This document shows, in pieces, positions 1 through 64,000 of a stretch of DNA of 64,000 bases (positions are counted from its first letter, which is position 1; every line of letters begins with the position of its first letter). The translations under genes were made by a program, and so were the position numbers. The notes below the pieces were generated by a model. It ran no database searches. It was not told the DNA's origin and worked only from the letters and a program-made list of their open reading frames with translations. This DNA is from Candidatus Brevefilum sp. (lineage in GTDB: Bacteria > Chloroflexota > Anaerolineae > Anaerolineales > Anaerolineaceae), in NCBI GenBank assembly GCA_029210815.1, contig JARGGB010000004.1, positions 1 through 64,000 on the forward strand. Reading direction: 5' to 3'.

Positions 1-14
1 GCCCTGTGCCTACT

Positions 15-155
15 TGGAGTGAGAGGCTTTAGCCCGAAATACTTTAATTCATCAAAGTGTTTTTAGTTAGTAATGATGTTTATCTAAATATAATTTCCTG
101 AATCATCATTAGAAATTATTTTGATTAATTCAGTCGGTTTGAAGGACTCACTCCA
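15..155. repeat. MITE/REP-like intergenic repeat (copy 1)
   Basis: TGGAGTGAG (15-23) / CTCACTCCA (147-155) perfect 9-bp terminal inverted repeat and internal TTAGCCCGAAA. Confidence 0.55.
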
Positions 156-212
156 TTTGTTCTTTGTAATTTTGAATTTGTCTCCCAAATGTGAGTCATC
201 CAATCTTTTGTA

Positions 213-247
213 AAAAAACCCTTCCCAATACAGCGGGAAGGGTTTTT
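213..247. terminator. Bidirectional intrinsic terminator downstream of the copper/rhodanese operon
   Basis: AAAAAACCCTTCCC-AATACAGC-GGGAAGGGTTTTTT perfect hairpin with A and T tracts. Confidence 0.85.
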
Positions 248-263
248 TAATCTCTATTCAGGT

Positions 264-722
264 TTACGGTTCGATGGGGTAGCCTGCTGCAATCCAGGCT
301 TCAAAACCACCGACAATTGGGTTTGCCCTGCTGATACCATTTTGCAGCATGATCAGCGCCGCACGGGCGCTTGTGTTTTCAGCTGGTCAGGTGCAGTAGG
401 TAATGTACCAGGTGTCTGGGTCTAACTCACCTACGCGGTCTTCAACCTGGTCGATGGGTAGGCTGATCGAGCCTGCGACACGCTGTGCTTGATAGTTTGC
501 TTCGCTGCGCGCATCTACAATAACGGCTTCGCCTGCCAGCATCGCTTCGTAAGCTTCTTCAGCAGTGACCCTGGGAATATCATCCTGGTTGGTAATTTCG
601 CCAGGATTTTCGATCCGTGATTGCCTGATATTATCCGCAAGGATCAAACCGACAATGCTTACCAGGATGACGCCTGCTAACAGGATGATGGGCATTAAAG
701 CCTGGTTCTTTTTTCTTTTCAT
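264..722 (-). CDS. Membrane-anchored rhodanese-domain protein; candidate selenoprotein read through in-frame TGA at 387-389
   Basis: ORF track gives 387..722 (111 aa). In-frame translation past TGA gives PAENTSARAALIMLQNGISRANPIVGGFEAWIAAGYPIEP* ending at TAA 264-266. This is a normal rhodanese C-terminus (GGFEAWIAAGYPIE). N-terminal TM anchor LMPIILLAGVILVSIVGLILA. Confidence 0.75.
355..371 (-). promoter_or_regulatory. SECIS-like hairpin downstream of the in-frame TGA
   Basis: Minus-strand RNA AGCGCC-CGUGC-GGCGCU: 6-bp stem, 5-nt loop with G in the second loop position. The loop begins 21 nt after UGA. Possible lower stem CAGC/GCUG. Confidence 0.5.
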
Positions 723-754
723 AAAATTCCCTTTCTATATGTTCTAGTGATAAA

Positions 755-3175
755 TCATTTGAATCGACGCAGCCGCAGGCTGTTGGTCACCACAAAAATA
801 CTGCTAAAGGACATCGCGCCTGCAGCCAGCATGGGGTTTAACAAGCCCAGGGCTGCCGCTGGTATCAGGATGGTGTTGTAAAAGAATGCCCAGAAGAGAT
901 TTTGTTTGATGGTCCGCAGTGTACGGCGAGATAGGGCAATCGCTTTTGGTACGCCGCGCAAATCACCGCTGATTAACACCACCGGGGCTGATGCCATTGC
1001 CACATCTGTACCGGTGCCAATGGCGATACCGATATCCGCCTGTGCCAGGGCAGGGGCGTCGTTGATCCCATCGCCAACCATTGCAACCACATGCCCTTCT
1101 GATTGAAGCGCTTTGACACGGACAGCTTTATCCCCGGGCAGGACCTCTGCTAAAACGGCATCAACACCTACCTGCTTTCCGATGGCATTTGCTGTGCGCT
1201 GATTGTCGCCGGTGACCATCACAACTTCCAATCCCATGTCACGCAAAGACTGGATGGCTTCTTGCGAACCGTCTTTAATGGTATCTGCGACACCGATTAC
1301 ACCGGCTAATCGTTTGTTAACTGCAATCAGCAGCGCCGTATTTCCGCTTTCCTCGAGTCCGTCCAGGTCCGCCTGTGCTGTCTTGATATCAATGTTGTTA
1401 TTTTCCAATAGGCGTCGGTTGCCGACAAGGATTTGTTGGTTTTCAACCTCAGCTTTTACACCGTGCCCGGCGATTGCAGAGAACCCAAGGGGGTCACTGA
1501 GAGATAAGCTGCGCGCAATGGCTTCAGCTGTGATGGCTTCACCCAATGGGTGCTCGCTGCCTTTTTCTACGGAAGCTGCCAGGCGTATCAGGTCATCTTC
1601 ATTTCCAGTAAATTCATAACGATAGACCTTTGTCACTGCTGGTTGACCGCGTGTGATCGTCCCTGTTTTGTCAAGGACAACCGTCGTGATATCGCCGGCG
1701 CGTTCGAGGCTTTCGCTCTTCTTAATTAAAATGCCCAGCTCCGCACCTTTTCCCGTACCGACCATAACGGCGGTGGGGGTAGCAAGCCCCATTGCACATG
1801 GGCATGCAATCACCAGGACGGCGACAGTGTTGATCAGTGCCCTGGTGAACAGGCTCACTTCTGAGGTAGGACTCAGTGGAACGAAGTAATACCAAACAAT
1901 GAAGGTGAGGATGGCAATGCCGATCACAACAGGCACAAAAATAGCAGAGATTTTATCCGCCAGGTTTTGGATGGGGGCTTTACTGGCTTGAGCTTCTTCG
2001 ACAAGTTTAATGATTTGCGCCAAAGCTGTTTCTTTACCGATTTTTGTCGCTTCAAACTTTAATAATCCCAGCTTGTTGATTGTTCCCCCAATGACGCTCT
2101 CCCCGGGCACTTTCTCAACAGGCAGGCTTTCGCCGGTCAGCATCGATTCGTCGACACTGGAACGACCGTCTACGACCACGCCGTCAACGGGGATCTTTTC
2201 GCCGGGATGCACCAGAACAATATCACCCACTTCAACCTGGTCAACCGGGACTTCAATCTCAATGCCGTCACGCACGATGTACGCTTTTTTAGGACGCAGG
2301 TCCATCAAGCGTCTGATGGCATCACTCGCGCCGCCTTTAGCTTTAGCCTCGAAATATTTTCCCAATTTAACCAGGGTGATGATCACTGCGGAGGTCTCGA
2401 AGTACGCATGCCCGGGGATGAGACCAAAGACAATTGGGATGGAATAGAAATAGGCTGCGGAGGACCCCAGGGCAACCAGCACATCCATGTTGGCGGAACC
2501 ATTTCGTATGGATTTATAGCCATTGACATAATACTGCCAACCTACATAAAACTGGACGGGCGTCGCTAAAGCCAGGAAAAGATAGTTGATCCAGGGTGCA
2601 TGCGCCAGGGCAGATGGAAGCAAGCCCAAATCCCTGCCCATTGATAGGATGAATAAGGGGATCGTAAAAATTAGCCCGATGATCAGCAAGCGCCGTTGTT
2701 CCGCGATTTCCTTTTGGCGTGCTTTCGCCTCAGCATCTTCCAGGGGGATGTCTGTTTCAAGGGGCTCAAAGCCGGCGGACCGAATCAATCTGCGCAGTTC
2801 GTTTTGGCTTACAACTGTTGGCACATATTTGATCAGGGCTTTTTCACTCGCAAGGTTGACATTTGCTTCAATAACTCCTTCTTCCGCCAGTAAAACCTTT
2901 TCGAGTCGGCGCACATCAGATGCGTCGGACAGGTTTTTAATGCCCAAGGATGCTTCACCCATGGCAATTTCATAGCCGGCGCGCTGCACCTGGTCAATAA
3001 AATCGCCTAGATTTGCTTTTTGCGGATCATAACTAACGGCAGCGCGCTCTGAGGAAAGGTTGACATTTGCTGAATCAACTCCGTCAACCTTTTTCAGGTT
3101 ACGTTCAACGGTTGCGACACAATTTGCGCAGGTCATCCCCAGGATGGGAAGGGATAGATGTTTTTGTTCTGTCAT
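755..3175 (-). CDS. copA: Cu(I)-translocating P1B-type ATPase
   Basis: HMA domain GMTCANC, CPC ([15 protein letters not shown]), DKTGTIT, HP (SEHPLG), [10 protein letters not shown] motifs. Confidence 0.97.
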
Positions 3176-3184
3176 GGGTAAGCT

Positions 3185-3391
3185 TTAATTCGCTACAGGA
3201 TAGTTTATTTCTGCAAGGGTGTCTTTGATGATTTGTTCAGACGCCGGTGCATCAAAAGTGACCTTTACAAGCTGGGTTTGTACATCGGCTTCGACGTTTG
3301 AGACACCTTCAATCTCCGAAAGTTCCATGGTGATGGTGTGTGTGCAGTGTTTGCAGGAAATATTAGGGACAGTATAGGTTACGGTATTCAT
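3185..3391 (-). CDS. copZ: Copper chaperone, heavy-metal-associated domain protein
   Basis: 68 aa starting MNTVTYTVPNISCKHCTHTI; CxxC HMA motif; AAGGAG Shine-Dalgarno before ATG at 3391. Confidence 0.93.
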   Translation of the reverse strand: MNTVTYTVPNISCKHCTHTITMELSEIEGVSNVEADVQTQLVKVTFDAPASEQIIKDTLAEINYPVAN

Positions 3392-3410
3392 GGGTAACTC
3401 CTTATTTTTA

Positions 3411-3686
3411 TTAAACTCTATTGGCGGTTTCAAATACTTCAGTGATCTCGTTCAGTACACGCTGCCTTTCAGCAGGGTCATCCCCCTGGGCAACGGTCAA
3501 AAGGCATGTGTTCAGGTGCCCATCCAGGATTTGTGTGCTGATTTTATTCAAGGCTGATTGAACAGCCTGGATTTGGCGAATGACATCAATGCAATATTGG
3601 TCTTCGTCAAGCATGCGCTGGATGCCCCTGATATGACCTTCCACGGTTTTTAATCGCTGGATGCTGTCTTTGTGATCGTGTACCAT
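3411..3686 (-). CDS. csoR: CsoR/RcnR-family (DUF156) copper-sensing repressor
   Basis: 91 aa four-helix family: KTVEGHIRGIQRMLDEDQYCIDVIRQIQAVQSAL...DGHLNTC; Cys-His-Cys ligand pattern of the Cu(I) branch. Confidence 0.93.
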   Translation of the reverse strand: MVHDHKDSIQRLKTVEGHIRGIQRMLDEDQYCIDVIRQIQAVQSALNKISTQILDGHLNTCLLTVAQGDDPAERQRVLNEITEVFETANRV

Positions 3687-3698
3687 ATGAGTCTCCTG

Positions 3699-3726
3699 TA
3701 CCCCCCCTCCCCGTGGGGGTGGGGTT
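3699..3726. promoter_or_regulatory. Putative CsoR operator
   Basis: G/C-tract dyad TACCCCCCCTCCCCGTGGGGGTGGGGTT immediately upstream of csoR; resembles known CsoR operators (C-run/G-run with AT edges). Confidence 0.75.
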
Positions 3727-3858
3727 AATTTTATATATTTTACTGAATTGGTCAGATTAAGTCAATAGTGGTCGTTTTAATTGCAGTCTACTCCCTGTTG
3801 ACGCTTTTTATTATGGGATAAAACAGTATAATGAACCGCATTATTTTTTGGAGATTTT

Positions 3859-4776
3859 ATGAATAAACAAAAAATTGGGCTATTGTTGATGATCCTGGCT
3901 GCGTTTGGCCTGGGTATTTCAGTTATCTTGATGCGAATCATGACCCAATCGATGGCGATGCCGCCTTATCAAATTGGAATTTGGCGATTTGTGATATCCG
4001 GATCATTAATCTGGGTGATTTTTGGTTTGCGAAAAGGTAAACAGAAATTTACAAACAAGCATCATTTGTGGTTAATTGGGCTGGGAGCGATTTTTTCAAT
4101 TTCCGGGTACACAGCTTTGTTCGCATTGAACAGGATGCCTTCCTCACTTTACATTATCATCCTTTATATTTACCCTTCGCTGGTCGTCTTGTATGCGATG
4201 GCAAGAAAGCATCCGATACCCTCTTTGTTTTGGCTTGCGCTGCCAATGTCCTTTATCGGGCTGGTTTTAACAGCCTATCATCCGGGTGAAGCATTGGTGA
4301 TCGACTTGACTGGCTTGTTATTTACACTCATCAACGCCGCTGCCATGGCACTTTACCTGATATTGAGTGAAAAAGGGTTCCGTGGTGTTAATGACCGCCT
4401 ATCAGGGACAAGCTGGGTGATCACCGGGGCGATGCTGGTCAGCCTGGTGTTGATACCTATTTTTGGTCTATCGCTTCCAAATTCAGGTCGAGAGTGGGGA
4501 ATCCTGTTGATTTACAGCATCTTTGGAACTTTAATGCCGGTTCTATCCATGAATATTGGACTGCAGCTTTTGGGTGCAGCACGGGGTTCGGTGATTATTA
4601 CGGTTCAGCCGGTGATAACGGTGCTGATGTCTGTCATCTTCCTTGATGAAGTGCTCACCGGTCAACAATGGATTGGTGGTTTATTGGTGGTGATTGCGGT
4701 TGTTGTGCTTCAGTTCAGTCCGGACCGTAAAAGTCTGGGTATTCAGGTCAATCGTTCAATCCCAGATCTTGAATAA
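3859..4776 (+). CDS. EamA/DMT-superfamily transporter
   Basis: About 10 TM helices with two EamA-type repeats; terminal VIFLDEVLTGQQWIGGLLVVIAVVVLQ. Confidence 0.88.
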   Translation: MNKQKIGLLLMILAAFGLGISVILMRIMTQSMAMPPYQIGIWRFVISGSLIWVIFGLRKGKQKFTNKHHLWLIGLGAIFSISGYTALFALNRMPSSLYIIILYIYPSLVVLYAMARKHPIPSLFWLALPMSFIGLVLTAYHPGEALVIDLTGLLFTLINAAAMALYLILSEKGFRGVNDRLSGTSWVITGAMLVSLVLIPIFGLSLPNSGREWGILLIYSIFGTLMPVLSMNIGLQLLGAARGSVIITVQPVITVLMSVIFLDEVLTGQQWIGGLLVVIAVVVLQFSPDRKSLGIQVNRSIPDLE

Positions 4777-4882
4777 TTGTAAATTAGCAAAATTCTAAAA
4801 AAATTCCAACAAACAGGAGGTAGCCTTATTTTCAGAAAGAAGTGATAAGCAAGCTCATCTTCTTTTCCTTTTCTATTGACCT

Positions 4883-4911
4883 AACCCTCCCAGCTTCATG
4901 TTGGGAGGGTT
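4883..4911. terminator. Intrinsic terminator between convergent genes
   Basis: AACCCTCCCA-GCTTCATGT-TGGGAGGGTT hairpin between a + gene ending 4776 and a - gene ending 4953. Confidence 0.8.
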
Positions 4912-4952
4912 TGCGTTAAACGGAAAGTAAATTATGTAAATGAGGGAATTGA

Positions 4953-6338
4953 TTAATTCCCGCGATAAGCTGGTACCGGGATGACAATATTGGTACATAT
5001 TCGCTGATCCTGCATGCGGCTGTAAAGGCGGGGATCCAGTTCTTCAGGTGTGCTGGATGTGGTGATGACTGTCGGCAATTCTGCATTATATCGATAATTA
5101 AATAATTGATAAAGCTTTTCTCTTGCCCATGGGGTGGCGGACTGGGTTCCCAGGTCATCAAGAATCAGGATGTGAGATTTTTTTACCTCTTCAAAACGGC
5201 GATCCAGAGAGACGTTGCTGTTTGGGCTGAAGGTTGCACGAAGGTGATCGAGCAAATCCGGGACGCTTACCATCAGCGGCGGGAAACCAAGACTTGCCTG
5301 GTAATTGCCAATTGCAGCCGCAAGATGGGTTTTACCGCACCCATAGGGTCCGGTTAGCAGCAACCACCCTTTTGGATGTTCTGCGAAATCACGCGCTGCC
5401 TCAAAAGCTTTTTTAAGATCCCGCAAATCCTCTTTGGGGAGCTTTTCATGCTGGCGCATGCTGAAATTGCCGAAGGTCTGCCGGGAGTGCATTGCCAAAG
5501 TTGAAAGCTCTGGATGGCCGGTATCGTCGGTTGGATTACGGTAATCCGGTGCGAGAATTTTCACCACCGTAACCAGGTTGGGGTCCTGCAGCCGGGACCG
5601 TATACGCCCATCGAAGTCATTGATCAGCATGTTGCTGGTTACCACGGTGGGAAGTTTGTTAATATAGCGGTGATTCATGATCTGAAAGATTTTTTCCTGT
5701 GCCCAGGCAGTTGCGTTTTGGGTGCCAAAGTCATCTAATATTAGTAATGGGCTTTCCCGTATTTCTTCAAAGCGCTCTTCAAAACTCAAGGCTGCCCCTG
5801 AATAGGCATAGCGCAGCCAATCCAGCAAGTCTGGCACGGTTAGAAAAAGGGTTGTAATACCCTCTTCAATGGCTTCGTTTGCGATGGCAGCTGCCAGGTG
5901 TGTTTTTCCGCTGCCATACGGTCCCATCAATAATAACCATCCTTCAAGGTTTTTGGCGAAATTACGCGCCTGGTTGTAGGCATTTTCCAGGGAATCCGAT
6001 TGATGTTTTCCAAGACCGACTCTGCCTCGTTTTTCAAAATTATCAAATCGTAAATCCTTAAGGGCATCCAGGCTGCTCATTTTGAATAATCGGGTTCTTG
6101 CAGATTGTGTGATGGCTTCTGCGCGGCATGAGCAGGGATAAATTTTCCCGAAATCGGGATGATTGATGGGAACATCGCGGCGGAGATAGCCAATACCGCC
6201 GCAAATCGGGCAATTCGGATCACCAGGCATCTTCACCTGGCGGATGGGCTCGCTATTCTCTTCTTGATTATTTTTTGCCAAGCCAGCTTCTTCTATATCT
6301 GCTCGGATCTTGCGAATCGTTTCGTCGATTTTGCTCAT
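4953..6338 (-). CDS. DnaI/DnaC/IstB-like ATPase with two tandem AAA+ domains and an N-terminal zinc finger; putative helicase loader
   Basis: Two Walker A (GPYGSGKTHLAAAIANEA, GPYGCGKTHLAAAIGNYQ) and two Walker B (LLILDDFGTQ, ILILDDLGTQ); CPICGG...CSCR finger. Start set to MSKIDETIRK (RBS AAGGACGTGGAAATG). Confidence 0.85.
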   Translation of the reverse strand: MSKIDETIRKIRADIEEAGLAKNNQEENSEPIRQVKMPGDPNCPICGGIGYLRRDVPINHPDFGKIYPCSCRAEAITQSARTRLFKMSSLDALKDLRFDNFEKRGRVGLGKHQSDSLENAYNQARNFAKNLEGWLLLMGPYGSGKTHLAAAIANEAIEEGITTLFLTVPDLLDWLRYAYSGAALSFEERFEEIRESPLLILDDFGTQNATAWAQEKIFQIMNHRYINKLPTVVTSNMLINDFDGRIRSRLQDPNLVTVVKILAPDYRNPTDDTGHPELSTLAMHSRQTFGNFSMRQHEKLPKEDLRDLKKAFEAARDFAEHPKGWLLLTGPYGCGKTHLAAAIGNYQASLGFPPLMVSVPDLLDHLRATFSPNSNVSLDRRFEEVKKSHILILDDLGTQSATPWAREKLYQLFNYRYNAELPTVITTSSTPEELDPRLYSRMQDQRICTNIVIPVPAYRGN

Positions 6339-7005
6339 TTCCACGTCCTTCATTTTGCCAGCGGTCCAGAATCGCCTGAACGTATTTCCAATTGCGTACA
6401 TTACGCTTCACGGCAATTTCAATAGCTTCTTTGATCCAGGCTTCAGGGTATGTTTTTTCGTCTTCTTTCAGGATTTCTGCGATCAAGGGTGTGATCGGGC
6501 CTATATTTTCCTCGTAGAGTCCATATATATTGGGCTGCTGATCCGTTAATTGAATCGGTTTCCTTTCAACATCTGTGTTTTTCCACTGCCCGTCCTCAAT
6601 GGTTTTTACAGCTGCACGTCCCTGGGGTCCGTTGACAAAGTAAATAAGTTCTTTCTTTCCGGACAATTGGGCTTCTAAAAGGATATCCATACTCACGAGG
6701 GTCTCCAGGTCTTCTCGGAGTGTCGTTTCATTACCGATCATCGCCATCAGGGTAGGGTCAGAAGAAAGGTCAGAATACTCCAGAAAGCGGATATTGTTTT
6801 CCTGCTGTTCAATATGCCAGAAGAAGTATAACAACAGCCGAACCTGTGTTATGGAATTGATCAAGGGCAAAATCTGAGAGAAGAAGGGTTCTGGTAAACG
6901 TACCAAATCCAGGTTATCTTCTTTAAAGCCTTTAAAAAGTTTTGTGCTTTGGGGAGTCACGGTTTTGATTCCTTTAACCTTCCGGATATTGTCCCCTGGC
7001 AGCAT
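6268..7005 (-). CDS. DnaD-like replication protein
   Basis: C-terminal EIGP-like YEENIGPITPLIAEILKEDEKTYPEAWIKEAIEIAVKRNVRNWKYVQAILDRW typical of DnaD/DnaB_2 domains; located between dnaB and the loader. Confidence 0.85.
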   Translation of the reverse strand: MLPGDNIRKVKGIKTVTPQSTKLFKGFKEDNLDLVRLPEPFFSQILPLINSITQVRLLLYFFWHIEQQENNIRFLEYSDLSSDPTLMAMIGNETTLREDLETLVSMDILLEAQLSGKKELIYFVNGPQGRAAVKTIEDGQWKNTDVERKPIQLTDQQPNIYGLYEENIGPITPLIAEILKEDEKTYPEAWIKEAIEIAVKRNVRNWKYVQAILDRWQNEGRGNEQNRRNDSQDPSRYRRSWLGKK

Positions 7006-8344
7006 TTTCAAACTTTGCCAGGTCTTCAATGAACACCAATCCGATACCGCTGTGGGTTGGTCCATTGCGGTGTTTTGCGACGATCATCTCGGCTTTGTTT
7101 CGTTCTTCTTCGGCTTCGCTCATCGAATTGCGATGAATGAACATCACAATATCAGCATCCTGCTCAAGAGAACCGGATTCACGCAGGTCGGAAAGCTGAG
7201 GTTTTTTATCAGGGCGATGCTCTACTGCACGAGAAAGTTGTGCTGCTGTAAGCACAGGGACATTCAATTCTCGGGCAAGCACTTTCATATTTCGGGAGAT
7301 ATTTGATACTTCCTGAACGCGGTTATCTGTTCGAGAGTCGCCTGACATAAGCTGCAAATAGTCAACGATCACCAGGTCCAAGCCATGTTCCATGTGAAGT
7401 CGGCGGCATTTGGTACGTAAGGACAGCGGTGTGATGGCAGGTGTATCGTCAAGGAAGATCGTTGCACCACTATAGCTGTCTAAAGCCTGGAAGAAGATTG
7501 TCCATTCATTATCATTTAGCTTGCCGGAGCGCAGCCTTTGGGTGTCAATACGTGTATCCATGGCAACCAGCCTCTGCAGCAGCTGTTCATTGGACATTTC
7601 CATCGAAAACATGGCGACATGCTTTTTATGCAAAAGAGCGGCGTTTCGCAAAACACCCAGTAAAAAGCCTGTTTTACCCATGCCAGGGCGTCCAGCGACG
7701 ATTAACAAATCGGATTTCTGTAAGCCTCCCAGGAGGCTGTCGATGTCGATCAAGCCGGTAGGGACACCAAAGATATCATCTGAACGCTTTGCTAATTCAT
7801 CAATCCGATCATAATAGGTGCTGACGACCTCTTTGATTGGGACAAGATCGCGTTTAATTCTCCGCTCACTGACATTGAAAATGGCTTTTTCTGCTTCATC
7901 AACAACGGTATCAATGGATTGATCCTGGTGGTATGCCAGCCGAGCGATCTCGTTAGCAGCGTCCAGCATCCGCCGGCGGACAGCATTTTGTTCGATGATT
8001 CGCCCGTAAGATTCTGCATGAAAGGCGTTGGGTGCCCGGTTGATAAGGGAAATCAGGTAAACCTGACCGCCGATTTCATCCAATTGCCCACGGTTGGTCA
8101 AGACTTCAGTGACAGTCACCAGGTCGATGGGCTGACGCGATTCGTTCAGGTGCTTAAAGGCTTCCCAAATCCATTTGTTTCGAATAATGAAAAAATCCTC
8201 AGCTGTCAGGAATTGTGCAATTTCCAAATAAACTTCTTGATTGATTAAAACAGCACCAATTAAGGCTTCTTCAGCTTCCCGGTTACTTGGGAGGGTGAGT
8301 GCTTCTGATAGTGAATTGTCGCTGATGTTGAAATCGTCTGTCAT
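6974..8344 (-). CDS. dnaB: Replicative DNA helicase
   Basis: 456 aa; LPSNREAEEALIGAVL N-domain, GRPGMGKTGFLL Walker A, DLVIVDYLQLM, QLSRAVEHRPDKKPQLSDLRESGSLEQDADIVMFIHR. Confidence 0.97.
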   Translation of the reverse strand: MTDDFNISDNSLSEALTLPSNREAEEALIGAVLINQEVYLEIAQFLTAEDFFIIRNKWIWEAFKHLNESRQPIDLVTVTEVLTNRGQLDEIGGQVYLISLINRAPNAFHAESYGRIIEQNAVRRRMLDAANEIARLAYHQDQSIDTVVDEAEKAIFNVSERRIKRDLVPIKEVVSTYYDRIDELAKRSDDIFGVPTGLIDIDSLLGGLQKSDLLIVAGRPGMGKTGFLLGVLRNAALLHKKHVAMFSMEMSNEQLLQRLVAMDTRIDTQRLRSGKLNDNEWTIFFQALDSYSGATIFLDDTPAITPLSLRTKCRRLHMEHGLDLVIVDYLQLMSGDSRTDNRVQEVSNISRNMKVLARELNVPVLTAAQLSRAVEHRPDKKPQLSDLRESGSLEQDADIVMFIHRNSMSEAEEERNKAEMIVAKHRNGPTHSGIGLVFIEDLAKFENAARGQYPEG

Positions 8345-8394
8345 GGGTCTCTTATCAAGATTTCTGGATGGTTATTGGTATTTTTATGTACAAA

Positions 8395-8430
8395 AAACCG
8401 GGATTCAGATTTACTGATATCTCCCGGTTA
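8395..8430 (-). terminator. Intrinsic terminator downstream of the BFN-family gene
   Basis: On minus strand AACCGGGAGAT...ATCCCGGTTTTTTG hairpin plus T-tract, 3' of the gene ending at 8460. Confidence 0.7.
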
Positions 8431-8459
8431 ATTATAACCTTTATATAATGGATCGCTGG

Positions 8460-9023
8460 TTATTCCTGGTCATCGTCATCAAAGTCCTCATCGGAAGGAA
8501 GGTCATCGATATTGAAATTTTGAAGAAAATCTTCAAAAACGTCCAAATCTACGTCTTCCACATCTTCCTGACCTCGCACTTCAGCCTTACCCGTGTCTGC
8601 CTCGGAAATATCCTCTTCGGGGATAATCCCTGCCTGGCTCATAACATCTTCCGATACCATAATCGGCACATTGGTTCTTGCGGCAAGGGCAAGCGCATCG
8701 GATGGGCGGCAGTCCACCTGGCGGCGTTGACCATCAACATCCAAAATCAGGTTGCCGTAGAATACATCGTCCGAAAGTGAAATGACTTCAACCTGGATAA
8801 GGCGTGCATTGAGCGTGTGGATGAGTGTTTTGAGAAGGTCGTGCGTTTGAGGGCGAGCAACCTGGATGTCCTGTAAGGCGATTGTGATCGCTTCAGCTTC
8901 GTATAAACCGATCCAAATCGGCAAGTAGCGTTCCTGATTAACTTGTTTCAAGATCACGATGCGCTGCTGGTTGGTCAGGCTCACTCGAACGCTGTCGATC
9001 TCGACCTCAATCATTTTTACCAT
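8460..9023 (-). CDS. Bifunctional nuclease family protein (DUF151/BFN)
   Basis: YLPIWIGLYEAEAITIALQ...RPQTHDLL...CRPSDALALAARTNVPIMVSEDVM core; acidic C-terminal tail. Confidence 0.9.
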   Translation of the reverse strand: MVKMIEVEIDSVRVSLTNQQRIVILKQVNQERYLPIWIGLYEAEAITIALQDIQVARPQTHDLLKTLIHTLNARLIQVEVISLSDDVFYGNLILDVDGQRRQVDCRPSDALALAARTNVPIMVSEDVMSQAGIIPEEDISEADTGKAEVRGQEDVEDVDLDVFEDFLQNFNIDDLPSDEDFDDDDQE

Positions 9024-9340
9024 TAGGTACTCCTAGGATTTTTAGCTGGTTTGATTCTAACACGGCGCCAATCAGGACGCAACCAATAAAGAGGATAAAT
9101 CTACGATTCTTTAAGCTTTTCGAGTATAATCGTAACACTTGATTTGCAGAAAGTCTTTCTTCAATTATGAGATTCTATCTTATAATAATTTCATAGAAGA
9201 CGTTCTTCTGATTTGGTGTTGAGGATTCCCCAGGGAATCTCACGGTTTATTATCAAGATTTAGCAAGCGCTATTAACTACGTAAGAACTTTCCAGTGAAT
9301 TTTTTTGATTTAATGATTTTGGAAAGAGAAGGAAATTATA

Positions 9341-10009
9341 TTGGCACAGGAAATCACAATAACTGCCTTGATGGTAGAAGGCAGGCGGGGTAATCATTCC
9401 TCATTTGCTGAAGAATTAGGCGAAAAGGGCTATTCGGTAACAAAAGCCGCCAACGGCAGTGCAGGCTTGAAATTACTCGATTCATTGGATCCTAATATTG
9501 TGATTATTGATGCCGCTTCTCTCCGAACCAGTGGTGTGCGGATCTGCCAATCCTTTAGAAAATCTGATAACGACTTGCCGATAATTTTGATCGTAGATGA
9601 AGATACTTCTTTGCCAGAAATTGTCGATGCCAATTTAGTGCTTCGGCTCCCGTTCACCACCCAGAAATTAGTTAATCGAACCCAGATATTTCAACAAACG
9701 GCTGAAAAATTCATTGTACAGGTAGGACCGATTGAATTAAATACAAAAACGCAGCTCGTCTCCTGTAACGATCGGCAGACAAAACTCACGCCTCGCCTTA
9801 TGGAAATTTTGAGGATGCTGATGCGGAATAAAGGGAAGCTTGTTAAACGGGATTTGCTTTTTTCACAGGTATGGCAAACAGACTATACCGGCGACACGAG
9901 AACGCTGGATGTGCATATAAGCTGGCTGCGACAGGCGATTGAGGAAGACCCCCATCACCCAAGGCTCATACAAACCGTCAGGGGGAAAGGGTATATCCTG
10001 GAAGTTTAG
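9341..10009 (+). CDS. OmpR-family winged-helix response regulator with degenerate receiver domain (TTG start)
   Basis: C-terminal Trans_reg_C: LTPRLMEILRMLMRNKGKLVKRDLLFSQVWQTDYTGDTRTLDVHISWLRQAIEEDPHHPRLIQTVRGKGYIL; RBS before TTG. Confidence 0.88.
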   Translation: MAQEITITALMVEGRRGNHSSFAEELGEKGYSVTKAANGSAGLKLLDSLDPNIVIIDAASLRTSGVRICQSFRKSDNDLPIILIVDEDTSLPEIVDANLVLRLPFTTQKLVNRTQIFQQTAEKFIVQVGPIELNTKTQLVSCNDRQTKLTPRLMEILRMLMRNKGKLVKRDLLFSQVWQTDYTGDTRTLDVHISWLRQAIEEDPHHPRLIQTVRGKGYILEV

Positions 10010-10139
10010 GATCATAAGGGTAAATTATTCCGAAATTATTTCCCCATGGGGGATTTTGTTTATCAGCTTGCTGATTCATTTCAGATTATAAACAGGTAAT
10101 ATTAGAATTAATTGAATAAATATCAACAGGACATTGACT

Positions 10140-11513
10140 ATGGACTCAATTGAAAAGTCAAAAACTATCAAATTTGTGCTCATAAGTTGTGGCGTGGTTC
10201 TCCTTGTCGGCTGTCTCTGCCTCGGGATTGTTTTACTCTCGGGCATTGGGGTATCCAATTTATGGCCAATCGAATTGCCGGTAGAAAGCACCCAGGCGCC
10301 GATATCGACACCTGTCAGCAAACTGCCTGAAGATCTGGCAGGGACAATTGCTGAAATTGAATCACAGGTTGTTCAAATTCGAGGACTTGAAAATGTACAG
10401 GATGTTCAACACACCATGATTTCTGCAGAAGAACTTGAAGAAATTGTTGTTGAAGATTTCTTTTCAGAATATTCTGACGAAGATGCCCGCCAGGATGTTT
10501 TGGTCCTTTCAAGTTTAGGGCTGTTACCCCGAGATTTTGACCTTAAAGGGTTTTACGAAGCGCTGTACAGCGAACAGATTGCGGGTTTCTACGACGAGGA
10601 GACAAAAGAAATCTATGTCGTTCAGGGGCAGGATTTCGGTGCTTCAGAAAGATTGACCTATGCCCATGAGTTCACCCATGTGCTTCAGGACCAATTTTAC
10701 GGGCTGGATGAGGGTTTGGGTATGAATCAGGAAGCCTGTGAAGAGGATTCTGAAAAATGTGCGGCTGTCCAGGCCTTGGTTGAAGGCGATGCATCGCTAA
10801 CAGAAATTTTGTGGTTACAAACCCATGCTTCAATGGAAGATTATCGTGATTTGATGGACATGATAGACCATTTAGAAACGCCTGTGCTGGATTCAGCCCC
10901 ACCTTATATGTCCGCCGATATGTATTTCCCCTATGAAACGGGATTGGCATTTGTTCAGCATTTGTACGACCAGGGAGAATATAAAAGTGTTGATCAGGCA
11001 TTTGCTGACCCGCCTGTCTCAACCGAACAAATTCTGCATCCAGAAAAATACCCGCTTGATGTCCCCTTAAATGTTAGCTTACCTGACCTTTCTTCTCAGT
11101 TGGATGACACCTGGACTTTATTTGACCAAAATGTCATGGGTGAGTGGTATGTATATTTGATCCTGAATAAGGCGCATGAAGAAGGTTTCCGAATATCGGA
11201 AGAAACAGCGCAAATTGCTGCTGAAGGTTGGGGCGGCGATGCTTATGCAATTTATCTTAATGAAAACACTGATGAAACCATTTTTATTATGGATTCCCTT
11301 TGGGATACCGCAGAAGATGCAACTGAATTTATTGATGCTTTCTATCAATATGCTTCACAACGCTGGTCATCCCTTTCAGTTACCCTGTCAGACGCAAGGC
11401 TTTGGCAAGGCGCAGAAGGAAAAATTGCTTTTTGGCATCAAGGCGAACGAACGCTTTGGGTGATGGCACCTGACAGTGACCTGTTGGCAATTATTCTTTC
11501 GGAACTTCAATGA
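10140..11513 (+). CDS. Membrane-anchored putative zinc metalloprotease/hypothetical protein
   Basis: N-terminal TM; HEFTHVLQDQF zincin-like HExxH motif with downstream VEGDASLTE. Confidence 0.65.
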   Translation: MDSIEKSKTIKFVLISCGVVLLVGCLCLGIVLLSGIGVSNLWPIELPVESTQAPISTPVSKLPEDLAGTIAEIESQVVQIRGLENVQDVQHTMISAEELEEIVVEDFFSEYSDEDARQDVLVLSSLGLLPRDFDLKGFYEALYSEQIAGFYDEETKEIYVVQGQDFGASERLTYAHEFTHVLQDQFYGLDEGLGMNQEACEEDSEKCAAVQALVEGDASLTEILWLQTHASMEDYRDLMDMIDHLETPVLDSAPPYMSADMYFPYETGLAFVQHLYDQGEYKSVDQAFADPPVSTEQILHPEKYPLDVPLNVSLPDLSSQLDDTWTLFDQNVMGEWYVYLILNKAHEEGFRISEETAQIAAEGWGGDAYAIYLNENTDETIFIMDSLWDTAEDATEFIDAFYQYASQRWSSLSVTLSDARLWQGAEGKIAFWHQGERTLWVMAPDSDLLAIILSELQ

Positions 11514-12223
11514 CAAACGAAGAAAAGATTGATCACGGAAAAATTGATCCAGGACGAATAAAGGCGGTTTTGTTTGATGTCGATGGCACCTTGAGCAACA
11601 CAGATGATCAATTGGTCGCGCGCATAGCCAGGAGACTAAAACCCCTTGCGTGGCTTTTCAAAGATCGAGACCCCCGCATGTTTGCACGCCGCCTTGTCAT
11701 GGCGGCAGAAACACCGGGGAATTTTTTATATCAGATCGCAGATCGATTTGGGATTGATAAGTATTTTGCAAAGTACTATAAAGTCTTGTCTGCAAGTCGA
11801 TTGGCGAAGAAGCCGAGCAAAGATAGGTTCTGGCTCATACCTGGTGTGCGTGAGATGCTGGAAGCGCTGTCTCAGGCGTACCCGATGGGTGTTGTCAGTG
11901 CTAGAGATGAAGGTTCCACCAGGGAATTTTTAGACCATTTTGAGCTGACATCATTTTTTGATGTGGTTGTTACATCACAAACCTGTCGATTCACCAAACC
12001 CTATCCTGACCCAGTGATTTACGCAGCTAAAGCCCTCGGGAAGGCACCCGTGGATTGTGTAATGGTTGGCGACACGATTGTTGATGTAAAATCGGGAAAA
12101 TCTGCTGGTGCACAGACAATTGCTGTATTATGTGGTTTTGGTATGGAGAAGGAACTGGCACGAGTTGGGGCTGATCTGATACTGCCAACAACCCCGGATA
12201 TCCAATCCTATTTGTCTTCTTGA
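11510..12223 (+). CDS. HAD-family hydrolase (phosphoglycolate phosphatase-like)
   Basis: LFDVDGTLSNTD, VVSARD, KPYPDPVIYAAKALG, MVGDTIVDVKSGKSAGAQTIAVLCGFG; ATGA overlap with upstream gene. Confidence 0.9.
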   Translation: MTNEEKIDHGKIDPGRIKAVLFDVDGTLSNTDDQLVARIARRLKPLAWLFKDRDPRMFARRLVMAAETPGNFLYQIADRFGIDKYFAKYYKVLSASRLAKKPSKDRFWLIPGVREMLEALSQAYPMGVVSARDEGSTREFLDHFELTSFFDVVVTSQTCRFTKPYPDPVIYAAKALGKAPVDCVMVGDTIVDVKSGKSAGAQTIAVLCGFGMEKELARVGADLILPTTPDIQSYLSS

Positions 12224-12360
12224 ACTTTCAATCGTTTTTTTGAGATCCCCGCCGTAACCTTTGATGACGTTATTGGTTATAATTCAAAGTAGAAAAATTC
12301 CAGGTGGGGGTTGCAGGGATTAATATTTTACAGGTTGGAATCATCAGGAGTGTCAATTTG

Positions 12361-13071
12361 ATGACCGATAAAGATTTAACACAAAACTATATCCAAAAAT
12401 ATCCATGGCTTCGCAGGCGATTTATCCGTGGTTTGTTTAGCGGCATGATCGACATTCTGGCCAATGTACTTGTTCGCTGGGAGGTCACCGGGAAAGAGAA
12501 TATTCCAAAAAAAGGTCCCTTATTAATTGTGGGAAATCATTTTAATTTTTTAGATACCGTTGCCCCAATACACGCAACTAATTGGCCCCTTGAATTTATT
12601 GGTGACTTTGAAATGCCGAATGCGCCAGCCCTTATGCGCATCTTCCCAAATCTCTGGCAAACCTTAAAAATTGAACAGGGAACACCGAATTTTGAGGCAT
12701 TACAGGCTTCGGAGGCTATTTTAGCGCAGGATGGCGTTTTGGTTATTTATCCTGAAGGGCATGTTCACAGCGGTCCTTTACAGAGAGCACTGCCAGGTGC
12801 CGCTTATATGGCACTGCGTACAGGCGTGCCGATTTTGCCCATGGCGACAATCAGCGATAATAACTGGAAGCTTATTAAAACAATTACTGAAGAGAAGCGT
12901 CGTTTGGGTGTCTTTACGAAAATTGGGGAGGTCTTTGGTCCCTTAAAGTCCGAGCATGGGACCCGTCCTTCGAGAGATGAGATCCGTGAAACCGGCCATT
13001 TGATCATGTCTAAAATTGGGGCTTTGCTGCCGAAAGAATACCGGGGAAACTTTGACCCCGAGAACATTTAG
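12361..13071 (+). CDS. 1-acyl-sn-glycerol-3-phosphate acyltransferase (PlsC-like)
   Basis: GNHFNFLD (HX4D-like), VLVIYPEGHVHSG, VPILPMATIS motifs. Confidence 0.88.
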   Translation: MTDKDLTQNYIQKYPWLRRRFIRGLFSGMIDILANVLVRWEVTGKENIPKKGPLLIVGNHFNFLDTVAPIHATNWPLEFIGDFEMPNAPALMRIFPNLWQTLKIEQGTPNFEALQASEAILAQDGVLVIYPEGHVHSGPLQRALPGAAYMALRTGVPILPMATISDNNWKLIKTITEEKRRLGVFTKIGEVFGPLKSEHGTRPSRDEIRETGHLIMSKIGALLPKEYRGNFDPENI

Positions 13072-13095
13072 GAAAATTCGGAATATGATTATTTT

Positions 13096-13123
13096 AAGGC
13101 TGGAAATGGTTGAGTCCAGCCTT
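13096..13123 (+). terminator. Intrinsic terminator
   Basis: AAGGCTGGA-AATGGTTGAG-TCCAGCCTT followed by T-tract. Confidence 0.85.
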
Positions 13124-13236
13124 TTTTGTATAAGGAGAAGGTGCTTGAGGTATTATTTGATTGTATGACCTCTAATGATTTTCAGATATTCTTGTCATAA
13201 AATTATTGGGTCAGGAAGAAATTAAAAGGAATTATT

Positions 13237-14193
13237 ATGCAATATCGAGATTATTACCAGATTTTGGGTGTCAAAAAAGACGCGAGCCAGGATGAGATTA
13301 AGAAAGCATATCGAAAGCTGGCTCGAAAATACCATCCGGATGTAAATCCTGATGACCCTGGTGCTGAAGAAAAATTTAAGGACATCAACGAAGCTTACCA
13401 GGTGCTTTCTGATGAGGAAAAACGCAGCAAGTACGATCGCTTTGGTTCACAATGGAAACAATACCAGCAAACAGGTGGGCGTGCTGAAGATTTTGATTGG
13501 TCGCAGTGGGCAAACCAGGGTGCTCCCGGCGGTGGTTACCGTACGGTGTCCCAGGAAGAATTTGAGCAAATGTTCGGCGGCGGTTTGGGCGGATTTTCAG
13601 ATTTCTTTACAACCCTGTTTGGCGGTATGCCTGGCGCCAGGTCTTCACAGCGGACTGCCCGAGGAACAAGGGCGAGCAGCATGCAGCGTGGGCAGGACAT
13701 CGAACACAGCGTTCAGATCTCACTTGAAGAAGCTTTCAATGGAACCACCCGGCTTTTGACTTTTGAAGATGGACGCAGGATTGAAGCCAGCATTCCCCCC
13801 GGGGTGAAGTCGGGTTCTAAAATTCGGTTAAGCGGGCAGGGCGGCGCTGGGCCGCGTGGTTCGGGCGACCTGTACCTCAAAATTAAGGTGGCTCCCCACA
13901 CGAATTTCTCAAGAGATGGTGATAACTTGAGAATCGATCAGCCGGTAGACTTCTTCACAGCGCTTTTAGGCGGCGAGCTTGAAGTTCCAACCATTGATAA
14001 GCGAGTCAAGCTGACCGTTCCTCCGGAGTCTGATTCGGGAAAGACCTTCCGGTTAAAGGGATTGGGAATGCCGAAATTAAACCATCCCGATAAACGGGGG
14101 GACCTGTATGTTACGTTACTGGTGCAGGTTCCTAAAAACCTGACGTCTGAACAGAAGACGAAATTTAAAGAATTACAAAAATCTGTCAAATGA
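13237..14193 (+). CDS. DnaJ-type co-chaperone (CbpA/DnaJ C-terminal domain)
   Basis: J domain [34 protein letters not shown] with HPD; G/F-rich region; DnaJ_C without zinc finger. Confidence 0.95.
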
Positions 14194-14341
14194 ATTTAAT
14201 TTGTGCCCGGGTTATACCGGGCATTTTCTTTGCTGCTTTGTGAACTACTCCTGACACATTCAGTTTGTTGAATGATTAATAACAGTCCTGGATGATAAAA
14301 TTCAGGTAGACATTTTCTTATCAGGTAAATGGAGCAATGTG

Positions 14342-15088
14342 ATGAAACATAGGTTAGAAATTTTCTCAAGCCGTGAAGGCTTGAACCAGGCAGCTGCGGA
14401 ATATTTCATAAAAGTGGCGCGCACATCCATACAGGATCACGGCATTTTTTCAGCTGCCCTTTCAGGCGGCAGCACCCCGGAGCCAGTTTACAGAAAATTG
14501 GGATCACTTGAAAATAAGGCGTGGGTAGATTGGGACAATATCCACCTCTTTTGGGGTGATGAACGCTGTGTTCTGCCCGACCATCCGGACTCAAACTACC
14601 GAATGGTCAGAGAAGCCTTGTTGGATCATATTTCTATTCCCGAGGAGAATGTTCACCGTGTCCTGGCAGAATATGAACCCCATATAGCAGCCCAAACTTA
14701 TGAAGCGAGGTTAAGAGATTTCTTTAAAGGCGATTACCCGAAGTTTGACCTGGTTTTTCTTGGGATGGGAGATGACGGGCACACAGCCTCGCTTTTCCCC
14801 CATTCTGCAGGATTGAAGGAAGAAGATCGCTGGTTTATCGAAAATTATGCGCCTGCCATGGATACATGGCGATTGACACTTACTAAAAATGCGATCAATG
14901 CTGCCCGTCACATTGCTGTACTTGTGGTTGGGGACTCGAAGGCAGATACGCTGGTTGATGTGTTGGAAGGCGACCATCAGCCTGATGAAAAGCCAATCCA
15001 ATTGATTGACCCCAAAAATGGGCAGATGGTATGGTTTCTGGACCAGGCTGCGGCGATAAAGCTGTCTGACCAGGAAAACGAACAGTGA
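14342..15088 (+). CDS. pgl: 6-phosphogluconolactonase
   Basis: SGGSTPEPVYRKL, WGDERCVLPDHPDSNYRM, LGMGDDGHTASLFP motifs. Confidence 0.93.
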   Translation: MKHRLEIFSSREGLNQAAAEYFIKVARTSIQDHGIFSAALSGGSTPEPVYRKLGSLENKAWVDWDNIHLFWGDERCVLPDHPDSNYRMVREALLDHISIPEENVHRVLAEYEPHIAAQTYEARLRDFFKGDYPKFDLVFLGMGDDGHTASLFPHSAGLKEEDRWFIENYAPAMDTWRLTLTKNAINAARHIAVLVVGDSKADTLVDVLEGDHQPDEKPIQLIDPKNGQMVWFLDQAAAIKLSDQENEQ

Positions 15089-15112
15089 TTTCCAGGAGGC
15101 GATAATCTGGTC

Positions 15113-15793
15113 ATGGCAAACCTGATCCCAATTGACACCCTAAAAAGATTCTCCTTGTTCCAGGATTTTGAGGAAGAAGACCTTATCAAAATCCAAAAGC
15201 TGATGCATTATCGAGCCGTGGAAAAAGATGAGATCATCCTTTTAGAGGGTGACCTGTCGGATCAGCTTATTTTTGTAGAAAGGGGATGGATAAAATCAGA
15301 GAAGACATCAAAAGAAGGCCGTCAGCAAACATTACGTTTTATAGGACCAATGGAAGTCATTAACGAATATTCTGTTTTCTCGGAAGAACCTAACGCAGCC
15401 ACAATCATCGCACTGGAAAAGGCGAATATTTATTACCTCAATAAATCGGATGTCAAAGTCTTGTTGGTCCAATCTTCAAGTTTTGCCAGGGCGGTAATCG
15501 TGAACCTGGCGAAAAGAATTCAGATTTTGCTTAATCACGTTGAGAATTTATCTCTGTATTCTGTTGAACAGCGATTGGCTCGTTACCTGCTCGATGAGGC
15601 AAAGGACGGTATCGTCAGACGGCAAACCTGGAAAACCCAGGCAGAAATCGCTGCACATTTGGGGACAGTAGTCGATGTTGTCAACCGTATCCTGCAAAAA
15701 TTTGAAAGGCAAGGCTTGATATCAATCAGCCGTAAGCAGTTCAAGATCCTTGACAACGATAGTCTTAAGGCAGTTACAGAAAAATTTGAATGA
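15113..15793 (+). CDS. Crp/Fnr-family transcriptional regulator
   Basis: cNMP-binding fold and HTH TQAEIAAHLGTVVDVVNRILQKFERQGLISISRKQFKILD. Confidence 0.9.
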   Translation: MANLIPIDTLKRFSLFQDFEEEDLIKIQKLMHYRAVEKDEIILLEGDLSDQLIFVERGWIKSEKTSKEGRQQTLRFIGPMEVINEYSVFSEEPNAATIIALEKANIYYLNKSDVKVLLVQSSSFARAVIVNLAKRIQILLNHVENLSLYSVEQRLARYLLDEAKDGIVRRQTWKTQAEIAAHLGTVVDVVNRILQKFERQGLISISRKQFKILDNDSLKAVTEKFE

Positions 15794-15890
15794 TCAAGGG
15801 CTGTCACGCTGAATTTCGACTTTAGTCGAAGAAATTGTTATTTGGGGGCGTTATAGTAGAGGTAATTCTAATTAGAGAAAGGGAAAATTT

Positions 15891-16364
15891 ATGCCAAAGA
15901 TGTTTGTATTTGGTGTTGTGCGTTCATTGCACGATGTGTTCACTGCGCTGTGGATTGGCGGTCTGCTGACAACGGCTTTCACTTTCATGCCTGTTTTTAA
16001 GAACGCAAAGGAAAAAATAGAAGGGTTGGGAGCGCTTCTTGTTGCCTATCAAAAGCGAATGGGTGCCGTCGCCCTGGTCAGCATCTTTGGTTTATGGATA
16101 ACTGGTTTACTGCTTGGTAAACAGTCCCAGGCTTATTCGGGATTTATGAGTTTTTCTAATACGTATAATGCCTTATTATCGGTAAAACATTTGCTGATCT
16201 TCGCGATGATCCTGATCGCAGTCTATCGCAGATTTATTCTCGGTAAAAAGATCATGAGTTTTGACGACAGCCAGCAAAAACTTTATGGCTTCCTTTTGAT
16301 CTTGAATACTTTGTTAGGTGTGATTATATTGTTCCTGAGCGGGATCAGCTCAGCCATAGGCTAA
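15891..16364 (+). CDS. CopD-like/uncharacterised four-TM membrane protein
   Basis: 157 aa hydrophobic; HDVFTALWIGGLLTTAFTFMPVF. Confidence 0.65.
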   Translation: MPKMFVFGVVRSLHDVFTALWIGGLLTTAFTFMPVFKNAKEKIEGLGALLVAYQKRMGAVALVSIFGLWITGLLLGKQSQAYSGFMSFSNTYNALLSVKHLLIFAMILIAVYRRFILGKKIMSFDDSQQKLYGFLLILNTLLGVIILFLSGISSAIG

Positions 16365-16544
16365 GTCAACAGAAATTAAGGCAAAATAAGAAAATTTACC
16401 TCGAAAAAATTTAGTAAATTCACGAAATAAACACCTTGCAAATGTTTTTTGCAGGGTGTTTTTGCAAAATTATTGCATTTAATTAGGCTCTGCAAAGATT
16501 AGACATGCTTGACTGAAATTATTTCGGGGTGCTATGATACTAAT

Positions 16545-17852
16545 ATGTACTTAAAAGGCAGTAAGTGGTCAATGAACAGGCGTAGAAAACCATCTAACCC
16601 ATGGTTAATTGGGATTCTACTGTTTGCTATTGGCTTTTTCGTGTATTTGAATATTTATGTTATCCCGACAATGCCGCCGCCTTTTTTGCCAACACCGACA
16701 CCCACACGCAGTCCGCAGTCTTTCTCAGATGAAGCAGCTGCTTACCTGGCTGAAGGCAGGACGGGGCTGGCAATGGAAGCCTACCAGGCGGCAATTAAAT
16801 CAGATCCTCAAGACATTTCAAATTACATCACACTTTCCAGGCTTCAAATCTACAATGGCGATTATGAAGGTGCAAAAGAAAATGCTGAAAATGCGCTCTT
16901 ATTGGATAAGACACGCGTAGAAGCTTACGCCTTGCTAGGTTGGGCAAAAGGTTTCCTGGGTGATTACCTTGAAGCTGAAGCTGATGTAAAAGCGGGTTTA
17001 GCTTTGAATCCCAATGATGCCCAATCACATGCGGTCTACGCTTACATCCTGGCATTGCAGTCATCCAATAATGTTGGCGGACTTGGCACTCTTGATGCAG
17101 CCATTGAGGAATCACGTTTGGCTCTTGAGATCAACCCGCTGTTAATGGAAGCACGCTGGTCGCGCGGCTTTGTTTTGGAAATCACCAGCAATTATGAAGA
17201 AGCAATTCAGCAGATTCAGGCGGCAATCGAATTGAACAATTCTGTGGCTGACCTGCACATGGCACTCGGCAGGAACTACCTGGCTGTTGAATCCTATGAC
17301 CAGGCAGTCTTTGAGTTTACGAAGGCATATTCACTTGACCCCAGCAATCCAGACCCGAATTGGTATATCTCCAGGGTCTATGCCCGAATTGGTGAGTTTG
17401 CAAAAGCCGTGCAGTATGCCGAGCAGGCTGTAAACACTGACCCAAGCGACCCATATTTGCACGGCAACCTGGGATCGATGTATTACCGTGACTTGCAATA
17501 TAATCGAGCCATTGAATCCCTTGAATTGGCTGTCAGGGGCGGTGAAACAGAAGATGGGTCTGTGGTTGAAGGCTTACCCCTGGATTATTCCATGACGATA
17601 ATGGAATATTACAGCCGTTATGGGCTGGCTTTAGCCCGTGTTAACCGCTGTAATGAAGCGGTGCAGGTGGCAAACGCTATGCTGCAAACCGTGCCTGACG
17701 ATGAGACGGCGGTCTTTAATGCTGAGGCGATTATTGAAATTTGTCAGGAATTTCAGGAAAATCCACCAACACCGACCCCACCAGAAGATGGCGAAGAAGG
17801 TGAACAGCCGTCTGCGCCTACAAGTACCCCTGAAACACAGGATGAAGGCTAA
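16545..17852 (+). CDS. Membrane-anchored TPR protein
   Basis: N-terminal TM, PTPTPTRSPQSF linker, multiple TPRs. MYLKGSK start matches the paralog's MYLQGKE start. Confidence 0.82.
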   Translation: MYLKGSKWSMNRRRKPSNPWLIGILLFAIGFFVYLNIYVIPTMPPPFLPTPTPTRSPQSFSDEAAAYLAEGRTGLAMEAYQAAIKSDPQDISNYITLSRLQIYNGDYEGAKENAENALLLDKTRVEAYALLGWAKGFLGDYLEAEADVKAGLALNPNDAQSHAVYAYILALQSSNNVGGLGTLDAAIEESRLALEINPLLMEARWSRGFVLEITSNYEEAIQQIQAAIELNNSVADLHMALGRNYLAVESYDQAVFEFTKAYSLDPSNPDPNWYISRVYARIGEFAKAVQYAEQAVNTDPSDPYLHGNLGSMYYRDLQYNRAIESLELAVRGGETEDGSVVEGLPLDYSMTIMEYYSRYGLALARVNRCNEAVQVANAMLQTVPDDETAVFNAEAIIEICQEFQENPPTPTPPEDGEEGEQPSAPTSTPETQDEG

Positions 17853-17877
17853 ATTAGCAGTTAATTGAAACGAAGCT

Positions 17878-19269
17878 ATGTATTTACAGGGTAAAGAACC
17901 GACTTTCAGAAATAAACACAAGCAAAACAATCCCTATATGGTATTGGTATTGCTGGTTTTAATTGTTTTCTTTGGGACCGTGCTTACGGGGATTGCCAAA
18001 GGGGATGTTCAGCCGCTGTTTATGCCCTCACCTACCCCAACTCGGACAACAAATTCCTTTGTAATCGAAGGACAGACCCATTTCGAAGCTGGAAATCTTA
18101 ACGCGGCGATTGCAGCTTATAAAAAAGCCATAGAGATGGATCCGAATGACCCTGATTTATATGTTCAGTTAGCGCGCATACAAACTTATTCTTCTGCTCT
18201 GGTGACAACGAACGCTGATCAAGTGGCGCGACTGCAAGAAGCTTTGGATTCAATCGATCGTGCTAAGGAATTATCACCCAACAACAGCGAAGTTTTGGCT
18301 GTGAGAGCATTCGTTTTGGACTGGAACTCCAACCCGATTCTGGTTGAGGATGATGTCTCAGAAGACCTATTAAATGAGGCGGAATCTGAAGCTGTTCTGG
18401 CACTGCAGATTGACAATACAAACACCTCCGCACTTGCCTATTACGCAGAAATCCTGGTTGACCAGAAAAAATGGAACCAGGCGCAGCAGTACATCGGGCA
18501 GGCAGTGGAAAGAAATCCAGAGTTGATGGATGTTCACCGCATCCAGGCTTATACCTACGAAACTTTGGGTGAATACAATCTTGCTATTCAGGAATATCAA
18601 AAAGCTATTGAGATCATGCCCAACTACACCTACCTTTATATTGCTGTTGGGAGAATTTATCGGCATCTTGGGAGCATCAATCCCCAAGTTTCCAAACTAT
18701 ATTATGATCAGGCTTTAGAAAGCTTTGCAACAGCTGCGAGTCTCAATGAGCAGCTGGGCATCAAGGATCCCATCCCTTATTTAGCAATTGCCAATACCTA
18801 TGCCCAGGATGGAGAATTTTTTGTGGCAGCATTGAATGTGAATCGGGCGCTTGAATTTACACCTGCCAGCCCGGATGTCTATGGACAATTAGGGGTTGTT
18901 TACCACAAGTCACGTAACTACGAGGGTGCGATCCCTGCCTTTGAGTGTGCCATTGAAGGCTGTGATGCGGCTCAGAGCTGTGAGATCCGAGAATGCGACC
19001 CGGATTTTGACCCCATGGTTTCAGTTGAGGGTTTGCCCTTAACGGACAGCACCGTGGTTTATTATTTCACCTATGGCTCCGTCCTATCGGGATTGCACCG
19101 TGAAGGCGATGATAAGTGTGAGAAAGCAATGGGCATTTTTGATCAGCTTCGATCACGGTATGCGGATGATCCTTCTATTATGAGCATCGTCAGGGCGGGT
19201 GAAGAGGTCTGTACCTATGCAGAGATGGTGCCGGAAGCGACGCCAACACCGGAGGAATCAACACCGTAA
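17878..19269 (+). CDS. Membrane-anchored TPR protein, tandem paralog of upstream gene
   Basis: N-terminal TM, PSPTPTRTTNSF linker, TPRs; same architecture as 16545..17852. Confidence 0.82.
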   Translation: MYLQGKEPTFRNKHKQNNPYMVLVLLVLIVFFGTVLTGIAKGDVQPLFMPSPTPTRTTNSFVIEGQTHFEAGNLNAAIAAYKKAIEMDPNDPDLYVQLARIQTYSSALVTTNADQVARLQEALDSIDRAKELSPNNSEVLAVRAFVLDWNSNPILVEDDVSEDLLNEAESEAVLALQIDNTNTSALAYYAEILVDQKKWNQAQQYIGQAVERNPELMDVHRIQAYTYETLGEYNLAIQEYQKAIEIMPNYTYLYIAVGRIYRHLGSINPQVSKLYYDQALESFATAASLNEQLGIKDPIPYLAIANTYAQDGEFFVAALNVNRALEFTPASPDVYGQLGVVYHKSRNYEGAIPAFECAIEGCDAAQSCEIRECDPDFDPMVSVEGLPLTDSTVVYYFTYGSVLSGLHREGDDKCEKAMGIFDQLRSRYADDPSIMSIVRAGEEVCTYAEMVPEATPTPEESTP

Positions 19270-19355
19270 ATATTTGATGGGGGAATGTAAAAAATTTGTA
19301 AGAATCACCCAATACTCCCTTGACGCCATTTTTGAACAAAGGTAAGATTGAGTTG

Positions 19356-19382
19356 TTAGCACTCTCAGGATAAGAGTGCTAA
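19356..19382 (+). promoter_or_regulatory. CIRCE element (HrcA operator)
   Basis: Exact TTAGCACTC-N9-GAGTGCTAA upstream of groES. Confidence 0.98.
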
Positions 19383-19430
19383 AATGATGAATAAAATAAT
19401 TTTAATCACTAATTTTAGATGGAGGAACGA

Positions 19431-19727
19431 ATGGCAATCTCAATTAAACCTTTGGGAAACAGGCTAGTAGTACAACCCATTGAGGAAGAAGAAATCACCG
19501 CTGGAGGCATCGTGCTTCCCGAAACAGCCAAGGAAAAACCCCAGAAGGGTACCGTCCTTGCAGCAGGACCAGGCGAGCGCAACGATGACGGCGAACATAT
19601 GGCGCTTGAGGTAAAAGAAGGCGACACAGTCTTGTTTGCAAAGTATGCTGGTACTGAGATCAAGTACGAAGGTAAGAAATTATTAATCATGCGAGAGAGT
19701 GACATTCTCGCCAAGCTGAACGAGTAA
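19431..19727 (+). CDS. groS: Co-chaperonin GroES
   Basis: [56 protein letters not shown]. Confidence 0.98.
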
Positions 19728-19754
19728 TCGAAAAGAACCAAGGAGTAATAAGAA

Positions 19755-21410
19755 ATGGCAAAACAACTTAAGTTTTCTGAAGAAGCCCGACGATCATTAA
19801 AAACTGGTATTGATGTTGTCGTGAAATCCGTGGCAACCACACTTGGCCCAAAAGGCCGTAATGTTGCTATTGACCGAAAATTCGGTTCCCCCACAATCAC
19901 ACACGATGGTGTGACAGTCGCAAAAGAAATAGAACTGGAAGATCCCTTTGAGAATATGGGTGCCCAGCTCTTAAAAGAAGCAGCCACAAAGACCAATGAC
20001 ATTGCTGGCGATGGTACAACCACCTCCACCGTTCTGGCACATGCTATTGTTACTGAAGGTCTCAAGAACCTGGCTGCTGGTGCAAACCCAATGCTCCTCA
20101 AACGAGGTATCGAAGCTGCTGCAAAAGCCGTTTCAGATGCCATCCTTGAGCAGGCAATTGACATCACCACCAAAGAAGAAATTGCAAATGTTGCTACCAT
20201 TTCCGCACAGGAACGAGAAATCGGCGAACTGATTGCAGAAGTGATGGACAAAGTCGGTAAAGACGGCGTTATCACGGTTGAAGAATCACGCGGCCTTGAA
20301 TTTGAGACCGAATATGTTGAAGGTATGCAATTTGACCGTGGTTATATTTCACCCTACTTCGTCACTGATGCAGAAAACATGGAAGCTGTGATTGAGGAAG
20401 CCCATGTTCTTGTGTATGACAAGAAGGTTTCTGCCGCAGCAGATATTGTTCCGCTGCTCGAGAAACTTGTGCAGGTTGGCAAACGCGAATTAGTGATTAT
20501 TGCTGAAGACATCGACGGTGAAGCATTGGCGACACTGGTTCTCAACAAATTACGCGGTATGCTGAACGTTATTGCCATCAAGGCGCCAGGCTTTGGTGAT
20601 CGCCGCAAGGCAATGCTGCAGGATATTGCCACATTGACCGGTGCAACCGTCATTTCAGAAGAAACCGGGCGCAAACTTGAGACCGTTACGATCCAGGATC
20701 TGGGTCAGGCTGAGAAAATTGCCAGCACCAAAGACGATACAACCATCGTTGGCGGCAAAGGCGATGCGAATGCCATCAAGGGTCGCATTGAGCAAATCCG
20801 TGTTGAAATTGAAAATTCAACCAGTGATTATGACCGCGAAAAACTGCAAGAACGATTGGCCAAACTCTCTGGCGGTGTTGCCATCATCCGTGTTGGCGCA
20901 GCCACCGAGACTGAGCTTAAAGAGAAGAAACACCGTGTCGAAGATGCCCTCTCCGCAACCCGTGCAGCGGTTGAGGAAGGGATTGTCCCCGGCGGCGGCG
21001 TTGCACTGATCAATGCCATCAAAGCGCTCGATGGTCTCAAAATGGAAAGCGCCGACGCACAAATTGGTGTCAATGTCGTCCGAAATTCTCTTGAGATCCC
21101 CATGCGAAAGATTGCTGCTAACGCCGGCCAGGATGGCTCGGTTGTGGTAGAGAATGTCCGCAGGGCTCAGGAAAAAGAAAATAATAAACACATCGGTTAT
21201 GATGTTCTGACTGAAAAATATGTTGACATGATTGAAGACGGTGTGATTGATCCTGCCAAGGTGACCCGTGGTGCCCTGGAAAATGCAGCATCCATTGCTG
21301 CCATGATCCTGACAACGGAAGCTTTGATCACAGATATTCCTGAAGAAGAACCCTCAATGCCCGGCGGCGCTGGCGGCATGGGCGGTATGGGTGGGATGGG
21401 CGGTTTCTAG
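19755..21410 (+). CDS. groL: Chaperonin GroEL
   Basis: Full-length Hsp60 with [32 protein letters not shown] and GGM C-terminal tail. Confidence 0.99.
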
Positions 21411-21434
21411 TTCCAACCCAAACATAGAAACTTC

Positions 21435-21464
21435 AAAAGCTGCTTCAAATTTGAGGCAGCTTTT
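21435..21464 (+). terminator. Intrinsic terminator of groESL
   Basis: AAAAGCTGC-TTCAAATTTGAG-GCAGCTTTTTT. Confidence 0.85.
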
Positions 21465-21532
21465 TTGGTTCTTAAACTATCAGTAAGCTTAGAGGGTGTT
21501 GATAATTGTAATTAATAATGACCAATTTTCCC

Positions 21533-21630
21533 GTAGGGGCAACCCTGCTTAAGCCCCCAGCTCTTTTCTGGGGCAGTGGTTGCCCAGCCCGAAGGGTGCA
21601 CGCGAGGCAGACACAGGGGTCTGCCCTTAC
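21533..21630. repeat. Intergenic GTAGGGGC-type palindromic repeat
   Basis: GTAGGGGCAACCCTGC...GGGGTCTGCCCTTAC; internal hairpins; flanked by AGAGGGTGTTGA (about 21491) and TCAACACTCTC (about 21716) imperfect inverted repeats. Confidence 0.6.
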
Positions 21631-21795
21631 ATATTTTCTGAATTTTGTTATAAATATTATTATTTTGAAATCAGAATATATTTTACACAATCAATTTTGA
21701 ACATTTTTGGTTTTTCAACACTCTCAAGTTTAGAAAGTTAACTCGAGAATTTCCGGATGGATTGATTTTTTGTCTCCGCTGGTATAATGTGAGGC

Positions 21796-22695
21796 ATGCA
21801 TGCATTGAAGAACTTTATTTTTTCGCTGGTTTTTAGTCTGTTATTATTGGTCCTATTATCATCCTGTACGGACACGCCACCTGAAGCGACGCAAACAAAC
21901 ACGCCTGAGGTGACAGCCCCAACACAGACGCCTGACCTACCAAGCCCAACCCCAATTCCTGCTGCAGCCGTTGTGAATGGTGAAAGACTGCCGTTGAGAT
22001 GGTTTGAGAATGAACTGGCGCAATATCTCATAGCCCAGGAAGCTGCTGGGCAGCCTGTGGAAGATATTGCTGAGGCACGTACCTATGTTCTTGACGACCT
22101 GGTTGACCAATTTTTGCTTGCCCAGGCAGCTCAGGACGCCGGCATCTCTATTGAAGATGATGAAGTGCAGGACAGGATTGAAAATCTGAGAGCAGAGCTT
22201 GACCTGGATTCATGGATGCAAGAATGGGGCTACACAAATGAAAGCCTGGCGCAATCCCTCAAATGGCAGATGCTTGCGATCAAACAAAGGGATGAGATTA
22301 TCAAGCTGGTCCCGGAGCGTGCCATGCAGGTTGAACTGCAGCAGATATTTGCCTACACAGAAACCGGCGCTCGAAATGCAGTAGGGAGCCTGAATGCCGG
22401 GACACCTTTTGAGGAGGTCGTCTTTGTTTATGATCCGGCAGCAGGGGGTTACCTGGGATGGGTACCGGAAGGATATTTGTTGATCCCTGCACTTGAAGAG
22501 GCTGCCTTTAGTTTGCCAGTGGGTGAGTATTCAGGGATTATTGAATCTGACATTGGCTATCACATTGTTAAGGTCTTGGCACGTGAAGAACGCCCCTTAA
22601 GCCAGGATGCTCTGCTGACCTTACAGCGTCAGGCGCTGCATGCTTGGCTGGCTGATAAACGTGAAAGCAGCACTATCGAGGTGTTGATCGACTGA
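21796..22695 (+). CDS. Lipoprotein peptidyl-prolyl isomerase (SurA/PpiC-like)
   Basis: Lipobox LLLVLLSSC; SurA_N-like and rotamase segment QQIFAYTETGARNAVGSLNAGTPFEEVV...GYLGWVPEG...GYHIVKVLAREERPLS. Confidence 0.85.
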   Translation: MHALKNFIFSLVFSLLLLVLLSSCTDTPPEATQTNTPEVTAPTQTPDLPSPTPIPAAAVVNGERLPLRWFENELAQYLIAQEAAGQPVEDIAEARTYVLDDLVDQFLLAQAAQDAGISIEDDEVQDRIENLRAELDLDSWMQEWGYTNESLAQSLKWQMLAIKQRDEIIKLVPERAMQVELQQIFAYTETGARNAVGSLNAGTPFEEVVFVYDPAAGGYLGWVPEGYLLIPALEEAAFSLPVGEYSGIIESDIGYHIVKVLAREERPLSQDALLTLQRQALHAWLADKRESSTIEVLID

Positions 22696-22697
22696 TT

Positions 22698-23435
22698 ATG
22701 AGCCAACGACCGCCTCGAAGATCTACATCGAACAAAAGCCCCTATTCCAGCCGCGGCGGCATACCCAGTATGGCGACCCCTCGCAAGCCTGAACCCCCAA
22801 GGAAAATCGGTTTTATGGGATTTGTATTTCTGTTGGGGATCATCGCTGGCTTGGTTTGGCTTGGGATGCTGATTTTTCGGTTGGGTCCCTACCGTTCTGA
22901 GGAGGTGCCCGTGATGACGACACCCACAAATCCTCTGCCTCTCTTGCCCACCCACACACCAAGACTTTGGATGACAGAAGAGCCTAGCCTTCCGACCAGC
23001 ACCATGACACAAACCATGACACCTACGATAACAGTTACACCAACACCTGAGATTTTGCCATTTATTTTGTTCGGAAAGCCCGAAACAATGAGCAGCGCGT
23101 TGATTCGACCACAGCTTGATTGTGATTGGCTTGTGATTGCAGGGCAGGTTTGGGATTTGCAGGGAGAAGCGGTGACGAATTCGGTTTCGGTGCATTTATT
23201 CGGCGAATTGAACGATTTTGCCGTGGATGAATTCCGACTTCCGGGAACGGAGAAGGCTTATGGGGAGTCCGGCTATGAGTTTGCACTGGAAGGTTTTGTT
23301 GTGGACAGCGAAGATTCCCTCTATATTCAGCTTGTGGATTCGAACAATATCCCGCTTTCAAATCCATATCTCTTACAAACCTTTGATGACTGCCAGATGA
23401 ACCTGATCCTCGTGAATTTTAAGCAAGTAAGATAG
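22698..23435 (+). CDS. Hypothetical membrane-anchored protein, Pro/Thr-rich linker
   Basis: Single TM (FMGFVFLLGIIAGLVWLGMLIF), PTHTPRLWMTEEPSLPTSTMTQTMTPTITVTPTPE linker; immediately follows PpiC gene. Confidence 0.7.
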   Translation: MSQRPPRRSTSNKSPYSSRGGIPSMATPRKPEPPRKIGFMGFVFLLGIIAGLVWLGMLIFRLGPYRSEEVPVMTTPTNPLPLLPTHTPRLWMTEEPSLPTSTMTQTMTPTITVTPTPEILPFILFGKPETMSSALIRPQLDCDWLVIAGQVWDLQGEAVTNSVSVHLFGELNDFAVDEFRLPGTEKAYGESGYEFALEGFVVDSEDSLYIQLVDSNNIPLSNPYLLQTFDDCQMNLILVNFKQVR

Positions 23436-23461
23436 CTTATCGAATAATCCGTGATTGTTAG

Positions 23462-23484
23462 AGCGTGCCAATTCCAAGCACGCT
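23462..23484 (+). terminator. Intrinsic terminator
   Basis: AGCGTGC-CAATTCCAA-GCACGCT plus T-tract. Confidence 0.85.
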
Positions 23485-23571
23485 TTTTTGTTTAAGTTGG
23501 CGCTTGACATCTGATTTCTAAGGGGGTAAATTTATTTCGATAGATATCAATATAAAACGAAGGAGATGAAT

Positions 23572-24147
23572 ATGGAAGGTACCTTTGATGAATTATTAGC
23601 CTTTTTTAAGGCGCTTTCAGACGCGAACCGGCTCAGGTTGGTTGGACTGCTGGCACAGAAAGAATCGAGCGTTGAAGAGCTGGCAGCAATGCTAGATGTG
23701 AGTCCTTCTACGGTGTCCCATCATTTGAGCAAGCTGTCAGATATCGGATTGGTGTCTGCACGAGCTGAGGGTTATTACAACATTTATTCTTTGAACACAG
23801 GCGTTCTTCAAGATATGTCGCAGCGAATGTTATCGAAAGATACCCTGCCAGACGTCGCACGCGACCTTGATCGTGAAGCCTATGATCGAAAGGTGATGAA
23901 AGATTACCTTGCAGAGGATGGCAAGATTGCGCAGCTTCCCACGAACCGCAGGAAATTGGATGTGATCTTACGCTACCTGGTCGAGCAATTTGATTTCGAC
24001 CGGCAATATACCGAAAAAGAGGTCAACGAGATCATTGGCGCTTTCAATGAGGACATATCAGGTTTGCGCCGGGATTTAATTTCCGTCGGTTTTCTTGACC
24101 GTGAACGGGATAGGTCTGCCTATTGGCGGGTAAGGCGGGAAGATTAA
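23572..24147 (+). CDS. ArsR-family HTH regulator fused to DUF2087-type C-terminal domain
   Basis: ArsR HTH ANRLRLVGLLAQKESSVEELAAMLDVSPSTVSHHLSKLSDIGLV; C-terminal LPTNRRKLDVILRYLVEQFDFDRQYTEKEVNEIIGAFNEDISGLRRDLISVGFLDRERDRSAYWR. Confidence 0.88.
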   Translation: MEGTFDELLAFFKALSDANRLRLVGLLAQKESSVEELAAMLDVSPSTVSHHLSKLSDIGLVSARAEGYYNIYSLNTGVLQDMSQRMLSKDTLPDVARDLDREAYDRKVMKDYLAEDGKIAQLPTNRRKLDVILRYLVEQFDFDRQYTEKEVNEIIGAFNEDISGLRRDLISVGFLDRERDRSAYWRVRRED

Positions 24148-24269
24148 TCGTTTCAAGCAGGGGTTTGGAATTGCCGTAGATTTTTCGACACTTTGTGTTG
24201 TGAACTTAGTTATAGATTCACGTTAAACCATTTGTGTTCATGGATAGATAATTGTTGTTGAATATTCGC

Positions 24270-24297
24270 GTAGGGGCAAGGCATGCCTCGCCCCTAC
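24270..24297. repeat. GTAGGGGC...GCCCCTAC palindromic intergenic repeat
   Basis: GTAGGGGC-A-AGGCATGCCT-C-GCCCCTAC between convergent genes. Confidence 0.75.
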
Positions 24298-24329
24298 ATT
24301 TGTAAAAATAAAATATCGTCAAGTAAAAA

Positions 24330-25550
24330 TTATTTTTTCAATTTGATTCTTGGTGCAATCGATATTTCTTCATCCCCAGCCAATAAGCCTGTCAGGGGTT
24401 TGGCGGGCAAAGCCAGCACCTTGCTATTGGCAAAGAATTCAAAATCAAAACCAGTATCATCCCCGGCTTTCAGTCCCGGAATAGGCATCAGGCGTGCCGT
24501 CAGGGGCTTATCCAGCCGTGAGGATAAGGCTGCCAGGTCCAACAGTACTGCCTGGAGAGCTTCCACGCTGGTATCCCCGGGCAAGGGGATGGTATCCAAA
24601 CCGGTGCCGCAAACTGCAGAATACATTAGCAAATCGGTAACGCTCAACACGCCCTCTTCGCCGCGCTGTGCCAGTGTTAAATCTTCAAGCAGAGGCATCA
24701 TCAATCCGTTGAAACCTGTGCGTTTGAAATTTGCTCGGTCGAGGGTGTCCGTCAGGAAGGCTGCAGCTGCCAGGCTGCCGTGCAAACCTAATGCAGGGAT
24801 GCCCAGGCATTCAAGTGCGTGACCCAGTGAGATCGCCTGTGTGGGGAAGGGGGCTAAGGTAAAATCGATCCCTTTGAATTCAAACCCATACATTTTAGCT
24901 ATTCGCTCGCCGATGTCTTCTAAATTTTTTGCATGGGTTTCAATGGCGTCGATCAATCCTGCTCTAGCGTCTTTCAAACTGGTTGCTGAAGAAAATGCCT
25001 CAACAGCTAAATCTGCGGCTTCAAGCGCCAGGGCAAACCCTGGTTTTTTACCCTCACCATAAGCTGCCGGGAAGAAAGGTGCAAAGGGTGGGACGTTTGC
25101 CAGGGCAGCAAAACGTAAGTTGGCAAAGCCGTGTTTTTCGAGGGGTGCTGCCTTGTGCATCACCTCGGCGCAAGCACGGACAGCAGGTAAGCTGATTTCA
25201 CCTTTAGGTGTGGTCATATGCCCACTGAAAAATAGGTTGCCGGAATTGCCCAGCATTTCTGGAATCGCCCGAAATGAATTAATGTTTTCGGTGATTGCGG
25301 GACCAAGTGAAACATAATCGAAGCCTTCGCTGTGCGCTAAAACTTCGATCTGAGTGATTGCATTCGCATAGTCTTCACTCTCCAGGTAGCTTGTGAATGA
25401 TGGTGTTGCCATGCGCACTGTTTGAACCGGATAACCTGCAGATTCAAACGCATTTTTAGAATCCCTTGATAAGATGCCTGCTTTTTGCAAGGCAAGCTGG
25501 TTAATTGGCCAGCGGGGATGGATAAAGTGGGTGATGGATCGTATGCGCAT
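24330..25550 (-). CDS. DUF711 family protein
   Basis: About 406 aa starting MRIRSITHFIHPRWPI; FDYVSLGPAITENINSFRAIPEML...GTGLDTIPLPGDTS typical of this family; upstream part of the ORF overlaps the next gene. Confidence 0.8.
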   Translation of the reverse strand: MRIRSITHFIHPRWPINQLALQKAGILSRDSKNAFESAGYPVQTVRMATPSFTSYLESEDYANAITQIEVLAHSEGFDYVSLGPAITENINSFRAIPEMLGNSGNLFFSGHMTTPKGEISLPAVRACAEVMHKAAPLEKHGFANLRFAALANVPPFAPFFPAAYGEGKKPGFALALEAADLAVEAFSSATSLKDARAGLIDAIETHAKNLEDIGERIAKMYGFEFKGIDFTLAPFPTQAISLGHALECLGIPALGLHGSLAAAAFLTDTLDRANFKRTGFNGLMMPLLEDLTLAQRGEEGVLSVTDLLMYSAVCGTGLDTIPLPGDTSVEALQAVLLDLAALSSRLDKPLTARLMPIPGLKAGDDTGFDFEFFANSKVLALPAKPLTGLLAGDEEISIAPRIKLKK

Positions 25551-25561
25551 ATCTTTTTCCT

Positions 25562-26347
25562 TTAATTTTGATATCGCTGTCGCAGAACTTCCCCAATCAG
25601 GATGGCAGCGGCGACAGCGGCGTTCAGTGATTCGGCGCGGCCCTTCATTGGGATGGAAATTTTTTGCGTCGCCCTGGACTCTCCTTCCGCGCTGGCGCCA
25701 AATGCTTCGCTGCCAATCAGCAGGGCACAATCTCCAGCTAAATCAGCTTTCCACAAAGGGATGCCGCCCACAGACTCTGCAAGAAATACAGGGATCGACC
25801 CCAGGTATGCGTCGATTTCATCCCAGTCTTTGTGCTGGATTGCTAAATGGAAGTGTGCACCCATACCAGATCGGACAACCTTGGGCGAAAAAGCGTCAAC
25901 AGTACCTGGCGTCAGGAAAACAGCATCACCGCCGGCGGCTTCCGTCGTCCGCAGGAGGGTGCCCATATTGCCGGGGTCCCTGATTTGATCAGCGATCACA
26001 ATAAGGTTTGGAGATTTTGGCAGGGGTATCGCTTCCCTTTTTAGAACAGCCAGGATGCCCTGGGGAGTCTCTGTGTCGCTGATTTCTGCCATCAATGCCG
26101 GACTGATTTCTGAGATATCTGAATCAGATTTTCCATGTAAAGATTTGATCAATGCCATGCCGCGCTCAGAAAGGCTTTCATCGTATAAAAGAAATTCAAG
26201 CGGCCAATTCACAGAAATGGCTTCCTCGACCAAACGGATCCCTTCCGCAACAAAGGCTGATTCAGCCTTGCGATTTTTGCTCGAAGACTGCAAGCTTCTG
26301 ACGAGTTTGATCTTGCTGTTGCTTGAGGACGTGATCATTTCGGGCAT
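25562..26347 (-). CDS. SpoU/TrmH-family RNA 2'-O-methyltransferase
   Basis: IVIADQIRDPGNMGTLLRTTEAAG, ALLIGSEAFGASAE, ISIPMKGRAESLNAAVAAAILIGEVLRQR. Confidence 0.93.
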   Translation of the reverse strand: MPEMITSSSNSKIKLVRSLQSSSKNRKAESAFVAEGIRLVEEAISVNWPLEFLLYDESLSERGMALIKSLHGKSDSDISEISPALMAEISDTETPQGILAVLKREAIPLPKSPNLIVIADQIRDPGNMGTLLRTTEAAGGDAVFLTPGTVDAFSPKVVRSGMGAHFHLAIQHKDWDEIDAYLGSIPVFLAESVGGIPLWKADLAGDCALLIGSEAFGASAEGESRATQKISIPMKGRAESLNAAVAAAILIGEVLRQRYQN

Positions 26348-26393
26348 ATTGTTCCTTGCTATTGTGAATTTATGGGTGCTGCTTCAAACCGTA

Positions 26394-27008
26394 TTATATT
26401 TCATTTGAAGGCATCAGGCGTTTCATCTTGTCACGGATGACATTTTTCGGGCCGAAAAACCGGGTTCGGATCAAGGCTTCAGCTGTGATGCTCATCATCC
26501 CATATTGCGCCTTGAAATTATTATAACGGCAGGGGTATGCAACACCGGGGTTGAATAATAATTGCCCATCAACCCACCTGGCTGTTTGATGATGGGTATG
26601 ACCAAAAATGATGATGTCTGCATCGGGATAGTCCTGGTGCAATTGCCTGTAATAGCGGTCAAAGAGGTAGCCCTCACGGAAATAAGAAAATTTGTCGATG
26701 AGATAATGCAGCAAAGAACGATGCCCGTGGGCAAGGACGATTTTCAGGTTGTTGACAATCAGGGTTTGATGTTTTGGCAGATGCATCCCAAATAAAATAT
26801 CCCGGTTGCCCTGAACGATGGTAACAGGGGCGATTTCCTCCAGCTTTCGAACGACTTTCCAGCTTGATGCATCCCCTGCATGTAAGATGTGATCAACGGC
26901 GTTGATTTTGAACGCTTTCAAAATTTCAAGCTGCAGGTGCCTGGCGCGATCGGGAACATGTGTGTCTGCAAGCACCCCGAAGGTGATTGTTTTGGGTTCA
27001 CCGGGCAT
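26394..27008 (-). CDS. YfcE/MJ0936-type metallophosphoesterase
   Basis: GVLADTHVPDR, HAGDAS, VQGNRD, LAHGH, IIFGHTHHQT motifs. Confidence 0.92.
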   Translation of the reverse strand: MPGEPKTITFGVLADTHVPDRARHLQLEILKAFKINAVDHILHAGDASSWKVVRKLEEIAPVTIVQGNRDILFGMHLPKHQTLIVNNLKIVLAHGHRSLLHYLIDKFSYFREGYLFDRYYRQLHQDYPDADIIIFGHTHHQTARWVDGQLLFNPGVAYPCRYNNFKAQYGMMSITAEALIRTRFFGPKNVIRDKMKRLMPSNEI

Positions 27009-28224
27009 CGTTCATCTCTTTTTCTTTTGGTCTGAAGTAAACCCAGGTCAGAAATGTGCTGAGGGTGTAAAGCAAGCCGGTTGTGATGAACAGCGGCGAA
27101 AAGCCCAGGCGTGTTTGGACAAAGCCCGAAATAAAAATACCAATCGCTTGGCCCGTTTGCCAGCCCATACCCCGGACGCTGGCGATGGTCGCTTGTTCTT
27201 CCGGTTCACTGACTAACATGGCAAAGTTTTCGATCAAAGGAGATGACATCTGCATGAGAACATTTCGCAGCAAAAGACTCACAGCAGCAAGCCATAGAAA
27301 AGGTGAAAAGCCTAACGTAAACAGGAAGAATATGCTCGTCGCTTGTGTCGCAACTGTGGGAATGATACGGCTGTGGGTGATTTTAACCAGCCAGGGGGTG
27401 GACACTGAACCCAGAAAGACCATCAACGATGCAAGGCTGAATATGACACCGAGGAGGTTGTCGCTGATATCAAATTTTCCCCGCAAAAAGACATTGAGAT
27501 AGGGGATCAGGATTGCCGCGCCAAAGCCTGTGATCAGATTGATCAATGCAAACTGCCTGACTACCGGTCGATTGGCTAAGTTCTTGAGAAGCTTTCTTGG
27601 AAAAATCGGTATTCGTGCATTGGCTCTTTTTTCTTTGTGCTCTTTAATCAAAATGGTTGGTATTAAGGCGCTGCTGGCGAAGATGATGCCTGCGGTAATC
27701 ACCCAGCGATAGGACGCCGCACCGCCCTGGGAATACCCAAGCCAGGTTTCTAAGAGCCCGGGTATTTGTCCAGCCACCAGATTACCGATCATGTTTGCCA
27801 GTGTCAATAATCCAAAACTGAGGCTGAAGATCATGGCTTGATTTTCAGTTTTGCTGGCTGCCATAATAAATGGCGGGCGTGAAACTATAAAGAGCATAAT
27901 GCCTGCACCCTGAACCAATCCGAAAAGGAAGATGAAAACTGGATTGACCAGGTGGATCTGCATGAACATCCCAATAAACCCAATACTCAGCCCAATCAAC
28001 ATGCTGTTTCTTCGACCGATTCGGTCAGAGAGCAAACCGAGGGGTAAGCCAAAGACTAAGGCTGATAATGGTGTGGCTGATCGGATCAAACCGAGCATAT
28101 CATTATTGAAGCCAAGGGAAAGGATGTATAGATTAAAGAACAAGTCCCAAACGCTGAATGAAAAGCCATAAAGCAGGGTTGCAAGTAAGAAAAGTTTGGT
28201 GTCTCGATTAAATTGAAGGCGCAT
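26998..28224 (-). CDS. MFS transporter (pair B)
   Basis: 12 TM; GLPLGLLSDRIGRRNSMLIG motif A. Confidence 0.9.
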   Translation of the reverse strand: MRLQFNRDTKLFLLATLLYGFSFSVWDLFFNLYILSLGFNNDMLGLIRSATPLSALVFGLPLGLLSDRIGRRNSMLIGLSIGFIGMFMQIHLVNPVFIFLFGLVQGAGIMLFIVSRPPFIMAASKTENQAMIFSLSFGLLTLANMIGNLVAGQIPGLLETWLGYSQGGAASYRWVITAGIIFASSALIPTILIKEHKEKRANARIPIFPRKLLKNLANRPVVRQFALINLITGFGAAILIPYLNVFLRGKFDISDNLLGVIFSLASLMVFLGSVSTPWLVKITHSRIIPTVATQATSIFFLFTLGFSPFLWLAAVSLLLRNVLMQMSSPLIENFAMLVSEPEEQATIASVRGMGWQTGQAIGIFISGFVQTRLGFSPLFITTGLLYTLSTFLTWVYFRPKEKEMNDAR

Positions 28225-28356
28225 GAGGTCAAAAAATCCTGAGTAAAATTGCGGGTTGATTTTACCATGAGAGGCTATTAATTAGGACGAATTCAAGAAA
28301 AAGAACCCAAAATCTTATGACCCAGGAGTCAATAATCCATAATCCTTTCTTAAATT

Positions 28357-28402
28357 AAAAACACTTTTCGTTGCCCTCTTGTCGAAGGTGAAAAGTGTTT
28401 TT
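28357..28402. terminator. Bidirectional intrinsic terminator between GNAT (pair B) and MFS (pair B)
   Basis: AAAAACACTTTTC ... GAAAAGTGTTTTT, 13-bp perfect inverted repeat. Confidence 0.85.
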
Positions 28403-28429
28403 AAATATGGGTGGGTTTGTGTTTACAGA

Positions 28430-29443
28430 TCAAGAATTGGTAAATTCTTTTCTGAAAGTCATCATGGTCTTATCCTTGTGATAGCCCAAACTTGTGTAAA
28501 GCTTCAGAGCCCCTGTCGGGTTGTTCGTGTCCACACCCAGTGCTACTTCCTTCATACCCAGGGCTTTGTGCGTATGCATACTGCGAATGATGAGCGCCCT
28601 GGCAATCCCTTTACGGCGCCAGTCACGATGTGTGGTAATTTCTTCTGTCCAGCCGCGTTTTTTATTGTATTTTCTGTTGTAATCACGATCGATAAAATTT
28701 AAAACACTGCCGACAACTTCATCACCATGCCATGCAACCTGCCAGAGATAGGGTTGAAAATATTTTGATTCTTTGTAGCCTTTAAAGCTCTCTTCACCAG
28801 AGTCTGTGAAACCCCAGTGGTCGCGAAAAGCTTCGATGGATGCATCCCAAATCTTCCGAACATCTTCTGATTTTACAGGGCGTGTTTCGACACCTTCAGG
28901 CAGTTCTGATGATGGGATATCCTGCAGGGATCGTGACATTTCAATGAAGTATCGTACTGGTTGATAGTTTTTCCTTTCGATGATTTGATTAAACCAGGGT
29001 TTCAATTCATTGCTGTAGGTCTGGAAAAAATGCTTGTGTCCAGACGGATGCGCTTTAGATATTTCACGTAAGCGATTTTCACACCAATCAATCATGAATT
29101 CTTCGATGCCCAGGTTTCGCCACTCAGGTCGGATATGCACAAAATGCGAGTAGATATAGTCTTCAGAGGCTTCCTCTAAACTCCAATCGACACGAGAATA
29201 GGCGACAAGCGTTCCGTTCACCTCTGCAAAGCACATATCATTTTGAGGATTGGAATTTTTCAAGTGCTTGTAATCGTTTTTAATGTCGAACACTGTCATT
29301 GACTCTTCGTCATGATCAGCGGAAGCAGCCGCCTCAATGACATCCAGCATTAAGGGGAAATCGGATTCACCCTGAAAACCCCGAAATTCAAGACCATCGA
29401 TCTCTGGTATTCTTTCTAATAAATTATTGATTCTTACTTTCAT
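28430..29443 (-). CDS. Two-domain GNAT acetyltransferase (MshD-like architecture; pair B)
   Basis: C-terminal EEITTHRDWRRKGIARALIIRSMHTHKALGMKEVALGVDTNNPTGALKLYTSLGY acetyl-CoA motif; shares FRDHWGF with pair A paralog. Confidence 0.88.
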   Translation of the reverse strand: MKVRINNLLERIPEIDGLEFRGFQGESDFPLMLDVIEAAASADHDEESMTVFDIKNDYKHLKNSNPQNDMCFAEVNGTLVAYSRVDWSLEEASEDYIYSHFVHIRPEWRNLGIEEFMIDWCENRLREISKAHPSGHKHFFQTYSNELKPWFNQIIERKNYQPVRYFIEMSRSLQDIPSSELPEGVETRPVKSEDVRKIWDASIEAFRDHWGFTDSGEESFKGYKESKYFQPYLWQVAWHGDEVVGSVLNFIDRDYNRKYNKKRGWTEEITTHRDWRRKGIARALIIRSMHTHKALGMKEVALGVDTNNPTGALKLYTSLGYHKDKTMMTFRKEFTNS

Positions 29444-29633
29444 TTTCTTTCTCCGTTAATTTTTTCAAATGAATTGTGCTGCACGAGGTGATTTTTTCCC
29501 CGACAGGCATGAAAACATGTGATCTTGAAACAATCGAAGCAAACCTCACTTTGCATATCATAAAAACACTTTCGACGCTTCTTTATCGACCTGCTCTCAC
29601 CTTTTTCACCCTTCAACTGCAGCGCAATTGCCT

Positions 29634-30926
29634 TTATTCTTTTGTATTTTCGTGCTTGCCATTCGCTTCAGCCGCCCGTTCTAAATCTCGCTTATTCAGC
29701 TTGAATTTGAACCATGCTGGTAGGACGATAACCAATGCGAAGATGGCTGTAATATAAAATGGTGCTTGTGGGTTGATGGTCTTCCACAGCAAGGACCCAA
29801 TGGCTGGGGCAGGCAGTGAGAAGATGCCCAGACTGGCATGGATCAGTCCAAAGCCTGTTCCCCGGATGCGCTCAGGTAAAACTTTGCTGAGCAGCGATTG
29901 GTATGCTGGCGAAAGCAAACCCACACCGACGCCAAACAAAGCCCATACCCCTGCGAATCCCATAAAGGTCTCAACGTTGATCAACATCAGCATCGCCATG
30001 AATTCTAAGAAGAATCCCAGGGCGATTGCCGCGCGCTCGCTGAATTTATCCGCAAACCAGCCAGCGGGGATGGTGGTGATCATCATGGCAATGCCGAAGA
30101 ATGATTTGAGCCACCCGATTTGCTGAAGGCTCATCCCGCCAATCTCTTCGAGATAAAGCGGCATCAAACGGAATGACATCGAAAATGCAATATCACGCAC
30201 ACCGTCCGTCAGCAGCAGCCATGTCAGTACGCCGCCTGCCAGGGCAAGCCCCAGAATTGTTTTCATGTTCATCTTCAAGGACGTAAACGAAAACTCACCG
30301 TTTGCGTTTTGCCCACGACTTTTAGTGGCTTTCTTTGCCAGAAAAAGGCGGATTGTTGTTGCAATCAAGTAAATCCCTGCGGCAACTGCCAGCATGATTC
30401 TGAAGCCGTAGACATCCGCCAGCCAACCGGCCAGGGGTGGACCAACGACGGTCACCACGGTATAGATTGTGTCTGTGATGCCGTATACCTTTCCCCTGTG
30501 CTCCTCATCGGTCTCCTCGGCGATAAATGCACCAAAGCTGGGTCCGATCAGGGAGCGGGTAACCGAGTTCAATCCTTCGGAAAGGTAGAGCCACTGCCAT
30601 GTCGGAACGAAAATGGGACTGACAAAAGCACCAACGCCGATCAAGCTGCCAATGGCTATGCTTTTCAGGCGCCCGATGGTATCCGAGACCCAGCCGCCTA
30701 AAACCTGCAGCACCAGGGGGATGATTTGCGAAATCGTGAAAAATAAACCGATCTGCATCACATCCGCCCCGAGGTGTTTGAGGTAAAGGGGCAGCATTGT
30801 GGCGTACATTTCCGAGGCAATATTGGCAAACACCATCGCCACCATGAACACGATCAGGGTGTTGGACAGCATTCGGGTTTTGGTGTTTGTTTTAGTTAAC
30901 ATTTCTTTTGTTTCCAGTATTTCCAT
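29634..30926 (-). CDS. MFS drug-efflux-like transporter (pair A)
   Basis: 12 TM; GGWVSDTIGRLKSIAIG motif A. Confidence 0.9.
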   Translation of the reverse strand: MEILETKEMLTKTNTKTRMLSNTLIVFMVAMVFANIASEMYATMLPLYLKHLGADVMQIGLFFTISQIIPLVLQVLGGWVSDTIGRLKSIAIGSLIGVGAFVSPIFVPTWQWLYLSEGLNSVTRSLIGPSFGAFIAEETDEEHRGKVYGITDTIYTVVTVVGPPLAGWLADVYGFRIMLAVAAGIYLIATTIRLFLAKKATKSRGQNANGEFSFTSLKMNMKTILGLALAGGVLTWLLLTDGVRDIAFSMSFRLMPLYLEEIGGMSLQQIGWLKSFFGIAMMITTIPAGWFADKFSERAAIALGFFLEFMAMLMLINVETFMGFAGVWALFGVGVGLLSPAYQSLLSKVLPERIRGTGFGLIHASLGIFSLPAPAIGSLLWKTINPQAPFYITAIFALVIVLPAWFKFKLNKRDLERAAEANGKHENTKE

Positions 30927-30957
30927 AATAAATCTTCTTTCAAAAAAATCCCTCGAA

Positions 30958-31974
30958 CTAAGACGATGAAATTTCTTTCGTCATCAAATCCTTGCCAGGT
31001 CGCAGTTCGAGCTCGTAGGTATCATATTTTTGTGTGACGTGCATTCCGGCTTTTTCGTAAAGCCTGGTGGCATTGGTCAGGCTGGTGGCATCCACACCCA
31101 GACCAGCCCGCTTCTTGCCGCGCTGATAAAATTCGTTGAAGGCGGTCAGCAGAAGCGCCATGCCCAGTCCTCTTTTACGCCAGGGCTTCCGAACACATAA
31201 TTGGCTGACCCATGCCATATCGGGGTCTTCGGTCATTTTGCCTGAGTTTCGGCAAATCCCTGCAATTTGATCCCCGTCCTTGGCTAAAAACCAGAGTGTG
31301 GGGTCAAAATCCTTATTGTTCTGAATGTAGTGCTCCCACTGCACCATAAGATCTTCAATGGTTCGTTCAACAAAACCCCAGTGATCGCGAAAACCATCTT
31401 CCATTGCAAGGATGGCGTCTTTGAGTTCATTTTCAAGGTCAATGCTTACAATCTGCAGACCTTCAGGGATGACTGGCTGCTGCGGCGGATGGTCAAATTC
31501 AATCATCATCCGGTAATAATTTCGGACGAGGTGGTACCCATATTGGCGCAAGGCAGCATTTCGCAGAAAATCTTTGCTGGGAGTGCCATGATTGATGACT
31601 ACCCTGGTGGCTTTTGGTGCCAGAGTCACCCGCTTACGGGCACAATCCTCAGCCCACGCCAGCATATCATTGTAGAGGCTGTCATCCCAATGCTCCGGGT
31701 GCAGGATACCCCAAACATACTTGGTGACATGCGGTTCCGAGAGATCATAGACGTCAATATAGCCAATAATGTTCCCCTGGCTGTCTTCAACAACCCTTGC
31801 GATCTCTTCCAGGTCAACACCAGGCGCTGTCCAATCGTTTATCATTTCATCCAGATTGGAATCCTTCCAGCCGTAGATATGCTGAGAATAAGCATTGAAA
31901 AGATCGACAACCGCCTGACCATCATCCAGACTAAAGGGGCGGATTTTTGTTTTTGTATTTGTTGTGTAAAGCAT
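30958..31974 (-). CDS. Two-domain GNAT acetyltransferase (MshD-like architecture; pair A)
   Basis: WVSQLCVRKPWRKRGLGMALLLTAFNEFYQRGKKRAGLGVDATSLTNATRLYEKAGM; strong RBS AAAAGGAGAAGAAAAATG. Confidence 0.9.
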   Translation of the reverse strand: MLYTTNTKTKIRPFSLDDGQAVVDLFNAYSQHIYGWKDSNLDEMINDWTAPGVDLEEIARVVEDSQGNIIGYIDVYDLSEPHVTKYVWGILHPEHWDDSLYNDMLAWAEDCARKRVTLAPKATRVVINHGTPSKDFLRNAALRQYGYHLVRNYYRMMIEFDHPPQQPVIPEGLQIVSIDLENELKDAILAMEDGFRDHWGFVERTIEDLMVQWEHYIQNNKDFDPTLWFLAKDGDQIAGICRNSGKMTEDPDMAWVSQLCVRKPWRKRGLGMALLLTAFNEFYQRGKKRAGLGVDATSLTNATRLYEKAGMHVTQKYDTYELELRPGKDLMTKEISSS

Positions 31975-32043
31975 TTTTTCTTCTCCTTTTTAAATTTCAC
32001 TTCTTATTTCATAATCATCCCGTGATCGAATTAATCAAAAAAA

Positions 32044-32067
32044 CCACGGGTTTTGGCGATCCCGTGG
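32044..32067 (-). terminator. Leader terminator T2
   Basis: Minus-strand CCACGGG-ATCGCCAAAA-CCCGTGG-TTTTTTT upstream of the pair A GNAT gene. Confidence 0.85.
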
Positions 32068-32103
32068 ATTTCAGGCGATATATCGTATTCTGAAAATAAA
32101 AAA

Positions 32104-32130
32104 GCCACGGGATTGGAGTTTGCCCATGGC
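32104..32130 (-). terminator. Leader terminator T1
   Basis: Minus-strand GCCATGGG-CAAACTCCAAT-CCCGTGGC-TTTTTTATTTT. Confidence 0.85.
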
Positions 32131-32176
32131 CGTTGTGGTAAATTTAGGTTAAGCTAAATTAATTCAGGCAAACTCC
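32115..32176 (-). promoter_or_regulatory. Antiterminator pairing overlapping T1 and the 3' end of the leader ORF
   Basis: GGAGTTTGCC (32176-32167 on minus) is the perfect 10-nt complement of GGCAAACTCC (32124-32115), which includes the 3' end of the T1 5' arm and its loop. Confidence 0.75.
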
Positions 32177-32252
32177 GCGCAGGTAAATTAACGCCGATAA
32201 GATCGGTGGATTTGCTGCGTAGCATTGTGTATGTGTAAAATGCATTGCTCAT
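32154..32252 (-). CDS. Putative 32-aa regulatory leader peptide (MSNAFYTYTMLRSKSTDLIGVNLPARSLPELI)
   Basis: ATG with upstream AAGAAAGGCAG Shine-Dalgarno-like sequence; ORF ends between promoter and terminators; its codons 26-29 contain the antiterminator 5' arm. Below the ORF-track size cutoff. Confidence 0.65.
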   Translation of the reverse strand: MSNAFYTYTMLRSKSTDLIGVNLPARSLPELI

Positions 32253-32290
32253 GCGCGTACTGCCTTTCTTGTAAATTTCCAAATTTAGTT

Positions 32291-32306
32291 CGCCTGAATT
32301 CAGGCG
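32291..32306. repeat. 16-bp perfect palindrome in the 5' leader
   Basis: CGCCTGAATTCAGGCG, just downstream of the inferred transcription start; possible operator or 5' stabilising hairpin. Confidence 0.6.
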
Positions 32307-32322
32307 TTTTTTGATCGTTACG

Positions 32323-32352
32323 AGTTTATCATAAAAAGTGAGCTTTTGTCAA
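32323..32352 (-). promoter_or_regulatory. Sigma70-type promoter for the leader-GNAT-MFS unit
   Basis: Minus strand TTGACA (32352-32347), 18-nt spacer, TAAACT (32328-32323). Confidence 0.6.
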
Positions 32353-32369
32353 GAGGAATTTTTGAATTT

Positions 32370-33335
32370 TCAGGATTTCTTTATAAACCACTGGTAAACA
32401 ACAAATAACAAACCTGCCCCGCAGAGAGTGATCAGTCCGATGCCAAGGGTTTTGCCATCACTCAAGGTTCTGTGAAAGATTGATGGTGGTTCCGTGGGCG
32501 TTCGGGTAGGCGACGGTGTTCGGGTGGGTGCGGGTGTCATCGTTGGGCGCGGTTGTGTGGCTGTCGGCGTTGGGGGGATATCAGTGGGTGTGGGTGAAAC
32601 GGTCGGGGTGGGAGTTATTGCCGTTTGAATGATCAATTGCTGCCCTTCAAATAATTCTGTGGTTGATTGGGACAACCCGCTGTTGGTCAGGATCCTGTCA
32701 ATCGGTACCCCGTATGCTTCGGCAATGGTCCAAAGTGTTTCACCGTATTGAACGACATGTGTGATGATGCCATCCTCGTCCGGCGTGCTTGTGATGACCT
32801 GCTGAATATACCTGACGTTCTCATACTGTGATACCGAAGCATTTATTGATTCTGTGTCACCTTCATCTTTAACATTTTCAACATAAGTGCTTTCCCCGGG
32901 GAGGACGTTCAGGGTGTAGTAAACATAGCCATCCGAAAGGGTCACACCAGCGCCGACTGTGCCGGTTGCATATCCCATCATCGTTTCCCAGTGAACGGCA
33001 TCTGACCAAACCGCATTGACGCAGTGTGAGACGGACATATCGGTTCCCATGGCGACGTTTTCTTTGATCCCATAATCAAAAGCAGTGGATCCGTCCGCCC
33101 GGGTGTGGGTCCAGGTGCCCAGGGACGCCATGTAGTCGCTTTGCGTTTGGGCAAAACCCATCAGGAATGAATCGACCGTGTAAGGAGCCAATCCCTGACT
33201 CTGGCGCAGGCTGTTGACCGCGTTGATCAAATCTGAAGCGCTGCCTGCCTGGGCAGATACGGAGGAATGGACTGGGATTGAAGATAAAATCACAACCAGA
33301 AAGATTATGATGGATTGTTTCACAATTTGGCGCAT
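32370..33335 (-). CDS. Secreted CAP/SCP-domain protein with LysM domain and C-terminal TM
   Basis: LINAVNSLRQSQGLAPYTVDSFLMGFAQTQSDYMAS...TGTVGAGVTLSDGYVYYTLN (CAP), VVQYGETLWTIAEAYGVPIDRILTNSGLS (LysM), PTPT linker. Confidence 0.88.
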   Translation of the reverse strand: MRQIVKQSIIIFLVVILSSIPVHSSVSAQAGSASDLINAVNSLRQSQGLAPYTVDSFLMGFAQTQSDYMASLGTWTHTRADGSTAFDYGIKENVAMGTDMSVSHCVNAVWSDAVHWETMMGYATGTVGAGVTLSDGYVYYTLNVLPGESTYVENVKDEGDTESINASVSQYENVRYIQQVITSTPDEDGIITHVVQYGETLWTIAEAYGVPIDRILTNSGLSQSTTELFEGQQLIIQTAITPTPTVSPTPTDIPPTPTATQPRPTMTPAPTRTPSPTRTPTEPPSIFHRTLSDGKTLGIGLITLCGAGLLFVVYQWFIKKS

Positions 33336-33626
33336 AATGGCATTATTATAGCGTGTTTGGATAAAAATGGCATCCACACCAGGGTGATCGCAAGATCAAT
33401 ATATACAATTATCTTTTGGTTTGTTTCCATAAGGACGGGGGGGACAAGCCCCCACCCCTAAAACACTTCTATTAAATTGACTTAATTCGCAATTAGATAG
33501 AATTTCTTTGTTGGGGGGTGTCCAAAAAGGTAACCCATTAACGCAAATTTCTTTTTTTCTTTAGTCATCTGGAAAAAACCAAACTTGAACAGTTGATATT
33601 AAATATTTCTATCTAATATCGGAGTG

Positions 33627-33655
33627 CGGACCCTGCCCTGGTGAGGGTCAGTCCG
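33627..33655. repeat. Intergenic inverted repeat
   Basis: TGCGGAC...GTCCGCA stem with additional internal complementarity (CCCTGCCCTGGTGAGGGTCA). Confidence 0.55.
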
Positions 33656-33922
33656 CAATTTAATCCTGATAATAATATTACTATTATGACAAAATAATTC
33701 TGGAACTCCGGAGGATTAATGTATCTGATATTATCGATATGTTTGAATATTTGTTTCCATTCAAAACGACTACCAAAAACTTTTGAGACAATACCCAGGG
33801 TGAGGATTCCAGAGCTTGAGTAATAAATGACCAACATGATTGATGGGTTTTGGTGACTGCATTTAAGGTAAAATCAAGTGGTAATAAATAATAATTTAAA
33901 CACTAAATGAAGGAAGAAGAAC

Positions 33923-35197
33923 ATGCTTGATATCAACTTAATTCGCGAGGAACCAGATCTTGTTCGCCAGGCGTTAGAAAAAAGGCAGATGTCTCCCTCA
34001 CCGGTAGATCAAATCCTTGTACTGGATGAACAACGACGCTCTTTAATTCAAGATGTTGAAACCATGCGCTCGGAACGCAACAGCGTCTCCAAGGAAATTG
34101 GCCGCATGAAGGATAAGGATGCCCGCCAGGAAAAAATTGATGCGATGCGGGTGTTGGGTGAAAAAATTGATGCTGTTGACTCAGAATTGAACAGGGTTGA
34201 TGCTGATTTACAGGGAATACTGGCTGAAATTCCTAATATTCCAGATCCTGAGGTGCCAGTTGGTGTCGATGACAGTGATAATATCGTTCTTCGCACAGTG
34301 GGCGAGAAACCGACCTTTGATTTCGAACCCAAACCTCACTGGGATTTGGGACCGGAATTGGGCATCATTGATTTTGAGCGCGGCACAAAGCTTGCCGGCT
34401 CCCGCTTCTATGTTTTGAGCGGACACGGTGCACTATTACAGCGTGCTATGATCTTCTGGATGCTTGGATTGCACATCCGACAGGGGTACCTTGAGAAATA
34501 TCCTCCCTTTATGGTGCGTGAAGAAATCCTGTTTGGGTCCGGTCAACTGCCAAAGTTCAGGGATAACCTTTATCGGGATGTCGAAGAGGATTTATGGATG
34601 GTCCCAACAGCGGAAGTGCCATTGACCGGACTCCACATGGGAGAGATCCTTGAGGAGTCGCAGCTACCTATTCACTATACAGCCTACACCGCTTGTTTTC
34701 GCCGGGAAAAGATGAGCGCTGGACGGGATGTGCGGGGTATTAAGCGCGGCCATCAATTCGATAAGGTTGAGATGTATGCCTATTGCAAGCCGGAGAATTC
34801 CGCAGAAGAGCATGAGAAAATGCTCCATGATGCGGAAGAGACGGTTGCTGCATTAGGTTTAACCTACCGCGTATTGCTGCAGTCAACAGGCGATCTTGGC
34901 TTTGGTTCGCATAAGACCTATGATCTCGAAGTCTGGGCACCGGGATGCGGCGAATGGCTGGAGATTTCTTCGATCTCAAACGTTGGTGAATTTCAGGCAC
35001 GCCGTGCCGGCATACGCTATCGCCCATCAGAGGGGAAAGGTACCCAGTTTGTGCATACACTAAATGGCTCCGGTTTGGGCATGCCGCGTACACTGATTGC
35101 TGTTCTGGAAAATTACCAGCAGGCGGATGGGTCCGTGGTGATCCCTGAAGTGATGCGGCCACTGATGCAGGGTATCGAGGTAATTCGACCGCTCTAA
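33923..35197 (+). CDS. serS: Seryl-tRNA synthetase
   Basis: [21 protein letters not shown]; class II motifs [63 protein letters not shown]. Confidence 0.98.
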
Positions 35198-35721
35198 TGT
35201 CTTTATGGGCTGAAATTCCGCTGCTTTTTGTCGTCATTCTTGGAATGCTAATCGGCTTTTTTGGGCTGTTCCTTGTTTTCTTTCCGGGATTGACAGTGAT
35301 TTGGGCGTCGATCCTTTTATGGGGTATTTCGACATCCTTTAACTATGACGTGGGACCGTGGACCTTTGCTTTAACTATCGCTACCTTTGTTTTGATAACG
35401 GTGCTGATGCTGTTCGGAAATGTTCTGGACAACATCTTCATGGCAGGTGGGGCGAGGACTAAAGGTGCCAGCTGGTGGTCGATTGCCTTGAGCTGGGTGG
35501 CAATGATCCTTGGCGGCATTTTCCTGTCGCCCATCGGCGGTTTGGGTCTGGCGTTGCTGGCACTTTTTGTCGGTGAGATACTTCGGATAAAGGATTACCG
35601 CGCTGCTTTTCGATCGACGTCCAGCATGGCGGCAGGATGCGGCTGGGCAGTGGCAGCACGGGCATTGATAGCCCTGGTGATGATCACCTTATTTGGGGTT
35701 TGGTATTTCTTGCTGTATTGA
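35197..35721 (+). CDS. DUF456 family membrane protein
   Basis: 174 aa with glycine-rich hydrophobic helices; overlaps serS stop. Confidence 0.75.
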   Translation: MSLWAEIPLLFVVILGMLIGFFGLFLVFFPGLTVIWASILLWGISTSFNYDVGPWTFALTIATFVLITVLMLFGNVLDNIFMAGGARTKGASWWSIALSWVAMILGGIFLSPIGGLGLALLALFVGEILRIKDYRAAFRSTSSMAAGCGWAVAARALIALVMITLFGVWYFLLY

Positions 35722-35768
35722 GGATTGAAAAAATCTATCTACGGCTGCTCAAGGGGGATTTATTGTAT

Positions 35769-35964
35769 TGGAGTGAGGGGCTTATGTCCTGAGCCCAAGG
35801 GGCGTGAGGATTAGCCCGAAAAACCTTTGTTTAACATTCAAATCAGAAATTAATTGAAAGAATTTCTCTTGATTTCTGATTTTTAGGAAAAGTGAATTAT
35901 TTCACTAAAACTTCGTCGGCCTAACCCTGACGTCGTGCCTCCTCAGGGCAGGGGCTTCACTCCA
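35769..35964. repeat. MITE/REP-like intergenic repeat (copy 2)
   Basis: TGGAGTGAG...TCACTCCA terminal inverted repeats and internal TTAGCCCGAAA, both shared with 15-155. Confidence 0.55.
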
Positions 35965-35996
35965 AAAATTCTATTTTTACTTGAATTCGATTTGCA

Positions 35997-36737
35997 TTAT
36001 TTCATGGATGTTCTCGCCTGGCGGGCGAGAAAGAGTGCGATTGACCCAGCCACAGCTGCATTAAGTGAATCAATTTGACCTTGCATTGGGAGGCGCATCA
36101 AGAGATCGCATTTTTCCCGAACAAGCCGCCGCAATCCCTGACCTTCGCTGCCAACCACCAATCCAATCCCCCCTTTGAGGTTCAGCTTTTGCGGTTCCTG
36201 GGCTTCAGGGCTGTCTTCCAGCCCGACCATCCATCCGCCAATTTCTTTTAGGCGATCCATGGACTGGGCGATGTTATGTTGGGCTATGTTGAGCCATTCT
36301 GTGGCACCGGATGACGCATTAACAACAGCCGGCGTGACCGATGCTGACCGGGCGGAGGGCAAGATGATCCCGTGAACGCGGAAGGCTTCCGCAGACCGAA
36401 ACAAAGTTCCAAGGTTTTGCGGATCCTGAATTTGGTCAAGGAGCAAAACGAAGACCGGTTCGCCACGATCTTGAGCAATTTGGATTATTTTTTCAAGATC
36501 GCTGTAAGGGTAAGCACCAACGCTGAGTGCAACAGCCTGGTGATGAGGGTCAATGCCATCCAGGTCTGATCGTTTTACAAATTTAATTGGGATATTTCGG
36601 TTTTTTGCAAGAAGGATGATTTCTTCCAGGCGACCTTGCTGGCTGGCGCCTTGCGCTACCCAAAGATGATGCAGCAGCCTGCGATTTGCCCTCAAGACCT
36701 CATAAACAGGATTTCGGCCTGTGATCCACTCACTCAA
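35997..36737 (-). CDS. rlmB: 23S rRNA (guanosine-2'-O-)-methyltransferase RlmB-like
   Basis: ITGRNPVYEVLRANRR, LLDQIQDPQNLGTLFRSAEAF, LVVGSEGQGLRRLVREKCD, LRLPMQGQIDSLNAAVAGSIALF. Confidence 0.93.
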   Translation of the reverse strand: MSEWITGRNPVYEVLRANRRLLHHLWVAQGASQQGRLEEIILLAKNRNIPIKFVKRSDLDGIDPHHQAVALSVGAYPYSDLEKIIQIAQDRGEPVFVLLLDQIQDPQNLGTLFRSAEAFRVHGIILPSARSASVTPAVVNASSGATEWLNIAQHNIAQSMDRLKEIGGWMVGLEDSPEAQEPQKLNLKGGIGLVVGSEGQGLRRLVREKCDLLMRLPMQGQIDSLNAAVAGSIALFLARQARTSMK

Positions 36738-36740
36738 GGC

Positions 36741-38150
36741 TTACTCCCAGTGCCAGGTGGAACCCTGGGGGGTATCTTCGATAATGACACCCAGTTCAGC
36801 CAGCTCGTCTCGAATGCGGTCGGAGAGCTGGTATTCTTTCTTTGCCCTGAGTTCCTGGCGCAAATCGAGAAGAAGGTCGATAAAAGCATCCGCACTGGAA
36901 GCAGCTTTTTCACTTGTCTCGAGTTTAAGACCAAGGACCCCTGTCAGTTCATTGAAAAGGTCCTGGGCAGGTTTTAATTCTTGTGAGGTTGCACCTTCTG
37001 ACCGTGCCTGGTTGATCATCCTTGCCAGGTCGAAGAGATATCCCAATGCGCCTGCGGTATTGAAATCCTCATCCATGGAGTCATGGAATCCTTTGCGGGT
37101 GATTTCAACTTGTTCTTCCAATTTTTGGGTGATTTCACCAGGGGCACCTGAGGCACTTTCCATGGCGGGTTTGATAGCCGAGAGCAAGCGTTCAAGTGCG
37201 CGCTGGTTGGCTTCGATGACCTCATCGTTGAAGGTCAGGGGGCTGCGGTAGTGCGAGCTGATGACCATCAATCGCATCACATCACCGCTGTGATCTTCAA
37301 GAAATTCATTGATAGGAATCAGGTTGCCGGTGGATTTGGACATTTTCTCCCCCTTGAGTTGGAGCATGCCGTTGTGCATCCAATAACGCGCAAAAGGTTT
37401 CCCGGTAATTGCTTCTGATTGTGCAATCTCATTTTCGTGGTGAGGGAAGATCAGGTCATTGCCGCCGCCGTGGATATCAATTTGATCGCCAAGGTGCTGA
37501 AGATTCATTGCGGAGCATTCGATATGCCATCCAGGTCTACCAGGTCCCCAGGGGCTGTCCCAGGCGGGTTCGCCTTTTTTGGCGGCTTTCCAAACGGCGA
37601 AATCCATGGGGTTTTCCTTGCGAGCATCCACACGGATGCGGCTGCCGGCATTCATTTCTTCGAGCTTGCGGCCGGAAAGTTTGCCGTAATCCTTTGCTTT
37701 CTCAACCCTGAAGTAGACGTCACCGTCAACCTCATAGGCAGCACCTTTGTCAATTAAATGTTCAACCATTTTGATGATGGCGTCGATCTCGTTTGTTGCC
37801 CTTGGGTGTTCCGTTGGCGGCAGGATGTTTAAATCTTCCAGGTTTTTCTTGTATTCTTCAATATACTTTTCAGCCAATTCAATGGGATCAACACCCAGAC
37901 GTTTGGCACGATCGATGATCTTATCATCGACGTCTGTAAAATTCATGACGTAATGAACTTCGAAACCACGATACATCAAATATCGGCGGACAACATCAAA
38001 TACCATGGCAGACATGGCATGGCCCACATGCGCACTGTCGTAAACGGTTGGACCGCAGACGTACATGCGGACCTTTCCTTCTTCAATAGGTGAAAAGTCG
38101 GATTTTTCACGGGTGAGGGTGTTGTAGACTTTTAAGGACATCTCTGCCAT
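36741..38150 (-). CDS. cysS: Cysteinyl-tRNA synthetase
   Basis: [70 protein letters not shown]. Confidence 0.98.
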
Positions 38151-38179
38151 CCTCCAAATTTTGCTGATTTTTTAAGGGA

Positions 38180-39265
38180 TCAATCGTTTTCAGGTTTTGC
38201 AAATATCATTCGACCGGCAGCAGTTTGCAAGACTTTGGTCACCGTAATATCGATGGCTTTTCCTATGTACTTATGCCCGTCCTCAACGACAACCATTGTG
38301 CCGTCTTCCATATAACCGACTCCCTGGCCATATTCTTTGCCTTCCTGGATGATTTTCATTTCCAGGGTTTCGCCAGGCAGCAGGATTGCTTTAACAGCGT
38401 TGGCTAATTCATTGATATTAAGCACGGTGACGCCTTGCAGTTCGGCGACCCGGTTGAGGTTGTAATCGTTGGTCAGGATCGGGCAGCTTAACTGCCTTGC
38501 CAGCACTACCAGCCGTTCGTCAACTTCACGGACGCCTTCGACATCGATATCAGTGATGGTGACGGGGACGGCGGTCTCTTTTTGCAGTTCCGCCAGCACT
38601 TCCATCCCGCGTCTGCCCCGCTGCCGACGGAGGTTATCCGCAGAATCGCTGACATATTGCAGTTCATTGAGAACAAATCGGGGGATCAATAATCGCCCAG
38701 GAATGAAACCCGTTTTAGCGATATCGGCAATGCGTCCGTCAATAATTGCGCTGGTGTCGACCAGGATTCTTCGGGTGTCTTGCAGGCCTGTCGTGTCAGT
38801 CTTATCATCTGCGTCCGAACCGCCTTCTGAGAAAGAACGAAATACTTTCTGCAAGTCCTTTTCTCGGGAGACAAAGAGCACAATACCCAGGTAACCAAAT
38901 AATAATACAGCGATAAACGGTATGATGCTGCCAAAGGGCGAAGGCAGTAATGAGATTGGATAAGCCAGGAGTGCAGCAGTGATCAAGCCAAAGATCAGCC
39001 CAATTAAACCATAAAAGAGCGAATGAGCTGATAATTTGCTCAATTGCTTTCGAATAGTATTGACAGGTTTAATGGAAATCCATGGTGCAATAAGAAAACC
39101 GATAATCCCCATCACAGCAGCTGTGATAATTTGATAAATGATCGTGGAAAGGGGGTTTGCTTTCCAAATTTCGTTGATTAATGAGCTTAGGGGTTCCCCT
39201 AAAAATGTGCCTGCAAAAACAAAAAGAATTAACCCGATAATTCGGGCGATAAGTTCAATAGACAT
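38180..39265 (-). CDS. PIN/TRAM domain membrane protein (YacL-like)
   Basis: Four TM helices, ILVDTSAIIDGRIADIAKTGFIPGRLLIPRFVLNELQ PIN, TRAM GQGVGYMEDGTMVVVEDGHKYIGKAIDITVTKVLQTAAGRMIFAK. Confidence 0.94.
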   Translation of the reverse strand: MSIELIARIIGLILFVFAGTFLGEPLSSLINEIWKANPLSTIIYQIITAAVMGIIGFLIAPWISIKPVNTIRKQLSKLSAHSLFYGLIGLIFGLITAALLAYPISLLPSPFGSIIPFIAVLLFGYLGIVLFVSREKDLQKVFRSFSEGGSDADDKTDTTGLQDTRRILVDTSAIIDGRIADIAKTGFIPGRLLIPRFVLNELQYVSDSADNLRRQRGRRGMEVLAELQKETAVPVTITDIDVEGVREVDERLVVLARQLSCPILTNDYNLNRVAELQGVTVLNINELANAVKAILLPGETLEMKIIQEGKEYGQGVGYMEDGTMVVVEDGHKYIGKAIDITVTKVLQTAAGRMIFAKPEND

Positions 39266-39513
39266 TATAAATGACTCCTTTTAAGGTGCAAAATAAAATG
39301 ATAAATCCTTATAAAATAATAGCACGGCAGCTATGATAAGTCAATTTTTTGATGTGGGGGAAAATAGTAAATCAGGATAAATGGAAAGCGGAAATTGATA
39401 AAATTAATGTGATTTGTGATTGGTAATCAGGCATATATGCAATGTTTAAGAGCTTGTATTAAAAACTAAGCAAACTCAATTTTCTTGATATATTTATAAG
39501 ATAAAGAAATTGA

Positions 39514-39543
39514 GCTCCGATCCTTTATTATTAGATCGGGGCT
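39514..39543. terminator. Intrinsic terminator
   Basis: GCTCCGATC...GATCGGGGC-TTGTTTTT hairpin. Confidence 0.65.
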
Positions 39544-39567
39544 TGTTTTTGATTATAACGGATCAGC

Positions 39568-39861
39568 TCATGCTGGGGGAGGTGTGTTAGCTGTCGGCTT
39601 TTTCCCGGCTGGTTTGATAGGCGTTTGAATTGGGGTGCCAGCGTCCGGGTTGAGCATCAGGCTCAATTGGGCTAAAGCCTGTGTGTCATAATTGCGGTGA
39701 CCGCAAAGATCGCAAATCCAGGCTGGGAAATTCGGGACTGTGATCAGGTCATCCCCAAGCCAGGTCATTAGTGTGGCAGTTTTCAGCCTTTTTCTCCCGC
39801 CCTGGCATTGCATACACGGCTGGATTGTTGGGGGTTCGGTCGATGAAATATTTTCAGTCAT
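39568..39861 (-). CDS. YgiT-type zinc finger protein
   Basis: CMQC...FPAWICDLCGHRNYDTQALAQL; two CxxC pairs. Confidence 0.8.
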   Translation of the reverse strand: MTENISSTEPPTIQPCMQCQGGRKRLKTATLMTWLGDDLITVPNFPAWICDLCGHRNYDTQALAQLSLMLNPDAGTPIQTPIKPAGKKPTANTPPPA

Positions 39862-39929
39862 ATTGTTTTCGAGATTTATTGTACAGCCTTTTTTAAATAT
39901 TTCAAGCTTAATTTTATCACTATTAATGC

Positions 39930-40538
39930 TTAATTCTGCACAGCCTGAACAATGTCCCGACCGTTTAATAGACCTGCTTCCTGTAAAGGCCAGTAAATTA
40001 ATAAAGCCCGACCAACGACATCCTCATTTGGGACAAATCCCCACATGTGGGAATCGCTGGAATTATTACGATTATCGCCAAGAACAAAAAGCTGGCCAGG
40101 GGGAACATCCCACTCACCGCTGTATCTTGGGGGATCGGCGATATAAGGTTCGTAAAGCGGTTGGTCGTTGACATAGACAACACCATCCCCAATTTTCACA
40201 TGATCACCGGGCAGTCCAACAACACGTTTGATGTAATCTAAATCGCTGGCGCCTGGTGCATGGAATACAATGATATCTCCAATAGAAGGTTCGCCAATTT
40301 TATAGGCCACACGGTTAACCAGGAGAAACTCGCCAGGCTGCAGGGTTGGTTTCATACTGATATTCTCAACGCGAACCCGTGCTGATAGGGCGTTTATCAC
40401 CAGGAACAGGATCAACGCAAGCAGGATCGTTTCAACAGTATCAACGACAAAGCCAAAACAGCTTGATCGTTTAGATTTTTTGTTATTTATCGGCTGGGTA
40501 TTTTCGATGTCTTGTTCTGTTTGGTATCTGTCTAACAT
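39930..40538 (-). CDS. lepB: Signal peptidase I
   Basis: VENISMKPTLQPGEFLLVNRVAY, DYIKRVVGLPGDHV, LFVLGDNRNNSSDSHMWGFV. Confidence 0.96.
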   Translation of the reverse strand: MLDRYQTEQDIENTQPINNKKSKRSSCFGFVVDTVETILLALILFLVINALSARVRVENISMKPTLQPGEFLLVNRVAYKIGEPSIGDIIVFHAPGASDLDYIKRVVGLPGDHVKIGDGVVYVNDQPLYEPYIADPPRYSGEWDVPPGQLFVLGDNRNNSSDSHMWGFVPNEDVVGRALLIYWPLQEAGLLNGRDIVQAVQN

Positions 40539-40623
40539 TATTATCCGCTCATGAGAAATTTTGAGTTAAAAACCATCCTGGTATGACTTAATCATTATAA
40601 TCCAGCCCCATTAATAGTAAAGC

Positions 40624-41994
40624 CTAATCTCGACGCTTTTTCAGTACCAATCGAACAGGTGTCCCAACAAAGGGGTAATCCTTGCGAATTTGATTTTCAA
40701 GGTAACGCAGATAAGTAAAATGAGCCAGCGCCGGGTCGTTTACATAGAGCATAAACGTGGGAGGATCGCTTCGAACCTGGGTCCCGTAGTAGATTCTTAA
40801 GGCTTTTCCTGTTTTCGAGGGTGCCGGATGCATGTCTTGTGCGCGCTGAATAATTTTATTGATTTGAGAGGTCGTCAGACGAACCAGTCTTTCTTCCTGA
40901 ACCTGCAAAGCAAGGGGAAGGACTTGGTCAACGCGCTTCCCAGTTAGAGCTGAGATGAAGATCATTGGAACGTAATCCATGAAATTAAGTTCCTGGCGGA
41001 TATGGCTGGTGTAATCGTTGATGGTGTAGGTGTCTTTCTCAACAAGGTCCCACTTGTTGACTGCAACAACGGCACTTTTCCAGGCATCTTTGATGTAACC
41101 AGCAATGTGGGTGTCCTGAACAGTAATGCTGGTGGTTGCATCGATGACCAGGATAGCAACATCAGCTCGTTCAATCGCCTTCATACTGCGGACAACGCTG
41201 AATTTTTCAACACCCGGAGAAACTTTACCGCGACGGCGGATGCCAGCTGTATCGATCAATGTCACGGGGATATCATTATAAACAAGTGTTGTGTCAACCG
41301 CGTCCCGGGTTGTGCCCGGTATGTCGCTGACAATGGAGCGTTCTTGTCCCACAATTTTATTGAGCAAACTGGACTTGCCGACATTTGGCTTCCCAACGAT
41401 GGCAATTTTTGCGGAATTATCCTCTTCCATGTTCTCATCGATAGCTTCGATGTGTTTGACGACTTCATCGAGCAGGTCGCCGGTGCCGGTGCCGTGGAGT
41501 GCTGATACAGCAAAAGGTTCGCCCATGCCAAGCTCATAGAATTCTGCTACCACCTGTCGAATTTTTGAACTTTCTGCTTTGTTGACGACAAGGACAATGG
41601 GGGGCTTGAATTGACCGTCCACCATCTTTTGCATTTTTCGTAATATCTCGGCAATTTCGTGGTCTGCAGGGGTGACACCTGTTTGGCCGTCAACGATAAA
41701 CAAGATCAGATCGGATTCTTGAATTGCCAATTCTGCCTGTTCACGAATTTGATTGATGAAATCATGTGAACCAATGGACAACGGTTCTTGCCCTTTTGTT
41801 TTGGTAGGGTCAATGCCGCCGGTATCCATGACATAGAAGAAATAACCGCTCCAGTCCGCTTCAGCCAAAAGGCGGTCACGGGTAGTGCCGGGAATCTCAT
41901 CAACAATCGCCAAACGTTCACCCGTCAGGCGGTTGAAGAGGGTGCTTTTTCCAACATTAGGTCTGCCCACAAGGGCAATTACAGGTTTAGCCAT
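40624..41994 (-). CDS. der: Ribosome-associated GTPase Der (EngA)
   Basis: Tandem G domains GRPNVGKSTLFNRL and GKPNVGKSSLLNKI; KH-like C-terminus. Confidence 0.98.
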   Translation of the reverse strand: MAKPVIALVGRPNVGKSTLFNRLTGERLAIVDEIPGTTRDRLLAEADWSGYFFYVMDTGGIDPTKTKGQEPLSIGSHDFINQIREQAELAIQESDLILFIVDGQTGVTPADHEIAEILRKMQKMVDGQFKPPIVLVVNKAESSKIRQVVAEFYELGMGEPFAVSALHGTGTGDLLDEVVKHIEAIDENMEEDNSAKIAIVGKPNVGKSSLLNKIVGQERSIVSDIPGTTRDAVDTTLVYNDIPVTLIDTAGIRRRGKVSPGVEKFSVVRSMKAIERADVAILVIDATTSITVQDTHIAGYIKDAWKSAVVAVNKWDLVEKDTYTINDYTSHIRQELNFMDYVPMIFISALTGKRVDQVLPLALQVQEERLVRLTTSQINKIIQRAQDMHPAPSKTGKALRIYYGTQVRSDPPTFMLYVNDPALAHFTYLRYLENQIRKDYPFVGTPVRLVLKKRRD

Positions 41995-42332
41995 AGGAAG
42001 TGATTATACCCGATAGAAAAGGTATTAATCTGCTATCTAGTAAAAGCAAGGTTTTCAAAAGAAAAACACACAAGAAGAAAAATGCTTGCTGAATTTTGCA
42101 ATAAAAAAACAAATAACCCCTTCCCTTCAGGGAGGGGACAGGGGGTAGGTTGATCCTTAATTTATTGCAAGCCATGATGAACGCAGAAATAATTCGCATT
42201 CCTGTGCTTTTCCATTTCCTTCATTCCTTCACTGAGCGGAGTGACTTTTAAAAAGAAGATCCTGAAAAATGATATTTCCAGGATCATATTAGACAATGGA
42301 ACCAAACTTGAAACCTTGAGGTTTACGGGATT

Positions 42333-43556
42333 TTAGTTAGATATGGTTACCTCGATGGTATTTGGCAGGATGGCATCGACGTTAATATCGCCATTTTCTA
42401 ACTGGATTTCGGGTGCCAGGGTATAGGTACCGGGATCTCTATCTTCGAGATTGATAACGACAACCAGGTTTTCCAAACTGAGGTTATCAAGCACGTCAAT
42501 TGGTCCTGAAAGGAAGACGTCGACATTTTCCGGCGAAACCGTCGCATTTAAACCAGTCGCCAATCCCTCAATTTGCACCGGGATATTGGTAAAGCTGATA
42601 CTGCTTTCGATAGGATCGATCCCAATCCGTACGGTGATATTTTGGCTGCCGACCACGTTGATCCCCTCAGGCAGGTTCAGGGAAACCCGGATTTCCATAT
42701 CCTGATTAGCCCCATTGAGATTGATGGGTGTTGTTTCAACGAACCCGGGGATGCTTTCCACGAGTTGGGGATTTGAAGAATAAATGGTGACTGTTGGTGG
42801 GTCGGAGAATATGTTTGTCAACCTGTAGCCGGATTCGATTTGTCCGCTGGTGACGATCTTCACCACGACAGTACGATAGCCGCCGCGCTGTGTGACCGGG
42901 ATGTTTACCTGTACGCTGCTGGGCGTCATGCTGAGACCTTCAATTTGATTCCCCTGGGCATCGAGTGCAACCAGGTCAACCGTGCGCTGGATATCCTCTG
43001 AGACATCCACAATGCTAACCTCGGTTATGACCTTATTTATGGAACTGACAACTGATTCTGGCCCGGATAATATGACGGTATCCTGGGCTAATTCTGGTGT
43101 TTCTACATCAAAACCAATGGCTGGATTGCCAAGCATATTCACCTGGATTGGGAATTGTTTGGTAATGATTGAATCGAGTTTAACAAACACAGTTCCAGGG
43201 TTCATCCGAACCACCTCAGTGGGCGAAACGCTGATATTGACCTGGGGTGTCAGGGTATGGACACCGGCTTCAAGGCCGGAGAGATCCAGCGTTACATCGA
43301 TCATGTTGCGGTCATTTTGTAACTGCGTGAATACCGATGAAGGGGCACGAATGGTCAGGTTGACCTGCTGTGAAATTTCGTTGACAATGGTCAGGGATGG
43401 GTCCAACCCGATAACCTCAATTTCTATGGGTTGCGGATATGTCTGTGTGACTGTTGGATCTGCCTGGGTAACGGCAAAAATCCACACGCCCACCGCAAAT
43501 ACGAGGGCTGTGAGTAATGTGGGCAGATTGCTGATGAGCTTTCTTGTTTGCTTCAT
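42333..43556 (-). CDS. cdaR: YbbR-domain protein (CdaR-like)
   Basis: N-terminal TM plus repeated YbbR domains; overlaps the upstream diadenylate cyclase gene. Confidence 0.88.
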   Translation of the reverse strand: MKQTRKLISNLPTLLTALVFAVGVWIFAVTQADPTVTQTYPQPIEIEVIGLDPSLTIVNEISQQVNLTIRAPSSVFTQLQNDRNMIDVTLDLSGLEAGVHTLTPQVNISVSPTEVVRMNPGTVFVKLDSIITKQFPIQVNMLGNPAIGFDVETPELAQDTVILSGPESVVSSINKVITEVSIVDVSEDIQRTVDLVALDAQGNQIEGLSMTPSSVQVNIPVTQRGGYRTVVVKIVTSGQIESGYRLTNIFSDPPTVTIYSSNPQLVESIPGFVETTPINLNGANQDMEIRVSLNLPEGINVVGSQNITVRIGIDPIESSISFTNIPVQIEGLATGLNATVSPENVDVFLSGPIDVLDNLSLENLVVVINLEDRDPGTYTLAPEIQLENGDINVDAILPNTIEVTISN

Positions 43557-44449
43557 GGCTGCCCCCCATGTTTTTCTTTTGGCTCTTTGACGTTGATGAG
43601 AGCTAATAGACGAGCCCATAAGCTCTTTCCAGCTTCAAACTCTGTTGGCTGGAAGAAGGCATGCAGTGTGTTTTGTAATCTTTCCATATTCAAACGCCGG
43701 ATCATTTTTCCATTATGAGCAATTGAGATGCTGCCTGTCTCCTCTGAAACGACCACAGCAATGGCGTCACTGACTTCTGAAATTCCCAGGGCAGCGCGGT
43801 GACGCAAGCCCATTGTCCGCTCAGGTGAGCGATTTAAGACGCCGCTGGCTGAGAGGGGCATAACGCAGGACGCTGCCAGAACTTCGTTGTTTACAATAAT
43901 AACTGCACCGTCATGTAAAGGTGTATTTGGATAAAAGATTTGTAGTAATAATTCGGGTGTGACAACGGCATGCATTGGAACGCCCGTCTCGGCATATTCA
44001 ACCAGACCCTGCATGCGCTGGATCACAATTAAAGCACCATGATGGCGTTCAGAAAGCCGTCCGGACGCTTGAATGACGGCGTTTAGAGTCTCTTTGAATT
44101 GTTCCTCAGATATCATTCTTGACCTTGCAAGAAAGCTCACATTGCCAGCCCTGCCAACACGCTCAAGTGCACGCCGAATTTCTGGGGCGAAAATGACAGG
44201 GATTGCAAAAACAAGGGCAGGTAAAACAGCGCTGATTAACCAGGAGAAAGCGGGAAGATCAACAAGGCTGGTAAACAACACCAGGAGGATGATAATAAAG
44301 AATACTCCGCGTAAGAGGACAATGGCTTCTGTATCCCGAAGCAATAGCAAGAGAATGTAGAAGACCGCTGTTACCAGGACAATGTCCAGAAGGTCGGTCC
44401 ATCGAAATCGCTGGATTAAGAAGGAGATGTCGTTTAGAATTTGTGTCAT
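43553..44449 (-). CDS. cdaA: Diadenylate cyclase (DisA_N domain, CdaA-type)
   Basis: Three TM helices; PLHDGAVIIVNNEVLAASCVMPLS and LGLRHRAALGISEVSDAIAVVVSEETGSIS-type motifs (MGLRHRAALGISE). Confidence 0.96.
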   Translation of the reverse strand: MTQILNDISFLIQRFRWTDLLDIVLVTAVFYILLLLLRDTEAIVLLRGVFFIIILLVLFTSLVDLPAFSWLISAVLPALVFAIPVIFAPEIRRALERVGRAGNVSFLARSRMISEEQFKETLNAVIQASGRLSERHHGALIVIQRMQGLVEYAETGVPMHAVVTPELLLQIFYPNTPLHDGAVIIVNNEVLAASCVMPLSASGVLNRSPERTMGLRHRAALGISEVSDAIAVVVSEETGSISIAHNGKMIRRLNMERLQNTLHAFFQPTEFEAGKSLWARLLALINVKEPKEKHGGQP

Positions 44450-44471
44450 ACTTTTTCCGCTTTAAGGTTTC

Positions 44472-45572
44472 TCACTTATCAATAATTTCAACAGGTTCTT
44501 TTAAGAATTTTATCCAGATCTTTTCATCAGCATTAATCTTTGATGCTGCCTCCTGCCATGCAGGATAAGGCAATTCGTCAGGCCTTAATTTTCTAAATCC
44601 AATTTTAGCAGGAAATAAGGAATTTTTTAGTGCTTTGTCTATTGTAATAAGAATTACTTCGCATTCCTGCTGTTCAATTTGATAATTAAAGGCATCAAGA
44701 ATTGCTTTTTCCGAGAGCCTTTGCTGATCATTTGCAACCCAACAGTCAAAAGCTGCAGAAAAATTCCAGTTATCCCACAAAAGGAGACCTTTTAGTCGAT
44801 CTTCCTTTAGAGCAGGCAGAACAATTCTTGAGCCCAAGGTCGCATACCAATCTGACGGCGCTTTCTCTGCATGAGATTGCCATAATATTTCGGCATCCTC
44901 TTGTGGAAAAGCACTCACATCCGGGAAATACCAATCACCAGATCTGAAAGGCATGGATTTATTTTGGCTATCAAATCCAATCATTGTGTTCGCAAGCCCG
45001 TCCTGGATTTGCTGCCATGTTTGTTTGAAACTGCCTTCAGTATTTATAACAATATCTGCTCGATTTAGTTTCTCGGACTGCGGGGGCTGCGCCTGAATTC
45101 TGTCTTTAGCATCATTTTCGCTCAGATTCCTGGTCCGCAGGAGACGGTCCATTTGATTTGAAACAGAAGCATGACTGACCCAAAGCACATCACAAATTTC
45201 AATCAGATCAGATTCGAGAAGTTTAATAGCTTCAATGACCACAAAGAACCGAGAAGCCTCTTTAATGCGCGTTTTGATTGATTTTGTGACTTCGGGATGG
45301 ACAATCTGTTCGAGCTTTTCAAGTTGTCTGGGGTCTGAAAATACAAGTTTTCCTAATTTCTTTCTTGAGATTTTGCCGTTTTTTGTTAATATGCTGTCTC
45401 CGAAAGCTTCAATAACGGGTTGATAAGCAGGTGCGCCAGGATAAAGCATGCGATTGGCAACAACATCCGCATCGATTTCAAGCCCGCCAGAATTTGCCAG
45501 CATTTGTCCCACCACACTTTTACCGGTGGCAATATTTCCTGTCAAACCGATGATTTTTGGTAAATTCGTCAT
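44472..45572 (-). CDS. coaE: Dephospho-CoA kinase with about 165-aa C-terminal extension
   Basis: IGLTGNIATGKSVVGQML P-loop, EIDADVVANRMLYPG, HPEV; extension from about MIGFDSQNKSMPF looks GNAT-like. Confidence 0.88.
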   Translation of the reverse strand: MTNLPKIIGLTGNIATGKSVVGQMLANSGGLEIDADVVANRMLYPGAPAYQPVIEAFGDSILTKNGKISRKKLGKLVFSDPRQLEKLEQIVHPEVTKSIKTRIKEASRFFVVIEAIKLLESDLIEICDVLWVSHASVSNQMDRLLRTRNLSENDAKDRIQAQPPQSEKLNRADIVINTEGSFKQTWQQIQDGLANTMIGFDSQNKSMPFRSGDWYFPDVSAFPQEDAEILWQSHAEKAPSDWYATLGSRIVLPALKEDRLKGLLLWDNWNFSAAFDCWVANDQQRLSEKAILDAFNYQIEQQECEVILITIDKALKNSLFPAKIGFRKLRPDELPYPAWQEAASKINADEKIWIKFLKEPVEIIDK

Positions 45573-45642
45573 TTATTTTTAATCTCTCTGTGAAGTATAC
45601 CCCAATTCACCTTCTGGTTTCCCGGGGTGCTATAATTTGAAT

Positions 45643-47085
45643 ATGTTCTTGGATGATCTAAAATTTGCAGCAATTGAAAAATGCGGGTTGAAGTCTGACA
45701 GGCTGATTCTGGTAGGCGTTTCTGGTGGGGCTGACAGCCTGGCTTTGATGTTTGGGTTGGAGATTCTGGGTTTTCAACTTAAGATTGCACATCTTGATCA
45801 CAGTCTGCGTGAAGCATCCAATGAGGATGCGGATTACATTGAAAATTTAGCTGCTTCCCGGGGATTGGCATTTGTTCGCAAACGTGTGGATGTGGGGAAG
45901 GCGGCTGAGGTGCAGGGTCAGTCCATCGAGGAGGCTGCCCGGCATATACGTTATAAGTTTCTATTTGAAGAAGCGAGGACAATTGGTGCACAGGCTGTCG
46001 CAGTCGGGCATCATGCAGATGACCAGGTAGAAACGGTCCTGATGCATTTTCTGAGGGGGTCAGCCCTGCCGGGTCTGACAGGCATGGCTTATAAAAATAT
46101 CATTCCCTTGTGGGATCCCAGCATTCCCCTCGTCCGCCCGCTGCTTGGGATATGGCGAGCCGAGATTGAAGCCTTCCTTATTGAATTGGGCGTTGAGGCA
46201 CGGGTTGATCATACCAACCAGGATGTGACCTATTTTCGAAACAGGCTGCGCCATGAATTGATCCCTGAGCTGGAAGCATACAATCCCCAAATTAGAGCGC
46301 TTATTTGGAGAATGTCAGATGTTCTGAGAGAAGAAGACCGGTTATTAGATGAACAAACGCAAACTGCCTGGAAAGTTTGCCTGGTAATGCAAAATCACAA
46401 CCGAATCATCCTTAATATTGCCAGGCTGATCATGCAGCCGCCAGCGCTTCAGCGTCGGTTGTTAAGATTTGCTGTTTCCTTACTTCGCCCGGATTTACGG
46501 GATGTCGGTTATGATGCCATTGAAAGAGGACTGGCTTTTGCGAATGATCCTTCACAAAATGGCGAAATAGATTATGTTGCCCGGTTGAATCTGGCGAAAA
46601 TTGATGATACTTTGATTGTCAAAACCTGGGGGAGTGATTTGCCAGACTGGGATTTGCCCTTGCTGCGGAGTGTGGATTTAGAGCTGACTGTAAATCTTCA
46701 AACGACCGCAGCTTTAAGGCATGGATGGTCACTGCAAGCAAGGCTGATCAGCGAAGTCAAACCTGGTGACCTTGATAAGGCAAACTCCCTGGATCCAAAT
46801 GAAGCCTGGCTTGATTTTGACCTTGTAGAAATGCCTTTGATGGTGCGTGGACGCCAACCTGGAGACCGGTGGCAGCCGTTGGGAATGCCTGATCACACCC
46901 AAAAACTCAAGGATTTTTTCATTAATGAAAAGATCCCGGAACATGTTCGGGATCTTTGGCCGTTGGTGTATTCGGGGGATGAAATTGCCTGGGTGGCGGG
47001 CTTAAGGCCTTCTGAAGCTTTCAAGATCACGTCAAGTACACAAAAAATTTTATACCTGAAGCTTATTCGAAAGATCGCTCAGTAA
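45643..47085 (+). CDS. tilS: tRNA(Ile)-lysidine synthase
   Basis: GVSGGADSLALMF PP-loop, HLDHSLR, GHHADDQVETVLMHFLRGS; C-terminal VRGRQPGDRWQPLGM...KLKDFFINEKIP. Confidence 0.96.
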   Translation: MFLDDLKFAAIEKCGLKSDRLILVGVSGGADSLALMFGLEILGFQLKIAHLDHSLREASNEDADYIENLAASRGLAFVRKRVDVGKAAEVQGQSIEEAARHIRYKFLFEEARTIGAQAVAVGHHADDQVETVLMHFLRGSALPGLTGMAYKNIIPLWDPSIPLVRPLLGIWRAEIEAFLIELGVEARVDHTNQDVTYFRNRLRHELIPELEAYNPQIRALIWRMSDVLREEDRLLDEQTQTAWKVCLVMQNHNRIILNIARLIMQPPALQRRLLRFAVSLLRPDLRDVGYDAIERGLAFANDPSQNGEIDYVARLNLAKIDDTLIVKTWGSDLPDWDLPLLRSVDLELTVNLQTTAALRHGWSLQARLISEVKPGDLDKANSLDPNEAWLDFDLVEMPLMVRGRQPGDRWQPLGMPDHTQKLKDFFINEKIPEHVRDLWPLVYSGDEIAWVAGLRPSEAFKITSSTQKILYLKLIRKIAQ

Positions 47086-47124
47086 TAAACCCTGATAAAG
47101 CCTTATAAAAATTTAAACGCTGGT

Positions 47125-48066
47125 TTAAGCTTCACCAGGTTCTTCGGCAAGGTTAAAGCCCTGCTGCATGGCCAATTTCCGCAATTTTTGGCGTATTTCA
47201 CGAAATTGGATTTTTGAAACACCCAATTTTTGCCTGATCTTATCGGGCTCCACTCCCTCAATCAAGTCCTGTAAAACGCTGGTCCATCGACACATGTCAA
47301 ATGAAATGCGTTTTTCAAGACCGGCAGCTTCTGTGATGTCTTCTAAAATGTATTCCAGGCGTCGTGGGGTCCATGGGAAAAGGCGTTCTTCCGGTTCGTA
47401 TTGATTCACATATTCGTTAAAAGATTCAACCCAATCCTTTGTAAGGGGAATTTTTCTTTCCTTGTAGCGATAGCGGGGGTTGGTATAACGAATAAAAACG
47501 AAGGCTTTTTCAGGTTCTTCAAGGGATAGATGTTTCAGGGCAATACTCTGGCATTCGCCTTTTTTGACGGCTGTTTCAAGCAGTAATTTAATTAAAGTAT
47601 ATGGACGAGCATCAGGCTGTTCTGCATACCGAATCTCCCTGGCAGTTGCTAAGGCTTTTTCGATTTCTTCCGGCGACAGAATATCAGGCAGAGGGCTGGT
47701 TACTGAGCGTTGGACAAGTTTGTCTGCGGGGTCAACCAGTAAGACTGCGCTGTTTTGCAGCCAGCGGAAGAAGCTTTTTAGCGATGTGATACGTCGTGAA
47801 AGGCTTTTGGGGCTGCAGGGTATACCGCGATCATTTTCGAGCCAGTCCGTAAAGTTTTCGAGGTCCTTGAGAGAAATTTCTCCCAGGGTTTGGTCTGGCG
47901 GCAGAAAATCGTCGAGTAAATTAAGGTCAGCAATGAATGCTTTAACGGTGTGCGGCGATCGTCCCTGGTCATTTAAATAAAACCTCCAGGCCTGGATAGC
48001 AGGCTGGAGGAGGGCGTTCTCGGTTAGATGTGCAGGCGTACCTTTTTCTGTCGTTTGATTGGTCAT
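47125..48066 (-). CDS. Tyrosine-recombinase-fold protein, catalytically degenerate
   Basis: SAM-like core-binding domain (AWRFYLNDQGRSPHTVKAFIADLNLLDDFL), catalytic-domain fold with lost RHRHY residues. Confidence 0.8.
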   Translation of the reverse strand: MTNQTTEKGTPAHLTENALLQPAIQAWRFYLNDQGRSPHTVKAFIADLNLLDDFLPPDQTLGEISLKDLENFTDWLENDRGIPCSPKSLSRRITSLKSFFRWLQNSAVLLVDPADKLVQRSVTSPLPDILSPEEIEKALATAREIRYAEQPDARPYTLIKLLLETAVKKGECQSIALKHLSLEEPEKAFVFIRYTNPRYRYKERKIPLTKDWVESFNEYVNQYEPEERLFPWTPRRLEYILEDITEAAGLEKRISFDMCRWTSVLQDLIEGVEPDKIRQKLGVSKIQFREIRQKLRKLAMQQGFNLAEEPGEA

Positions 48067-48141
48067 GACACCTCTTCGATTTATTCGTGTAGTCGTGAAT
48101 AATCTTAGTTTAAACCAAACGACAATTCTTGTCAATAAGCT

Positions 48142-49236
48142 TTATTGCAATAGTAAGGCTTCAATCATCACATCCCTGATTTTATCGTAGTCCGGGACAA
48201 GCACCTGGGCGCCCTGCATCGTCATCCAATCATAAGTATGGTCATAGCCAATGACATAGGATCGGATATCACCGTTCTTGTTGATCTCGTTGGCTAACGG
48301 CAAAAGTCCAAGAACATCGCCTAATTTGATATCAGTATCAACATAGTTGATATAAGCATTGTAGAGATCGGGTGTTTTGACAATAATGTCTAAACTCATC
48401 AAGCGGTTGAATATCGCTTTGATCACTTCCTGGGAACGCCTTGCTCGATCAATATCATTGGTGGAATAACGCGACCTGGCGTACCACAATGCTAATTCAC
48501 CATTCATGTGCACAGAACCGGGGCCAACACTGCACCACCCGCTGGGATTGATCCATTTGGCGCAGGAATCACTTAAGCCATTTTCGGTTTGAACAGTAAT
48601 TCCCCCAAGATTGTTGATGACTGATTTGAATCCATTGAAATCAACCAGCAGGTAATGATCTGGTCGAATGCCGAAATTTTCCTCGAAGGTATCTGCTAAG
48701 AGATCAAATCCGCCGCGTGGAAAAGCCACGTTGATCCGGTTTTCACCATATCCCGGGATGTACACATATAAATCCCTGGGGAAGGAGACTGCACTGACAA
48801 AACCATCTTCAGGATTAAGAGATACCCAAACGATAATGTCTGTTCGGAAACCACCTTCATCCGGTCTGGCGTCAGAACCCAGTAAAAGAATATTCACCTG
48901 GCCTTTTGGCTTTTGCAACGCCCTCAGTGTTGATGTCGGTGATGTCCCAGGGCTGCCACCCGGTTCTGGTGTTCCGATGGGGTCTACTCCGCCTTCTGTT
49001 TCGTCCGAAATTGGTTGAAATGGTGTTGGGGTGACCTGAGCTTGTTCCAATGCCTGTTTGGTTTGCATTGCGTAAGTATAGGCTAAGCCTGGGCTTTTAT
49101 TTGCAGATATTCCTGACACCAGGATAAAACCCAGCAAGCCAATCAATGTCACAAATACAAATGCGGTAAAGATCTCAAGGATCTTCGGCGGACGATTTTT
49201 TCTTTGCTTTCTTATTTCATTTCTTCTCGAACTCAT
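48142..49236 (-). CDS. LytR-CpsA-Psr (LCP) family protein
   Basis: ILLLGSDARPDEGGFRTDIIVWVSLNP...AVSFPRDLYVYIPGYGENRINVAFPRGG; ALWYARSRYSTNDIDRARRSQEVIKA. Confidence 0.95.
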   Translation of the reverse strand: MSSRRNEIRKQRKNRPPKILEIFTAFVFVTLIGLLGFILVSGISANKSPGLAYTYAMQTKQALEQAQVTPTPFQPISDETEGGVDPIGTPEPGGSPGTSPTSTLRALQKPKGQVNILLLGSDARPDEGGFRTDIIVWVSLNPEDGFVSAVSFPRDLYVYIPGYGENRINVAFPRGGFDLLADTFEENFGIRPDHYLLVDFNGFKSVINNLGGITVQTENGLSDSCAKWINPSGWCSVGPGSVHMNGELALWYARSRYSTNDIDRARRSQEVIKAIFNRLMSLDIIVKTPDLYNAYINYVDTDIKLGDVLGLLPLANEINKNGDIRSYVIGYDHTYDWMTMQGAQVLVPDYDKIRDVMIEALLLQ

Positions 49237-49310
49237 AATTCACCTGCTCTGACGGCAATGTTTTTTACTGTCTTCTTAATCTAATCAATTATAGCTTATT
49301 GTTGTTTATT

Positions 49311-51389
49311 TTAATCAATAATTCTTACGGGCAATTGCACCCGGAAGGTCGTTAACTCACCTTTCTTGCTCTTGAGCCAGATCTTGCCGTTGAGAACCCG
49401 AATTGCTCGTATGGCTTCCCGAATGGATTGGATGCTGCCAATGCCCGGGTTCATCTCTGGCTCAGCGCTGAATAACGATTTTTGTTCCTCAGGTGTCAAG
49501 CCTTTGCCATGATCCGTGACCTGGATGATGAGCATGCCAGTCTCGAGGGACAAATTCTGGCTGACCTGGACTTTTCCACCTGGGCTTGACGCTTTAATCG
49601 CGTTATCAAGCAGCCCAAATAAGGTGGCTTGGGTCAGTTCCGGGTCAACCTTGATCATTTGATGCCCGTCAGGATTCACAATTTCGAGATCGATACTTAA
49701 GGCTGCAAGTTGTGAAGCGATTTTTAGCCTGACGTTCGCAAGGATTGAATCAAGGCTCACAACCTGTGTTTCCATTGATAGGCGAATTGGACCGGTCTGC
49801 CCTTTTTCAATATTCAAAGTGTTAATCCGGGCTTCCGCTTTTGCCAATTCTTTCTTGAGCTGATCCCTTTCACTGTTTAATTGACGGATTTTCGCTGCCA
49901 TTTGTTCCAGTTTTGAGGAAATGTCACTGCGATCCTCTGGTTGGGCAGAGAACTGGTCAATTTGCTCCTGTAATTTTTCAATGCGATTGACGGATTCAAG
50001 CTTTTCGATCTGGAATCTTGCTTTCCACTGCTTCAGTGCAGATTCCAGGTTTTCAACAGTGAATTCTTTTTCTAAAAGGTCTGCCTGCAATGCTTCTTTT
50101 TGATTAATGAGCTGCTGGATCTTTTCTTCCGCTTTGGTGAGCTCGATTTGTAATTGTTCATTATCATCGGGTGAAAAAAGAACCCTGCCCAGTGTTGGTC
50201 TAATTTGGTCAAATAAGGACGTCGTACCATTCTGCCAGGTTCTCTCGGTATAGGGTGTTAACAAAAGCACCCCACCGGCTAATGGCTCTTCATCCGAGGG
50301 TAGGGGGTAGGCAAACATGTTACCAAGACGAGGATAATTGATCAATTCGGTTAAGGTTTCAAAATCTCGTCCTCCTGTGAAGGACTGCGAAAGTTTTAAT
50401 ATTCGGTTTTCCTGCCAGGTCTTAAGAATATGGGGCAGGGAGTCAGTTGAAAGCACAGCCTGGTCTATGAAAACTTCCCTTATCAGGTCGTAACCTGCGA
50501 TCATCTCAAAGGTATCATTTTCTTTATTCAGTTTAAATAAACAGCAAATATCTGCGAGTGACCCCAGGCTGAGTGCCCGGGCGACAGCCTTGAATTTATC
50601 CTGCTGCGTTTCCTGCAAAGGCACACTTAAAAGATATTCGATTAATGTGGGTTTGGTATCCACCCGCTTTTCTTCTGAGGTTGTTTTTGGCGTTTCGTGA
50701 ATTTCAAGGTCTTTAGCTTGGATCTTTGAGAAACGCTGTACGATGACGATCGTCCACGGCAGACTTAATATTTGTGCCAGACGAACGGCGCCTAACCTGA
50801 GTGCCAATGAGTCTATCAGAATGATCTCAAGCGCATGCCCTGATGCAAGCACAAGCATAATACAAACAGCGATGACCCACTGCGGCGGGCGCTTTATAAA
50901 GGTCAGAATCAGGCCGAGGGCGATTAGTAAGATGGCGCCAAGCTGCCAGGAAATAATGACCATGTCCGGGTCGAAATTGCCTTCGGTCCCGCTGAGGTTG
51001 GTCATGATCAAGATTACTGTTGAAATGATGAAAAAAGCCAGGGTCAGGAAAATATTGACACCTGTCAGGAAAAAGTTTGGGTCATCTTCGTGGAAAATCC
51101 AAAACAGCCAGATGATCATTAAGGTACTTGCAAGGGATTCGAGCAGTGAAAAGGTGAAAGGTGTCAAGCCCTGGACCAGGCTGGCTGAAAATAAAACGAT
51201 GTGGATCAATAATAGGGTGCTGCAGCCAACAAGTATATGCCGGGCACGTTCTTCGCTATTAGCGAGGTTAAGTCCGGGAATTGCCAGTCCAGCAATCAAA
51301 ACAATGGAAAGACTGATCACCAGGTGATAAAGTAAATTACCTGGAGGGCTTGTGAGGATATTGGTGAGATAAGATAAATCAATTTCCAC
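49311..51389 (-). CDS. Membrane sensor protein with GAF-like/coiled-coil region and HATPase_c domain, no evident H-box
   Basis: Multiple N-terminal TMs; long coiled coil; ATPase N/G boxes LFGLLDNAIKASSPGGKVQVSQ, VTDHGKGLTPEEQKSLF. Confidence 0.75.
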   Translation of the reverse strand: MEIDLSYLTNILTSPPGNLLYHLVISLSIVLIAGLAIPGLNLANSEERARHILVGCSTLLLIHIVLFSASLVQGLTPFTFSLLESLASTLMIIWLFWIFHEDDPNFFLTGVNIFLTLAFFIISTVILIMTNLSGTEGNFDPDMVIISWQLGAILLIALGLILTFIKRPPQWVIAVCIMLVLASGHALEIILIDSLALRLGAVRLAQILSLPWTIVIVQRFSKIQAKDLEIHETPKTTSEEKRVDTKPTLIEYLLSVPLQETQQDKFKAVARALSLGSLADICCLFKLNKENDTFEMIAGYDLIREVFIDQAVLSTDSLPHILKTWQENRILKLSQSFTGGRDFETLTELINYPRLGNMFAYPLPSDEEPLAGGVLLLTPYTERTWQNGTTSLFDQIRPTLGRVLFSPDDNEQLQIELTKAEEKIQQLINQKEALQADLLEKEFTVENLESALKQWKARFQIEKLESVNRIEKLQEQIDQFSAQPEDRSDISSKLEQMAAKIRQLNSERDQLKKELAKAEARINTLNIEKGQTGPIRLSMETQVVSLDSILANVRLKIASQLAALSIDLEIVNPDGHQMIKVDPELTQATLFGLLDNAIKASSPGGKVQVSQNLSLETGMLIIQVTDHGKGLTPEEQKSLFSAEPEMNPGIGSIQSIREAIRAIRVLNGKIWLKSKKGELTTFRVQLPVRIID

Positions 51390-51574
51390 GGATTATTTTT
51401 TCTTCCCAAGAAAATAATGTTTCATTTCAATATTCACTCTTGCAAGTTATGTTCCAGTATGGAAATTTTCATTCGTCGTTAATTTATTGAAAAGCAAAGA
51501 AGGGCGGCACATCCTGATGTTGCAGACAGCAGTGATTCATGAGTATCGTATTAAATTTTAGCAGAATAATTGAA

Positions 51575-53146
51575 CTATCTTCTGATTTCTACCACAACGC
51601 CGGTTTCTGCCCAGGTGTACAAAACTTCAGCGGCTGCCAGATCTAAAATAATGCAGCCGTAGGATGCGGGTGAGCCCAAGGTGCTTGCCCACAAACGCCG
51701 ACCGCTGGAAAGGAGGGGTAAGCCGTGTATGCCGTTCATAAAACCAGGCCATGCCTCATAGATGCCCATGAAATGCGGCATGTACAAGTCCCAGTTGGAG
51801 GCATAGGCGTTCAGTTCGTGGGTTTGAACCTGAAAAATGCCTGCCATTGTGGGTGAATTTGAGACGCCTGTGCTAACGATATACGTATTACGAATCTCCC
51901 CATTTTCATAGACCGTCATGCGTTGTTCGCTGATGTCAACCACAATACGTTTGTTTTCCACAACAGGCAAGGGAAGCAGGATATTCTTTGAAGGGATGTC
52001 TAATACCATCCCGCTCTTGATGTTGTTGGTCGTCAGTCCTTCATTGGCTGCCATGATATGATACATGGGCATGCCTAATTTTAGCGAGATTGACCATAAG
52101 CTCTCGCCCGGGCTAACGGTGTAGCTTGTGGGATTGTGCCAGAGCATCAGGTGAGGTGTTTGTCCTTCTTCCCAGCCCTTGACGATATTCTCAAGCTGCA
52201 GACCCTCGAATGAGCGCCCCTCACCAAGGTCTTTTTCCCATGTTTTGATTAAATCTCTTACATCGTCCTGGTCGTACGCGATGCCCACAGCATAATCCTC
52301 AGGCTTGACAGACACCCAACTTCGTTTAATTTCTATAGGCACTGACCATTTGAAGCGTTCATCCAGGATTGGATCATAAGCCGTCAGGCTGAGGTCCTGT
52401 GAGATGACGGTTTCAATTTCATCTACCACCGGGGATAAATCGAAGACGGTGGGGGATTGGGGTTTGATCTCCAGATGATGAGTCCCGGTCAACATAATGT
52501 TGAATGCGTCTTCAACCAGGCTCTGGATGGTGCTGTCGATATCAAGCTTTCGCCCTTCGGCGCTTTCGTGGGTAAGCCACTGTCCATCTTTGTATTCGAT
52601 TTGGGCATCTAGCGGTGTGATGTCAATGGATTTCACAAATTTTACCAGCGTTTCTCTTGCGATGGTTTCGTCAAAATAAAGGACAGGAAATATGACCTCA
52701 GGCTCACCCTGTATGGATGCGCGAATATCTTTTAATGGCGCTTTGCTTCGACCAACAGCAAAAGCAGCATTAGCAGTACCCTGGGGGTCAATCCACAAAC
52801 CCAGTTCTGCTGGCGAAACCCAGTAAGAAATTTCAGGGTCAGCATTTGAAATGAGATTGATTCGACGGTTATTATTCCAGGTGAGATCTATCCAGTCAGA
52901 TGTCTCCTGGATGCTCATCATGCCCACCGGTTGATCGTAAACGAATACCCAGGGCAAATTCAATTGCTGTACCTGGAAATAAATGATCACAGCACTGCAG
53001 ACCAGGACTGGCAGAAGTAGGAGGAGGGCACCCAGGCTGACCCATAAACTGGGCGAACCAAATCGCTTTGGGTGCTTTTTCTCTGCACGATGGATCTCAC
53101 GATTAATGTTGGTTGTATATTTTTCAATGGATTGCAAACTCGCCAT
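51575..53146 (-). CDS. L,D-transpeptidase with LysM domain, membrane anchored
   Basis: YkuD core RIVVDISEQRMTVYENGEIRNTYIVSTG...HGLPLLSSGRRLWASTLGSPASYGCIILDLAAAEVLYTWAETG; LysM YTVSPGESLWSISLKLGMPMYHIMAANEG. Confidence 0.94.
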   Translation of the reverse strand: MASLQSIEKYTTNINREIHRAEKKHPKRFGSPSLWVSLGALLLLLPVLVCSAVIIYFQVQQLNLPWVFVYDQPVGMMSIQETSDWIDLTWNNNRRINLISNADPEISYWVSPAELGLWIDPQGTANAAFAVGRSKAPLKDIRASIQGEPEVIFPVLYFDETIARETLVKFVKSIDITPLDAQIEYKDGQWLTHESAEGRKLDIDSTIQSLVEDAFNIMLTGTHHLEIKPQSPTVFDLSPVVDEIETVISQDLSLTAYDPILDERFKWSVPIEIKRSWVSVKPEDYAVGIAYDQDDVRDLIKTWEKDLGEGRSFEGLQLENIVKGWEEGQTPHLMLWHNPTSYTVSPGESLWSISLKLGMPMYHIMAANEGLTTNNIKSGMVLDIPSKNILLPLPVVENKRIVVDISEQRMTVYENGEIRNTYIVSTGVSNSPTMAGIFQVQTHELNAYASNWDLYMPHFMGIYEAWPGFMNGIHGLPLLSSGRRLWASTLGSPASYGCIILDLAAAEVLYTWAETGVVVEIRR

Positions 53147-53354
53147 AATATTTCCTTAAAAGATGCAGGCTAATATAATTATAAACGTATCGCATAGGTA
53201 TTTTGTTCCAATAAGCGATCATTAAAAACTTGAAATTGTTTGAAAATCTTAACTGGCAGGGTCTGGCAGGCGCTTTTGGTTATAATAGGAATAGCATGAA
53301 AGCAAACGACGGCAATTTACAGGCCAAAATCAATGAATTTAATGAGGAACCCAA

Positions 53355-55778
53355 ATGATCATTTCTATCTTGTCCTGGATCATACTCAGCCTTATTTTGG
53401 GTTGGCTCACATTTCCACTGGCATTTCGCCTGTTTTCCAAACTTTCTGATCGGGGGTACACCTTCAGTCGTATCCTTGGTTTGCTGTTGTGGGGTTTTGG
53501 CTTTTGGATTTTAACGTCGCTTAATTTATTGCAAAACCAACCGGGCGGCATTGTGTTTTCACTGGTCATTCTGCTTGTGATCAGCATTTGGTCAGGTTGG
53601 AAAAAACGTCGTGAAATTTGGGATTGGATCAAGTCCCATTGGCGATTAATCCTTGTTACCGAAATTGTTTTTATAACGGCTTTTCTATTTATGATCCTGG
53701 TGCGAGCTTCGAACCCTGAAGCAACCGGCACAGAAAAACCAATGGAGCTGGCATTTATCAATGCCATCCTCAACTCGAAATCATTCCCACCAAAGGATCC
53801 CTGGTTATCTGGCTATTCGATTTCCTATTACCATTTTGGGTATATCCTGGCTGGGATGATCGCGAAGTTGACCGCCACCAGCGGTGGTGCAGCTTTTAAT
53901 TTAATGCTGGCGCTGGTCTTTGGCTTGAGTGCTGTGGGTGCTTATGGTGTCCTCTACAACCTGCTTGTTTTGTTAGGTTATAAAATTAAGAAAGCAATGG
54001 AGGCTATATCCTGGGCTTTATTGGGTCCTGTATTTTTATTGTTTGTCAGCAACCTGGAAGTAGTCCTCGAAATGCTCCATCAGCGCGGCATTGGCTGGGA
54101 TCTGAGCACAGGGACATCCCAATTTTGGCGATGGATCAATATTGAGAGCCTTAACCAGCCGCCGAGCCCACCGCTGACCCTGATACCACAGCGGTTTTGG
54201 TGGTGGTGGCAAGCTTCCCGTGTGATCCAGGATATTGATCTGCTTGGCAATGTCAGCAGCCTTTCGCCTATTGATGAATTCCCGGCTTTTTCCTTCGTTT
54301 TGGGCGATTTACACCCCCACGTGCTGGTGATGCCCTTTGTAATGCTGGTGATTGGGCTGGCTTTAAATGTTTTCCTTGGCGGGATGAGCGGCAGAACAAA
54401 AATTTTAGGCTTTGCTTTTCCTTACCGCCTGGATCAATTTTTTCTCAGTGCCTTAATATTGGGCGGGATTGCTTTTTTGAATACATGGGACCTGCCCGTC
54501 TATTTCACCTTATTGACCGGGGCTTTTGTTTTGAACCGAGTCTTTGAGAAGGGTTGGTCGTGGCAGCGGTTTGGTGAATTCTTGCTGCTGGCATTTCCAC
54601 TGGGGATATTCTCATTAGCCCTTTATGCGCCATTTTTGATAAGTTTCCAGTCGCAGGCAGGCGGGATTTTACCGAACATTTATTATCCAACCCGAGGGCT
54701 GTATCTATGGTTGATGTTTGGGTCGCTTTTTATCCCCTTGTTTTTGTTTTTTGGCTATTTGTTGCGAAAAAGAGAAAAGGCAGATTGGCGGTGGGGGGCT
54801 TTAATTGCGCTGATCTTGATCGTGGTTCTTTACCTGGTTTCAATACTTTTGGGGATTGTGATCGCGAATATGGATATCGGTCAGCAAATGATCGCTGCCC
54901 AGGGGCAGACGAGCCTGGGCGGCATTCTTCTGGCAGCCCTCAAACATCGGCTGAGCTATGGCTTTGGAGTGCTGACATTAGCACTTTTGTTAGGTCTTGG
55001 ACTTGCGTACCTCCTGGGTGCATCTGTGAAGCAGGATTCGGATGATGATAAGCCATCTCCTTTCCCCTTCGTTTTATTGATGATCGTTTTGGGGGCAGTC
55101 ATGGTGATTGCGCCGGAATTTGTTTACCTGCGGGACAGCTTTGGTGCCCGGATGAACACAATTTTTAAGTTCTACTACCAGGCATGGATGCTGTGGTCCC
55201 TGGCTGCGGCATTTGGTGCAGTGTTGATCCTCAAAGAGGGCAAGCTTGTCTCAAAAATTTTGATTGTCATTTTCCTTCTACTGGGTCTGATTTACCCGGC
55301 ACTGGCTTATGATGAAAAAACCAATGGTTTTCAGGCTTCACAAGGATTTACCCTGGATGCAGGCGCTTATTATGCGCAGTATCAACCAGATGAGGCAGCT
55401 GCGATTGACTGGTTGTCACAAGCGCCGGATGGCGTTGTCGCAGAGGCGGTCGGCGGTCAATACTCGGGTTATGCACGGGTTTCCACCTTAAGCGGTCAGC
55501 CCGCTGTCCTGGGTTGGCCCGGGCACGAAGGACAGTGGCGGGGTGGGTATGAAGAAGTTGGCAGCCGGGAATCGGATATTCGAACTTTATATAAAACGCC
55601 AGATTGGTCAGCAGCACTGGAAATTATCCAGCGCTATCAAATCAATTATATTTTTGTGGGCAGCCTTGAAATGAGCACATACGCCCTCAATTTGGATAAA
55701 TTTGAGCAGAACTTATCCCCGGGTTTCCAGCAAGGCTTTGCGACGGTTTTTGTCGTCCCTGAAACTTTGTCGGATTGA
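53355..55778 (+). CDS. DUF2298 (Chlor_Arch_YYY-type) multi-TM protein
   Basis: About 800 aa polytopic; DPWLSGYSISYYHFGYILAGMIAKLT; FSFVLGDLHPHVLVMPFVMLVI. Confidence 0.85.
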   Translation: MIISILSWIILSLILGWLTFPLAFRLFSKLSDRGYTFSRILGLLLWGFGFWILTSLNLLQNQPGGIVFSLVILLVISIWSGWKKRREIWDWIKSHWRLILVTEIVFITAFLFMILVRASNPEATGTEKPMELAFINAILNSKSFPPKDPWLSGYSISYYHFGYILAGMIAKLTATSGGAAFNLMLALVFGLSAVGAYGVLYNLLVLLGYKIKKAMEAISWALLGPVFLLFVSNLEVVLEMLHQRGIGWDLSTGTSQFWRWINIESLNQPPSPPLTLIPQRFWWWWQASRVIQDIDLLGNVSSLSPIDEFPAFSFVLGDLHPHVLVMPFVMLVIGLALNVFLGGMSGRTKILGFAFPYRLDQFFLSALILGGIAFLNTWDLPVYFTLLTGAFVLNRVFEKGWSWQRFGEFLLLAFPLGIFSLALYAPFLISFQSQAGGILPNIYYPTRGLYLWLMFGSLFIPLFLFFGYLLRKREKADWRWGALIALILIVVLYLVSILLGIVIANMDIGQQMIAAQGQTSLGGILLAALKHRLSYGFGVLTLALLLGLGLAYLLGASVKQDSDDDKPSPFPFVLLMIVLGAVMVIAPEFVYLRDSFGARMNTIFKFYYQAWMLWSLAAAFGAVLILKEGKLVSKILIVIFLLLGLIYPALAYDEKTNGFQASQGFTLDAGAYYAQYQPDEAAAIDWLSQAPDGVVAEAVGGQYSGYARVSTLSGQPAVLGWPGHEGQWRGGYEEVGSRESDIRTLYKTPDWSAALEIIQRYQINYIFVGSLEMSTYALNLDKFEQNLSPGFQQGFATVFVVPETLSD

Positions 55779-55904
55779 TGCGGGTTTTCACTCAGAATAC
55801 GCCAATTGACTCAGGGGTAGGCGTTAATATCATCGAACAATCAGCAGTCTTTTGTGGTAGGATTTTTCTGGACAGATAATAAAAAATTGAAAGGTTACCG
55901 AAAG

Positions 55905-57332
55905 ATGGTACGAACAAGATTTGCACCCAGCCCAACCGGATATATGCATATTGGCAATTTGCGAACAGCGCTTTATGCTTACCTGACCGCTCGTCGGAAT
56001 GACGGCGTGTTCATATTGCGCATTGAGGATACAGACCAGGAACGCAATGTGCCTGAAGCCCTGGCAGCAATTTACAGCGGTCTTACCCTGGCAGGCTTGG
56101 TATATGATGAGGGACCGGGGAAGGATGGCGGTTATGGTCCTTATATCCAATCTGAACGCTTGCCGATTTACAAAAAATATACCGATATCATAATTGAAAA
56201 AGGTGCAGCTTACCGTTGTTTTTGTAAAAAAGAGGCTCAAACGGTTGAAGATGAAGGACCCGTCCGAAGGGACCCCTGCAGGCTGCTCACGAAAGATGAA
56301 ATTGAACAAAAATTATCCGCAGGCGGAAGCTTTGTGGTTCGGCAGCGTATTCCTGACAAGGGGAGTACCACCTTCGCAGACCACGTTTATGGTGAAATCA
56401 CCGTTGAAAATTCACAGCTGGATGACCAGGTTTTGTTGAAGTCGGATGGTTTTCCAACTTACAATTTTGCCAATGTTGTTGATGATCACTTGATGGCGAT
56501 CACCCATGTGATGCGCGGGCAGGAATACCTGTCTTCAACGCCCAAATACAACTTGCTTTATGAAAGCTTTGGCTGGGATATTCCGGAATATGTCCATTTG
56601 CCGCTGATCATTAAAGAGGACGGCAGCAAATTCAGCAAGCGCTTGGGCGATCCCTCTTTTGAGGACCTTGTGAAAAAGGGCTATCTGCCGGAAGCAATCG
56701 TCAATTACATCGTCCTGCTGGGTTGGAGCCCGGGAAATGACCAGGAGTTCTTCACGCTGAAAGATCTTGAGGAAGTCTTCAGCATTGACCGGATCAATAA
56801 ATCCAGCGCGGCTTTTTCCTTTGATAAGCTGAACTGGTTAAACGGGGAACACATCCGTGCCCTGTCACTGGATGAATTCCATGCCTTAGCTGAGCCATAT
56901 TATCCAGAAGCGCTCGGCAGTTTCAACACTCGCAAAATCAGTGAATTATTGCAGGTGCGCACGGAGAAATTACCTGAAATTGCGGAAAAAATAGGGTTTT
57001 TCATTGAGGTGCCTGAATATGATATTGAAATGTACCGGCATGAGAAATCTAAATGTGACCCGGAAGTCAGCCTTGAAATTCTCAAGTTGGTCACCCCGGT
57101 TTTGGAATCATTGCAAAGCTGGGATAATGACAATCTTTATCTCACTTTGAAGGATTTTGGGAAAGATAATGGTTACAAAACAGGGACGGTCATGTGGCCA
57201 ATTCGCACAGCCCTTTCAGGGGTTGCCGTGACGCCGGGCGGTGCGACGGCATTGGCTGAGATATTGGGTAAAGAAGAAACCTTAAAGCGCATCCAGGCGG
57301 GGATTGATAAGTTAGAGAGAGCATTGCGGTAG
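55905..57332 (+). CDS. gltX: Glutamyl-tRNA synthetase
   Basis: MVRTRFAPSPTGYMHIGNLRTALYAYLTAR, KFSKRLGD. Confidence 0.98.
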   Translation: MVRTRFAPSPTGYMHIGNLRTALYAYLTARRNDGVFILRIEDTDQERNVPEALAAIYSGLTLAGLVYDEGPGKDGGYGPYIQSERLPIYKKYTDIIIEKGAAYRCFCKKEAQTVEDEGPVRRDPCRLLTKDEIEQKLSAGGSFVVRQRIPDKGSTTFADHVYGEITVENSQLDDQVLLKSDGFPTYNFANVVDDHLMAITHVMRGQEYLSSTPKYNLLYESFGWDIPEYVHLPLIIKEDGSKFSKRLGDPSFEDLVKKGYLPEAIVNYIVLLGWSPGNDQEFFTLKDLEEVFSIDRINKSSAAFSFDKLNWLNGEHIRALSLDEFHALAEPYYPEALGSFNTRKISELLQVRTEKLPEIAEKIGFFIEVPEYDIEMYRHEKSKCDPEVSLEILKLVTPVLESLQSWDNDNLYLTLKDFGKDNGYKTGTVMWPIRTALSGVAVTPGGATALAEILGKEETLKRIQAGIDKLERALR

Positions 57333-57381
57333 TTTTTCATTTACCAATGAAAATTCATCTAAATTCCATTATGAGGGTAAA

Positions 57382-57432
57382 GTAGGGGTCCGGCACAAAG
57401 CGTCGAGGGATCGAAGACGGCTGAGCCCCTAC
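57382..57432. repeat. GTAGGGG...CCCCTAC intergenic repeat
   Basis: GTAGGGGTCCGGCAC...GACGGCTGAGCCCCTAC between convergent genes. Confidence 0.6.
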
Positions 57433-57435
57433 CTT

Positions 57436-58308
57436 TCATAGTGAATATCTTTTCGCCGAATCGCGCCATGCATTATTGAGATGATTATAGAAAGCTTGTT
57501 GATCTTGAATTCCCATTGCAAGTTTTATTACAGGGTTTTTAGATGAATCCCCTTCGATGAGCATTCCTGATTGAAGATCTTTTATAGATGGCTCAATACT
57601 GAAATCTTTGATGTTGAATAATTCAGGCTGTGTGAGATAAACCGCCGGCAGCAAATCCCATAAATAGAAAACAAATTTTCCCGTGAAAAGCCCAAAGGCC
57701 AGCAGCCATTGAAATATGGTCCATTTGAGACTGCGTGGCCAATAATCTGCATTGCGGATATCCTTGAAACGATAGGGTGCATCCAAACATGCCTGGGCGC
57801 TGAACACCGTCACCGGGCAATGTGCATTTAATACGCTTTGAGCGGCAATTGGGTTGGCAGACAAATTCAGTTCCTGAAGATTGCGATAACCGAGCTTAAC
57901 CGGTTCGAGATAACCACCCATCAGGTGGATTGCTTTGAGCTTATGAAAGAAATCCGGGTCTAATTGCGAAGCAGCGTACAAATTCCCAAGCGGCCCGGTT
58001 GCAAGCAGGATGATCTCACCCGGGTATTGGTTGGCGGCTTCGACCAGAAATCGCGCTGCCGGCGTGTCCGGGGTTTGACCTGGCTGACCTTCGCCTTTAA
58101 GAACGGGAACATTCAAATCAAGGTGATTGACAAGCTTTGAAGTTTGGGGATAAACCTGGTCGATGCGGCCGTTGCCAAAGGTTGTTGTGATGCCCAAAAG
58201 GTCAAGTTCCGGCACCCCCAGGAGGTACATCAATGTCAGCCCATCATCAACCTCTTTGAAGGGAAGTCCAAGGGTGTTATCGCAGTCGAAGATGATTTTT
58301 TGAATCAT
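57436..58308 (-). CDS. Inosine-uridine-type nucleoside hydrolase
   Basis: KIIFDCDNTLGLPFKEVDDGLTLMYLL, LLGITTTFGN, IILLATGPLGNLYAASQLDPDF, IHLMGGYL. Confidence 0.88.
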   Translation of the reverse strand: MIQKIIFDCDNTLGLPFKEVDDGLTLMYLLGVPELDLLGITTTFGNGRIDQVYPQTSKLVNHLDLNVPVLKGEGQPGQTPDTPAARFLVEAANQYPGEIILLATGPLGNLYAASQLDPDFFHKLKAIHLMGGYLEPVKLGYRNLQELNLSANPIAAQSVLNAHCPVTVFSAQACLDAPYRFKDIRNADYWPRSLKWTIFQWLLAFGLFTGKFVFYLWDLLPAVYLTQPELFNIKDFSIEPSIKDLQSGMLIEGDSSKNPVIKLAMGIQDQQAFYNHLNNAWRDSAKRYSL

Positions 58309-58452
58309 GCATGGATTTTATCATCCATTGAAAACTCTTGCTAATTGATGATGGTTTTTTAGTTTACTGGTGGGTACACCAGCATGTAACAGGGTTACAC
58401 AGTTTTAGATTCAGAATGGTTTTGTATCAAGGGCTATTCCCAAGCTGCGTTC

Positions 58453-58851
58453 TTATATATCCAGAATGTTTGGTAGGTCCAGTTTTCTTTCCGAAGCCTC
58501 TTCAGAAAAATTGCGAAAATATTTTGGAGGTGAATTTTCACCTTTAAGCCGAAGCACCAAGATATCATTTTGATAGGACCAAATATAAGTTGCCGCCTTG
58601 GGATTAATGGAATCATTGACTTGATCTGTTTCAATGATGAATTCATTGCCATGTGTTGAATATGTGCCTGATGATACAACCATGGTATCCATGTAGTAAG
58701 TCCATGTACCGTCCGGATTTATCTCGAAGAAAAACCCTCGAATTACCTCATGCTCAAACAGACCTGTGGGGAAATGGTTTCCAATACAAGCGCCTAGGGG
58801 AAAAGTCAACAGTAGAAGGTTTACGAGTAAATAGGTGATTGTCTTTTTCAT
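58453..58851 (-). CDS. Small putative lipoprotein (intact paralog)
   Basis: MKKTITYLLVNLLLLTFPLGACIGNHFPTG lipobox-like; TYIWSYQNDILVLRL segment aligned to 59218..59604. Confidence 0.7.
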   Translation of the reverse strand: MKKTITYLLVNLLLLTFPLGACIGNHFPTGLFEHEVIRGFFFEINPDGTWTYYMDTMVVSSGTYSTHGNEFIIETDQVNDSINPKAATYIWSYQNDILVLRLKGENSPPKYFRNFSEEASERKLDLPNILDI

Positions 58852-59217
58852 GATTTTCTCCTTTTTCATCTTTCAAGATAATTTTTAATCCTGAAAGTGA
58901 AGAATGACGTGCAATTGAATTTGATCAACTTTCGTCTAGAAATGTCTTTTCTTTTGCTGTTGATTTCGTTATGAGCCCTGCCAGCTGACTTAGATAGCTA
59001 AAGAGCTCATCCAAACTTATAAATACTTCTGGCTTCCCTGTCAGTGGGCTTTGCAGACAAGCTCGCTACATCATTTTCCTTTTGTCCACGATCTCTGTGT
59101 CATTCCAATCCCACCACATGCGCAGCATGTATGAGTGACAGTTCTGTTTGACACCAATTTCTCACATGATGCGCATGTTTGATCTTCTGGCACAAGACAG
59201 CCGGTGATTTTGGTGGA

Positions 59218-59604
59218 TTATGGCACTTTTTTATAGCGAACATGGTCAACAGCGACCAGCCGTCCGCCACAGGGATCAGGTGTTTTGGCAATAAGATATA
59301 AAATCTCATCTTGATATGATCACGAGTAAGCAAATCTCCCAGGATTTTCGGAATCACATACTGTATCTGTCTCAAAATCGAATTGATCACCGTCGATTGT
59401 GTATGTTCCTTGAGATGCCTCTTCACCATTTGCAAAAAAAACAAATGATCCATCATCCCTTTCTTCCCAGTCATAGTCATTGGAATATAAACCGCTCGAT
59501 AGGTGAGTAAATTTTCCAGTCGGGAATTTGTCACCGGCGCAAGCGCATAAAGAAACTAAAAGGAACAGGGTCCAGCCAAGTAATACAAAACGTAACTTTT
59601 TCAT
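59218..59604 (-). pseudogene. Small lipoprotein paralog interrupted by in-frame TGA at a Trp position
   Basis: ORF 59320..59604 ends ...GRFAYS*; same-frame continuation SYQDEILYLIAKTPDPCGGRLVAVDHVRYKKVP* to 59218. The paralog has TYIWSYQND at this point, so TGA aligns with Trp. Confidence 0.7.
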
Positions 59605-59882
59605 TTTTTCTCCTTTTCATCAGGTAAAAGTTAGGTTACAAAATTGAAAGAATATCAATTTAAATTGGGTTATTTTTTACTATGGCGTGCAACCTGGAGA
59701 GCTTACTGGTTATTTGTGAAGCTTACAGATATCTTTCGTTTTAGTGTCTAAACAATAACAAATGAGCGTTAGGAAAACGTGGGGAAATCGTATCCAATCG
59801 ATCAAAATTGACCTTTACAGTTTGAGTTTGTATAATGGAAACAGGTATTAATATATGAAATGGCATTTTAAGTGAGAGAGCC

Positions 59883-62800
59883 ATGACACACCTCCACATT
59901 CACCTTCTGGGACCATTTGAAGCATCTCTTAATAGTGAACCGGTTACCGGATTTCATTCTGACAAAGTGCGGGCTCTGCTTGCCTATTTATGTGTTGAGA
60001 CAGAAGGTGCGCACCGCAGGGAGAAACTGGCTGGTTTTTTATGGCCGGATTTTCCTGAAAGCGTTGCTCGGACAAACCTTCGTTCGGCGCTGTGTAATCT
60101 CCGCAAGGTGATAGGCGATCGTCCGCAATCAGGAAATGCCCAATCATTAGCAAATTTCCTGTGTATAACTCGTCAGACGATCCAATTCAACCTGGACAGC
60201 GAAGCCTGGGTGGATGCCCACACATTTGTAAAAAACCTGGAAGCAGTACATCCCACGATTGCGGAACTTGAAGCAGGAGTGGCATGCTATCGAGGTGAGT
60301 TCATGGCGGGGTTTTCGGTACCTGATACTACTATCTTTGAGGAATGGCTGCTGTTTCAACGGGAGCTTTTTGAACGGCTTATTCTGAAAGCCCTGCACAC
60401 GCTGGCTGATATATACACCACTCAGGGTGAGTATGCGCGAGCTTTATCCCACGCCTGGCGGCAGGTTGAGCTGGATCCGATGCGCGAAAAAGCACAACGG
60501 CAGTTAATACGTCTCCTGGCTTACAATGGGCAGGGTGGTAAAGCATTGATCCAATATGAGATCCTCCGTCGTTTACTGGAGGATGAAATTGGTGTTGAAC
60601 CCTCGCTGGAGACGACAAAGTTGTATGAGCAAATAAAGGATGGCACATTAATTATCCCTGCATCAACTTCCACAAGTCTGCCGGCTTTCCTTTTCGAAGA
60701 GGAGCTGGAAAGGGCTGCTCAGCCAGTTTTCGTCGCTCGCGAGGGTGAAATGGCTCGATTGGAACAACTGTTTAATCGAGCACTTGCTGGCAAGGGGCAA
60801 GTGGTATTTATCATCGGCGAGCCAGGCAGCGGAAAGAGCGTCCTGGCGAGTGAATTCATCCGACGAGCGATGACGGCACACCCGAAATTATTGGCTTTAA
60901 AAGGGCGATGCAATGCTTATACGGGCATTGGGGACCCCTATTTACCCTTCCGAGAGATGATTGGGATGCTCACCGGTGACATCGAGACAAGATGGGCGGG
61001 TGGTGAAATCAGTGGTCAACATGCCCGGCGCTTGTGGAGTGGACTGCCTGTCGTTTTACAAGCCCTCCTGGAGAATGGGATCGATTTGATTGACCGTCTT
61101 ATCCCAGGTGCTTCATTACTGGCGCGTGCTCAAGTTGGCACGCCTTCACAAGCAGCGCGATTAAAGGAGATACTTGATGGAAGGAAGTTCTACAGGTCTG
61201 AAAAAGACTACATGGATCAAGCAGATTTGTTCGAGCAATACACCAAAGTTTTACAGGTGCTTTCTCATAAATTCCCTTTGGTACTGATGGTGGACGACCT
61301 TCAATGGGCAGATCCCGGTTCGATCGGCTTGCTCTTTCAACTTGGGCGCCGATTGAGGGGCAGCCAAATTCTGCTTATTGGCGCTTACCGCCCGGAGGAG
61401 GTTGCAATGGGACGCCCTTCGGCTGATTCCGGCTTGGAACGGCATCCACTGGAAACCGTCATTCATGAATTCCAACGTGATTTTGGGGATATCATTATTG
61501 ATCTTGATGATACGGAAGGTCGTACATTTGTAGAAGCCTTCCTTGATTCAGAGCCAAATTGTTTGGACATTAACTTTAGACAGGTGTTTTATCAGCATAC
61601 CGGCGGGCATCCACTGTTCGCCGTTGAATTATTGCGTGGTCTGCAGTCATGCGGTGATTTGATCAAAGATGGGTCTGGACGCTGGATTGCGAGACCTGAT
61701 TTGAACTGGAATACTCTTCCGCCGCGTGTGGAGGCGGTGATTGATGAACGGATCAAACAGTTACCGGAGGTTTGGAGGTCTATCCTTGCTGCTGCCAGCG
61801 TCGAAGGTGAAGTATTTACAGCTGAAGCAGTTGCTCGGGTTATGGAAATAGATGAAGATCAAGTCCTGGGATGTTTAAGTGGTCCTTTGACTCACAAGCA
61901 CCACCTGGTCCAGGCGCAAGATCTTGAGTGGGTGGGTGACCAGCGTCTGTCGCATTACCGCTTTCGTCACTTCCTCTTTCAAAGATACCTTTTTGATCAA
62001 TTTGACCCGGTGCAGCAGGCGCATTACCATCAAAGTTTGGGAAGTGTGCTTGAGAATCTTTATGGGGATCAGAGAGGAGAAAAGGTTGCATCCTTAGCAT
62101 GGCACTTTGAGGCGGCTGGGATGAAATTGAAGGCAGCAGAATACTTGCTCAAGGCAGGAAACCGGGCCGTTCAATTGTTTGCTTATGAGGAAGCTATCGC
62201 ACACCTCAGACATGGCCTTGAGCTAATTGAGAAACTACCCGAAACACAACAGCGTGACCAGATGGAAATGTCCTTACAACTTTCCCTGGCCATTCCCCTG
62301 GGAAGAATCCGGGCAGTCTCAGATGCCGAACTTGGACAAATCTATGCCCGGGTGAGACAACTGACGCAAAACGTTGAACCTTCATTGGAATTGTTCCAGG
62401 CTTTAGCAGGATTAAAGTGGTATTTCGATCTCCATCTTGAGCTTCAGAAGGCACTAAAGCTGGGTCAGGAGATGATCAACCTTGCTGGATATCTTAAGAT
62501 GCCAGAGTTATCAATGGTAGCTCATACAGCTACTGGAGTCACACTTCTGTATTTAGGTCGAGCTGATGAATTTCTAAAGGAGCAGCAGCGGATGTTAGCC
62601 CTCTACAATGCTGAATGTGACCGTGTTCTGGTTCAGAAGTTGGGATGGGACCCTTTAACAGAAGCACTTATCAAAGCTGGGTGGGCTTTATGGTTCCTGG
62701 GTTACTATGATCAATCCGAGGAGAGTTACAAAAAGGCTTTAAACCTGGTCAGAGAAGCGGGACATCCTTATTTACAAGTCAATGTTTTTATGTCTGCCGC

Positions 62801-63416
62801 ATATCGTTACATTGGCATGTGTGAAGTAGCGAGTGCCCGTGAAATGGCTGCTAAAGCAATCGCTATATCCAGCGAGTATGGATACTCGTTTTGTTTGGGG
62901 GGCAGTTTGGGCACAATGGGTTGGGTGTTGGGAGAGGAGGGTCAATTGGAGGAAGGGATTAACATGATCCATCACGGGCTGGCGATTGTAAAAGAAATCG
63001 GGTCATGGATTCTTTATCAAGAAGAGCTCTCTCTACTCGCCGATACCTATCGTAAAGCAAAAAAAATCTCAGAAGGATTGGCTACCGTCGAAGAGGCTCT
63101 GGCGATGGTTCACGAGAAGGGATTTCGGCTCGAAGAACCCGGATTATACAGACTGAAAGGCGTGCTGCTGCTTTTGGGAGGGGAAGCAAATAGTGAGGCA
63201 GAGGTTTGCTTCCAGCGTGCGATTGATGTCGCTCGTCAGCTCAAGGCTAAGACCTGGGAATTACGTGCTACTATGAGCCTGTGTCGCTTGTGGCAAAAAC
63301 AGGGTCAGCGGGAAAGGGCACGAAAGATGCTAGAAGAGATTTATGCCTGGTTCACAGAGGGATTCGAGACCCGCGATTTGAAAGAGGCGAAAGCTTTGTT
63401 AGAAGCGTTATCATAA
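59883..63416 (+). CDS. BTAD (SARP-like) transcriptional regulator with AAA ATPase and TPR domains
   Basis: LHIHLLGPFEASLNSEPVTGFHSDKVRALLAYLCVE, BTAD segment, Walker A IIGEPGSGKSVLASEF, Walker B LVLMVDDLQWADPGS, C-terminal TPRs. Confidence 0.93.
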   Translation: MTHLHIHLLGPFEASLNSEPVTGFHSDKVRALLAYLCVETEGAHRREKLAGFLWPDFPESVARTNLRSALCNLRKVIGDRPQSGNAQSLANFLCITRQTIQFNLDSEAWVDAHTFVKNLEAVHPTIAELEAGVACYRGEFMAGFSVPDTTIFEEWLLFQRELFERLILKALHTLADIYTTQGEYARALSHAWRQVELDPMREKAQRQLIRLLAYNGQGGKALIQYEILRRLLEDEIGVEPSLETTKLYEQIKDGTLIIPASTSTSLPAFLFEEELERAAQPVFVAREGEMARLEQLFNRALAGKGQVVFIIGEPGSGKSVLASEFIRRAMTAHPKLLALKGRCNAYTGIGDPYLPFREMIGMLTGDIETRWAGGEISGQHARRLWSGLPVVLQALLENGIDLIDRLIPGASLLARAQVGTPSQAARLKEILDGRKFYRSEKDYMDQADLFEQYTKVLQVLSHKFPLVLMVDDLQWADPGSIGLLFQLGRRLRGSQILLIGAYRPEEVAMGRPSADSGLERHPLETVIHEFQRDFGDIIIDLDDTEGRTFVEAFLDSEPNCLDINFRQVFYQHTGGHPLFAVELLRGLQSCGDLIKDGSGRWIARPDLNWNTLPPRVEAVIDERIKQLPEVWRSILAAASVEGEVFTAEAVARVMEIDEDQVLGCLSGPLTHKHHLVQAQDLEWVGDQRLSHYRFRHFLFQRYLFDQFDPVQQAHYHQSLGSVLENLYGDQRGEKVASLAWHFEAAGMKLKAAEYLLKAGNRAVQLFAYEEAIAHLRHGLELIEKLPETQQRDQMEMSLQLSLAIPLGRIRAVSDAELGQIYARVRQLTQNVEPSLELFQALAGLKWYFDLHLELQKALKLGQEMINLAGYLKMPELSMVAHTATGVTLLYLGRADEFLKEQQRMLALYNAECDRVLVQKLGWDPLTEALIKAGWALWFLGYYDQSEESYKKALNLVREAGHPYLQVNVFMSAAYRYIGMCEVASAREMAAKAIAISSEYGYSFCLGGSLGTMGWVLGEEGQLEEGINMIHHGLAIVKEIGSWILYQEELSLLADTYRKAKKISEGLATVEEALAMVHEKGFRLEEPGLYRLKGVLLLLGGEANSEAEVCFQRAIDVARQLKAKTWELRATMSLCRLWQKQGQRERARKMLEEIYAWFTEGFETRDLKEAKALLEALS

Positions 63417-63451
63417 GCCCCCTTTTTGTAAAATTGGAATCCACCGAATGG

Positions 63452-63598
63452 ATGAGCTCACTTAAGAAACATCTCGCTAAAAACCACTTCCTCAGTTTCT
63501 GGATCTTGCTCTCTATCACCTGCTGGGGATGGGGTGCTGGAGAGTTATTTGTCCTGGTTGCAAGCGCACAGGATGATTATCAGGAACAAAATACATGA
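63452..63598 (+). CDS. Possible 48-aa peptide with signal-like hydrophobic segment
   Basis: MSSLKKHLAKNHFLSFWILLSITCWGWGAGELFVLVASAQDDYQEQNT: basic N-terminus, hydrophobic core, ASA-Q cleavage-like site; immediately downstream of the regulator. Confidence 0.4.
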   Translation: MSSLKKHLAKNHFLSFWILLSITCWGWGAGELFVLVASAQDDYQEQNT

Positions 63599-63648
63599 GA
63601 TATTTAGAAGCTTCTTCTTTTTAATTTTTTTCTTCTAGTTAGCTGATC

Positions 63649-63888
63649 CTATTCATAATTTTGATCACCATTGGCTTGAGGTTCCTGACCAGCCTGGATT
63701 TGCAGGAAGTGATACAGGTCATCCAGGCTGGCAAACATAAGTCGTTTATTGCTGTACGGACTCTGCAGGGAAGCCCGCCAAAGGCCGCCCTCTACAGTCG
63801 GACACACCCCGTTATTACACTCTCGCCATAGGCGAAGGATGTAGGCAAAATAATCTTTTTGATTGGCTCTCTTCTTCAGGTTGGGCAT
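63649..63888 (-). CDS. Conserved-looking small hypothetical protein
   Basis: 79 aa; FAYILRLWRECNN...GLWRASLQSPYSNKRLMFASLDDLYHFLQIQAGQ is protein-like and recalls small ORFs common in Chloroflexota. Confidence 0.6.
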   Translation of the reverse strand: MPNLKKRANQKDYFAYILRLWRECNNGVCPTVEGGLWRASLQSPYSNKRLMFASLDDLYHFLQIQAGQEPQANGDQNYE

Positions 63889-64000
63889 GGGTATCTTTAG
63901 TGTTTATTTTGACAATTTTGTGAAGATTTATTGGGGTCCGAACCAGGACCAAGATGTAGTATCACGACGTCCATCACAAAGATCTTCACCTATGACTTCA

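Follow-up and report, generated by a model that had tools for sequence, protein, structure and literature searches.

Rhodaneses that contain selenocysteine (Sec) are known, a CxU form among them (PMC13188914, PMC9312934). The CxU form corresponds to NF041203 (rhodanese_LYCAU, 'rhodanese-related (seleno)protein'), which equals the 'rhodanese-like domain-containing protein form 3' (PMC13188914). The other Sec-rhodaneses are forms 1, 2 and 4 (UxxS, UxxG) and form 5, TsoB (UxxxxU, NF045694) (PMC13188914). Related rhodaneses without Sec include GlpE and PspE, single-domain thiosulfate sulfurtransferases (PF00581; PDB 1gmx), and the BH2092-type proteins (PDB 3nhv), which have a longer YC-W-GPxC loop.

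We analyzed a 64,000-nt stretch of a Candidatus Brevefilum sp. contig (the window), in which a rhodanese gene with an in-frame TGA follows three copper genes (Table 1). NF041203 is the best NCBIfam match over the rhodanese domain of the encoded protein (5.2e-19), and the two share a C-x-U motif (Cys110-Thr-Sec112 here) and the status of predicted selenoprotein. The window protein differs from NF041203 in its N-terminal transmembrane anchor, its YCTUP loop and its copper operon, and because its score of 68.2 bits falls short of the family cut-off (115) we file it as a variant and not as a member. A deltaproteobacterial CTU relative (L128) passes the NF041203 cut-off at 118.2 bits. Forms 1, 2, 4 and 5 have in common with the window protein a rhodanese domain with Sec, but place their Sec in other motifs. 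Identity with TsoB, which is DsbD-fusion-like, was rejected (17.5 bits, cut-off 805), the window protein having a single Sec and no UxxxxU.

GlpE and PspE have the same fold and the same first-Cys position in the catalytic loop, but differ in having one loop Cys, a loop shorter by two residues, no Sec and a soluble form. The BH2092-type loop aligns gap-free with the YCTxPAE..SA loop of the window protein, from which it differs in the position of its second Cys, elsewhere in the loop, and in the lack of Sec. The three genes of Cu(I) CsoR-CopZ-CopA efflux operons stand side by side here as well, with the predicted Sec-rhodanese added at the 3' end.

Table 1. Positions of the features of the rhodanese locus in the window.
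Feature	Position	Strand	Evidence or remark
Terminator-like palindrome behind rhodanese gene	213-248		14-pair stem and T run
Predicted rhodanese selenoprotein gene	264-722	-	Frame of 152 codons, open except for one internal TGA, then TAA (264-266); PF00581 E 6.9e-11; AlphaFold2 mean pLDDT 92.5
bSECIS-like hairpin AGCGCC-CGUGC-GGCGCU	355-371	-	Stem 371-366/360-355, loop 365-361 (CGUGC); MFE -9.5 kcal/mol
In-frame TGA, codon 112, predicted Sec112	387-389	-	Present in all 14 genus copies that span it and in about 160 homologs
Cys110 codon, C of C-T-U	393-395	-	Canonical rhodanese catalytic position directly after strand; TGA in U-x-U relatives
N-terminal transmembrane helix, residues 9-38, after MKRKK	609-698	-	AlphaFold2 helix 9-38; C-terminal domain probably outside (positive-inside reading)
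RBS-like AAAGGGA	728-734	-	Sequence; most relatives have an AAAGG/AAGG-like motif ahead of the start
copA, Cu(I) P-type ATPase, CPC motif, two HMA domains, stop TGA	755-3175	-	TIGR01511 611.6 bits (cut-off 397); Pfam; about 32 nt upstream of rhodanese gene
copZ-like HMA copper chaperone	3185-3433	-	PF00403 48.5 bits; weak TIGR00003 and CopP matches below cut-off
csoR-family repressor	3411-3686	-	PF02583 93.9 bits; C-x24-H-x3-C ligand pattern in sequence

A rhodanese frame with a single internal TGA

The original prediction described a frame interrupted solely by the TGA and open onward to the TAA, and the minus-strand translation (722-264) agrees, with YITYCT-U-PAENTSARAAL around the TGA. The rhodanese-like continuation that it described past the TGA is borne out by the PF00581 match, which spans the codon (residues 53-145, 42.9 bits against a gathering score of 22.2). 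With the single sequence, Pfam and PDB searches return ordinary rhodaneses only. An annotation ending at the TGA would list the predicted Sec-rhodanese as a 111-residue fragment.

The AlphaFold2 model, built from 56 sequences, consists of a rhodanese domain and a helix at residues 9-38 that fits the membrane anchor proposed earlier. Its best PDB matches are rhodaneses (Foldseek, VIA-align; Z up to 18.6, GlpE 16.5). A predicted strand occupies residues 105-109 and a helix begins at 113, so that Sec112, two residues past Cys110, falls at the start of that helix. Profile alignment brings the YC of the loop onto GlpE and BH2092. The 56 sequences do not vary at D70, R72, Y109, C110, residue 112, P113, E115, S118, A119 or GG138-139, with Sec modelled as Cys.

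Conservation of the TGA and selection beyond it

A match reaching the site is present in 14 of the 16 genomes of the genus, all 14 with TGA; the two genomes lacking one are 66% and 75% complete. The TGA is also kept in homologs from other families and orders. A search of GTDB species genomes for the pattern Y-x-x-U-P yielded at least 118 stretches; they come from Chloroflexota, Acidobacteriota, Rokubacteria, deltaproteobacteria and some other groups. Among the 80 stretches listed (81 matches), YCTU occurs 77 times and YUTU four times, and one listed stretch (L120) looks like a chance match. From these sequences, the predicted selenium-dependent rhodanese group is widespread.

Within the genus, dN/dS (pN/pS) is 0.29 after the TGA and 0.30 before it. 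Disruptive changes downstream of the TGA, which the original prediction named as the mark of a pseudogene, were seen in none of the relatives. The gene thus combines a conserved TGA with continued downstream selection, the pairing expected of a bacterial selenoprotein.

A SECIS-like hairpin downstream of the TGA

The bSECIS model sets a loop of 3-9 nt, a stem of 4-16 bp, a G in the first two loop bases, a distance of 16-37 nt from the UGA and an MFE of at most -7.5 (PMC13188914). The window hairpin lies within every one of these limits, with a 5-nt loop, a 6-bp stem, G at loop position 2 and a loop that starts 21 nt past the UGA; the SECIS-type spacing and early loop G of the original prediction therefore stand. 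The longer 63-nt single-sequence fold is not unusual relative to shuffles (z = -0.81), and as such a fold is weak alone, comparative evidence is needed.

Across 22 homologs, 95.5% of stem cells are paired and three of the six pairs show changes on both sides, a result reached by 0 of 500 shuffles. In one homolog (L039), the lower stem has been rewritten to UCAGCC/GGCUGA. Synonymous divergence within the genus is reduced over codons +1 to +12 (pS 0.37, compared with 0.68-0.75 elsewhere). Relative to synonymous-codon shuffles of 160 homologs, the hairpin window is more stable, with a mean z of -1.63, and a control window has -0.07; as these homologs are related by descent, the Wilcoxon p is only descriptive and not an independent-sample probability. 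In 151 of the 160, the apical loop has a G at its first or second base.

Sec machinery and TGA usage

Neither a tRNA nor an Rfam element was detected within the window (Rfam scan, ARAGORN). The whole genome, a 2.66-Mb draft that is about 96% complete, contains all four of the genes that the original prediction proposed to look for: selC (tRNA-Sec, 69.3 bits, above cut-off; ARAGORN anticodon TCA), selB (354 bits, above cut-off), selA (520 bits) and selD (334 bits). The selD gene (L017:1468-2667, G000 contig C75) has its own in-frame TGA near the N-terminus, reading SSCAGUASK, and is thus of the Sec type; its product is a second predicted selenoprotein and gives a positive control for the decoding of Sec by this organism.

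TGA is also an ordinary stop here. It ends 16 of the 45 long non-overlapping ORFs of the window, copA included, which rules out global TGA reassignment. A strong tRNA-Sec match is present in about 45 of the 50 genomes with a TGA rhodanese among the 400 Chloroflexota genomes scanned; the rest are incomplete drafts. TGA-rhodanese genomes with a weak tRNA-Sec match have SelB above cut-off in all cases except G186, an 82%-complete draft with partial SelB-like pieces only.

Loop variants and U-x-U relatives

A pattern with TGN at both loop positions occurs at 50 places in 45 of the 400 Chloroflexota genomes; two of the places look like chance matches. The second position is TGA at all 50 places and the first is TGA as well at six. 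No Cys form (TGC/TGT at the second position) was found in these 400 Chloroflexota genomes, so the YC(S/T)CP loop that the original prediction called typical of related rhodaneses, and the Cys/Sec homolog pairs that it proposed to look for, do not appear there. Cys homologs at the Sec site are usual for a selenoprotein and not required. The 20 TGA-less homologs are ordinary rhodaneses with other loops, for example CRSGNRS and YCRGPYC.

Further loops with TGA read YCTUQ, YCAUM, FCTUP and YCxGxTUGES. Three rhodanese-like sequences (L078, L090, L089) carry TGA elsewhere in the loop (YC-x4-U-GES; YCNDFQUDMS), where the shared fold would hold its Sec at other sites. In ten loci (L115, L125, L141, L154, L160, L161, L169, L173, L180, L181), a C-T-U rhodanese domain lies C-terminal to a multi-helix membrane region that is DedA/SNARE-associated-like by eye; the hosts are Acidobacteriota, Rokubacteria and others. 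An Acidobacteria contig (L192) has tandem C-T-U rhodanese genes (3316-3347 and 3971-4002), and one genome (G047) has three copies.

Relatives whose two loop positions are both TGA (U-x-U) account for 13 distinct sequences in our tree, including one from the window's genus (G002), and L075 is another. The U-x-U loci are L029:1501-1956 (G002), L067, L071, L073, L074, L075 and L076, and further L124, L145, L162, L177, L193, L216 and L217. On the tree of 151 sequences, which is weakly resolved, the U-x-U label needs nine changes, of which at least two are forced by strongly supported branches. These relatives are apparently double selenoproteins. With a spacing of 6 nt between the two UGAs, the apical loop starts at 21 and 27 nt, both within the 16-37 nt range, and a single SECIS-like hairpin may serve both. 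The G002 case is treated with more caution because it has lost the preceding Tyr as well (YLTI-U-T-U). A literature search found no published record of a UxU rhodanese or of a UxU or diselenide double selenoprotein, and a 2026 review does not contain 'UxU', although coverage was incomplete and such absence is not proof.

The copper operon and its conservation

The four genes csoR, copZ, copA and rhodanese lie in this order on the same strand, the rhodanese being last and 32 nt past the copA stop. The C-x24-H-x3-C pattern of the window CsoR has the ligand spacing of Cu(I) CsoR. A P-type ATPase stands directly upstream of the rhodanese at every genus locus examined, with similar short gaps and in the same order, and CsoR is present at 12 of 15 genus loci, several of these loci being truncated at a contig end or duplicate views of one genome. 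The rhodanese gene thus shares the strand, the short gap and the conserved Cu(I) ATPase adjacency of a copper-efflux operon. Elsewhere in the window lie genes for a 482-aa protein with a tandem pair of IstB/DnaC-like ATPase domains (4953-6401, minus strand), an 807-aa DUF2298 membrane protein (53355-55778, plus strand) and a 1177-aa BTAD-AAA-TPR regulator (59883-63416, plus strand).

Outside the genus, an ATPase is just upstream at three loci (L119, L153, L191), of SPC and not CPC type, and an SCO1-like gene is just upstream at two (L129, L163). In G047, genes for PCu(A)C and DUF305 proteins and one SCO1-motif gene are found in the vicinity of the rhodanese copy. Motif searches and some Pfam scans, partial in coverage, found no copper gene nearby at most other loci outside the genus. 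The copper link therefore belongs to the genus, and support for it elsewhere is scattered.

Discussion

As a whole, the locus is best explained, and in our judgement probably so, by a membrane-anchored Sec-rhodanese that acts as a C-x-U redox or persulfide enzyme and is linked to copper efflux. Its parts carry different weight. SelB and tRNA-Sec would decode UGA codon 112 as Sec under the direction of the hairpin that lies 21 nt past it, and the sequence evidence makes Sec insertion at this codon almost certain. The single-pass anchor would present the Cys110-Thr-Sec112 loop of the predicted fold outside the cytoplasmic membrane; from the positive-inside reading, this orientation of the C-terminal domain is very likely. 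As Cys110 occupies the rhodanese persulfide position and Sec112 follows two residues on, redox cycling is the most likely behavior of the pair, and fold and context together lean modestly toward redox or persulfide chemistry. The pair may pass through thiol/selenol, Cys-persulfide and Cys-Sec selenenylsulfide states, as in a sulfur/persulfide transferase or reductase. Being the last gene of the csoR-copZ-copA operon in the genus, the rhodanese is probably induced with copper efflux, and its product could protect or repair extracytoplasmic thiols, or buffer Cu(I), where CopA delivers copper. We advance a copper-linked role in the genus only tentatively.

Other readings of the UGA fare poorly. 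Were it a true stop, the product would be a 111-residue protein ending in ...YCT and the remainder would be decayed or untranslated, as in a pseudogene. TGA is indeed a normal stop in the genome, and the shorter ORF still encodes the transmembrane helix along with half the domain, but the 40 downstream codons are open and constrained (dN/dS 0.29) in all genus copies and open in many phyla, and the rhodanese fold as modelled needs them, making termination highly improbable. It is just as improbable that a near-cognate tRNA or a lineage-wide reassignment inserts some residue other than Sec. An in-frame TGA alone names no residue; tRNA-Sec, selA, selB and a Sec-type selD, together with a selected SECIS-like hairpin at the right distance, the abundance of TGA-ending genes and the presence of tRNA-Sec or selB in nearly all gene-bearing genomes, all argue for Sec. 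The chance that TGC or TGT was turned into TGA by a sequencing or assembly error is negligible: well over 100 homologs, independently assembled and from several phyla, share the TGA at this codon, which excludes a base-call error even without reads, and the 400 Chloroflexota genomes hold no TGC/TGT form.

A more serious competitor accepts the selenoprotein and gives it another main job, extracytoplasmic Cu(I) binding or delivery by a co-opted rhodanese fold, in place of sulfur or persulfide chemistry. The operon in the genus, the copper genes near the G047 copy and the SCO1 genes upstream in L129 and L163 speak for it, and soft metals could plausibly be bound by a vicinal thiol/selenol pair. 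Against it, the key rhodanese residues D70, R72, Y109, C110 and GG138-139 are invariant and no neighboring copper gene was found for most relatives beyond the genus, and we regard Cu(I) delivery as unlikely, though far less so than the alternatives to Sec. For the preferred Sec-rhodanese with redox or persulfide chemistry, the operon context offers a concrete hypothesis that ties selenium to copper handling outside the membrane.

A possible wider picture, for which we would not claim even odds, is a Sec-obligate rhodanese branch in which the loop Cys has repeatedly become Sec, giving U-x-U sites under one SECIS, and of which the genus branch is a copper-efflux-linked, extracytoplasmic, selenium-dependent sulfur or redox enzyme. 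If true, a diselenide-capable rhodanese and the decoding of two Sec codons by one SECIS would be new. The U-x-U relatives would provide a direct test system for one SECIS serving two nearby UGAs and for the redox partnership within the loop. With the window protein, a class of predicted selenoproteins that has received little study gains a membrane-anchored form, one that is common in uncultured Chloroflexota.

Follow-up and report, generated by a model that had tools for sequence, protein, structure and literature searches.

A putative ribosome-mediated transcription attenuator upstream of drug-defence genes in the class Anaerolineae

The region upstream of a GNAT–MFS gene pair in Candidatus Brevefilum sp. 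is very probably a ribosome-mediated transcription attenuator, which de-represses drug-defence genes when translation is inhibited; ribosome stalling, the direction of the switch and the sensing of drugs are the parts of this reading that we infer. The region lies in a stretch of 64,000 nucleotides (hereafter the window, meaning the whole stretch of DNA analysed), for which a first-pass annotation had proposed a ribosome-stalling attenuator. That proposal is supported by conservation of the leader, by covariation of the antiterminator and by the resistance-type genes downstream, although neither the stalling nor a drug as its cause is more than an inference. The features by which an attenuator may be recognised are present: a leader ORF with a conserved Shine-Dalgarno (SD) sequence, start and stop (its translation is unmeasured), two terminators (T1 and T2) between that ORF and the gene, and a competing antiterminator arm placed where a ribosome would mask it, as indicated by covariation, the position of the stop codon and folding.

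Anatomy and conservation of the leader region

The attenuator occupies the minus strand between the gene for a CAP/LysM protein (32370-33377) and the GNAT gene (Table 1). Every element claimed for it in the first-pass annotation – promoter, palindrome, leader ORF with SD sequence, T1, T2 and a perfect 10-nt antiterminator – was found on that strand at the position claimed. The leader ORF is preceded by the SD-like sequence AAGAAAGG. The antiterminator overlaps T1 only at the last two G of the 5' arm and in the loop, so that it would exclude T1 by topology and not by consuming the stem. This overlap, just two bases of the T1 stem, counts against the attenuator reading, as does the absence of expression or drug data. 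The MFS transporter bears distant similarity to drug-efflux MFS models, below their cut-offs. A second GNAT–MFS pair (window 26998-29443) follows the first on the same strand; a search of the window with the refined covariance model R2 (below) found no attenuator besides the reported site and its T2.

Table 1. Features of the leader region and of the two genes proposed to be under its control (window coordinates)
Feature	Position	Strand	Basis
Sigma-70-type promoter, TTGACA-18-TAAACT (-35 TTGACA 32352-32347; -10 TAAACT 32328-32323; 18-nt spacer)	32323..32352	-	Sequence; -35, 18-nt spacer and TAnACT retained in genus relatives
Perfect 16-nt palindrome CGCCTGAATTCAGGCG, 5' leader	32291..32306	-	Sequence
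Leader RBS and spacer AAGAAAGGCAGTACGCGC	32253..32273	-	Sequence
Leader ORF, 32 codons, MSNAFYTYTMLRSKSTDLIGVNLPARSLPELI (ATG 32252, TAG 32156-32154)	32154..32252	-	With SD; conserved in genus and across 13 families
Leader codons 12-14, Arg-Ser-Lys (R/K-X-R/K motif), suggested site of drug-dependent stalling	32211..32219	-	
Antiterminator arm a, GGAGTTTGCC, within codons 26-29 (R-S-L-P)	32167..32176	-	Covaries with T1 loop, 33 genera
Antiterminator arm a', GGCAAACTCC, in T1 5' arm/loop	32115..32124	-	Perfect 10-nt complement of arm a; covariation
Intrinsic terminator T1, GCCATGGG/CCCGTGGC + T6	32098..32130	-	Sequence; conserved class-wide
Intrinsic terminator T2, CCACGGG/CCCGTGG + T7, stem sequence as in T1	32037..32067	-	Sequence; weak model match
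Gene 1 (proposed to be regulated): GNAT-family acetyltransferase, 338 aa (ATG 31974)	30958..31974	-	Pfam PF00583; closest solved structure 3tt2
Gene 2 (proposed to be regulated): MFS transporter, 430 aa	29634..30926	-	Pfam PF07690

The arrangement is far beyond chance, because eleven other genomes of the genus have the same layout in front of their orthologous GNAT genes. In these regions the promoter spacing is kept, as are the leader ORF, the arm and the T1 loop; T2 is kept with changes. Most of the genus also has the 5' palindrome. In ten aligned leaders codon 12 always specifies Arg, using three codons (CGC, CGT and CGG), codon 20 always specifies Gly, also with three (GGC, GGA and GGT), and nine of the ten have Lys or Arg at codon 14 (AAA, CGC, CGT). 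Pairwise differences number 358, 455 and 501 at codon positions 1, 2 and 3, and are thus most frequent at the third. Invariant residues whose codons have been swapped, together with the third-position excess, point to selection on specific residues of the leader; residues 12-14 make up the R/K-X-R/K motif. The first-pass annotation, which would have been refuted by a leader ORF without conservation, survives on this count, and its identification of RSK at codons 12-14 as an R/K-X-R/K motif is borne out in the window and in the genus. In three relatives (L004, L005 and L016) the interval from T2 to the GNAT gene contains additional small ORFs, one or two in number and with good SDs; they are about 40 and 64 codons long, begin MYNLIIT/MYSLIIT and MYHFTxIDEAS, and are absent from the window.

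A class-wide family and its antiterminator

A covariance model (R1) of the segment from the arm to T1, built without coding sequence of the downstream gene, matched 74 of 397 genomes of the class Anaerolineae at E<=0.01. Inspection of the matched sites showed that the great majority of the stronger matches have a leader ORF with an SD, a T1 and often a T2. At most strong matches the leader has about 20-35 codons and ends in R-S-A/V/L-P/S-x-x-x-stop, mostly R-S-A-P-xxx-stop; the second terminator often has the stem of T1. Weak matches include plain terminators. An automatic filter that called for an in-frame leader and an SD was passed by 58 loci from 33 genera and 13 families.

The refined model (R2), applied to the phylum, has its strong matches inside the class, and several genomes carry three or four copies (e.g., G438, G402 and G047). 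The window site scores 71.1 bits (E=6e-17); as the window sequence was among those used to train R2, it is the class-wide matches, and not this score, that provide independent evidence. Covariance-model E-values are rough and many of the genomes are MAGs. Scanning GTDB genomes for the pattern brought up MAGs of Anaerolineales and Anaerolineaceae, Bellilinea, Ornatilinea and Anaerolinea among them. Pattern matches in Streptomyces and other non-Chloroflexota were discarded: most lack a leader ORF equipped with an SD, and they seem to have arisen by chance. Of the model matches outside the class at E<=1e-3, L257 and L258 are plain terminators and were also discarded. Two others, weak matches in other classes of the phylum, adjoin an ABC-F-like gene (L259) and an ABC exporter (L260); these are candidates only, possibly remote forms of this switch.

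If the arm and T1 form an antiterminator, true partners should pair better than permuted ones. This proved to be the case (-14.8 versus -13.0 kcal/mol), with none of 2000 permutations as good. Relatedness is not wholly eliminated by shuffling or permutation, and tests were therefore run with one locus per genus; these gave -14.5 versus -13.0 kcal/mol and p<0.001 in 20 of 20 resamplings (33 genera, 13 families). Arm base 2, for which the partner was chosen without using that pair, is paired in 46 of 51 loci (GC 26, GU 8, UA 5, CG 3, AU 3, UG 1; five mismatches), and 11 loci have UA, CG or AU swaps. In genus g15 (L043, L049 and L056) the arm reads GGATTGC in place of GGAGTGC and T1 has the matching GCAATCC; in the leader, Ser is replaced by Ile. 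At six further loci (L005, L010, L063, L064, L267 and L274) the arm is present but read in a different ORF frame, which suggests selection on the RNA itself. Evidence against the attenuator reading is that pairing of arm and T1 is poor at L069, L086 and L104. The first-pass annotation had also made its reading depend on compensatory changes in the antiterminator; these are observed, the arm and its T1 partner covarying across 33 genera, S-to-I leader changes included. In 43 of 58 loci, counting from the start of the first codon of the arm, the leader stop comes 21 nt later, which means that a terminating ribosome would sit on the arm.

Proposed operation of the switch and alternative readings

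We propose that in a healthy cell a ribosome would follow RNA polymerase through the leader, reach the stop and cover the arm. With the arm covered the T1 hairpin would form and transcription would end, T2 providing a back-up. An inhibitor would instead stall the ribosome early, probably at Arg-X-Lys/Arg around codon 12, leaving the arm free to pair with the T1 loop before the 3' arm of T1 is made; T1 would then be blocked, and polymerase would read into the GNAT and MFS genes. Once freed, the T1 3' arm may pair with the 5' arm of T2, whose stem has the same sequence. Where there is no ribosome, the arm could be held by an RBS spacer that resembles the T1 loop (in some lineages) or by the 5' palindrome (in the window).

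Folding of the RNA as it would be before the T1 3' arm emerges gives mean probabilities for arm:T1 pairing of 0.51 in free RNA, 0.56 with a stalled ribosome, 0.80 with a stalled plus an initiating ribosome and 0.02 with a ribosome at the stop; free window RNA gives 0.68. These are equilibrium, not kinetic, values. Given that pairing is already substantial in free RNA, the state without translation may be ON rather than OFF, a point against the proposed operation.

Other pairings compete for the arm. One of them, absent from the first-pass annotation, is a possible 14-bp helix between the 3' half of the window's palindrome (AATTCAGGCGAACT, 32300-32287) and the leader arm AGTTTGCCTGAATT. Its z-score is -5.9 in the window, -3.8 in L016 and -2.7 in L004, and the pairing is not found in the others; the palindrome was accordingly rejected as a conserved part of the switch and is considered lineage-specific. 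Several families have a spacer between SD and start (e.g., GGCGCACTTC, GGCGCGCTCC and GGCGCATTCC) that is similar to the T1 loop and forms pairs with the arm, cognates scoring -9.6 versus -8.7 for permuted pairs (p<=0.001 across genera); the signal is patchy. As this pairing is weak in many loci and not predicted in the window (0.01), we treat it as secondary. At rsgA loci the arm (GAACGCGCC), T1 loop (GGTGTGTTC) and spacer (GGCACGTTT) have all changed together. T2, for its part, tends to repeat the T1 stem of its own locus: downstream, the longest run exactly complementary to the T1 3' arm measures 6.4 for cognates, 5.3 for other families and 4.5 for shuffled sequence, and in L010 and L011 the T2 5' arm is still complementary to the T1 3' arm although the 3' arm of T2 has changed. 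The shared stem and this retained complementarity suggest that a single switch may control both terminators, an inference, as is the cross-pairing of T1 with T2.

The motif at which stalling is proposed is enriched. Upstream of the RSAP end, 27 of 73 leaders contain R/K-X-R/K, compared to 9.5+-2.6 expected from shuffled peptides, and every occurrence starts at codons 7-14; in the same 73 leaders the neighbouring spacings (i+1, i+3, i+4 and i+5) show no enrichment. With one leader per genus the count is 14.9 of 40 against 4.9, about threefold over-representation. Ribosomes bound by macrolides or ketolides stop at R/K-X-R/K, as in ErmDL (PMC8298421). For the window's own leader we infer, with only slightly better than even confidence, that macrolide-like drugs are one inducer; the identity of the drug is no more than inferred. 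Many leaders are without the motif, among them most of family f12, and such lineages may respond to other inhibitors. Leaders of genus g33 in this family (L050, L072, L078, L103 and L115), which lie upstream of GNAT genes, have no R/K-X-R/K and share an N-terminal MxMxKFYI-like pattern, possibly another stall signal.

The variability of the leaders admits a different reading, namely that the element is a general sensor of translation rate with no specific arrest motif: any slow or missing ribosome would free the arm, and the response would be to overall translation stress and not to a class of drug. The middles of the leaders vary greatly in length and sequence, many have no R/K-X-R/K, arm:T1 pairing is already favoured in the free RNA of many loci, and RsgA, of a ribosome-assembly GTPase family, is also found under the switch. 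What speaks against such a sensor is that R/K-X-R/K is threefold enriched with a single spacing and at a single distance from the start, and that R12 and K/R14 are conserved through codon changes; we regard it as unlikely, although it deserves to be taken seriously. It is also conceivable, if improbable, that the C-terminal R-S-A-P itself acts as a SecM/RAPP-like pause site, holding the ribosome over the arm and so enforcing termination, with regulation acting via the pause. R-S-A/V/L-P/S is kept in most lineages with Arg codons as diverse as CGG, CGT, CGC, CGA, AGG and AGA. Stalling at RAPP-like motifs (R/Q/H-A/G/D-P/G/S-P/G) occurs when their third residue occupies the P site (PMC10987492); a ribosome arrested in this way in the Anaerolineae leader would be centred on the arm. 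However, that consensus is not met by R-S-L-P in the window or by the R-S-A-P that prevails elsewhere, RSAP is not among the motifs reported (PMC10987492, PMC12992588), and Trp stands in place of Arg at four loci. The arm that lies in other frames at the six loci listed above, and the S-to-I change with its compensating T1 loop, led us to reject RSAP as a universal arrest peptide.

An arm conserved even outside its usual reading frame, and a 5' palindrome in most of the genus, might point to a terminator controlled by a protein or ligand (a riboswitch or RNA-binding protein), the ORF being incidental. We consider this very unlikely: SD, start codon, stop position and R/K-X-R/K are conserved, nothing resembling a conserved aptamer was seen in the interval from promoter to ORF, and the curated covariance models of Rfam gave no match at gathering score in the window and only sub-threshold, irrelevant matches in eight relatives. 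Less credible still is an attenuator of the trp type responding to amino-acid starvation, which has the same general layout of leader ORF, antiterminator and terminator; the leaders share no run of a single amino acid, and the genes downstream encode efflux and transferase proteins, not biosynthetic ones.

Downstream genes and relation to known systems

Among the first downstream proteins (n=56) are 26 with ABC_tran (15 of them fused exporters), at least 21 GNATs and two RsgA. The families observed – ABC exporters, DrrA-like ATPases, GNATs, an ABC-F protein of the ribosome-protection type, a TetA(P)-like pump and RsgA – are mutually unrelated. In most sampled loci the downstream genes are, by family (ABC, GNAT, ABC-F, MFS), of resistance type; resistance itself is unassayed. 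One ABC-F (L102) exceeds the NCBIfam ribosomal-protection cut-off (441 against 380), while the DrrA-like (L037) and TetA(P)-like (L084) proteins fall below theirs. In family f49 (L080, L082 and L086) a HAD-like hydrolase, an unexpected type of gene, lies directly behind the leader.

Three species of the window's genus (L276, L277 and L278) have a second RsgA behind the switch. Together with L268 and L097 these proteins form a clade apart from housekeeping RsgA (support 1.0), are about 45% identical to the housekeeping copy, and are candidates for an inducible ribosome factor. In the window's own genome the only RsgA match is of the housekeeping type. It is tempting to see in one homologous ribosome-sensing cassette, placed before at least five unrelated gene families, the mark of an antibiotic-stress regulon of Anaerolineae, which would also control the unrecognised RsgA-paralogue clade, maybe as inducible ribosome-rescue or protection factors; this we advance tentatively, at a little under even chances. 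If true, the switch could mark new ribosome-directed resistance genes. Most members of the class are uncultured environmental bacteria; the module is found repeatedly among them, and the genes that it marks (efflux pumps, acetyltransferases, an ABC-F protein and RsgA paralogues) probably form a regulon. As a conserved module it offers a search handle: any gene of unknown function that follows it can be tested as a candidate for resistance to ribosome-directed drugs.

Ribosome-mediated transcription attenuation is of a known kind; for the Anaerolineae element itself we found neither an Rfam family nor, in the open-licence literature, a descriptive paper. That literature yielded nothing on point concerning leader peptides of Anaerolineae or Chloroflexi, and no drug-inducible attenuation in Chloroflexota; the examples found come mainly from Firmicutes and Actinobacteria. 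As in ErmDL (PMC8298421), R/K-X-R/K occurs early in a short leader, but it begins at codon 6 there, as against codons 7-14 in Anaerolineae, the gene families and the RNA differ, and arrest in Anaerolineae is inferred. The SecM/RAPP-like arrest peptides, described mostly upstream of sec/yidC genes (PMC10987492, PMC12992588), are likewise encoded by small upstream ORFs and have R-x-x-P at the C-terminus, close to the stop; the middle residues S-A of the Anaerolineae leaders, however, lie outside the reported motifs and the frame is not always kept. In the macrolide-inducible mef/msr(D) system a drug-stalled ribosome on a short leader is proposed to favour read-through into efflux/ABC-F genes (PMC4335068, PMC10314930), as we propose here, although the leader and the phylum are different and the Anaerolineae ORF combines an internal R/K-X-R/K with a 3'-terminal arm. 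In Bacillus subtilis, bmrB-bmrCD, induced by drugs that target protein synthesis, likewise places a multidrug ABC transporter under the control of a leader peptide and terminator (PMC4191407), the form of ribosome-mediated attenuation proposed for Anaerolineae. The stem-loops of BmrB, however, lie within the leader ORF region, whereas T1 and T2 follow the ORF; the Anaerolineae leader is unrelated, and a single homologous cassette serves many gene families.
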